Positions 1 to 38,254 of a stretch of DNA of 38,254 nt are shown here, one piece after another. The notes beneath the pieces were generated by a model. It had not been told where the DNA came from and ran no database searches. It was given only the letters and a program-made list of their open reading frames with translations. The translations under genes were made by a program, and so were the position numbers. Within the stretch, counting starts at the first letter, position 1. Each line of letters begins with the position of its first letter. Where the stretch lies: assembly GCA_007123105.1 (NCBI GenBank), contig SKNY01000037.1, positions 1-38,254 of the forward strand, read 5' to 3'. Source of the DNA: Salinarchaeum sp. Its GTDB lineage: Archaea; Halobacteriota; Halobacteria; Halobacteriales; SKNY01.

Positions 1-700
1 CGGTCCTGACTCGATGAGTCCACACCGAAGTCCCGGCTTATGTGTGTCCTCGATCGAGATGAGGACGAATCCGTCGGAACGCCAGACATTATGAATTGCG
101 TTTATGTGTGACTGTTATTATTAGTATCGCCTAGCGCCTCGTGTTACGGGGTACCGGGTGTGGCACCGTCGGAACAAAGAAAGGTGTTACGCCTCCGATC
201 GGTACCGTCCAGCGACGCACACAACCAGAATGCTGGCAAAGTCAGTGTTCGCGCTCACGGGTTCCAACACTCCAGGTTTCACCAAACGAATCGCTCACAC
301 CGAGAACCGACACCGTCGTGCTGTCGTATCGCAATGTGCCCTGAATACAGCGGATGTCGTTGATCGGGACGAGCCCATCGCGTGGGGTTCGGTGTGACAG
401 ACCACGGTCGTCCCCGATTCGAAAAGCGCTTGCCGAATTTGCAGCGAGATAGCTACCAATATTATCGGCCGAGTGCCCGCAAGCGGTACCAATCCCGCAT
501 CACCGCAATGCCGAGAGGCGCTTCTGTTTCGGGCCCGTAACCCCAACGCGGTTCAGACCCTGGACCCTCACCGAGGAGAACGTGCAATTAGCAGGACCGG
601 CCGAGACTCCCGACATCCGTCGATTGACCGATCACCAAACGCCCCCGCATCTCAGTCAGTGGGGATGAAATCGTGGTCTCGCAGAATACGCTGACCGGAA
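1..700. other. No recognisable gene
   Basis: Short open frames occur in several frames here, but none has a recognisable motif, a hydrophobic pattern or a promoter-like box that I would defend. The stretch leads into an IS4-like transposase remnant and is probably degraded mobile-element DNA. Confidence 0.5.
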
Positions 701-1057
701 GTCACGACGCAGTCGGTTATCGCCCGCGCGATCACCGATGAACGCACCCACGAGAGTACCCTGTTCGAGACCGGGTCATGGATGGGTGGACGGCTGTTCA
801 TGCTCGATCTCGGGGTTTTCAAGGCCCACCGGTTCGCAGGGATCGACGAACATGGCGGCTTCTTCGTCAGCAGACTGAAACGGAGTGCGAATCCGGAGAT
901 CGTCGGCGAACTACGGGAATGGCGCGGCCGCGCATTTCCGCTTGAGGGGAAGAACGTGTTCGACGTTCTCGGTGACCTGTGTCGATAACACATTGACGTG
1001 GAAGTCGAAGTCTCGTTTCACCGCCGAGAGTTCAACGAGACGCGATCGATGCAATGA
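701..1057 (+). pseudogene. Internal fragment of an IS4-like (ISH) DDE transposase
   Basis: The frame reads through a stretch typical of haloarchaeal IS4-group transposases: HESTLFETGSWMGGRLF, then LGVFKAHRFAGIDEHGGFF, SRLKRSANPEIV and WRGRAFPLEGK. The second catalytic Asp is probably the one in MLDLG. An in-frame TAA at 986-988 interrupts the frame, and the downstream residues (HIDVEVEVSFHRREF) still fit the family, so this is a nonsense change rather than the natural end. Both the N-terminal third and the C-terminal catalytic Glu region are missing. The fragment cannot encode an active transposase and marks an old insertion. No terminal inverted repeats were found around it. Confidence 0.75.
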
Positions 1058-1289
1058 GGTCGCGCGTGTCACGTTCTCCCCGTCGGCGAGCGGCAGCGGC
1101 CTCGTGTTCTCTTCGTTCGAGATCGGTCCGATGCTCGTAGTAGTACGCGAGCGGACCGAACAGCTCAGCCATCGAAACGCCGTACGCACCGGCAACCACG
1201 TGCGGGTCCTCCGCGTCATCGATGATACGACGCTTGACGTCGAGAACCGTAATGCGGGTACCGTCGATACGAGGATCACCCGATCGCAC
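1032..1289 (-). CDS. DUF433 family protein, probable orphan antitoxin
   Basis: This 85-residue protein carries the DUF433 signature: a GDPRIDGTRITVLDV segment, then EDPHVVAGAYGVSMAELFGPLAYYYEH, and a charged C-terminal tail. DUF433 proteins are small helix-turn-helix-like antitoxins, usually encoded just before a DUF5615 PIN-like toxin. The start used is a GTG at 1289. The family motif extends a few codons further upstream without an ATG, so the N-terminus may be slightly truncated or use another start. The place where a toxin gene would follow is occupied by the oppositely oriented IS4-like remnant, which overlaps the stop codon by a few bases. I see no toxin partner, so this is a solitary or decaying antitoxin gene. 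Confidence 0.7.
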   Translation of the reverse strand: MRSGDPRIDGTRITVLDVKRRIIDDAEDPHVVAGAYGVSMAELFGPLAYYYEHRTDLERREHEAAAARRRGERDTRDLIASIASR

Positions 1290-1550
1290 GGCCCCGTCAC
1301 GGACAATAGCGGTCTTGCCGTACTATAGGGGCGGAATTGCATAGAATACTCCAGCCGGTGAACCCCGTCTCGGATCGCCGGCCGGGTGATACGGGAGGCG
1401 GGCGGGCGTTGGCGAGTGATCAGCCGTCGACGTCGACCAGTTCTGTGCACCTGTTCGGATTGACCGCTCCCGCGAACGAGCCGTGCGTTCCGGTGCACCG
1501 ATTTGAGGGGTGTATTGATTGCTCGCCCGAACCCGAGTTCGCATCATCGA

Positions 1551-2921
1551 TCAGAACAGGTCGAGTATGTCGGCCGGCGTCGCGAGGAACAGATCATCCC
1601 GCTCGTCCGCCACCGCCATCAGTCCTTCAGTAAAGCCCGCCCGGGCAAACAGCGCATACTGCACCGTCCGGTCCTCGCCGCGCCACCGCACGTCGGGACC
1701 CAGCGTCTCGAGATCCACAAGCAGATCACGGCCCACCGGTTCGACAGTCCACTTGCACTCGCCGAGCAGCAACGTCTCAGTTCCGGCGTTCACCCCCACC
1801 ACGTCGATCTCGTTGTCATCGTACCACCAGCGGCCGACCCGATCGCAGCCGACCGGGACACCCGAGCTCCGAACGGCCTGTCGACAGACCGCCTCGAACG
1901 TCCAGCTCGTATGCGACGGGAGCGTTTCCATGATCGACGCGCGTACCGCCGTGGTCTGGCCGCGCTCAAGGGTCCCGCGATTCGGAAGGACGTACCGGAA
2001 CCAGAATCGGAGGAAGTGGTCGGTGAGCCGATAGACCCCCCGGGCGTCCGGATCGGTGACCGGCGTCTCGCGGTCGATCAGCCCCAACCGCGAGAGGTTC
2101 CCCAGATAGCCCGACAGACTGCTCGCGTCCCGGTCGATCTCGTTCGCGATCTCCGAGACCCGCGTCGCGCCGTGGGCGATCGCCTCCAGGATCGACAGGT
2201 AGGTCCCCGGTTCGCGAAGCTCCTGGCGGAGCAAGAACTCGGGCTCCTCGAAGAGGAACGACCCCTTCGAGAGGATGTGCGTCTCGACGTTATCGGCGAG
2301 GGATCGATCCGGTTCGAACTGTTCGAGGTACGCGGGAATCCCGCCGACGGCACCGTACGCTCGGATCAGCTCCTCGGCGTCGTATGCGGGGAAAAACCCT
2401 GCCGCCTGGCCGAGCGTCAGCGGTTCGAGCCGCCACTGTCCAGTCCGCCGGCCGTACAACGGGCTTTCGTAGCTCAGGACGCCTTCCTCCATCATGGAAA
2501 TCGACGACCCGAGCAGCACCAGCGATATCTCCGTCCCCGCGAGGGTTTCGTCGACGATCCGCTGAAAGACCGACGTAATCGTGTCGTCCGTCTCGACGAG
2601 ATACGAAAATTCATCGAGAGCGACGACGAACGGGCCGTCGACGCGACGCGTGAGGTACGTGAATGCGTCCGTGAAATCATCCACCGCCGGTGGCACATCG
2701 TCGAGCGTCGCTGTGCATGCCCTGGCGAAAGCCCTGGCGTTGTGGTCGATCCCGCGTTGATCGCAGAGGTAATACACCGACGTGAGTCCGCAGTCGTCGA
2801 GCACATCCGAGACGAGTGTCGTCTTGCCCACTCGGCGACGGCCGTACAGGACGAGGAGCTGGCGATCGTCCGTGGCCAGCCGCTCTTCGAGCCAGGCCCG
2901 TTCGACCTCCCTGTCGATCAT
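1551..2921 (-). CDS. Archaeal AAA ATPase with DUF234-type C-terminal domain
   Basis: The protein is about 456 residues, the usual size of the archaeal ATPase (Pfam ATPase_2/DUF234) family. From the start at 2921 it shows MIDREVERAWLEERL, a Walker A motif GRRRVGKTTL near residue 35 and a hydrophobic Walker B (FVVALDEFSYL). The sensor segment is LVLLGSSISMMEE, followed by the GQWRLEPL and YGAVGGIPAYL motifs typical of the family. A winged-helix segment (VSEIANEIDRD...LSGYLGNLSRLGLI) precedes a C-terminal part with DNEIDVVGV and LLGECKW, which resembles the PD-(D/E)XK-like core of DUF234. The role of these proteins is unsettled; DNA-associated or mobile-element functions have been proposed. The frame is open further upstream, to 3173, but similarity begins at MIDRE, and the start codon lies inside a long palindrome (2920-2953). 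Confidence 0.88.
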   Translation of the reverse strand: MIDREVERAWLEERLATDDRQLLVLYGRRRVGKTTLVSDVLDDCGLTSVYYLCDQRGIDHNARAFARACTATLDDVPPAVDDFTDAFTYLTRRVDGPFVVALDEFSYLVETDDTITSVFQRIVDETLAGTEISLVLLGSSISMMEEGVLSYESPLYGRRTGQWRLEPLTLGQAAGFFPAYDAEELIRAYGAVGGIPAYLEQFEPDRSLADNVETHILSKGSFLFEEPEFLLRQELREPGTYLSILEAIAHGATRVSEIANEIDRDASSLSGYLGNLSRLGLIDRETPVTDPDARGVYRLTDHFLRFWFRYVLPNRGTLERGQTTAVRASIMETLPSHTSWTFEAVCRQAVRSSGVPVGCDRVGRWWYDDNEIDVVGVNAGTETLLLGECKWTVEPVGRDLLVDLETLGPDVRWRGEDRTVQYALFARAGFTEGLMAVADERDDLFLATPADILDLF

Positions 2922-2953
2922 TATGTCCGCGATAATATTATCGTGAACATAAT
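2920..2953. promoter_or_regulatory. 34-bp palindrome overlapping the ATPase start codon
   Basis: Left arm ATTATGTCCGCGATAAT and right arm ATTATCGTGAACATAAT are inverted repeats matching at 15 of 17 positions with no spacer. The central 12 bp GATAATATTATC is a perfect palindrome. On the minus strand the outer arm ends at the ATG of the AAA ATPase gene. Its length and symmetry suggest a dimeric-protein operator, perhaps for autoregulation. If translation really began upstream of 2921 the palindrome would be coding. Confidence 0.65.
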
Positions 2954-3090
2954 CACACTTCCGATCCACTGTGGCATACGGGGTCATTGGATCGCCTTGC
3001 TGGTGTTCACGCACACTCCTCGCGGCAAATCCGTCAGGACTGGCCTTGGAACGGCTCTGTTGCCCAGGCGAAATCGTCATGTAACGCTGC

Positions 3091-3348
3091 GTGGACGGCG
3101 ACACCCAGGTTGTAGTAAGTGAGGATGTTCGGTCTTCGATCATTGATGCAGTTGGGGAATACAATACTGTCACAATCGGAGCGACCGGACAAAGTAGGGT
3201 TGCCGAAACCCTATTTGGTTCAATTCCGCAAAAAGTTGTATCAACTGCCCACGGGACAGTTCTCCTGGCTCGGGCCCAACGTGAACATCGTCGTTCGCTG
3301 CGAGAGGCGATAGCCTACCGCCTACTTAGCACCAGCGAGGAAAGATGA
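3091..3348 (+). pseudogene. C-terminal remnant of a universal stress (UspA) domain
   Basis: The reading frame (GTG start) encodes IIDAVGEYNTVTIGATGQS, then RVAETLFGSIPQKVV, then HGTVLLARA. This is the C-terminal half of a UspA domain, including the ATP-binding glycine motif G-x2-G-x9-G(S/T) in slightly altered form. Such domains occur alone or as the tail of amino-acid and cation transporters in haloarchaea. The N-terminal half of the domain is absent, and no usable upstream continuation is seen because the opposite strand carries the leader of the ATPase gene. I read it as a truncated leftover, although a short expressed protein cannot be excluded. Confidence 0.55.
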
Positions 3349-3518
3349 GTACGGAAACCCCACAAAGCAGGGATAACGAGGAGGCTGGTACCGCGGATTT
3401 CGAACCAGGAGGATACCCGGGTCACCATGAGGAAGAAGATCCCCATCCTTGGAGAAGTGCCCTAAAATAACGATCCGCCAACCATCACATGGATTTCGAT
3501 GCGGTCTAATCCATCCCT

Positions 3519-5063
3519 TCACGACGATCGCCAGAATGCCCCAGTAAAGACGGCGAGCACGGGTACGATTTCCAATCGCCCAATCCACATGAGGAAGATC
3601 ATGACGACTTTCGTCTCCACCGGGAATTCGAGGTAACTACCGAACGGACCGAGACGGCCGAACCCCGGACCGATATTTCCAAGCGTTGCGATTGATGCAC
3701 TCATGGCCTCGATTACGGTGAGGTCATATCCCACTTGCATGCCATCGAGTGCGAAGAATATCGTTGCAAACCCAAAGATAACAACATAGAGCAGGGTAAA
3801 TCCGAGGATTCCTCGGACGACTGCTTCATCGATCACGGCGTTACCGAGTCGCACTGGTTGGACGATCTCCGGACGGGCCGCTTGAGTGAGTTCCCTCCTG
3901 GCCGCCTTGAGGACGATCAACCATCGGATTACCTTGATGCCGCCACCGGTGGACCCGGCCGAGCCGCCGATGAACATCGCAAAGAGGACGATCATCTGCG
4001 CGTGGGTATCCCACGCGGCGAAGTCGCTGGTGGCATATCCTGTCGAGTTCATGATCGATCCGATCTGGAAGGCCGCCTCCCTGAGCGAGTCGTTGAGGGC
4101 TCCCTCAGCCACCCGACCCCACTCGACGGCATCCGAATCGGCCGCCCCATGATAGAGGACAATCGCGAGCGTGGCCGTCAAGAGCCCAATCAGCCCAATA
4201 TATGCCCGGAACTCCGGATCCTCGAACAGGCTCCGAACATCGCCACTGAGGAGATACCAGAACAGAGCGAAGTTCGTCCCGGCGATGAGCATGAATGGGA
4301 TGATCGTCCACTGTGCAGGGGCGGAAAAGGCCGCGATGCTGTCTGCCTCCGGTGAGTACCCGCCGGTCGGTAGTGTCGTGAACCCATGAGCGACGGCGTT
4401 GAAAAGGTGCATGTTGGGAGCCAGTCCCAGATGGTGTAGGATCGTGAGCAGGACAATCAGCAGGATGGTGAAGGCAACGTAAACAAGCCAGAGGACGCGA
4501 GCTGTTTGTGCGATCCTGGGAGTCAGTTTTTGAAACACCGGGCCTGGTGCTTCCGTCCGCACCAGTTGAGCGCCGTTTACTCCCAGCTCTGGCAAGATTG
4601 CGACCATCAGTACGATAATCCCCATTCCCCCAAGCCATTGGGTAAGCTGACGCCAGATCAACAGAGCGTGTGAATAACGGTCCGTCCCGATATCATTCAT
4701 GACCGTTGCCCCTGTCGTCGTAAACCCGCTGGTCGATTCGAACAGGGCGTTGATGGGGTGTGCTAGCGAAGAGCCGGTGCCGTAGGTCGCCAAAAGATAC
4801 GGAATTGCGCCAATCATCGAAACGGCAATCCAGGATATCGTTACCAACAGGAGAGCTTCCGCTGGGCCCATGGCCGGATCGTCATCCAGTCGCTCTAAGC
4901 CAATCCCGATGGAGACCGTGATGAGAATGGTGAGGAGAAACACCCAGACGTCTTCCCAGTAGATCACGGCGACGACGAGCGGAATGAGCATCGCAAATGA
5001 AACGTACTTGATCACCGTTCCGAGAAAACTACCGGTTGCACGGAGATCGACTCGGCGAGTCAC
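3519..5063 (-). CDS. trkH: TrkH family potassium uptake protein (downstream copy)
   Basis: This 514-residue membrane protein has the four M1-P-M2 repeats of the Trk/Ktr/HKT superfamily. The four pore-loop filters are readable: FESTSGFTTTGATV, VAHGFTTLPTGGYSPE, SIMNSTGYATSDF and ASIATLGNIGPGFG. The glycine-rich intramembrane gate loop after the third filter (GGSAGSTGGGIKVIRW) is canonical. The protein would form a dimeric K+-translocating pore in the cytoplasmic membrane, gated by the TrkA ring. It is the last gene of the minus-strand Trk cluster and lies 61 bases after the other trkH, with no obvious separate promoter. The C-terminus (MWIGRLEIVPVLAVF...WRSS) is complete. Confidence 0.95.
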   Translation of the reverse strand: MTRRVDLRATGSFLGTVIKYVSFAMLIPLVVAVIYWEDVWVFLLTILITVSIGIGLERLDDDPAMGPAEALLLVTISWIAVSMIGAIPYLLATYGTGSSLAHPINALFESTSGFTTTGATVMNDIGTDRYSHALLIWRQLTQWLGGMGIIVLMVAILPELGVNGAQLVRTEAPGPVFQKLTPRIAQTARVLWLVYVAFTILLIVLLTILHHLGLAPNMHLFNAVAHGFTTLPTGGYSPEADSIAAFSAPAQWTIIPFMLIAGTNFALFWYLLSGDVRSLFEDPEFRAYIGLIGLLTATLAIVLYHGAADSDAVEWGRVAEGALNDSLREAAFQIGSIMNSTGYATSDFAAWDTHAQMIVLFAMFIGGSAGSTGGGIKVIRWLIVLKAARRELTQAARPEIVQPVRLGNAVIDEAVVRGILGFTLLYVVIFGFATIFFALDGMQVGYDLTVIEAMSASIATLGNIGPGFGRLGPFGSYLEFPVETKVVMIFLMWIGRLEIVPVLAVFTGAFWRSS

Positions 5064-5124
5064 TGGGGATGCCTCTCGTGCGAGTCAGGGAGGCCTTCCA
5101 ATCCACTACTCGGGGTAACTCGGA

Positions 5125-6627
5125 TCATGATCGCCAAAAAGCGTAGGTAAACAGCACCAGGACAGGAATAATTTCGATTCGACCAAGCCACATAAGGACG
5201 ATCATCACGATTCGCGTCGACGCCGGGAACCCCAGATAATTATCCATTGGCCCGGCCATACCAAACGCGGGTCCGATGTTCAGAAAGGTCGATGCTGCCG
5301 CCCCCATGCTTTCGAATTCACTCGGGTGTATCCCCGCCCGGGCGCCGTCAATCACGATGAACATTGTGAGTGCGAAGAAAATCACGATGCTGAGGAGCAC
5401 GTAGGCGTAGATGTCCCGGACGGTCTCTTCATCCACGGGCCGCCCGGACACCCGGATCGGTCGGATTGCATCCGGGTGAATTGCCGTGAAGAGATTCCGT
5501 TTGAAGGCCTTCAACACCACGAGCCATCTGAGCGATTTGATCGAACACGTCGTGGAACCGACCATCCCCCCAATGAACATCGCGAGAAAGAGGATATTCT
5601 GCGCTGCATGCGGCCAGTCGGTGAAATCCATGCTCGCATAGCCTGTGGTCGTGAGGATCGATGCGACGTTGAACATCGCGTGTCGCACGGTAGCAGATTG
5701 ACTGAGCGTGAGCTCGGGAAAGACGTAGATGAGAATGGCTGCAGCTGCGCTGAACGAGGCAAATACGCCGAGGTAAAAGTGAAATTCATCGTTCGTCAGG
5801 AGTCGCATTGGATCGCCATGGATGGTATAATAGATCAGGACAAAACTGGTCGAACCCACCAACATGACCGGAATAAGCACCCATTGGACGATCGGGGTAA
5901 ACGCCGCGATGCTTTCGGGTTCCGGTGAAAATCCTGCGGTGGAAATCGAGGTAAAGGCGTGGGCGATCGCGTTGTACAGCGTCATATTGGGCGCCAACCC
6001 GATCAGGTGGAGGCCATAGAGCACCCCGATAACCGCGAGGGTGAGACCGAGATACAGCCCCAAAATCAACCGCGCCGTCGCCGAAATCCGCGGCGTGAGG
6101 CGATTGACGTCCTCGGTCTGGGTTTCTGTCTCCATCAACTGTGCCCCACCAACACCGAGGTCGGACAGAATGGCAGTGACGAGAATCAGAATCCCCAAGC
6201 CACCGAGCCATTGCAACATTTGCCGCCACATCATGATGGATCGGTCGATCGAAAAATCGTCGAGCACGGTTGCGCCGGTCGTCGTGAGCCCGCTCATCGA
6301 TTCGAACAAGGCGTTGACCGGGTGGGCAAGTGTCCCTTGACCCCCCACCAGGAACGGAATCGCGCCGATCCCGGCCACGAGGAACCAGACGATGGACACG
6401 GCAAGAAACGCCTCACGGGGGCCCATATCGTCGCGCACGTCGGCCACGAATCGGAGCCCGCCACCGACCCCGAGGGTGACGACGATCGTCACGACGAAGG
6501 GGACCACCGATTCGCCGAAGTAGATGGCGACGAGCAACGGAAAGGTAAGGGGAATCGACACATACAGCATGACCGTTCCGATCAGGCCGAGGCTGGCACG
6601 CCATTCGACGTTGACGTATCCTCCCAT
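5125..6627 (-). CDS. trkH: TrkH family potassium uptake protein (upstream copy)
   Basis: The 500-residue protein has the same four-repeat architecture, with filters FESMSGLTTTGATV, IAHAFTSISTAGFSPE, SILTTTGYASMDF and ASTFLNIGPAFG. The gate loop after filter three reads GGMVGSTTCSIKSLRW and so lacks the GGG run of the neighbouring copy. The two TrkH proteins are therefore diverged paralogues that may differ in gating or affinity. I start at the ATG at 6627, two bases after the trkA stop. A TTG at 6633 overlapping that stop would add two residues. The tight spacing implies co-translation with trkA. Confidence 0.93.
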   Translation of the reverse strand: MGGYVNVEWRASLGLIGTVMLYVSIPLTFPLLVAIYFGESVVPFVVTIVVTLGVGGGLRFVADVRDDMGPREAFLAVSIVWFLVAGIGAIPFLVGGQGTLAHPVNALFESMSGLTTTGATVLDDFSIDRSIMMWRQMLQWLGGLGILILVTAILSDLGVGGAQLMETETQTEDVNRLTPRISATARLILGLYLGLTLAVIGVLYGLHLIGLAPNMTLYNAIAHAFTSISTAGFSPEPESIAAFTPIVQWVLIPVMLVGSTSFVLIYYTIHGDPMRLLTNDEFHFYLGVFASFSAAAAILIYVFPELTLSQSATVRHAMFNVASILTTTGYASMDFTDWPHAAQNILFLAMFIGGMVGSTTCSIKSLRWLVVLKAFKRNLFTAIHPDAIRPIRVSGRPVDEETVRDIYAYVLLSIVIFFALTMFIVIDGARAGIHPSEFESMGAAASTFLNIGPAFGMAGPMDNYLGFPASTRIVMIVLMWLGRIEIIPVLVLFTYAFWRS

Positions 6628-6629
6628 GC

Positions 6630-7967
6630 TCAAGCCATCGCCATCAGTTGATCCACGAACGACGGTTCGACCAAGACGATGATGTGGTCGTGCGCCTCGA
6701 TGACCGTCTCACCCCGTGGGGCGATGAAGGTCCCGTCGCGGGTGATGGCACCGAAGACGACATCGGCGTCGATCGACCGGTCGATGTCGCGAATGGTCCG
6801 ACCGACCAACCTGGCACCCTCGCTCACTTCGAGTTCGAGCACTTCCGCTTGGTCGTTCTCCAAGACTGCAACGTTCACGGCGACATCCGTATGCGTAAAG
6901 CGCGTGATCTCCTCTGCCGTCACAATGCGTGGATTGATGGCAACATCGATCCCGATTTCCTCGAACAGCTGGACGTAACTCCCGTGATCGACGATCGAGA
7001 TCACGCGATCGGTGCCGATGCGTTTGGCCAACAGCGAGACGAGCATGTTCTTTTCATCCGCATCGAGCGTCGATATCAGAATATCTGCCTCGTGGACGTG
7101 TTCGCGTTCGAGAAATTCTGCGTCGGTCGGTTCGTGTTGCATAACCAGGGTCCCCGGGAGATCCTCGGCAAGCTGTCGCGCTCGCCGCTCGTCGGTTTCG
7201 AGCAACCGGGGGGAAAAGCCTCGATCCTCGAGGATTCGTGCGGTGTGGTAGCCGATCTCGCCACCTCCGACGATGACGATATCGTCTGCACTCCCCGGGG
7301 TCTTATCGGGCTCGATGTCCTGGGCGAATCCCTGCACGCTCTGTGGACTGCCGATGACCACCACGTGGTCACCACCTTTGATCCGCGTATCTCCCCGGGG
7401 GAGGATCATCTCCTCGTCACGGAACACTGCCGCGAACGTGAGCGAATCGAAGTGGTCGACATCTGCAACGACTTCACCCGTGATGGGACTTTCCGCGGAC
7501 ACGTTGAATTCGGCCATGTGCACGAGGCCCCCCGCGAACGGGTCGACATCGATGGCTGCCGGGAGGCCGATCACGTTGACGATCGTCTCCGCGGTCTGCA
7601 GATCGGAACAGACCATAAAATCGACGTCGAACGCGCGCTGGGTTCGATCCCACGTCCGTTTGAACGTGGCGTGGCGGACTCTCGCGATGGTAAATGGATC
7701 ACCGATCGTCTTGGCGGCACCACAGGCGACGAGGTTGGTTTTGTCGTCGTCCGTACTGGCGATCAGCAAGTCGGCGTCGCCGACCCCTACCTCCTCGAGA
7801 ACCTCACCGGACGTCCCGTCGCCCACGCGGGTGAGCACGTCGAGTTCGTATTTGATCTCCTCGATGCGATGGTCGTCCACATCGACTACGATCACGTCGT
7901 TCCGTTGAGAGAGACTCCGACCGATCAGCGTGCCTACTTCCCCGGCCCCGACGATGATGGCCTTCAT
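6630..7967 (-). CDS. trkA: TrkA, NAD-binding regulatory subunit of the Trk potassium transporter
   Basis: This 445-residue protein has a duplicated RCK_N-RCK_C arrangement, the standard length for TrkA. The first Rossmann fold starts with IIVGAGEVGTLIG and has an acidic residue after strand two (VVDVDDHRI). The second starts with IVIVGGGEIGYHTARIL and has LLETDERRA. TrkA-C domains follow each fold; the last ends near residue 440 with GETVIEAHDHIIVLV. TrkA forms the cytoplasmic ring that gates TrkH in response to nucleotides. No clear TATA-like box precedes the ATG at 7967, so transcription may come from the regulator promoter upstream. Confidence 0.95.
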   Translation of the reverse strand: MKAIIVGAGEVGTLIGRSLSQRNDVIVVDVDDHRIEEIKYELDVLTRVGDGTSGEVLEEVGVGDADLLIASTDDDKTNLVACGAAKTIGDPFTIARVRHATFKRTWDRTQRAFDVDFMVCSDLQTAETIVNVIGLPAAIDVDPFAGGLVHMAEFNVSAESPITGEVVADVDHFDSLTFAAVFRDEEMILPRGDTRIKGGDHVVVIGSPQSVQGFAQDIEPDKTPGSADDIVIVGGGEIGYHTARILEDRGFSPRLLETDERRARQLAEDLPGTLVMQHEPTDAEFLEREHVHEADILISTLDADEKNMLVSLLAKRIGTDRVISIVDHGSYVQLFEEIGIDVAINPRIVTAEEITRFTHTDVAVNVAVLENDQAEVLELEVSEGARLVGRTIRDIDRSIDADVVFGAITRDGTFIAPRGETVIEAHDHIIVLVEPSFVDQLMAMA

Positions 7968-8229
7968 GCTGGTGTCCGTGCGGCGCGTTGGCAGTGCTGG
8001 CCGCGGTGTCCGTTGCCTCCATCAGAGTGGGTTGGTGGACGACCCGTCTCGCCACCTTTCGGGCGGATCCAGGCGAGGCGCGGCTGCCGCCGACCACTCG
8101 GGAGCGAGCACGCGGGGATCGCCGTGGCAACGATCGGAGGAATCGAACGCCTGGGCATCCCTCGCATCCACCGTCGAGCGAACGCGGTATCGATCGAATC
8201 CGCACGCCGTGTGACCACCTCCATCGGAC

Positions 8230-8397
8230 TCATGGCGATCGCTGTTTCTTAAAGGAGTATCCGCCGAGGACGACTCCACACCGCGGACACGAGATGATCC
8301 CGTGATCCATCGTCCGATGGCAGGTATCTGCCCGCGCCGATTCGAACCCGAACGTCGCCGCGTCGCCCTCGTAGTCACAATGTGGACACTGCGCCAT
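8230..8397 (-). CDS. Small CPxCG zinc-ribbon protein
   Basis: This 55-residue protein has two cysteine knuckles, CPHC near the N-terminus and CPRCG near the C-terminus, separated by an acidic loop containing one further Cys and two His. This matches the abundant haloarchaeal zinc-finger microproteins, several of which affect gene regulation or stress behaviour, but no specific role can be assigned here. The ATG at 8397 lies four bases after the regulator stop, so the two genes are almost certainly co-transcribed. An upstream in-frame extension overlapping the regulator gene was rejected because it lacks protein-like composition. Confidence 0.8.
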   Translation of the reverse strand: MAQCPHCDYEGDAATFGFESARADTCHRTMDHGIISCPRCGVVLGGYSFKKQRSP

Positions 8398-8401
8398 CGA
8401 A

Positions 8402-9178
8402 TCAGGCCTCCTCGCGGCTGGGGCGATGAAAGGGTGCGAGTATCGACTCGGGTTCGCCGTGGTTCGAGACGAGCGTGACGACGTCGTCAGCACGAACCAC
8501 GGTATCGCCCCGTGGGGTGAGTACCCGGCCCTCCCGTTCGATCGCTACTACCAGGAGGTCGGTATCCAGAATCCCCTGGTCCACGGCATCGGCAAGCGAG
8601 AGATCAACGAGGGGGGCGTCCTGGGTGACGGTCACTTCGAACAGATCCACGCCGCTAGCGAGATGGAGGGAATCCGCCGGTGACCAGTTGGGTCCGGATT
8701 CATCGGGTCCGTACTCGCCAAACGGCTCGAACAGCTCGTTTTGAAGGAGACTTTTTTCCTCGACGGTGATCCCCATCTCCGTGAGAGAGCGCATGATGCG
8801 TCTGAATTCGTCGGTCGTCTCGCCGACCGCGATGAGGTGAAGATTTCGGGTTCCGCTGATCAGCTCCCTGACGTTCACCACACCCGACACCGTTCTCGCC
8901 TCCTGCGATAGGGCCTCGAGTTCCGATGATGGGACCGTACAGACGTAAAGATACGTTTGTTTGTGATCGGCGCGTTCGAAGTCGATACTGGCGTGATAGC
9001 CCCGGATGATGTCGAGGTCGCACAGCTGCTTGATGCGATTGCGGATCGTCGCGGCGGAGACGTTGACCTCGTCTGCAATCTCCCGGGCCGTCGTATCCCG
9101 GGCGTTCCCCATGAGGGCATGAATCACCCGTCGGTCAATGTCGTCGATCCGGTAATCTGCCGATGCAGGATCGGGCAT
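8402..9178 (-). CDS. Lrp/AsnC-type regulator fused to a TrkA-C (RCK_C) domain
   Basis: The protein is 258 residues from the ATG at 9178. Residues 8-60 form an AsnC-type winged helix (IDDIDRRVIHALMGNARDTT, then NVSAATIRNRIKQL). Residues about 65-140 form an Lrp-like sensory segment (YHASIDFERADHKQTYLYV, then GTRNLHLIAVGETTDEF). Residues about 175-250 form a TrkA-C domain (GVDLFEVTVTQDAPLVDLSL through GDTVVRADDVVTLV). It presumably controls transcription of the Trk genes behind it in response to a ligand bound by the RCK_C part. The frame stays open for 44 codons upstream, but that extension runs through the TATA-like region and lacks domain similarity, so I prefer 9178. Confidence 0.9.
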   Translation of the reverse strand: MPDPASADYRIDDIDRRVIHALMGNARDTTAREIADEVNVSAATIRNRIKQLCDLDIIRGYHASIDFERADHKQTYLYVCTVPSSELEALSQEARTVSGVVNVRELISGTRNLHLIAVGETTDEFRRIMRSLTEMGITVEEKSLLQNELFEPFGEYGPDESGPNWSPADSLHLASGVDLFEVTVTQDAPLVDLSLADAVDQGILDTDLLVVAIEREGRVLTPRGDTVVRADDVVTLVSNHGEPESILAPFHRPSREEA

Positions 9179-9210
9179 GAGCTTGTCCGGCTCACTATTT
9201 TCGCTACCGA

Positions 9211-9217
9211 ATAATAA
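9211..9217 (-). promoter_or_regulatory. TATA-like box of the Lrp-RCK_C gene
   Basis: On the minus strand the sequence TTATTAT lies 33-39 bases before the ATG at 9178, in an otherwise GC-rich surrounding. This fits a haloarchaeal promoter with a very short leader. Confidence 0.45.
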
Positions 9218-9966
9218 GGGTTCTTCATTCAGGTTACGAAAATATACGAGGATGATATTTTTGTGGCAGAATCGCCAGCAGTCGCAACCGATCGTCCAGA
9301 CCGGCGGCATAACACGGTCAGTCCGCTAAGTTGATTGATATCGTGACCGACAGCGATCCGAGCGGATCAGACGCCCAATGCGTTCGACCGGCAGGCGTCC
9401 GCGTTCGTGTTCGGTCCGAGCAGGCCACCCTGCGTAGAGCCGAGGAACGGACGCGTTCGTCTCCGGATCGATTCCCTTCGATCCGTCGGTCGGATCGAAC
9501 CCATCGATGGGTGGGGCTGGCGGGGCATCACGCGGATCCGCGCTCGCCATGCGAAGGTGGTCCCATCCCACCATCCCAGTCCCGAGTCCCTCTTGGCATC
9601 GGCTACCCCCGAGCAGCGGTATACAAGCAGCCATCGCATCACCAAGGGAACGATATCGGCTCGTCTCATCGATGAGTTGGCGGCCGAACTCGAGACGTCT
9701 CTCGATGCCGAGCATCTCCGACCGAAATGGAGCCGTGGCGGACTGCTACCTGAGCACAACGGCATGCCGAGGCGACCGCACTCGACGGTTGAGAGGTCGT
9801 CTCATGGCGGGAGGACTGGAACACAACTCGGGGCGCCGATTGCGATAGACCGACGCAATAGGACCCACTCCATCGATCGACAGCACCACGGCAACCACGA
9901 CTCCTCGAACGCTCCACCGGTGTGTCGTGTAGGAAGGTTCACACTCCCGGAGGCCAAATCAATCGT
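9218..9966. other. Gene-poor stretch
   Basis: Open frames exist on both strands, but their products are rich in Arg, Ser and Pro with no motif, which is the usual look of non-coding frames in GC-rich DNA. I see no RNA gene, repeat or IS end. Confidence 0.5.
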
Positions 9967-10164
9967 GTGAATCTCGTTGATGGGCTCTTCCACCTGCTTG
10001 CTGTGCTTCCAGAGGGCATCTTTGTATTGCTTGTTGCGGTCGTGATCGTGGAGGAATTCATGCTATTCGGCATCAACGGCATCGGGGTCATCGTGGCGCT
10101 GCTCATCTGGTCCGTCTTTTCCGTCCTTTATTTGGAAGGACTGAACCGCGAGGAACATCCGTAG
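9967..10164 (+). CDS. Small membrane protein, two predicted helices
   Basis: This 65-residue frame starts at a GTG (9967). Two long hydrophobic segments (LLAVLPEGIFVLLVAVVIV and GIGVIVALLIWSVFSVLYL) are separated by a short loop and followed by a polar tail, the pattern of a hairpin membrane protein. A GGAGG sequence lies about 13 bases before the GTG. In-frame codons reach back to 9922 but add polar residues of no clear value. I recognise no family. Its integrity inside a decayed neighbourhood suggests it may still be functional, but a fragment of a larger membrane protein is possible. Confidence 0.5.
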   Translation: MNLVDGLFHLLAVLPEGIFVLLVAVVIVEEFMLFGINGIGVIVALLIWSVFSVLYLEGLNREEHP

Positions 10165-11661
10165 AGGTGCCGTGATGCAGCCAGGCGACGCCTGCGCACG
10201 AATGACAGCCCCGAACGGGTTGATCGATTGACACTCGCGATTCCGTTCGAAGTGAATGGTGGATTGATCTTGGGCTCGCACAGGGCGGACCGGGGAAGCC
10301 AGTCGCAACACTGGTGTATTGGGCACTACTCGACGTACCACCGAAATGACCGGCGAATTCGGCATCACCGCGACCCTGCCAGATCAACGTGACCATCCCC
10401 GAATGAGGGTTCCCGTACGGGTGATGGTGGTTCGACGGCAGCTATCCCTGAAACCGGCTCAGCGCAACCGATTGCTGCTGTCCGAGGACCGGACGGTGCC
10501 CCACTGCACCATCCACAACCCCGCCGTGATTCTCACACCACTGAGGCCCCGACCTGGCCCGCCGGAACGCGACCCTGTTACTGGATGCGGCCATCGGTGA
10601 GGGCTTTGAGCTTCTGCAGCCGGTGGCCGAGACAAATCACGGTCGGCCGCCGTATTGAGGCGCCTTATCGGTGGTACGTCGACAAGCTGTTCGTGCGGCC
10701 GTTCGACCGTTACTCCACCGAACAGAACGGTGCACATCACCACCGGTAAGTTCCCGCACTGCCCCGACGAACGAGCGTCAGAACGGATCAAGGACGGCAT
10801 TCGTGCCATGGACACCCCGGTGGCTGCGGGTGCGGTCACAGATGACGCACAAACGACGACGAAGTTGCGCGGAAGCACTTGGAGCGTTGGCAGTTGGCGG
10901 GTTCGTACGACGACACACGGGAACAAACCGTAGCGATTAGCCGAGTCCCTGAGCACTGAACGCACCGCGAGACTCCTTCCAAACGTTCGGGTGAAGCGCT
11001 CGCGACGCGCGTTGCGGGAATGTAAGCGGAGATCCGCGTGTATCGGGAGACGTACGACGTTGCCGGCATTCACACCCTGCTCCCGATCAACGTGGCCCTT
11101 TCAGGCGATGCTGCCCGCGTCAACGTCCCCGGTCGTCTTCATGCACAACGTATCCACGGTCTCTACCACCTGGGTAACCAGGTCCGGCTGATCCCTCCGA
11201 TGACGCGGCTGCGAACGCTCCACGCTGGCGTCGGGGGCGGCGACGGCGGTATGGGTGTTCGTTCACCCGATCCCGAGCACGGCAATCCTCGTCATTTTCC
11301 CGCAAACGTATCATCTAAATTGGACGTGTTTGCTTCCCATACCATGTTGATGCAGAAGGGTGTGGCACGGTAATCGACCGTTGAGCACGAGCATGGACTC
11401 CGACGACAGGTTGGATTACTACTTGTCGACGATTGAGAGAAACCCTCAAATCAGTGTAGGGATCGGCCTGGCCGAGTCGATATGGCATGTTGAGCGCCCG
11501 CTCATCGTTTGACTACCTCCCACGGTGTTTCCAGCCGTGTCGGCCCCGTTTCCGTCGTGGTGGAATGTGCGCTGGCCGAGGCAGACGACGCTTCCGGGAA
11601 CTGATGTCAGGTGACGCGATGTCGGCGGAGACCATTGCGGCAGGAGAGGAGCGGACGTCAT
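10165..11661. other. Decayed, gene-poor stretch
   Basis: Several frames of 60-200 codons overlap on both strands, none with a recognisable domain. A 39-codon ATG frame at 11393-11512 has a plausible composition (MDSDDRLDYYLSTIERNPQ), but nothing else supports it. The region is best described as broken coding sequence of unknown origin. Confidence 0.5.
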
Positions 11662-11915
11662 CGATCGGGTCTTATCGACACGTTCGCACTCGTCAAGCGC
11701 CATGCGGCTGAACCGTCGACGAAGTGATCGAAGCTGACGACTCAGCGGCGTGCGTGCCGTCGATCACCGTCGTCGAGATGACCTCGGCGTTCCAACGAAA
11801 GCACAACCGGGGAGCGTGTTCGACGGAGACGATGTACGAACTGGTGAGCGCGTTGTTCGGCGACCCGCTGATCGAATTCGTGGTGAATCCGATGGACGAG
11901 ACACTGTTCGAGTGA
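11662..11915 (+). pseudogene. Probable PIN-domain (VapC-like) toxin remnant with a frameshift
   Basis: Two frames join into one PIN-like sequence: first GLIDTFALVKRHAAEPSTK, then, one base out of phase at about 11721-11724, IEADD...CVPSITVVEMTSAFQ, and finally FGDPLIEFVVNPMDETLFE. The first part gives the early Asp and the second the conserved (V/P)S-x-T-x-x-E segment of PIN nucleases. Inserting a single base into the AAGTG run restores one reading frame. The frame ends in TGA at 11913-11915, and the third acidic region beyond is not intact. No antitoxin gene was found beside it. The family assignment rests on short motifs and is only moderately secure. Confidence 0.45.
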
Positions 11916-12414
11916 GGCATCGCTGATGACCTTCGTACCCTCCTGCTCGCTGTAGCCGCACGCGTTCTCGTTCGAGCAGTTCCAGGCGCTCGAGCACGGA
12001 ACGTGGACGGCCATCCGTCACATCCATCCCGTCGTTGTCGTCGACCATGGGAGATCGCGAGGGGGGCACAGCTACGTGAGCAGCGGATCGTTCCGTCAGT
12101 CGATGTTGACGGCGCGACGGACGGTGCATTGCCGCGACGAACATTGGTACCCATTGGGATAAATGGGGTGGGAAATCTGTGTTTACCACCCATATACGCC
12201 AAGCAGATGTCGCCGGTTCATGATCCAAAGACGATGGTCTAACGATTTAATCGTAGCCGCCCAGCGAACGATAGCGATCAACTGGTTCGATGAGCTGCAC
12301 CGACCACATTGATCCTCTGTGTCGATCATAGCGGTTCTGACAATAGGACAAATCGTTGTATTTCGGGAGGGATCTTGGTCCATACCCGAGGATCATAATC
12401 GGGCCAGTTCGTCG
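11916..12414. other. Gene-poor stretch
   Basis: The first hundred bases may hold scrambled C-terminal codons of the PIN-like remnant (for example FEQFQALEHG in another frame). The rest has no supported gene, repeat or RNA. Confidence 0.45.
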
Positions 12415-12900
12415 CTACCGCGAGCTCAGGTAGGACCGAGTAGCCGAATGGAGAGCAAGGAGAATTAGTGCAGCTCCGAGCATGCCATAGACGAGCTGGA
12501 GTACGTGATACATCTGGAGCAACAGTACCTGGGTGAGGATCCATCCTACCAGGGCAGCGCCGAGATTAGCCGCGGGGGATCGAATCCAGAGACTGCCCAG
12601 AACGGGGGGCGTCATCAGGAGTGCGATTTCGTACTACGGGGGTGCAACTCACCATGTTGTTTGTCGCTTCCACTGCGCCCGAATCCCGGTCCGGTCCGGT
12701 CCGGTCCGGTCACCAATCAACGCAGTCAGCGTCAGGCCGGCAATGGCAGGGCCCAGTAGCATCGCACCGAACCCCAGTAATAGCTGCCACCATGCGGGGC
12801 AACCATTGTCAACGGTCCCCGTTGTCTGCAGAGCAACTGCAATATGCCCCTACGAAAAGCGAACAGTCAGGAGCAAGAAGGCCAGTATCTTATGGCTGGA
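12415..12900 (-). pseudogene. Broken CPBP (CAAX-protease-like) membrane protein gene
   Basis: On the minus strand a frame reads KILAFLLLTVRFS, stop, GHIAVALQTTGTVD, then WWQLLLGFGAMLLGPAIAG and LTLTALIGDRTG. This matches the N-terminal half of CPBP-family intramembrane proteases (a first helix, an SWGHIAV-like segment, then a GFGPLLGP-like helix). The stop is a TAG at 12850-12852, where the family has Trp (TGG). The frame later ends at 12650-12652. A second frame (12415-12615) encodes two further hydrophobic helices (AALVGWILTQVLLLQMYHVL, then QLVYGMLGAALILLAL) that could be the C-terminus of the same gene. The EExxxR and HxxxN active-site motifs are missing, so an internal deletion is also likely. 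A CCGGT repeat lies inside the gene. Confidence 0.5.
12686..12710. repeat. Pentanucleotide tandem repeat, CCGGT x5
   Basis: Five uninterrupted copies of CCGGT. Each unit added or lost would change the reading frame of the protease-like gene that crosses it on the minus strand, where it encodes an RTGPDRTG-type linker. Confidence 0.95.
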
Positions 12901-12949
12901 TAACAGTTGCCGAGATTCGTTTCATCGACTAATACTCCGTTTCTTTGGG

Positions 12950-13543
12950 TCATTTTGGGCGTTCGCGTACTCCCTCTATATCGCGTTCCTGCTTACGTAT
13001 CTCATATGGGAGCAGCAAGAATTGAACGAGATTCCAGTATCCGAACAGGAGTGCTAGTAGAGCGATCCACGCGAGGCTCAGTTCGGGGAGCGTGAGGAGA
13101 TCGGACGTCGAATCCAATGGTCTCGTGGCGTGCCAGGCCACCAGTGGAGCCACGAAGACCAGCATGAATGCAATCCAGCTGGCGATCCGGGACGATTGCA
13201 AGAGGAGCGAATCCCATTCGGACGGTGTCGCGTTTTCGTAGGTTTGGAGCGCGTCGTTTGTGGATCGAGTAACGACTACCACCGCAGCAGCGAGCACGAC
13301 GAACGCGACGGTCGTGACGACTTCCGGAAGAAACGGCTCTCGAAGAAGCGACAGGACGAGTACCGTCGAGAAGTACGCGATGATAAGTTGTGCGCCGCGA
13401 ACGGACATTGCTTCCATCTCTTGGCGATACACATCGTATTCTTCCCAACCGGATTCGAGATAGTAAATCGTGCCAAGAAAGACAAGCCCAATCATGGTCG
13501 CGGAAATGGTGGCGAGGAGCCGCCAGAATTCGGGATCAATCAT
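12950..13543 (-). CDS. Integral membrane protein of unknown function
   Basis: This 197-residue protein starts MIDPEFWRLLATISATMIGL. It shows about five hydrophobic segments: residues 8-27, 53-72, 76-95, about 118-140 and about 155-178. It ends with a highly charged cytoplasmic tail (EIRKQERDIEGVRERPK). The opening pattern, short acidic N-terminus then ATISATMIGLVFLG, is found in a group of uncharacterised prokaryotic membrane proteins. No catalytic motif is visible. It is intact although it lies between two decayed genes. Confidence 0.75.
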   Translation of the reverse strand: MIDPEFWRLLATISATMIGLVFLGTIYYLESGWEEYDVYRQEMEAMSVRGAQLIIAYFSTVLVLSLLREPFLPEVVTTVAFVVLAAAVVVVTRSTNDALQTYENATPSEWDSLLLQSSRIASWIAFMLVFVAPLVAWHATRPLDSTSDLLTLPELSLAWIALLALLFGYWNLVQFLLLPYEIRKQERDIEGVRERPK

Positions 13544-14050
13544 TGTCCGTCGCGTCCCAATACGTCTCCTTCGGAGAAAATAACGGGGGTCATCCTGTTA
13601 CCCTGAGCGCGCCCGTTATCGGGGTATATGCATCGATCAGTACCGGGAAAGTGAGTCGATTTCATCCGTCAACCCTTTCACGTTGTTACGTTCCCAGCAG
13701 CGAAAGATGCTGTGGCGTAATCCTCATCGATTGCTCATTATCTCGTCAGTGATGGGCTGTCACGAATGAGTAGTGCCCCAACGTAGAGGATAGAGAGATT
13801 CCGTCAATCGGTGCCCCCTGTTGGAAGATTTCATTTGGTCCCTACTTACATGAGTATGTCGGCACCGTTTGTCAAGAGGTGCGACCAGGGATCAACCGGC
13901 CCAGCATTGACTGTCACGGTGTCGGAAGTGCCGATGTCCATTCCATCGGATGCTAACATCTTCAATAGCATTCATACTGGGCTTAGCAAGGACCAGAAGG
14001 AGTAATCAACACCGCCCGGAGAACAGGTGGGCGACATCAAGATAACAGTT
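13544..14050. other. No supported gene
   Basis: About 500 bases with only short, overlapping frames. I see no RNA gene or IS end. Confidence 0.5.
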
Positions 14051-14275
14051 CTACTCCGGTAGCAAAGGACCCCGTTTGAGGAGTGGTTTGAAACTATGGA
14101 TGACGCCAAATAACGCGATGATCGCCGCACCAATCACCAATAAAGACCCGCTATCTGGAAACAGCGCGACATCGACAACGGTTAGTTGCAATCCGAACAG
14201 GACGATGGCAATGCCCTGTAAGCCTGATTCGGTACGTTGGTGACCCATATGGACGATAAATCGGTTTTTGTTCAT
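14051..14275 (-). CDS. Small two-helix membrane protein
   Basis: The start at 14275 gives a 74-residue protein with helices at IAIVLFGLQLTVVDVALF and LLVIGAAIIALFGVIHSF, ending in a basic tail. A GTATAG element on the minus strand at about 14299-14304 lies 24-30 bases before this ATG, fitting a leaderless promoter and supporting the start. The frame continues upstream to a GTG at 14464, but that extension runs through the IS200-like 3' end (TPRPRWVGELALVGF) and is an artefact. Its function is unknown. Confidence 0.55.
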   Translation of the reverse strand: MNKNRFIVHMGHQRTESGLQGIAIVLFGLQLTVVDVALFPDSGSLLVIGAAIIALFGVIHSFKPLLKRGPLLPE

Positions 14276-14404
14276 ATAATGGGTGGATCTGTTTGGAACT
14301 ATACCGAACGCTGGCCATGTAGCAAACCATAATACGCCGACGAGGCTCAACAAGATATCTTCAATTATTTGCCAGTGCAGAAATAACGACTTCGGGTTGT
14401 TTGT

Positions 14405-14460
14405 TCTAAAACCTACGAGGGCGAGTTCCCCGACCCACCGTGGGCGGGGGGTGAAGCGCG
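14405..14460 (-). mobile_element. Likely 3' end region of an IS200/IS605-type element
   Basis: Directly after the tnpA stop the minus strand has a GC-rich segment with a small perfect hairpin (CCCAC, one base, GTGGG) within CCCCCCGCCCACGGTGGG. Such hairpins near an end are what the single-strand transposases of this family recognise. The exact element end was not determined. Confidence 0.4.
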
Positions 14461-14709
14461 TCACTCCGGCGCGTGTTCTGTCTCTTCGATATACCGTTCA
14501 ACCACTTCCTCCGAATCCGCCTCTGTCGTCCCCACGTAGTATCCGACTTTCCAGAACCCACCGCCCCAAAAATACGACTCTCGAACCTCGGGATACCGTT
14601 CCAGCAAGTGCTTGCCAGAGTACGACTTGAATTGCCGAGCGATATCAGCCGGACTGTACTTCGGGGCTATTTGGACGAACTGGTGAACGTGGTCATCTGC
14701 AATCTCCAA
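14461..14709 (-). pseudogene. tnpA: 5'-truncated IS200/IS605 TnpA (HUH transposase)
   Basis: The 82 residues correspond to the C-terminal two-thirds of TnpA. They include the HUH motif (DHVHQF), the segment YSPADIARQFKSYSGKHLL, the SYFWGGGFWKVGYYVG block, and the helix with the catalytic tyrosine (VVERYIEETEH). About 50 N-terminal residues of a normal 130-140-residue TnpA are missing. The apparent start is a TTG at the breakpoint. The break falls exactly where the stop codon of the upstream regulator gene begins (14710), so the junction fused the end of that gene to the IS remnant. It should be inactive without its N-terminus. Confidence 0.8.
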
Positions 14710-15597
14710 TCAGGATATGAGTGTTACCGAATCGGAACCTTCGATCTTGAGGTTGAGCGTTTGGTCGCCCAGTGTAATTTCGACATTTGCGACGAATGGA
14801 TCCTCGTCAAGGACTTCTGTCGCAATTACATCCGATGTCAAGTACTCGAAAAATTCCCATAGCGGGGTGTCCAATAACGGAAGATCATACCTCCAGCACC
14901 AATAGATTACGGAAGGGTGGAACGCAACCGCCATTTCAATTGGTAGAGTGATGATATAGTTACATTCTCGGCAACGATTAACAGATATGTAGAGAGATTT
15001 TCCGTTTTGCTCATACACGTCAACATCTTTGTCGATAAGGCCGAAACACTCCGGACAAACACGCCCACGTAGTTGAAGGAACATGCTCCAAATTCGATAG
15101 CCATAACTGTCGATAATCTCTTCGGCTGTTCGTCCCCTCGATTGACTCTTCGGAATGAAATCGGTGACAAGAATCGCATCGCATGACGTGCATCTGATAC
15201 GGAACAGTTCTGTCTCAACTGTCGCAACAAGTGCGGGTTCGTCACAAAATATACAACTCCCAGGCACTTCAGTGTCATCGAACGGTACAACACTTTCGTA
15301 TAGGCCTGAGAGAATAACACGGGTGATCTTGTTCCCGCTGTAGGTCAGTCGATACCCATCGGACGTTTCCGTGATGAATTGGTCGATCAGCTGATTCAGG
15401 TGATACGAAAATTGGGAAGTGCTATCAATATCAACTTCCTTATACAATTCTGAAAAAGACATCGTTTGCCGCGGCTTTTGATGCTCTCGTTCGGCCGTAT
15501 CAAGTGCAAGTAATATCTGCAATCGATGTGCATGCCCTAGCGAACTAATGGCTTCAACCACGTCCTGATCAATTTGAGTGCTGTGGTCAACCCTCAT
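14710..15597 (-). CDS. Winged-helix regulator with two zinc-ribbon motifs (ArsR-like)
   Basis: This 295-residue protein begins with a winged helix-turn-helix (residues about 10-90: SSLGHAHRLQILLALD, then SFSELYKEVDID, then QFSYHLNQLIDQF). Four cysteine pairs follow: CIFC, CTSC, CPEC and CREC, consistent with two zinc ribbons between residues about 105 and 205. The C-terminal third is acidic with no known motif. This is a common haloarchaeal layout of ArsR-like N-terminus plus a domain of unknown function. It is divergent from the ABC exporter genes, separated by 269 bases rich in dyads, so it probably controls them and itself. Its last codons abut an IS200-type remnant, so the original C-terminus may have been a little different. 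Confidence 0.82.
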   Translation of the reverse strand: MRVDHSTQIDQDVVEAISSLGHAHRLQILLALDTAEREHQKPRQTMSFSELYKEVDIDSTSQFSYHLNQLIDQFITETSDGYRLTYSGNKITRVILSGLYESVVPFDDTEVPGSCIFCDEPALVATVETELFRIRCTSCDAILVTDFIPKSQSRGRTAEEIIDSYGYRIWSMFLQLRGRVCPECFGLIDKDVDVYEQNGKSLYISVNRCRECNYIITLPIEMAVAFHPSVIYWCWRYDLPLLDTPLWEFFEYLTSDVIATEVLDEDPFVANVEITLGDQTLNLKIEGSDSVTLIS

Positions 15598-15609
15598 GTT
15601 CAGTAGTAC

Positions 15610-15634
15610 CTCTTACTGAGCACGAGTGTAAGAG
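15610..15634. promoter_or_regulatory. Inverted repeat near the regulator start
   Basis: CTCTTAC and GTAAGAG are perfect 7-base arms with an 11-base spacer, 13-37 bases before the regulator ATG on the minus strand. The position fits an operator overlapping the core promoter (autoregulation). Confidence 0.5.
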
Positions 15635-15730
15635 TATTATCTGAGCGAAATCAAATAACGAGGGATGTCACTGCACAGTTAGATCACTGATCCTCCGACG
15701 TTCCCAAGCTCTTCAGACACTCTAAAATTG

Positions 15731-15746
15731 CTCAAAGATATTTGAG
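15731..15746. promoter_or_regulatory. Inverted repeat in the divergent intergenic region
   Basis: CTCAAA, spacer GATA, TTTGAG: perfect 6-base arms midway between the regulator and the ABC operon. This is a candidate operator. Confidence 0.45.
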
Positions 15747-15764
15747 TAGAGTAGTTGTCAACAT

Positions 15765-15811
15765 GTGAGTTAGATGATAATAGTTATCCGATGATAACGC
15801 ATTCGACTCAC
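15765..15811. promoter_or_regulatory. Nested dyads upstream of the ABC operon
   Basis: The outer arms GTGAGT (15765-15770) and ACTCAC (15806-15811) enclose the inner dyad GATAA-TAG-TTATC (15776-15788). They lie 56-102 bases before the ATPase start. This is a candidate binding site for the divergent regulator. Confidence 0.45.
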
Positions 15812-15866
15812 AAGGCAATGATTCGAACACCCGTCCGAAGGAGCATTTAGAGGTTGAAAAGGCATT

Positions 15867-16784
15867 ATGCCAGCAATTGAAATCAATAATCTGACAAAGC
15901 AGTTCGGTGACGTCGTTGCCGTCAACGGCCTCGATTTACAAATTGAAGAGGGGGAAATCTTTGGGTTTCTTGGCCCGAACGGAGCCGGAAAATCCACAAC
16001 CATCGACATCGTCCTCGATTTTATCCGACCGACATCGGGGACCGTCTCCGTTTTCGGTCATGACGCCCAGCAAGAAAGTCTGACCGTTCGGCAACGCACT
16101 GGTGTGTTACCGGACGCGTATCACGTCTATGACCGCCTGACCGGCAAACAACATCTGAAATTTGCCATCGATATCAAGGGGACCGACGATGACCCCATGG
16201 CGGTGTTAGAACGAGTCGGCATTGCCGAGGCAGCCGATCGCAAGGCAGGTGGGTATTCGAAAGGGATGAAGCAACGCCTGGTTATGGGCATCGCGCTCCT
16301 CGGCGATCCGGACCTACTGATTTTGGACGAGCCCTCGACGGGGCTCGACCCCAACGGTGCCAGGGAGATGCGGGAAATCATCCAGGCGGAGAACGAACGT
16401 GGCGCAACGGTATTCTTTTCGAGTCATGTCATGGAACAGGTCGAGGCCGTTTGCGACCGGGTCGGGATTATCAATCGCGGTGAACTCGTCACAGTCGATT
16501 CCGTCCAAGGACTCCGGTCAGCGACCGAAGTGGGCGAAACCCTGTATGTTCACGTCACGGATTTCGCCGAAACGGATCTTGACAACGTACTGGATATTGA
16601 GGGAGTAACCAGTGCGGTTCTCGACGACGGGCGATTGCGCGTGATGATTGGTGAACGCCCCAAATTCCGTGTACTTCAGGACATCGACGAAATTGCCCCA
16701 ATCGAGGATTTCACCGTCGTCACCTCCTCATTAAGCGATCTGTTCCTGCATTATACCAACGAACAACAGGAGGTCAGACAATGA
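15867..16784 (+). CDS. ABC transporter ATP-binding protein
   Basis: This 305-residue subunit has all NTPase motifs in order: Walker A GPNGAGKST (about residue 37), a Q-loop region, the signature YSKGMKQRL, Walker B LLILDEPSTGLDP and the H-loop FFSSHVMEQ. The C-terminal extension of about 80 residues is usual for ATPases that work with ABC-2-type membrane subunits (NatA/CcmA-like class). It would power export or membrane remodelling by the permease encoded next, whose ATG overlaps this stop codon (ATGA, 16781-16784). The substrate is unknown. The regulator gene is divergent. Confidence 0.93.
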   Translation: MPAIEINNLTKQFGDVVAVNGLDLQIEEGEIFGFLGPNGAGKSTTIDIVLDFIRPTSGTVSVFGHDAQQESLTVRQRTGVLPDAYHVYDRLTGKQHLKFAIDIKGTDDDPMAVLERVGIAEAADRKAGGYSKGMKQRLVMGIALLGDPDLLILDEPSTGLDPNGAREMREIIQAENERGATVFFSSHVMEQVEAVCDRVGIINRGELVTVDSVQGLRSATEVGETLYVHVTDFAETDLDNVLDIEGVTSAVLDDGRLRVMIGERPKFRVLQDIDEIAPIEDFTVVTSSLSDLFLHYTNEQQEVRQ

Positions 16785-17644
16785 GCGTTCTCGCTGTCGC
16801 TGCGAAGGATTACCGCGATGCCGTCCAATCCAGAGCGCTTTGGGCACTCGTGGTGGCCTTTGTTGGCGTTCTATTGATCACGACATACGCTTATGTCGAA
16901 CTTCCTGAGATGTTCGGGCCAACGGGTGAAGCGACGTTCTCCGGGCTGATCTTCTTCACCACGGGAATTACTGGACTGTTTATTCCGCTCGCGGCGATCA
17001 TCGTCTGTTTCAAGGCACTCGCCGGGGAGCGGGAGCTCGGCAGTATCAAGATCTTACTGTCGTTGCCCGTCACGCGCTCAAACATCTTGTTTGGCAAAGT
17101 GCTTGGTCGAGCTGCCGTGTTAGCGACTGGGGTCGCCGTGGGGTTAGTGATTGGACTCGGGTTCGGGGCGATCCTTTTGGGATCGGTCGCTATCCCGACA
17201 CTCATCTTGTTTGTCGTTTTGTCACTCCTGTTCGCTGGGATATATGCAACAATCATGGTGGGGCTCTCAGCAACGACGGGCTCGACTACCCGCGCAACCA
17301 CGTTGGCAGTCGGGTTCTTCGTGGTCTTTGAACTGATCTGGGATATGGTCCCGCTGGGCGTCGTGTATGTGCTAAACGGGTTTTCGATGCCCTCATCGTT
17401 CCCGGACTGGGTATTCCTCGTGACCCAATTATCGCCCGCCACTGCTTACTTCACCTCAGTGGTGGCGTTGCTCCCTGAGGCTGCGGTGGATGCAGGGGTA
17501 GCCGTCGGTGGTGGGATAGAAGTTGACCCAGTTGAGGCTGAACCGTTCTATGTGACTCCGGAAGCTGGCTTTTTCTTCCTCGCACTTTGGTTCGTCGTCC
17601 CGCTTGCACTCGGATATTATCAGTTCACACGGTCGGATGTCTGA
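16781..17644 (+). CDS. ABC-2 type permease subunit
   Basis: This 287-residue protein has about six hydrophobic segments. The first is near residues 20-42 (ALWALVVAFVGVLLITTYAY) and the last is at the C-terminus (FFFLALWFVVPLALGYYQF). The cytoplasmic loop after helix two carries the coupling motif GERELGSIKILLSLPVTRS, typical of NosY/ABC-2 permeases. It is translationally coupled to the ATPase by a four-base overlap. A homodimer with two ATPases is the expected assembly. I cannot assign a substrate from sequence. Confidence 0.9.
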   Translation: MSVLAVAAKDYRDAVQSRALWALVVAFVGVLLITTYAYVELPEMFGPTGEATFSGLIFFTTGITGLFIPLAAIIVCFKALAGERELGSIKILLSLPVTRSNILFGKVLGRAAVLATGVAVGLVIGLGFGAILLGSVAIPTLILFVVLSLLFAGIYATIMVGLSATTGSTTRATTLAVGFFVVFELIWDMVPLGVVYVLNGFSMPSSFPDWVFLVTQLSPATAYFTSVVALLPEAAVDAGVAVGGGIEVDPVEAEPFYVTPEAGFFFLALWFVVPLALGYYQFTRSDV

Positions 17645-17813
17645 GGCGACGCCAGCATTTTACGGAAGGTAATTCAGCGGTTGTACACGCCAATAGGTCT
17701 TGGGCTGGGTCGTCGAATACCTGATTAATGTATTGCGTGACGCGAGGCCCGGTGATGTGAACTAATCAAATGTGTCCTCGTTTCAGCGCTGGTGTGGTAC
17801 GACTCTACTCTGC

Positions 17814-18239
17814 TCAAGCCGAAACAGACTCGGTATCCTCGTCGAGATCGGCCGAGATGTTCTTACCTGATTTAGATTGCATCTTCGAGCTGAGGTAGGC
17901 ACCGAGATAGCCACCCACTGCGCTCAGGCCAATCACCCAAAGGAACATAATTGGGAGCATCATGCCGAAGATGATCAGCAGTTCGAGGCCTCCAGGCATC
18001 ATAGCGTTCGGTGTGGCGTACGCCATGAACGCTGTGGCGATGAACCCCATGAGGAGGAACGCCGGGATCATCGCTAATGCTCCGGAAATCGCGCCAACCT
18101 TGGCTCCACGTTTCCGCGAACCCCCGTGGAGGTAACCAGCAACACCACCACCCAGCAGCGGGGAGAAGCCGGTGAACGAGAACACAATCGTGATCACCGC
18201 ACCAATCGCCGCGTTTAGCCAACCATCCTGTTCTGCCAT
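17814..18239 (-). CDS. DUF5518-type membrane protein
   Basis: This 141-residue protein has a glycine-rich first half (GFSPLLGGGVAGYLHGG, then AKVGAISGALAMIPAFL) and about four hydrophobic segments, followed by a hydrophilic acidic tail (LDEDTESVSA). This is the form of haloarchaeal DUF5518 proteins, whose function is unknown. A TATAAA box 25-30 bases before the ATG supports this start and a leaderless message. The gene stands alone, convergent with the ABC operon. Confidence 0.82.
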   Translation of the reverse strand: MAEQDGWLNAAIGAVITIVFSFTGFSPLLGGGVAGYLHGGSRKRGAKVGAISGALAMIPAFLLMGFIATAFMAYATPNAMMPGGLELLIIFGMMLPIMFLWVIGLSAVGGYLGAYLSSKMQSKSGKNISADLDEDTESVSA

Positions 18240-18263
18240 GCAATATGGTTAACTTCCTATCGG

Positions 18264-18269
18264 TTTATA
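18264..18269 (-). promoter_or_regulatory. TATA box of the DUF5518 gene
   Basis: TATAAA on the minus strand, 25-30 bases before the ATG at 18239, in the context GGTATAAACC. Confidence 0.6.
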
Positions 18270-18679
18270 CCAGTAGCTCATTCTTCAAGAAGGAGAATCA
18301 CGAAATGCGAGACGCACGGCTGACTCCCTCAAGAGACAAAATTCGCTTCAATATCGATTTTCTGAACAAACACTCCAACATCTCCGATGTGCTTTTCATG
18401 ACCGCGAAAAGGAATCTCGGATACTCTTTACACGCGCTGCTTATCCTGTTCACGAACAATCATTCAATGCAAAAACATGAGGAGTTGTAACTTCTATGCA
18501 CGTGATTCTTGGTTTCGAGAAGGTACGTCCGGTATAAGCGGTTTCCACTCCGTTACTTAGTATGGCTACAATCACCGTTGTACGCACGTGGTTTGGGGAT
18601 GATGCCGATACAACGTTACGAGGATCTATATCGCAGAGCTGGATACGTATCGGAACGCGAGTGAGGAGTGCCCTCGTGG
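18270..18679. other. No supported gene
   Basis: AT-rich compared with its neighbours. An 81-codon frame (18245-18490) lacks any recognisable feature and would overlap the DUF5518 promoter on the other strand. Nothing else is seen. Confidence 0.45.
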
Positions 18680-19504
18680 CTAGCTCGCAGTATCGCGGCT
18701 TCCGATGGCCAGTAGATACCGTATCGCCAGCGCCGCAGCGATAACGACCGGGAGCAGTGTGAATACGATTGCCGTCAGTGGAACGGTGATATCTCCTGCA
18801 AGCACGAGCACGACAGTCATCGCCGTAATAGTCGGGGCGAGAAGCGCGCCAAGCAGAAGCACGATGCCAGCGAATACGTATCCCCAGGGCCGCTTCTGCC
18901 AGAGCCAGTAGCCTGCTATCGTCAGCGCGGGAACCACAACGGCGAGATCAATGGCGTGACTGACCGTCGCCTGTTCGCCGAGTTCCTCAACGATTGTTGG
19001 CGGCGTCTCTTCGAACATCGGTGGCACCAGATCGATCAGCCATAACATCGCGAGGCCAAGCGCGATCACCCAGAGGAAGACGCCGTAGACGACCGGTGAG
19101 ATACGACCGTGGAGCTCGCGGTAAATCTGCTCTTCGTCAATCCAGGCAAGCCCGGCGACGAGGGTAAACAGCGAGAGGCCGAATAAGACCACATACCCGA
19201 GGAAAAACACGTTCCAGGCGACCGCAAACGCGAATGTTGCCCACATATACGTCATGTACGAGAGCGCTCCGATCCAGAGGAAATACCCCCGGAGAGAGCC
19301 CTGCCCAGCGTACCATAATCCAATAGCCAACACAGGAACACCGATCAGAAGGATGGTCAGGTCTTGTGCGTACAACGCTGTGAGGAACCCGTCCGGATCC
19401 CTGTAGTGGCCAGGACGGAAGATACCGAGCAGACTCGACACCGTTGAAAGGAGAACGATTGCGATTGAGCTCCAGATCTGCCAGGGTTTGGGGGCATCTG
19501 GCAT
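18680..19504 (-). CDS. Polytopic membrane protein of unknown function
   Basis: This 274-residue protein has about eight hydrophobic helices. It begins MPDAPKPWQIWSSIAIVLLS and ends near AIRYLLAIGSRDTAS. Between helices one and two is a short conserved-looking loop (FRPGHYRDPDGFLTALYAQD), and a second soluble stretch (WIDEEQIYRELHGRISP) lies mid-protein. No transport, enzyme or redox motif is visible. It is followed downstream only by a gene-poor stretch and preceded by a CPBP protease on the same strand with a 145-base gap, so the two may or may not share a transcript. Confidence 0.75.
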   Translation of the reverse strand: MPDAPKPWQIWSSIAIVLLSTVSSLLGIFRPGHYRDPDGFLTALYAQDLTILLIGVPVLAIGLWYAGQGSLRGYFLWIGALSYMTYMWATFAFAVAWNVFFLGYVVLFGLSLFTLVAGLAWIDEEQIYRELHGRISPVVYGVFLWVIALGLAMLWLIDLVPPMFEETPPTIVEELGEQATVSHAIDLAVVVPALTIAGYWLWQKRPWGYVFAGIVLLLGALLAPTITAMTVVLVLAGDITVPLTAIVFTLLPVVIAAALAIRYLLAIGSRDTAS

Positions 19505-19649
19505 ATGTGCCGTTTAGTGAGTCCACACAACTAAGGTATGTGCTCTATCCAGAATCGGAGTCGCTCGTCACGGCCAGGGTAGGAACACAACATGAAGTCC
19601 GGAAGGCGGTACGGGGTATTCATTCGGGATCATACGCTCGTGGACGACT

Positions 19650-20453
19650 CTATGCCACCTGCCGGTCCATCCGTGACAGATGCTCGGTGCCGTAGACAAC
19701 CACCACACCGATTGCCACCAAGCATACGAGGACTGCCATCACCCAGATAGTTATTGGATCCATGTCCTCGCGGAGAAGCCACACGGTCGATAACCACGCA
19801 TTGAAGGCACCGTGGAGGACGACTACGAGTAATACACTCCCGCGAGTGCTGTTGTATACCCACGTGAATACGACGGCGAGAGCGATTCCTTGCATGACGA
19901 ACGGGAGCACCGGAAAATCCGTTTGGACCGCCCCAGGTACGACGAAAAGCGGCGCGTGCCAGAGCATCCAAATCACGCCAACAACGATACTCGCTGTCAG
20001 TGCACCGAAGGACGCCTGCACGCGTGGTAGCATGAAGCCACGCCAGCCGATCTCCTCTAGTCCTCCGCCGATGATCGAACTCGCAATGAGTAATCCGATG
20101 AACACCAGGACGAATTCCGGATCAGGAATCGGCGTGGTCAACCCCCGAACCTGCGAGTCGAGGAAGAGCGTCATACTGACGACCGCACCGGGAAACAATA
20201 GCGCGACCGCGTACCATCGCCAGCCGACTCGCCATTGCAGGAGGCGAGCAAACAACTCCCGAAGTAATGGACCATCTTCGCGTTGCACCAATACGACCGC
20301 GGCGATTGGTGGTCCCAACCCGCCCAAAAGCCACAGCACTCCACCAAGGTTGATCCCAGGTTCGGTACCAAGGATAGCGAGCATTCCCCACGCAATCCAC
20401 GAGATCAAAAAGGTAAGCACGACAAACGTCAGAAGGGATCGACGATGAGTCAT
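19650..20453 (-). CDS. CPBP family intramembrane glutamic endopeptidase
   Basis: This 267-residue membrane protein carries the CPBP (CAAX/Rce1-like) active-site motifs: EEIGWRGFMLPRV (EExxxR) near residue 135, the second motif with its His (MLWHAPLF) near residue 171, and the third motif HGAFNAW near residue 220. About seven or eight helices surround them. Members cleave membrane-bound substrates or process bacteriocin-like peptides and prenylated proteins. The substrate here is unknown. The gene is intact, unlike the related remnant near 12.4-12.9 kb. Confidence 0.9.
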   Translation of the reverse strand: MTHRRSLLTFVVLTFLISWIAWGMLAILGTEPGINLGGVLWLLGGLGPPIAAVVLVQREDGPLLRELFARLLQWRVGWRWYAVALLFPGAVVSMTLFLDSQVRGLTTPIPDPEFVLVFIGLLIASSIIGGGLEEIGWRGFMLPRVQASFGALTASIVVGVIWMLWHAPLFVVPGAVQTDFPVLPFVMQGIALAVVFTWVYNSTRGSVLLVVVLHGAFNAWLSTVWLLREDMDPITIWVMAVLVCLVAIGVVVVYGTEHLSRMDRQVA

Positions 20454-20644
20454 CCTCGGGCCTCCCTGCGGACGGCACCTACTCCCTCGAAAGGACGCTC
20501 GCTCAGATGTCTCCCGTTGCGAACATCGGTTTTCTGAACCTGAAATAAACGTTTCAACATCGGAACTATCTTCAATTCATTAACAGAATGCAGGACATCA
20601 TCTGATGTTCGGTCATTAGATCGTTGCGCCGTTTGCTCCCGTGA

Positions 20645-21442
20645 TCATGATGGAGCCGGTGGGAATGTCGGATAGTTCCCACCACCTTCCGTGTGCCGTC
20701 CATGCAACTCGATCCACACGCCAGTGGGATCGTGCGCATCCCAACCGCCGACAACTGCCGTCTCGTAATAGTTCCCGTTCCAACCACCTGTCCACCAGTC
20801 ATTCCCTCCTCGATACCATACGCTTACACCGATTTCGACGTCTTGGTCTCCGCCATGCCCGATATACGCTGTACTGCTGGCATCGAAGTCACGACGGTCC
20901 GGCCAGCGGTCATGGATGGTCTCGTCAAGATCACGCTCAACGAGGTCCATCGGTGATAGAACCGGTTCGTACCCTTGGGGATGTCGGGTGTCGATGGTTT
21001 CATCGACTTCAACCCGAGCCGAGAACCACAAGCTATGCCAGTGCGGTCCGTCACGGATCTCATCTACCTCAATCCGCAACATCGGTCCATGTTCTGTGTC
21101 GACGACGGCGTAATCGATGCCGACGAAGCGCTCACTGTCCGTGAAGTGAACCTCGCCGAGGTGGGGCTCCCCGTCGTGGACTGGGAGGGGAACGAGAAAT
21201 TCCGCATCTTCAGTCTCGCCGTCAACATCGATACTCACGTCGTACTCGTATGATGACGAGTACGAGTCGTAGAAAAAGAACGTTCCAACCACAAACATCC
21301 CACCGAGCAGTAATAATCCGATCAGGAGCAATACGGCGAGAGTTAGGGCAGCTTTACCCGCAAGCCCCATCCCTTTAAATCGTTCTGTGGCTGGGACAAG
21401 GTCGGCAAATCCGCCAGCGAAATCATTGATACGACTGTTCAT
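20645..21442 (-). CDS. Membrane-anchored extracytoplasmic protein of unknown function
   Basis: From the ATG at 21442 the protein has 265 residues. A soluble N-terminal stretch of about 30 residues precedes a single strong transmembrane helix (AALTLAVLLLIGLLLLGGMF, about residues 30-55). A beta-rich, acidic domain follows that ends in a Trp/Gly-rich region (GGNDWWTGGWNGNYY). The C-terminal domain is likely outside the membrane. An in-frame start six codons upstream is possible. I recognise no family. It is divergent from the membrane protein gene at 21541. Confidence 0.7.
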   Translation of the reverse strand: MNSRINDFAGGFADLVPATERFKGMGLAGKAALTLAVLLLIGLLLLGGMFVVGTFFFYDSYSSSYEYDVSIDVDGETEDAEFLVPLPVHDGEPHLGEVHFTDSERFVGIDYAVVDTEHGPMLRIEVDEIRDGPHWHSLWFSARVEVDETIDTRHPQGYEPVLSPMDLVERDLDETIHDRWPDRRDFDASSTAYIGHGGDQDVEIGVSVWYRGGNDWWTGGWNGNYYETAVVGGWDAHDPTGVWIELHGRHTEGGGNYPTFPPAPS

Positions 21443-21540
21443 ACAAGGAGAACGTTTCACAATTACATGAAGCAGTTTGTCCGTTCTCGTTTAAGAAGAA
21501 TGTCAGGTGCCGTTAACATAACAACGGTCGAATGTATTGC

Positions 21541-22137
21541 ATGAGCCGAGTATCAACAGTTATCCGGGGAGCCGTGGCCGGTGCAGCCGCGTTCATTCTT
21601 GGGCTTCTGGTAACGTTCATCACCGCCGGTGTCGCTGCCACTCGGCTCGCAGGAGAAGGTCCCTTCGGGGAAACGATCCCGGAATGGAAAGCTACCATAT
21701 GGGTGTTTTATGACGCTCATTTTGTCGGGACCCGGACCGCTGAGCTGTTTGGCCCAGACGGCAGTCTCTGGAGCGGTGGTGAATTGGTCCTCACTGTAAA
21801 TCTCCTCGAAATCGAATTTCTGTTCCTCGTGCCAGTCGTTGTTCTCGTGCTTGTCAGTGCACGTCTGGCGTCCCTGATGGAGTGTTCCGATGCGCGTCAC
21901 GGGATGTCGATTGGGATGACCCTTGTTCTCGGGTATTTACCGTTGGTTCTGTTCGGCCTCCTCGCCTCTATGCATTTCGGCACCGGGCCGAGCCCGCTGC
22001 GAGCACTCGTGATCGCGGGGATCATCTACCCAGTGTTTTTCGGGGCAGTCGGCGGGTTCCTCGCCGGTCAGTTCGGAAGGGCGAGCCAAAGTAAGAACTC
22101 GAGTTCCAACGGCGATCATGAACCGGTGATTCGATGA
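21541..22137 (+). CDS. Four-helix membrane protein (haloarchaeal, unknown function)
   Basis: This 198-residue protein starts MSRVSTVIRGAVAGAAAF. It has helices at about residues 12-35, about 90-110 (EFLFLVPVVVLVLVSARL), about 125-145 and about 155-180 (ALVIAGIIYPVFFGAVGGFL). The loop between helices one and two holds a hydrophilic segment (FYDAHFVGTRTAELFGPDG). This resembles a group of uncharacterised haloarchaeal membrane proteins. Its stop overlaps the ATG of the following serine-hydrolase pseudogene (ATGA at 22134), so the two once formed a translationally coupled pair. Confidence 0.78.
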   Translation: MSRVSTVIRGAVAGAAAFILGLLVTFITAGVAATRLAGEGPFGETIPEWKATIWVFYDAHFVGTRTAELFGPDGSLWSGGELVLTVNLLEIEFLFLVPVVVLVLVSARLASLMECSDARHGMSIGMTLVLGYLPLVLFGLLASMHFGTGPSPLRALVIAGIIYPVFFGAVGGFLAGQFGRASQSKNSSSNGDHEPVIR

Positions 22138-23245
22138 ACCCAGACGCCGCCATAGAACGTCCTGAACGTCGCCTCAATGAGACAGTTGCGGACATTGCGA
22201 TGCTACAATCGGCGATTCTCCAGGTGTATCCGGACGAGCACGCCCTCACTGGCGTTAGCAAGTGGCGAGATCGACGGTGCACCAGCACAACCCTCCCATC
22301 CCTATCATGCTGTACGTGGCGGCAAGACGTTTACCGCAACCACTGTCGCCATGCTCGCCGAGGAGAGCGAGTTGGTATTCGGTGAGCCAATCCGGCGCCA
22401 CCTTGATGAGGAGGTACTCGGCGGGTTGCACGTCGACAAGGGACAGGAGAATACAGACGAGATCACGGTTCGCTACCTGTTAAATCACACATCGGGGGCT
22501 CCCGTATTTCCATCCGGAAGATCGAGCTATGTTCAATCGAAAACCCGAGGAATCCCTGAGGGACAAACGTTCTTCGACGTGATATTGTCAGATCTGGACC
22601 GCGTTTGGGAACCGAGGGAAACGACGGAATGGGCAAAGGAAAACGTGTAACCACATTTCCCACCCGGTGGTGATCCTAGGACTCGGAAGTCGGATACAAT
22701 CATTTAGGAATGATTATCGAGCGGGTCACCGGAAGGTCCTCCGAGTACGCGCGATCCGACAACCGATTCGATCCGTTAGGGATGGAACACTCGTATCTTC
22801 CACCATTTTCCGCCCATCATTCAAACCGGCGTTGCCCGTGGCCGATTTCAATAGTGATAAAGAAACATATGAGATTCACCACTATCGCAGTTATAGCGCG
22901 TGGTGGGCGGACGGACAGACCGTCTATACGGCCGACGATCTGCTTCGATTTCATCGCGGTTTAGCCGAGAACGGACTGGTCACTGCGAACACGCTTGATG
23001 CAACGCGCCAGTAGAACTGATTAACGATGGGCATCGATGATGGCTATGGCCTGCTTCGGTTACGGCCCCTGCCGTTTCTCTCGACGTACTATTCCTGGGG
23101 TGGCCTCGGAGCGACGAGTTCATTCATGTTCTATCCGCCTCGAGTGGACACGTCCCTCGTTGGAACTCTCAACCAATGGTCGTTCATGGGACCAGGGATG
23201 CGATTTCTGTTCCGGACCCTTCGGACGGTTGATAAAACATCATAA
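22134..23245 (+). pseudogene. Decayed serine beta-lactamase-like (class C/DD-peptidase family) gene
   Basis: Fragments in at least three frames reconstruct a serine hydrolase: MNPDAAIERPERRLNETVAD, then GKTFTATTVAMLAEESELV with EVLGGLHVDKGQENTDEITV and RYLLNHTSGAPVF. Later come IERVTGRSSEYA, DPLGMEHSYLPP, YSAWWADGQTVYTADDLLRF and finally YYSWGGLGATSSFMFYP near the end. The Ser of the expected SxSK nucleophile motif is replaced (RGGK), and frameshifts and an internal stop at 22648-22650 break the frame. The YxN and HxG regions cannot be read as intact. The gene was coupled to the membrane protein upstream. It cannot make an active enzyme. Confidence 0.75.
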
Positions 23246-23781
23246 TCCAAAGGTACAGCGTTCGATCACCGATCACTTCCCGTTGTTGCCCCACGACCGT
23301 GTGGGAGTGCGGAGTTTGAACCAGCAAGGGTAGGTCGGGTACTCTGGATGAACGATTCAATAACGCCCCACCTGGTATCGGGTCGATTTTAGTCAAGAGG
23401 ATTCCAAATGGGTCGAGAACCGCCCGAAGGGAGCCGTGTGTCCTCAGGACTCAACCAATTATAGGTCCTCACCGCGTAATTCGGCGTATGCGTCGACTGT
23501 CGAGTACCCTACTCACGCTTGCGCTCACTGGATGGGCAGCCGCCGGGATCGCCCACGTTCGTGTGCTTCGAGCGGGTGATCAAGAAGTGAGATCAGCATG
23601 GACGGTGAGGCGGAACCAATGCCTTCTCCTGTCGAGTGTCTCCATGAACTCACTGGTACTGATCACCCTGTATCGGTATGCCAAGAAATTCGCGTCACGA
23701 TGGGGTTGACGCTCAATGGAGGGATCATGGATTATTCAGTACTCTGATTGTTCCCGTCGAGAAAGTGCTCGGCCTTCAGTC
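23246..23781. other. Mostly non-coding; one weak reading frame
   Basis: A 73-codon frame at 23488-23709 on the plus strand begins MRRLSSTLLTLALTGWAAAG, which looks like a signal or first membrane helix. The rest has no protein-like pattern, so it is probably the start of a decayed gene. Nothing else is seen. Confidence 0.4.
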
Positions 23782-24645
23782 TCACCCTGGAAGTGTTACC
23801 GGCTCGAATTCTTGTAGTCCGAAGTACGTCAGTACCACGGCTCCGAGGCCAATCAATAGAAGCCCGCCCGCGATCAGATCGCCGAGGATCGGAACTACTC
23901 CGATTACCTGCAAGAAGGCCATGACCGCGACGATTCCCAGTGCAGTCGCCAGTCCGACCCGTTCTGTCTCCCATTGCTGTCCAACGAGGTATCCAACCGC
24001 GATGATTCCATAGAAGATCGTCACCATTCCAACCAGCAGTCCAAGAATGCTTACCGGGAGCAACACGAGCGTGAACGCCATGAACACGAATACCGCCAAG
24101 AACGTGACGGCGAGGAGCGCGCCGACAGTGAGGCTGATGACGGGGTGGTCGCGTGCTGCCGACCCGACGGTATCAAGGAGTGTACGACGAGTTCGGGCAA
24201 ACCATGCTCCTACAAGTGCCAACATAAGCGTCGTCAGGATCACCGGCGTGTACGCGGCAATCGGATCAGGTTCGGCAGGGGCGAATTCGACGCTTGATCG
24301 TTCTGAGACGATTGCTCCGTCAGCGAATTCCTCGCTACCGCCAAAATGCTGGAGCTCGCCTCCTATCGATCCACCGTCTTCAATAAGCAGTGAGCCCGAC
24401 AACTGCGTGACATCGCCTTCGACAGCGCCCTCAATGTGGAACTCGCCTCCGATGACGTAGACTGGCCCCGTTATGGTTTCGTCACCCGGGATGATGACGG
24501 TCGCGTCGCCCACGATCAACGCACCGCGATGCTCAGTGATCTCGTGGTCGCCCTCGATGACGAACTCTGTGGTTTCGACGTCAACCCCGCCCGCCGAGAT
24601 CATGAGCAACACGACGATCAACAGTGGGATGAGTTCCAGGTTCAC
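23782..24645 (-). CDS. Bactofilin-like polymer-forming domain with membrane helices
   Basis: The 287-residue protein starts at a GTG overlapping the MFS stop (GTGA). A short N-terminal hydrophobic segment is followed by a right-handed beta-type repeat (EGDHEITEHRGALIVGDATV, then GPVYVIGGEFHIEGAVEGDV). This resembles the polymer-forming bactofilin domain. Then come four or five transmembrane helices in the second half (TPVILTTLMLALVGAWF onwards), including GAVVLTYFGLQEF near the end. Such fusions are common in haloarchaea, may anchor a scaffold at the membrane, and have no proven role. The overlap with the MFS gene implies joint expression. Confidence 0.75.
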   Translation of the reverse strand: MNLELIPLLIVVLLMISAGGVDVETTEFVIEGDHEITEHRGALIVGDATVIIPGDETITGPVYVIGGEFHIEGAVEGDVTQLSGSLLIEDGGSIGGELQHFGGSEEFADGAIVSERSSVEFAPAEPDPIAAYTPVILTTLMLALVGAWFARTRRTLLDTVGSAARDHPVISLTVGALLAVTFLAVFVFMAFTLVLLPVSILGLLVGMVTIFYGIIAVGYLVGQQWETERVGLATALGIVAVMAFLQVIGVVPILGDLIAGGLLLIGLGAVVLTYFGLQEFEPVTLPG

Positions 24646-25919
24646 GAAGCCGTTCCCCCTCGTGCTAACACGACCATTCGATGACCATATAACAGGACGG
24701 GTAACCCAACGATGAACAGCAGCGAGAGCGCGTTCACGTACGTCAAGTGAGTGCCGAACGGGAGCCCGATTCCTTCAGAGTATAATGCCAGTGACGTGCT
24801 CAGGAATGTCGCCAGCCAGCCGGCGATGCCGACGCCGAGTGCCGTATGTGTCCCAATCGTTTCCGTCGTCGAGAGGTCTGGCCAGAGTGCGAAATTGAGC
24901 GTCGTATAGAAGCTCACCGCGAGCACGTAGAACATCGGGAGGATGAGTGCTGGCGTGTCACCGACGCCAAACCGGATGTCAAAGACATACAGCAGATGCG
25001 TGAAGGCGAACAGACCGAAGACCCAAAAGAAGACCCAGTTTCTGTTGAAGTTCGTATACAGCACGCCAGCGGCGAGTGCACCGACGACGTGCAAGACCGC
25101 GATGAAGAGGCGGACACCCATATCGGGGGATTGCCAAGAGGTGTAGATGTAGAGTGGCTCCTCGATGATCCGGAGGAATCCAAGGCTATCAATGAAGAAG
25201 ACGCCGAACATCAGGACGACCGGACCGATAAACGCCAGGCTGAGCGTCCGGACTGGCGTTGGACGACAAAACCGCCCGATGCCGAACGTGTCGCGTTCGT
25301 GCTGGCCGGCGAGGGCGTCGATAACCGCGAAACGCTTGACCGAAATCACGCCGAGAATCAGCACTGCCGGGACCATCAAGACGCTCATAACGAGGCTAAA
25401 CTCGTCGATGCGCCACTCGACTGGATACAACGCCGCGGCGAAAAACGAAAGCCCCGCCACCGTAGCGGCGACATAGCCTCGATCTCTGATGGGAATAAAA
25501 TCGAGCATGAAGCTGAACGTAACCGGAATACCAAGCCCAAGCGCCATCGAACAGACGACCACCCAGCCCACAAACGCTTCAACTGAGCTCACAAACGGAG
25601 CAGCAACCGTGAGGATGAGCTGGACGAGAATGATGAAAAAGAGCAGGCGAAACTTGACGTAAAGATCGGTACTCCAGCCCTTTTTGTCCATGGTGATCCC
25701 GCTCACCACGGCGACAACGAGCGTCAAAAACGCGAGCACAGCCATCACGACCGAGACGTCCTCGGCCGGCAAACCGATCTCGCGGGTGCCGAGATCCGTC
25801 AACCCCAACTGAACGAAGGTGAGATTGTAATAGTACCCGGCCGTGAGCGCCGCCACGTAGAACAGGTACCCAGTCAACGGAATCCATTGGCCCTCACGAA
25901 CGTATTCGACAAGCTTCAT
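24642..25919 (-). CDS. MFS-type transporter
   Basis: The ATG at 25919 gives 425 residues with about 12 hydrophobic helices. The loop after helix two has a reduced MFS motif A (SGITMDKKGWSTDLYVKFR), and a central cytoplasmic loop (DALAGQHERDTFGIGRF) separates two six-helix halves. The substrate is unknown. An alternative start seven codons upstream adds nothing recognisable. The stop codon overlaps the GTG start of the bactofilin-like gene, so the pair is probably translated together. Confidence 0.8.
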   Translation of the reverse strand: MKLVEYVREGQWIPLTGYLFYVAALTAGYYYNLTFVQLGLTDLGTREIGLPAEDVSVVMAVLAFLTLVVAVVSGITMDKKGWSTDLYVKFRLLFFIILVQLILTVAAPFVSSVEAFVGWVVVCSMALGLGIPVTFSFMLDFIPIRDRGYVAATVAGLSFFAAALYPVEWRIDEFSLVMSVLMVPAVLILGVISVKRFAVIDALAGQHERDTFGIGRFCRPTPVRTLSLAFIGPVVLMFGVFFIDSLGFLRIIEEPLYIYTSWQSPDMGVRLFIAVLHVVGALAAGVLYTNFNRNWVFFWVFGLFAFTHLLYVFDIRFGVGDTPALILPMFYVLAVSFYTTLNFALWPDLSTTETIGTHTALGVGIAGWLATFLSTSLALYSEGIGLPFGTHLTYVNALSLLFIVGLPVLLYGHRMVVLARGGTAS

Positions 25920-26096
25920 TGTCGTACCGACATTCCACAACGACGGTCCAGGAGTGCTCCCATGGATGCGTGTTCAATTTCCGCTTTCAACAAACTACTG
26001 TTAGAAATCACAACTGGTCGTCATTCCAGCAGGCTGGTCGATTGTACCCGTCCCGGCCCAGCTCCACCGACGAGAAGGCTTGGTTTTGTAGCACTA

Positions 26097-26357
26097 TTAT
26101 AAATGGAACGCTTGGAATGGACCAGGGTGGAGACTGAACAGACTCACATTGCGAACCATTCGGTTCTCCGGTTCGGAAAGGGGGATCGGGTACTGGTTAT
26201 CGTAGGCGGTCGTCACTGCTAATCGCTCACCTACCGTTGCTTCTCCATCTACCTCCAGCACGGGATTCCATGTAGCAAACGACTCAAAGTCGGTCAAGAT
26301 GGATCAGACGGCGTCGGGGGATGCATTGATTTCGATCTCCGTTACGATTTTATCCAT
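26097..26357 (-). pseudogene. SRPBCC (polyketide cyclase/START-like) gene with nonsense mutation and truncation
   Basis: From the ATG at 26357 the frame reads MDKIVTEIEINASPDAV, stop, SILTDFESFATWNPVLEV, then DGEATVGERLAVT. This is the N-terminus of the SRPBCC superfamily, where a Trp normally follows DAV, so TGA at 26304-26306 is a TGG-to-TGA change at codon 18. The frame ends after 86 codons against about 140-150 in the family, and the last 40 residues no longer fit. The single-domain ligand-binding protein is therefore lost. Confidence 0.72.
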
Positions 26358-26558
26358 TGACTCTCCTTTCATGGATTCTCAGACAAATATACGTATCAAC
26401 TGAATCATTCTCTGCAAGATACTGGCTTTCGATTCTGCATGCCACAAAAGATCTATTCATTGTCTATCAGAAATGGACTGCTGACCGTAGGCGTTCTACA
26501 TATCAAAGGGGAGAGAGCAGAAGACTATTAGGTATCTCGGTCGTCAAAGGCGAAGACG

Positions 26559-26747
26559 ATGCCAGAAACGGAGCTAGCAGCGACGGCAGAACAGCATCTC
26601 GTTGCGATTCAATTGATTCTGGTTGGGGGCTTTCTTTTTGTCGGTGACCTTGTGCGGGTTGGGTTTTTTAATATCATCGCGGCAGGTGGCGTTGGTTTGA
26701 TGATTGTTGGACTGCTGTGGAGCGTCGTTGTGACGTTTCAGGACTAG
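26559..26747 (+). CDS. Small two-helix membrane protein
   Basis: This 62-residue protein has a polar, acidic N-terminus (MPETELAATAEQHLVAIQ), then two hydrophobic helices (LILVGGFLFVGDLVRVGFF and IIAAGGVGLMIVGLLWSVVV), ending FQD. Such short hairpin proteins are frequent in haloarchaea and have no assigned function. Composition and hydrophobic periodicity favour a real gene. Confidence 0.6.
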   Translation: MPETELAATAEQHLVAIQLILVGGFLFVGDLVRVGFFNIIAAGGVGLMIVGLLWSVVVTFQD

Positions 26748-27368
26748 CTATCCCGTTCCATCGGAAATTTGGAAGCCCCAACTGGCAGGAGAGTACACCT
26801 CTCCGCTCCTTGATAGCACAGTCTTCAGCAGCAAAGCCAGCGGAGCACAGTTGGAGACCGCCAGCGTCGGATTCATTCAGTGAAGTAAATGCGTTCTAAA
26901 TCTTGCATACCGATCAGCCCAGCAACGGATCCTGTCAATGTCGTCCCCCGGCAGTACACAGACGATTGTAACGACTGATACACTGCTAATCACGTGCCAT
27001 GAACAGGGCGCTCTTGGAACATCTACAGGCTGGGTCTCTTTGGTGGCTGGCTTATATCACGATCCCGGCACGTTGGCCTTGAGAAGGGCGCGAATGTCGC
27101 ACGAGATGCCTTTGACTGCGAGTGTAATCGGTCACTACAGAAGAGACGAGAGCGATTGTTTGTATGATTGTAGGCACAGATGATAGCAAACCAGCTGCAA
27201 GTTCTCAAAAACCAAGTTTTCGTTTAATCGGTACTGTGCGTGAACGGCCACCATTTCCAGATGGTATCTGCCGTCCGTGTGCAAACTCAAGACACGTGTC
27301 TTGTACATCCTGCTCGGTCAAAGCGGCTCTTTCGAACAATGAGTTCGTGATTCGAGATCGACCGACCA
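26748..27368. other. No supported gene
   Basis: Several 60-80-codon frames occur on the plus strand. One (27164-27385) has a cysteine cluster (CRPCANSRHVSCTSC), but nothing around it supports coding. I see no RNA gene or IS end. Confidence 0.45.
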
Positions 27369-28763
27369 TTAGGTATGTGGTGTGACGTTTTGGTTTAACC
27401 GGAACAGGTTTTCCGGGTCGTACTCGGTTTTTACTTCAACGAGTCGGTCGTAGTTCTCCCGGAAGGCGAACCGTTCTTGGCCGGTGTCCTCGCTGATGAA
27501 ATTCATGTACGTGCCCTCAGTCGAGTACTCGACGAGTGCGTCGTAGCTCTCGCCCGCCCATTCGACGCACTCTTGGTCCTGGGCTGGATCCTCCCAGCGC
27601 ACTTGGACATTCACGAGAAACTCCGTGTCACGGTGGGGGTAGGCGGTGGCGTCCACGGGAACCCGGGACATGGCCCCGCCCATGTGCGCCATGGCGTATT
27701 TTGTGTCGGCCGTGGGACGTGACAATGCGTACTCCAGAGCGGCGTCGATCATCTCGTCGGTGAACTCCGCGAAATTCAGTGACTTCCAGTAGTTCCGGGA
27801 ACCTGACGCGTTGGCGGCGTCGAAGAACTGCTGCCACTTCGCGTACGATCTTACTGCGACGTTGTCTCCGAGTGGATCGCCGAACTCAAGGATCGGCTCG
27901 ACGAGCGACCATCCCTCCTCCGGCTCGCCAGCATAGATGGGGAGGACGGCGACCACCGGTTCACCGTGGTGGGATTCGGGGATAAACGGTGCGGGGGGCG
28001 CCGTGAGCACAACAACCCAGACGGTGAGCTCATCAGGAACGTCCGCGACGTAATCCCGCCAGTGGCGAACAACTGAATGGGCGTCGTCCGCAGGATGGAT
28101 GATCAGTCCCGCTAAAACCTCGGGGCCGACCTGATAGAGGTTAAACTCAAAGGAGGTCACAATCCCGAAGTTGCCCCCGCCACCCCTGATCGCCCAGAAC
28201 AGGTCGGAATGCTCGTCCTCTCTGGCGTGCAATAAGTTGCCATCGGCGGTAACGATGTCCACCGAACGAAGGTTGTCGGCCGTCATGCCGTACGTCCGAG
28301 AGAGGTATCCGAACCCCCCGCCGAGGGTGAGCCCGGCGATCCCAGTCTCGGAGACGAATCCGAGCGGCGTGGCGAGCCCGAAGGCCTGCGTCTCGTGGTC
28401 AACATCCGCCAGGGTTGCTCCCGGTTCGACGCGAGCCGTTTGAGATGAGGGGTCTACCCGCACCGCGGTCATCCCCGAGAGGTCAATGGTGAGCCCGTCG
28501 TCACAGACGGCGTTCCCCGCGACGTTGTGACCGTTCCCCTTAACGCCGATTGGCAGGTCGTGTTCGCGTGCGAAGTTCACCGATGCAATGACGTCGGCAG
28601 TGCCAGTACAGCGGACGATAACGGCTGGGTATTTTTCGATCATGGCGTTCCAGACTGTACGTGCCTCGTCGTAGCCCTCATCATGCGGGCTGAGAACATC
28701 CCCGTGGATTTCGTCCTCAAGCGTCTCGTATGCGGATTCTGCAAGCGTGGTGACAGCCGTCAT
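27369..28763 (-). CDS. FAD-linked oxidase of the berberine-bridge (BBE/PCMH) family
   Basis: The start at 28763 gives 464 residues. A FAD-binding PCMH fold spans residues about 45-215, with PIGVKGNGHNVAGNAVCDDG, where the His at about 79 is the usual covalent flavin anchor. GFVSETGIAGLTLGGGFGYL follows. The Cys that gives bicovalent attachment in some members is not present in that second segment, so single attachment is likely. The C-terminus carries the BBE motif (NLFRLNQNV, preceded by FRENYDRLVEVKTEYDP). These enzymes oxidise sugars, alcohols or secondary metabolites using O2 or another acceptor. The substrate is unknown. An ATP-independent soluble enzyme is expected. It lies downstream of a winged-helix regulator on the same strand. 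Confidence 0.92.
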   Translation of the reverse strand: MTAVTTLAESAYETLEDEIHGDVLSPHDEGYDEARTVWNAMIEKYPAVIVRCTGTADVIASVNFAREHDLPIGVKGNGHNVAGNAVCDDGLTIDLSGMTAVRVDPSSQTARVEPGATLADVDHETQAFGLATPLGFVSETGIAGLTLGGGFGYLSRTYGMTADNLRSVDIVTADGNLLHAREDEHSDLFWAIRGGGGNFGIVTSFEFNLYQVGPEVLAGLIIHPADDAHSVVRHWRDYVADVPDELTVWVVVLTAPPAPFIPESHHGEPVVAVLPIYAGEPEEGWSLVEPILEFGDPLGDNVAVRSYAKWQQFFDAANASGSRNYWKSLNFAEFTDEMIDAALEYALSRPTADTKYAMAHMGGAMSRVPVDATAYPHRDTEFLVNVQVRWEDPAQDQECVEWAGESYDALVEYSTEGTYMNFISEDTGQERFAFRENYDRLVEVKTEYDPENLFRLNQNVTPHT

Positions 28764-29017
28764 GCCTCCGACCTCCATCGCGCGTACAGGTCAAATGCCG
28801 GGTGGTTGCTATCGTGGAACGTCCGATGTCTAACACCTCGGACCCGCGTGCCAGGATCGTCGATTCGGATTCCGCTCAATCGCGTATCGTCTATGGATGT
28901 GAACTCCATTAGAAGCACCTATCGGTGAATTCCATGATAACTTCGCGTGACAAAACGATGTCTGCAGAACCTTAGACGTGCACACTGTGTTCATCGATCA
29001 AACCGTGAACAGATGGT

Positions 29018-29812
29018 TCAGCCGATGAAGGCGTCGGTCTCGACTGGTGTCGCGTCGGCCCAGTAGGAGTCGAACGTTGACTCGGCCCATTCCCGAACCG
29101 CATCAGCATCACTTTCGACCAGTGCGGTCGGGGAGCCATCATCGTCGGCCAGCCGCAGGTTCACCATCTCCGCAGAACCGAGCACGATGTAGGGGATCGA
29201 TCCCGCAAAGTGACGATATTCGACCCGGCCGGAGTTTAGCATCTCCCGTGATTGGCGCGACAGCTCAGGATCACTCTTGAGGACGTCGAGGACTTGTTCT
29301 GTGAACACCCAATCGAAGGTGATTTCCTCATTTTTCACATGCCGCCAGCACGATTCGAGAAAGAGACGGGTAATTGCGAATGAAAACGACCAGAATGTCC
29401 CACCGGTATCGAACTGGCGCACGTGTCGTGAGAGCGGAGCAGACGCGTTGGCGGGACTCACTGTCGTAATCTTCGCGTCGGCCAAATGGCTGATGTGAAA
29501 CCCATACTCTTCGTCCGGAAACCATTGAAACACCTCGCGGAGTCGTCGCTCGGCGGTCATCATCTCGCTGAATGATTCATATTCGTCGAGTACCCACTCA
29601 CCGAGTGGTGTAATAGTGGCGACTTGTCCCTCTTGCGTGATCCAATGGCGCTGTGCTAATTCGTCAAGGATACGACCGAGCGTCACGCGGGACACGCCAA
29701 CCTTCGTAATCAGCCCATCCCGAGCGTGGCGACCACCGGTTAAACAACGAAGTAGATCAACTCTGTTTTCAGAATTTGCGAGGAAAGCGATATCGTCATC
29801 CGAGGGGTTCAT
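29018..29812 (-). CDS. Winged-helix transcriptional regulator (FilR1/DUF1724-like)
   Basis: This 264-residue protein has an N-terminal winged helix at residues about 5-75 (DIAFLANSENRVDLLRCL, then VGVSRVTLGRILDELAQRHW, then ATITPLGEWVLDEY). A C-terminal half of about 150 residues is of the kind found in archaeal FilR1-like regulators (FDWVFTEQVLDVLKSDPE, then YRHFAGSIPYIVLGSAEMV). This layout is very common in haloarchaea. The target is unknown. The flavoprotein gene 255 bases downstream is the nearest candidate. Confidence 0.85.
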   Translation of the reverse strand: MNPSDDDIAFLANSENRVDLLRCLTGGRHARDGLITKVGVSRVTLGRILDELAQRHWITQEGQVATITPLGEWVLDEYESFSEMMTAERRLREVFQWFPDEEYGFHISHLADAKITTVSPANASAPLSRHVRQFDTGGTFWSFSFAITRLFLESCWRHVKNEEITFDWVFTEQVLDVLKSDPELSRQSREMLNSGRVEYRHFAGSIPYIVLGSAEMVNLRLADDDGSPTALVESDADAVREWAESTFDSYWADATPVETDAFIG

Positions 29813-30154
29813 ACACAGGTCTGCTTCGATAATTCAGTCCACGTCAAAATATACCATTCGACAGATGCTGGTGGGTGATCAAGTTCTAAACGATCGTTCC
29901 TCTGAGCAGGAACTTGGTGAGGAAAAGAGGGGCTTTGCCCGCTGTCACTAGCCTTGTGACCACTGGGGGTCTACTACAGCGGAAACCCACCGGAACAAAT
30001 GATTGGAAAGAAATGAATGGAAAATAGAGCTGAATCCAGGCCGAAATTTTGATAAATAACTGCTGAACTTCGCAGGTCGTTTTTGTCACATCGGGAACTC
30101 ACGCCCGTTGACGCGGGAAGATCCTACTGCGTGGCCAACAGCAAATCGGAAGTG
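29813..30154. other. Boundary between ordinary genes and the accessory region; no gene seen
   Basis: Short AT-rich stretches alternate with GC-rich ones, and no frame is convincing. The RAMP-like reading frame stops at its right edge, so a rearrangement breakpoint is likely near 30150. Confidence 0.4.
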
Positions 30155-30400
30155 TCAATGATTGGCCTCGCCGGGGTGGCAGGCGGTCCCGTCGTACTCG
30201 TGAACGACGCGCTCCATCCCGTGACGGAGCCAGCCCGAGAGCGGGAAGGCGGGGATGATACCGCCGATCTGGTTCTGCGGGTCGTCATCCTCGTAGTTGC
30301 CGTTCGAGGCGTGGTGTCTGTCGGTCATGATGCTATCCCCGACCACCAGCAGGTCGGTCTGGATTCGCACGAATACGTCCTTCTCGATGTCTTCAATCAT
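30155..30400 (-). pseudogene. Truncated RAMP-like (Cas7-type) reading frame
   Basis: The 81 residues begin MIEDIEKDVFVRIQTDLLVV, followed by a His/Asn-rich segment (DRHHASNGNYEDD) and then GGIIPAFPLSGWLRHGMERVV. The last part has the pattern of the RAMP-superfamily segment after the first strand (I-P-x-x-x-L-x-G-x-L-R-x-x-x-E), as in Cas7-like Csf2/Csm3 proteins. Complete RAMP proteins have 200-350 residues, so this is only an N-terminal piece ended by a stop at 30155. No other cas gene or repeat array is visible in the window. The match is to a short motif only, and chance similarity is possible. Confidence 0.4.
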
Positions 30401-30430
30401 ACTGGTGAATCAGTTTCATGAATCTCTCAC

Positions 30431-30438
30431 TTTTAAAA
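30431..30438 (-). promoter_or_regulatory. TATA box before the RAMP-like frame
   Basis: The palindromic TTTTAAAA lies 31-38 bases before the ATG at 30400 and just after the restored stop of the preceding small gene. It suggests independent, nearly leaderless transcription. Confidence 0.55.
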
Positions 30439-30439
30439 C

Positions 30440-30569
30440 TCAGCGAGCAGCGAGCGCGGCTTTCACAGCGTCCAGCGAGCCGTATGGCGACACCGCCGAC
30501 CTCGTACTCGTGGTAGGTCTCACCGTCCTCGGTACGGACGATGCGAGCCGTCACACGAGTACTATTCAT
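30440..30569 (-). pseudogene. Very small protein gene with an apparent one-base insertion
   Basis: The ATG at 30569 overlaps the stop of the preceding gene, and the frame reads MNSTRVTARIVRTEDGETYH then EYEVGG. As it stands the frame runs on with atypical residues (AIRLAGRCESRARCSLSF) to a stop at 30393, inside the next gene. Skipping one base after GGC GGT gives SPYGSLDAVKAALAAR and a stop at 30440, directly before the TATA box. That 42-residue product looks much more natural. I infer a frameshift, either genuine or an assembly error. The function is unknown. Confidence 0.45.
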
Positions 30570-30957
30570 CGGTCGTCTCCCTGGCCGCGTGTGCCTGTTC
30601 GAGCAGGTCAACAGCGAGCGCCTCAGCCTGCTCAGCGGAGAGATGCACCAGCGTCCCGACTGATTCATCGTCGTCGGTGCTGACCTCGAAGCCGAGCGGG
30701 ATGCCGCTCCGACCAACGGGCAGGGTTTCGACAACGCCGACCGGCTCTTCACACAGCGCGTCGAGTTCTGCGTTGACCAGCCCTGAGCGGACGTGCGCGA
30801 GATTGCATTCCGTCTCGTATTCCCAGCGCTCGCCCTCATCGCGGTCGGCCAGCTGGAGTAGACGATCCTGCTGCGCGACGGTCTCTGTGTCGGATACGTC
30901 CCCGGCGGCTACGCCGGCGACCGCGGCAGCCGCCTGGAGAAACTCGCGGCGCTGCAT
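30562..30957 (-). CDS. Small protein with Tat-like N-terminus
   Basis: This 131-residue protein starts MQRREFLQAAAAVAGVAAGD, which fits a twin-arginine signal (RR-x-F-L then an Ala-rich hydrophobic stretch). No lipobox Cys follows. The mature part is acidic with a CEEPVGVVETLPVG region and ends in a helical segment (LSAEQAEALAVDLLEQAHAA). It starts within the stop codon of the upstream paralogue-like gene (TGATG) and its stop overlaps the next start, so four small genes are translationally chained. Its function is unknown; similar genes are typical of haloarchaeal plasmid or provirus segments. Confidence 0.7.
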   Translation of the reverse strand: MQRREFLQAAAAVAGVAAGDVSDTETVAQQDRLLQLADRDEGERWEYETECNLAHVRSGLVNAELDALCEEPVGVVETLPVGRSGIPLGFEVSTDDDESVGTLVHLSAEQAEALAVDLLEQAHAARETTDE

Positions 30958-31345
30958 CAGGAATCACCTCGGTAGTCTTCGGTGATCCACTCGCGGGTGT
31001 ATTCGACCTCTTCGGGCTGGGTCTTCTCCTTCGCGTCGAGCAACTCCCGGCAAAGCGGTTCGATGTCCTCAGGGAGTAGCAAGACGTTCATCTGCCCCAT
31101 TCCATTCGACAGGGTGAGGCCGATGCCTTCAGGGTGGCTGGTGACCCTAATTTCGTCTCGTGGTTGCCGTCCGCAAACACTTCCAGCCCGCCCGAGGTCT
31201 TCACGACTGTTTCCCGCCCGTAGTCGGGATCGTGGCCGCCTTCGTCGGTGTCGTCGGTACCGCCATCGGCGGCAATGTCAGTTGCCGGAATCGGCATCCC
31301 TGAGAGGGTAGCCGCCGCGCCGAGGAACTGACGGCGCTGCATCAT
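30957..31345 (-). pseudogene. Tat-like small protein gene with a one-base deletion
   Basis: The ATG at 31345 gives MMQRRQFLGAAATLSG, a second Tat-like start, then TSGGLEVFADGNHETK. Read in that frame the product ends abruptly after 85 residues. Shifting frame once at the AAATTAG run gives IRVTSHPEGIGLTLSNGMGQ, then MNVLLLPEDIEPLCRELLDA and a stop at 30957-30959 overlapping the next ATG. Restored, it has about 129 residues, close to the 131 of its neighbour, with the same layout: Tat-like start, acidic middle and helical end. This supports a genuine original gene of that length with a one-base lesion. Confidence 0.65.
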
Positions 31346-31554
31346 AGCTCCCCCTGCACGGTCTCCCGTGCCTCAATCAGCCGAGCGGTCCACGCGCCTG
31401 CTTCAGCCGCGCTGATGCCCGGAACCTCGCTCCAGTCGGTGTTCTCGTGCTGCTCGATCAACTCCGCGAGATCGAGGTCGGCTTCCACGTTTTCGGGGGG
31501 CGATTCGTCGGTCGTGCCGGAATCCTGAAGTCCGGCGGATGTCTTCATTGACAT
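31342..31554 (-). CDS. Small acidic protein, first gene of the minus-strand cluster
   Basis: This 70-residue protein starts MSMKTSAGLQDSGTTDE and is strongly acidic. Its C-terminal half could form helices (DLAELIEQHENTDWSEV, then AGAWTARLIEARETVQ). A GGAAGGAAG sequence lies just before the ATG. The stop overlaps the start of the following Tat-like gene (ATGA-type). An upstream in-frame extension to 31593 passes into the leader hairpin and is not favoured. Its function is unknown. Confidence 0.65.
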   Translation of the reverse strand: MSMKTSAGLQDSGTTDESPPENVEADLDLAELIEQHENTDWSEVPGISAAEAGAWTARLIEARETVQGEL

Positions 31555-31576
31555 GCTTCCTTCCGGAAGCGCGGTC

Positions 31577-31597
31577 GGGCGTGTTCCAAGCACGCCC
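31577..31597 (-). promoter_or_regulatory. Strong leader hairpin
   Basis: GGGCGTG and CACGCCC are perfect 7-base arms around a 7-base loop, 23-43 bases before the ATG at 31554. A TATA-like TATTAAG lies at about 31656-31662, so the hairpin would be in the 5' untranslated RNA and might act on translation or early termination. Confidence 0.5.
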
Positions 31598-31662
31598 CGG
31601 CCAACTTCTGACCGGCGTCCCGCGCTTCTCAGCTACATCTCTATCGGCTATCCACTTAATAC

Positions 31663-31718
31663 TTAGCACTATAGCAAACTATTTGCTATGGAGCAAAGTT
31701 TAATGGCTATGGTGCTAA
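31663..31718. promoter_or_regulatory. Operator array between divergent small-gene clusters
   Basis: Three copies of the motif GCTATRGWGC occur: 31666-31675 (minus strand), 31685-31694 and 31706-31715 (plus strand). Two overlapping inverted repeats result: ATAGCAAA/TTTGCTAT (perfect, 3-base spacer, 31671-31689) and a 13-base pair TTAGCACTATAGC/GCTATGGTGCTAA (12 of 13 match, 31663-31675 and 31706-31718). Centres are 19 and 21 bases apart, about two helical turns, so bound proteins would sit on one DNA face. The array lies between both promoters. Confidence 0.7.
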
Positions 31719-31729
31719 TGTAGAAGTAG

Positions 31730-31954
31730 ATGGTACCTGAATCACTGGACGTGAGTAAATACCGCGCGATCATGACAACCACAGACCGGGAGAGGATCTC
31801 CGGTGAGGCTGATGCACCCGATGAAAAACGCTACCAGGCGATTCATCGTGTCCGCAGCCGGATCGAAGAGTTGGAACAGGACGCTGAAATCCTGGCAGAA
31901 CACCATCCGGAACTCTACGAGGAGCTCCACGAGGCAGTCTGTGACGAGAAATGA
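31730..31954 (+). CDS. Small helical acidic protein, first gene of the plus-strand cluster
   Basis: The 74-residue frame from 31730 contains MTTTDRERISGEADAPDEK followed by YQAIHRVRSRIEELEQDAEI and HHPELYEELHEAVCDE. The layout is a helical bundle or coiled coil, often seen in haloarchaeal plasmid-type loci. A GTTTAAT box at about 31698-31704 fits a leaderless start at 31730, though an ATG at 31772 begins the best-conserved-looking part. The stop overlaps the next start (ATGA). Its function is unknown. Confidence 0.68.
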   Translation: MVPESLDVSKYRAIMTTTDRERISGEADAPDEKRYQAIHRVRSRIEELEQDAEILAEHHPELYEELHEAVCDEK

Positions 31955-32325
31955 CGGACTACGAGGTCACGCCCCCACCCGAGCGACTGGCCGACCGCGT
32001 GCAGCTGCGCACGGCATTCTCCACAGAGCGCGGCGAGGTGGCGCGTTTCATGATCCAGTTGGAGTACTGGATCGACGGCGACTGGCACGAGGTCGTTCGG
32101 TACGATCACGACCGAGACGCCCCCGGCGGGCACGACGTGACCGAAGAGGGATTGCACCGTGACGTGTACCGCGACGGCGAGAAATACGACACGGAAGAAG
32201 TCTCTCCGCCGATACCGGCGAACGAGGCCTTCGACCACGCCGAAGAAGATTTACGCGAGAACGTCAAACGATTCATCAAGAGGTTCGAAAAATGGCACGG
32301 AGTGAAAGACAGGAGCGACCTGTGA
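31951..32325 (+). CDS. DUF7718-like small protein
   Basis: This 124-residue protein contains VARFMIQLEYWIDGDWHEVV, then GGHDVTEEGLHRDVYRDGEK and ENVKRFIKRFEKWHGVK. A beta-rich centre is followed by a long helix. It resembles a haloarchaeal family that regularly travels with the preceding small gene in mobile regions; the family name is from memory. It is coupled to its neighbours by ATGA upstream and GTGA downstream. Its biochemical role is unknown. Confidence 0.72.
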   Translation: MTDYEVTPPPERLADRVQLRTAFSTERGEVARFMIQLEYWIDGDWHEVVRYDHDRDAPGGHDVTEEGLHRDVYRDGEKYDTEEVSPPIPANEAFDHAEEDLRENVKRFIKRFEKWHGVKDRSDL

Positions 32326-32423
32326 GCGACGAAGAGTTCGAGTCGATGCCCGAGCGCATCAGCCAGCACTTCGACCGGGTGCGTGACCTGCTGGCCGAAG
32401 AGACCGAAGACTCCGACGCCTGA
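32322..32423 (+). CDS. 33-residue acidic protein
   Basis: A GTG overlapping the previous stop (GTGA) opens a 33-codon frame, SDEEFESMPERISQHFDRVR then DLLAEETEDSDA, with an amphipathic helix and acidic tail. The same frame can start at ATG 32292 for 43 residues. The overlap and the composition, matching its neighbours, argue that it is a real third gene of the cluster. Its function is unknown. Confidence 0.5.
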   Translation: MSDEEFESMPERISQHFDRVRDLLAEETEDSDA

Positions 32424-32465
32424 GTGCCGTTCTCCGGGGGCGAGCGATTCATTTTCCAAATCTAC

Positions 32466-32527
32466 TTTTAAATCCCGTAGCAACGCCTACGTGGCCTGAA
32501 AGCGGCCCCCGGCGCTGCGACGCCGGG
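32466..32527 (+). promoter_or_regulatory. Promoter and leader of the DUF7344-like gene with two dyads
   Basis: TTTTAAAT (32466-32473) is a good TATA box. A dyad CGTAG/CTACG (32476-32491) lies between it and the expected transcript start, and a strong hairpin CCCGGCG/CGCCGGG with a 6-base loop (32508-32527) lies in the predicted leader, 20 bases before the ATG. The second could also terminate the upstream transcript. Confidence 0.55.
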
Positions 32528-32546
32528 CACCAGAACGCTGCCAAGT

Positions 32547-32915
32547 ATGACAGCACCAGAATCTAACCCGCGGGGCAGAGATAATACTGTCCCTCTGACT
32601 GTTGACGAAACGCTCGAAGCGATCTCGAACCACCGGCGCAGATTCACGATTCGATTCGTGGATGAGGCCGGGACAGCTGTCGAAGCTGATGATCTGGCCG
32701 AACACCTCGCCGCGGTGGAAAACGACGGACCACTCGATGCGCAGGATCGGAAACGGGTGTACGTCGCTCTGACGCAGCACCACCTTGACAAACTCGGAGA
32801 CCTCGGCGCAGTTGCCTACCACGAACGCTCGAAGACACTGATGCCGTCCTACGCGACTCACGGGCTCGCGGACCTGATTCGCTATTTGGAATCAGTCTGT
32901 GAGTGCGGAGTGTAG
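32547..32915 (+). CDS. DUF7344-like winged-helix protein
   Basis: This 122-residue protein has LTVDETLEAISNHRRRFTIR, an acidic linker, then RVYVALTQHHLDKLGDLGAV and YHERSKTLMPSYATHGLADL. This is the winged-helix form of the haloarchaeal DUF7344 family, where the helix before VAYHERS would be the recognition helix. Such proteins are presumed DNA-binding regulators. It is the only regulator-like gene in the accessory region, and therefore a candidate reader of the operator array at 31.66-31.72 kb; that link is inference. Confidence 0.78.
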   Translation: MTAPESNPRGRDNTVPLTVDETLEAISNHRRRFTIRFVDEAGTAVEADDLAEHLAAVENDGPLDAQDRKRVYVALTQHHLDKLGDLGAVAYHERSKTLMPSYATHGLADLIRYLESVCECGV

Positions 32916-32950
32916 AATACGAGGGAGATCCGGTTTCATCGGCTGTATGA

Positions 32951-34860
32951 TTTAAAAGCTCTGAGGAACATCTCCTCGTGTGGACGACCCGGACTACGAC
33001 CCAGAAAAGACAGAATTCATTTTTGATCCAGAAGGCGGGGGTGAGGATGGTGATGAGTCGCAGACGCCCAGGGTCGAGTCGATTGAGGATCATCTCAAAG
33101 AGCAGTATGAGTTAGTTCACGGAGATCTGGATCCAGAAGAGTCTCCCAGAGACGGCAAAGGAACGTACATCAGATCCGAAGACTTGGCGTACCGAAACCT
33201 GAAGCAGCAACTGTTTCAGAACATCATCAAGCACGACGATTTACCAAGCGCTGTCGGGGAATTGGACTTCCGATCTGGTCATGGCGGAGTCGATGAACTC
33301 CCCTCGTTCGGACAAAAATTCTCTGTGAATGATTTTGTTCGCACGCTGTTACTGGCGAACCTGCTCAAAGGCGAATCCGTGAATAGCATCGCCAAATCAC
33401 CGGGTGAGGACTCGGGGAAATATGACGAGGAGTTGAATCTCTCGTCCCCTGTGAGTCAGGTCACAGTCTCCCGGTATCGAGATGATGTTGAAACCCTCTT
33501 TCAACCGTACTTTGACCGGCTTCAGAGGGATGTGATCGATTACGTTCAAGGGACGAAGCACGAAGAATTGGTCCCACCCCCACCGTCGCTTGAGTCTGAT
33601 GGAAAAGGACCACGTGACCTTCAGCTGCTCACCCGCGATCTCCGGAAGAAGGTGCTGAAGTTTCTCCAGTTCAAGCGCAGCGAGAACATCAGCTACGAGA
33701 AGCATGAGATGTTCAAACTGCTTGATGTCGCCTGTCTTCACGGTACTACCATGGAAACCTCTGAGGAAGTTATCGAGGGGAAGCCGTGGCTCTGGGGCGA
33801 TGAGCATCCCAAACGTCGGAACTTCCTGATGCACGTCTCGAAATCCGACCGCCGGGAAATTATGTCGATGTATCTGGCGGCCAACGAATCGCTGATCGAT
33901 CTGCTTGACGAGGAATACGACTACTTCGGGGACACTGTCACGGCTGCCATCGACGTGACCCCGTGGCCGTGGTTCGGGAAGTACTCGGACGGCGAGATCC
34001 CCGAGTGGGTGTCTGGGACGAAATCCGGACGCAACTACGCCTACGCCTGGAAATACGCCACGTTGGCTCTTGTCGGGACGAACACTCCGATCACTGTGGT
34101 ATCGCTCCCGGTGAAGTCATCCTCAGAGCTTGACGGGATCGTAGATCGATTGCTCAGATTCGCCACGGCCAAGTTCGACATCGATTGGGTCTACCTGGAC
34201 AGCGAATTCTACCAGGGCGATGTAGCGAACAATATCCGGAGCGACGCGGACTTCATCATCAAGGGACAGAAGGGCTCCGACAAGCTCCAGGCGGTGAAAG
34301 AAGAAATGATCGAGAAAGACAAAGACTGAGAGATATTTCAGTGGGGAGTTAGCGATGTTCGGGACGGACGAGATTATATGTGTGTCCTGCCGGAAGAGAA
34401 AAAATCGCGTCTACAGCAAGAAGAACCCGATGACCCAACCGAAATGCTGACTCAGTTCTACACAAACCGAGATCCGCGCGAATTCGCTACTGCAGACCGG
34501 AGCGGCGCTGAAGTACTGGCTGAGAAGTTCCACAGAAGATGGGGAGTAGAGACCTCATACCGGGTCATCAAAGAACGGTTTCTTCCGCAGTCAGGATCCG
34601 GACAAATTGAACACCGGATGTTCTTGTTCGGCTACGCAGTGCTGCTGTACAATATGTGGACTGTGGCGAACGCGATCGGAGCCAGTCGAGACGACGAACA
34701 CGACCTCGGTGAGGACGGGAAATACTGGAAGGCAGTTGTGTTTCTGAGTAATGTGGTTGATGACCCAGAGTCACTCGAAATCGGGGAAGTTCCAGAAGGG
34801 GAATTATCAGAGTTCAGTGAAATGATCCGGAAAGACTTCTTCCTCAGGAATGAAGTATAA
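32951..34860 (+). pseudogene. IS4-like DDE transposase split by one in-frame TGA
   Basis: A TTTAAAAG box (32951-32958) precedes a GTG start at 32980, fitting a leaderless message. The 626-codon frame runs to 34860 but has a TGA at codon 450 (34327-34329); both sides continue in the same frame, and Trp (TGG) would fit. The DDE residues are readable: Asp325 in AIDVTPWPWFGKY, Asp407 in VYLDSEFYQGD, and Glu532 in ETSYRVIKERF, the Y-x2-R-x3-E form of IS4-type elements. The nonsense lies between the second and third catalytic residues, so neither piece can work alone. Terminal inverted repeats and target duplication could not be resolved by eye. The element sits just upstream of the nuclease gene. 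Confidence 0.85.
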
Positions 34861-34910
34861 GTGAATGGGTACAGATTCAGTCAGTCATAACGAAGAAGTG
34901 GTGACTATCA

Positions 34911-35810
34911 TTGCCAGTTGAAAACGATTTTGGACGAATTCGTTCGATTGAGGGCTCCCAGCAAAAAGCGTTTGAGGAATTGTGTTGTCAACTAGCTAAA
35001 GATTGTGCAGAACCAAGGGAACCCCAAGCAGAATTCATTGCTAAGGGTGATCCAGATGCTGGAGTTGAGTGCCTTTGGCGTCTTTCAAATGGGGACGTGA
35101 TCGGATGGCAAGCCAAATATTTCACTTCTCCTCTAGGGGATTCACAATGGCGTCAGATTGATTCATCTGTTGAAAAAGCATTATAGAAACACCCAAATCT
35201 GTCCAAATATATCATATGTATCCCATTAGATCGTCAAGATCCACGTATTGAAGAAGAGAATTGGTTTATGGATAAATGGGAAGACCATGTGGAAGAATGG
35301 GAAAAGTGGGATTCTTCTGTATCTTTTGAGTATTGGGGAAGATTTGAACTTAATGAATTTTTAAGTCAAGATAAGCAAAGAGGCCGCCGATACTTTTGGT
35401 TTAAAAAGGATGATTTGACATTTGATAAAATTAGATCATTCGCAAATAGGCAAATAAGTAACGCCCATACCCGCTATAATCCTGATTTAGATGTATCTCT
35501 ACCCATAGAAAACCTATTTTCAGGACTTTGTCGGACAGCCAAGTTTACTGAAGATATAGACGATAGGAAAGAAAGACTTGAGCGGTTGAATCAGGAATTA
35601 AAAAACGCTGATTATATCGAGGACAACCATATCGATGAGCTATCTTCTGGACTGGAACGGACTGTTGAATTGATAGAACAACCTGAGTCCGCCGATCAGA
35701 ATTTCCCGATAGAAAGAATAGAGGAAAACATAACTATTTCGATAGATAAGATAGAGCGGTTGTTACCACAATATCGAGAGGAGAAAAACGATTATGATCC
35801 CGGTCAAGGC
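34911..35810 (+). pseudogene. N-terminal part of an Avs/STAND-like defence protein: PD-(D/E)XK nuclease
   Basis: From a TTG at 34911 the frame shows RSIEGSQQKAFEELCCQLAK, then KGDPDAGVECLWRL and GWQAKYF, then SQWRQIDSSVEKAL. D49, E53 and Q67-A68-K69 form a PD-(D/E)XK nuclease core (Mrr/Cap4-like). It is the effector found at the start of many large Avs-type ATPases of the STAND class, which sense phage proteins. A TAG at 35184-35186 replaces the Glu expected before KHPNLSKY, and the frame then continues through FMDKWEDHVEEWEKWD and GRRYFWFKKDDL. A helical linker (ISNAHTRYNPDLDVSLPIEN, then ERLERLNQELKN) follows up to the IS481-type insertion. The NTPase that should come next is absent. Confidence 0.72.
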
Positions 35811-36830
35811 CTGTCCTATACGGAAAAGATTTCGTCGGTCACTCATGGGTCCCCACCTCAGTTGCGAGAAGATCTTCAATGTCCTCCTCTGAAGATGGAC
35901 GTAATCTGTCAAAAGCTCCTTCTGGCGTCTCCAGATTGTCCCAGTCGAGACTCATGTGCGGTCGCTCCTCGTTGTAGAACGTGAGGAATCGCTCCAGTGA
36001 ACCGAGCCGCCAGCGATGCTTATCGTACGTCTGGTAGAACCGCTCGATCTTCCCGTTCGACTGCGGTCGTCCGACCTTCCCTAAGGTATGCATGATGTCG
36101 TTGTCGTGGAGATACCCCTCGAACGCGTGATCCAGATCCGGTCGTTCGTCCTGTCGAGTGTTGACGAACTCCGATCCGTGATCGGTGATGACCTCAAGGA
36201 TCGGGACCGGCCACTCCCACTGCTCACACACGCTATCTAACAGCTCGACACTGGCGGCTGCGGAACTGCTGTCGGTCTCGATCAGGTCGAAGATGTACCG
36301 GGATGCATCGTCCTCGACCGCCAGCACGTGGTCCGCGGTTGTTCCGGTACCAGTCCATGTGGACGGTGACACCGGCGTACTTCCGCTCGAAGCGGACCCA
36401 CGGCCGCCGTCTGCCCTGTTTGTTGGGATTCTCCGTCACGTGTTCGTACTCCTGGAGGATCGCATGGACGTGGTTGGTGGCGATGCTGAGGCCGTCTCGG
36501 ACGCGAAGGACGTGGCTGATGGCTTCTGCGCCCGATCCGAGGTGCTGGTACAGGTTGAGAATGCGCTCTTCGAGATCGTCCGGATGATCCGCGTACGGCT
36601 TTCGACCAGGTGTGTCAAGCTCCGGGATCTCGCCGCTGTCCCGGTACTGTTTGGCGAGTTGATGGACTCGTCGCCGACTGATGTCGAACTGCTCGGCAAC
36701 GTACCCGGTGTCCATGTCGTGATCAACAACACGCTGACAGATCCGGGTGACATCGTCCTGGTCAAGCTTCACTTCGCCGGGACGGTAGGCGGGGAGATAA
36801 TGGCGACGAAATCTTTGGCGTATTCCACAG
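35811..36830 (-). mobile_element. IS481-type insertion sequence, about 1,020 bp
   Basis: Imperfect terminal inverted repeats are seen: left from 35811 (CTGTCCTATACGGAAAAGAT...) and right, reverse-complemented from 36830 (CTGTGGAATACGCCAAAGAT...). They share 22 of the first 27 positions, including a perfect 13-base block AAAGATTTCGTCG. The flanking bases show no target-site duplication. It interrupts the nuclease-type defence gene. Confidence 0.75.
35839..36772 (-). pseudogene. IS481-family transposase with a frameshift
   Basis: Starting at a GTG (36772), the first frame encodes an N-terminal helix-turn-helix (MDTGYVAEQFDISRRRVHQL) and HVHAILQEYEHVTENPNKQG, then the first catalytic region (YAGVTVHMDWY). 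A second frame, one base out of phase at about 36340-36355, continues with DHVLAVEDDASRYIFDLI, the second Asp (VITDHGSEFVN), and the Glu region (GRPQSNGKIERFYQTYDKHR) to a stop at 35839. All three DDE residues survive, but on separate frames. IS481 transposases are normally one frame, so I read this as a disabling mutation. Programmed frameshifting is not expected in this family. Confidence 0.82.
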
Positions 36831-37930
36831 ACTGTAGGGCACACACAACTGAAATAAATGAATGGGTTGCCGACAGCGACGAATATCCAGAAATCGAATC
36901 ATTGCTCCAATTCCAACAGAACTCGAATGAATTCATCCCATTATATCAGTATCTAAGCCAAATAGTCGATATAGAACGAGAAGATAACCGTCGTAAGTTC
37001 TTTTGTCACGCATATAGATACATTATCGACCGATCTGAGAGAGATGAATTTACTTCATTTATCGAAGATAATTGGGTGACAGAAGAAAATATTGGGTTGA
37101 GCGAACTGAGAGGTACCCCATCGTTGACTGATGTATTCTTAGGCGAATATCCATGGCATCCGTCCGCCCGTTACCAGAGTCGGTCAATTGATGAAAGCCC
37201 TACAGATGCTACAAAGTTAGCAGTAGATCTCAACTGGGAATCTGAATACGATACATCAACACAAGGAGCATATAATATGCTTGTCCCCTCTTCGGAGTTT
37301 TACAATGAATTCGAACTAGAATGGAACTTTGATAACTACCATCTCATAGATAGAAATAGCGAATTAGAAATATTTGATCCAACATCACTAAATAAAGAAG
37401 ATTCATGGAGTCAAAGTACGCTACTTGCCAGCAAGAAACCACTATTATCTCAACTTGAATCCAAGCAGAAGACCATTGTGTGGTCGATCTTGGGAGAAAA
37501 AAACGTACTTGGATGGTCTCAATCAGAACATCTTGGATATGTCCGGATTCGGGGCGTATATTGGATTGAAGACGGTGAAATAACAGGTGTAGATGAAGCA
37601 GAATTTGTAGAGTCTGGAGATAGCCCGAGTGGAGAGGCTCATTCTGTTCCAGAAGACGGGTCAAATGTTAATGTGGATTTTGATGGCACAGACGATTTTG
37701 AATTGGTAGTACGCGGAACTCTAGAAGATATTGAGGGAATTGGTCCGAAAAAGGCAGAAAAGTTGCGTAAAGCAGGTTTCGAAGATCTGCCAGACGTGCA
37801 AGGAGCTGCAAGGGATGAGTTACTATCTGTCGAAGGGATTGGTCCGAAACTCGTTGACCGTCTACAGGAAACATCAACTCTATCATATCTCTTCAAAGAA
37901 GTTGATTCCGGAAAATTCCAGTCGAACTGA
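36831..37930 (+). pseudogene. C-terminal part of the Avs-like protein with tandem helix-hairpin-helix
   Basis: After the IS the plus strand resumes an open frame, about 366 codons. It begins EINEWVADSDEYPEIESLLQ, then KFFCHAYRYIIDRSERDEF and TDVFLGEYPWHPSARYQ, then LVPSSEFYNEFELEWNFD, and LLASKKPLLSQLESKQKTIV followed by WSILGEKNVLG. I recall such FLGEYPWHP and W-x-LGEK segments from C-termini of large NTPase defence proteins that share the nuclease N-terminus found upstream. The last 60 residues are a helix-hairpin-helix pair (DIEGIGPKKAEKLRKAGFED, then LSVEGIGPKLVDRLQ), a non-specific DNA-binding module. It has no start of its own and a codon usage more AT-rich than the chromosomal genes. 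Confidence 0.62.
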
Positions 37931-38185
37931 TGGTCTGCTTATCTCACCTTGTGACATTATAATTAGGTTCTGTATCAATAGGAATAATTTCTATATCGAT
38001 CCCATCAGCTAAACTCTCCCGACCCACAACTAGCTGAATAACATTGGCTAAATTGCCAACGACTGATAAGGATTCGAGGACATTCAATGCGTCCGAGGAT
38101 CATGAAGTCCGCTTCAGCACCGTGTGAGGACATTTTGGATTGCGATTCATTACAGCCTCCAGTATAGAATCAGTTAGGGGTGTTA
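37931..38185. other. No supported gene
   Basis: Only short frames, AT-rich at first. I see no repeat or RNA gene. Sequence to the right edge may belong to another mobile element. Confidence 0.4.
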
Positions 38186-38254
38186 CTATCCTGGTGGCTC
38201 GATGGCACCGAGTTGCACCAGGAGGCCCATCACGTCGTTTTGGGCCCACGACTC
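38186..38254 (-). CDS. C-terminal end of a protein running off the window
   Basis: On the minus strand the edge holds 22 codons, ESWAQNDVMGLLVQLGAIEP then PG and a TAG at 38186-38188. It has a protein-like composition and a natural stop. It could be the tail of a transposase or a chromosomal gene. The family cannot be told from so short a piece. Confidence 0.4.
   Translation of the reverse strand, partial: ESWAQNDVMGLLVQLGAIEPPG

Follow-up and report, generated by a model that had tools for sequence, protein, structure and literature searches.

Avs proteins of types 1 to 4 are equipped with nuclease effectors and recognise terminase or portal (PMC12931631). Avs2 (AVAST type 2) is represented by the NCBIfam model NF041813, the PADLOC model PDLC02164 (1504 positions) and a solved structure (PDB 9o4e). 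Its intact homologues are single chains of about 1,400-1,530 amino acids, which carry both ends of the protein and a Walker-A NTPase between them. Haloarchaeal examples come from YIM A00013 and Haloplanus sp. HW8-1 (1,398 amino acids) and from Haloferax massiliensis (about 1,400 amino acids), and bacterial examples from Rhodothermus marinus (1,532 amino acids), Marinimicrobium, Nitrincola and others. Avs2 is rare in haloarchaea; its profile is matched in 11 of 394 haloarchaeal genomes.

The window analysed here, that is, the whole stretch of 38,254 nucleotides from Salinarchaeum sp., contains the remnant of such a gene on the plus strand, in a left fragment (34911-35810) and a right fragment (36831-37930) with an IS481-type element between them. 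The initial annotation had listed D49, E53, QAK67-69, the segments FLGEYPWHP and W-x-LGEK (WSILGEK in the sequence), two helix-hairpin-helix (HhH) motifs and the IS481-type element, all of which are present at the positions and in the order given. Its reading of the locus as an Avs/STAND protein with a nuclease N-terminus, its centre lost to the insertion, is borne out by the Avs2 profiles and by mapping on the YIM A00013 protein. The further proposal of a new Avs type did not survive, as both ends match the existing Avs2 strongly and intact Avs2 occurs in haloarchaea and bacteria; searching with both ends reduces the supposed new class to a known family. We regard it as highly probable that the locus is a decayed haloarchaeal avs2, to which an HHH_5 domain had been appended and which later suffered an IS481 insertion with deletion, and a nonsense mutation. 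The remnant documents both Avs2 and the loss of Avs2 in haloarchaea.

The left fragment encodes a PD-(D/E)XK nuclease and the linker into the STAND region. It matches positions 3-312 of PDLC02164 (E 4.9e-78) and is 36-38% identical to intact haloarchaeal Avs2. Residues D49, G51, E53 and Q67-A68-K69 are invariant in an N-terminal alignment of eight sequences, so that the catalytic residues of the nuclease effector (D49, E53, Q67-A68-K69) are in place in a frame that is nonetheless cut by a TAG. This stop, which the initial annotation had missed, lies in frame within the nuclease domain at codon 92 (35184-35186), is the one TAG inside the match, and limits the left open reading frame to 91 amino acids; the left half is thus broken independently of the insertion. 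Weak similarity of the nuclease part to Avs4 (PDB 8dgf) was also seen, although the sequence family is Avs2 and not Avs4.

The right fragment codes up to the end of the IS and begins with the Avs2 C-terminal domain (36831-37588), which matches positions 1237-1498 of the 1504 in PDLC02164 (E 3e-37) and positions 1057-1317 of 1317 in NF041813, reaching the last position of that model. A profile of the family C-terminus matches the solved Avs2 (9o4e) over residues 1220-1483 of 1484. When the C-terminal part was used to scan genomes, an alignment that included bacteria proved too divergent, and a haloarchaeal alignment worked. Across 18 aligned C-termini the E-Y-x-W of FLGEYPWHP is invariant, as are the W and the G-E-K of W-x-x-x-GEK; FLGEYPWHP and W-x-LGEK are ordinary features of the Avs2 C-terminal domain. 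AlphaFold predicts the Avs2 domain of the right half with moderate to good quality, and the sole significant match of the model in the PDB is Avs3 in complex with the PhiV-1 terminase (8dgc), whose fold the predicted domain resembles although the sequence family differs, being Avs2. Profiles, the 9o4e match and predicted fold are therefore in agreement that the C-terminal Avs2 domain is retained.

Beyond the natural Avs2 C-terminus the same uninterrupted frame runs into an acidic linker (37589-37717), which lies past the profile ends and has no counterpart in homologues, then into an HHH_5 domain (37718-37870; Pfam HHH_5, 1.9e-12) with two HhH motifs (IEGIGPKKAEKL and VEGIGPKLVDRL), and ends at a stop codon (37928-37930). 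The best NCBIfam match of the tail is haloarchaeal ribosomal protein L32e, and its nearest relatives are the N-terminal extensions of L32e, with up to 58% identity. The best matches in haloarchaeal genomes are very probably L32e extensions too, since they lie in open frames of about 235-240 amino acids. A gene in the same genome was considered as the source from which the tail was copied and rejected, the best match there being just 44% identical. Behind acidic linkers, HHH_5 also caps haloarchaeal ribosomal S3, topoisomerase I, methyl-accepting chemotaxis protein and a HerA-like ATPase; these extensions and those of L32e share the Pfam module and the manner of attachment with the remnant, but their hosts are unrelated to Avs2. 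Loci of this linker-HHH_5 kind were seen at L134:691-3543, L135:2576-4567, L138:2682-5159 and L133:873-4556 (chemotaxis transducer, S3, topoisomerase I, HerA-like ATPase). The HHH_5 tail is thus a promiscuous module that has been joined to many unrelated haloarchaeal proteins. Since it is shared by no homologue, the tail is poorly modelled by AlphaFold (pLDDT roughly 30-57), and its fold is therefore assigned from the Pfam match alone.

The most serious alternative concerns when the tail was acquired. It might have been joined after the gene had died, the Avs2 stop codon being lost and translation reading through into a neighbouring fragment of an HhH gene; the tail is known from a dead copy alone, and HhH proteins are abundant in haloarchaea. 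We consider this improbable, as linker, HhH and Avs2 domain share one unbroken frame, acidic linkers of this type connect HHH_5 with other haloarchaeal proteins, and the low identity of the closest copy within the source genome speaks against a recent local duplication. It is the uninterrupted frame alone that suggests the presence of the tail in a working ancestor. A second possibility goes further, and supposes that some haloarchaeal Avs2 possess a working C-terminal (HhH)2, through which DNA is bound and the recognition of a viral packaging protein is linked to contact with DNA, the remnant being the sole and broken trace of these so far; this we think unlikely, and a new principle of sensing by DNA binding is weakly supported. 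The presence of HhH motifs does not establish a DNA-binding role, since several of the proteins that carry HHH_5 do not act on DNA. The tail would most likely have served as an accessory contact to nucleic acid or protein.

Less probable still is an Avs class of its own, whose C-terminal HhH domain would bind DNA to help sensing or to hold target DNA for the nuclease. The tail is in frame, its motif is well conserved, and it is missing from the described Avs models; a search of the open-access literature found no mention of HhH in Avs proteins. The tail described by the initial annotation is real, but by itself it defines no class. The search for intact homologues recovered nuclease end, NTPase and C-terminal end in one chain, and none with HhH: about 40 distinct Avs2 homologues lack the tail, each ending 4-64 residues past the matched domain, and intact HhH-tailed Avs2 was found neither in plasmids, haloarchaeal genomes and one genome from each of 84,980 species, nor in IMG/VR or 50,697 phage records. 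Furthermore, the rest of the remnant is ordinary Avs2, and the same widespread module sits on proteins that do not act on DNA (ribosomal S3, L32e, a chemotaxis transducer). The tail is known just from one broken Avs2 copy, and the union of Avs2 with HHH_5 is one unusual domain joint, which is not by itself evidence of a new mechanism.

The initial annotation had also supposed that the halves were once a single gene, and this is confirmed. The contrary view, that two unrelated genes flank the IS by chance, can appeal to the separation of the halves by the element and to the fact that no one frame spans both in the window, but is most improbable given that the halves lie on the same strand, in the correct order, and correspond to the two ends of one family (PDLC02164 and NF041813) and of the same intact one-chain proteins, which refute it. 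On the 1,398-residue YIM A00013 protein the left half corresponds to residues 2-309 and the right half begins at 1132, with the Walker A motif (GDAGVGKT) at residue 353, inside the missing stretch. Both halves were accordingly one gene, as the profiles and these chains show.

About 820 codons have been lost from between them, including the whole NTPase core, and their place is taken by the 1,020-bp IS481 element, to both ends of which the coding frames continue. The central STAND P-loop NTPase is present in every intact homologue checked and absent from the remnant, which we therefore regard as a degraded Avs2 pseudogene and not a working Avs2. Without its centre it cannot reach the whole-protein cut-off of NF041813 (1000 bits), a threshold also missed by intact haloarchaeal Avs2. 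The lost centre was not found elsewhere in the available draft of the source genome, which at 1.88 Mb is 67% complete and outside which an intact avs2 copy could sit. The remnant agrees with Avs2 in both ends and their order and strand, in the nuclease residues and in the EYPWHP and GEK motifs; it differs in the deleted NTPase and most of the sensor, the nonsense codon, the IS481 element inside it and the additional acidic linker and HHH_5 tail. The proteins of YIM A00013, Haloplanus sp. HW8-1 and Haloferax massiliensis, 27-39% identical to the remnant, have a similar nuclease-type N-terminus and C-terminal domain, but are intact at about 1,400 amino acids and end 6-10 residues past that domain, without HhH.

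The inserted element (35811-36830, minus strand) belongs to the IS481 family; it combines a DDE integrase-core transposase and helix-turn-helix with terminal inverted repeats of 27 nucleotides (35811-35837 and 36804-36830, 81% complementary), and shares 72.7% identity with a region of Halalkalicoccus jeotgali that is annotated as IS481 transposase. Its transposase is split over two minus-strand frames, an N-terminal frame with a helix-turn-helix (36233-36844; weak HTH_23 and HTH_28 matches), whose mechanically called ORF begins just beyond the inverted repeat, and a C-terminal frame with the integrase core (35839-36372; rve_3 1.7e-9, rve 3.6e-6), and is judged to be frameshifted because these frames overlap. 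There is no target-site duplication, the flanks GTCAAGGC on the left and ACTGTAGG on the right being different, as would be expected if adjacent DNA was deleted during the insertion or after it. Directly upstream of the remnant, at positions 32980-34860, lies another transposase, which is divided between two frames near 34330-34378 and has 78.5% identical DNA on a plasmid of Haloarcula taiwanensis. The avs2 remnant lies in a mobile-element graveyard.

The analysis shows the family, the order of the parts, the losses and the tail; the former function of the gene, the order of its decay and any role of its tail we infer as follows. The intact product would have been a one-chain STAND sensor that began with a PD-(D/E)XK nuclease, continued with a P-loop NTPase and a helical sensor at its centre, and closed with a beta-rich domain at the C-terminus. 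On the model of the Avs proteins studied so far, it would have bound a conserved viral protein (terminase, portal or another trigger), then oligomerised with ATP, upon which the nuclease would have cut viral and host DNA; the trigger itself is not transferable, because identity to the intact homologues is just 24-41%. In the source lineage an HHH_5 module was probably added after an acidic linker, as on many haloarchaeal proteins. The NTPase and most of the sensor would have gone later, when IS481 inserted and about 2.5 kb were deleted, and the nuclease was struck by a nonsense mutation. The unusual TTG start codon of the left fragment counts against this explanation, as do the low identity to intact homologues, the single broken copy in which the tail is seen and the incompleteness of the draft. 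The present copy is unable to work.

Other haloarchaeal avs2 genes vary in condition and architecture. In genome G027 (locus L015, 3146-6775, minus strand) the frame stops at 1,210 amino acids, shortly after entering the C-terminal domain, and transposase-like ORFs lie close by; in genome G158 (locus L019, about 6088-6789, minus strand) the N-terminal part alone is found, with in-frame stops; both copies look inactivated too. Two relatives (L049:2253-6314, minus strand, and L054) have an HNH-type endonuclease at the N-terminus where PD-(D/E)XK would stand, while NTPase and C-terminal parts are the same; this is an effector swap within Avs2. Finally, in genome G045 an avs2 appears to lie across the ends of the 104,033-base contig C6 (loci L017 and L018), its N-terminus at the start and its C-terminus at the end, which suggests that this contig represents a circular plasmid, about 104 kb in size and resembling NZ_CP098519 of Haloplanus.
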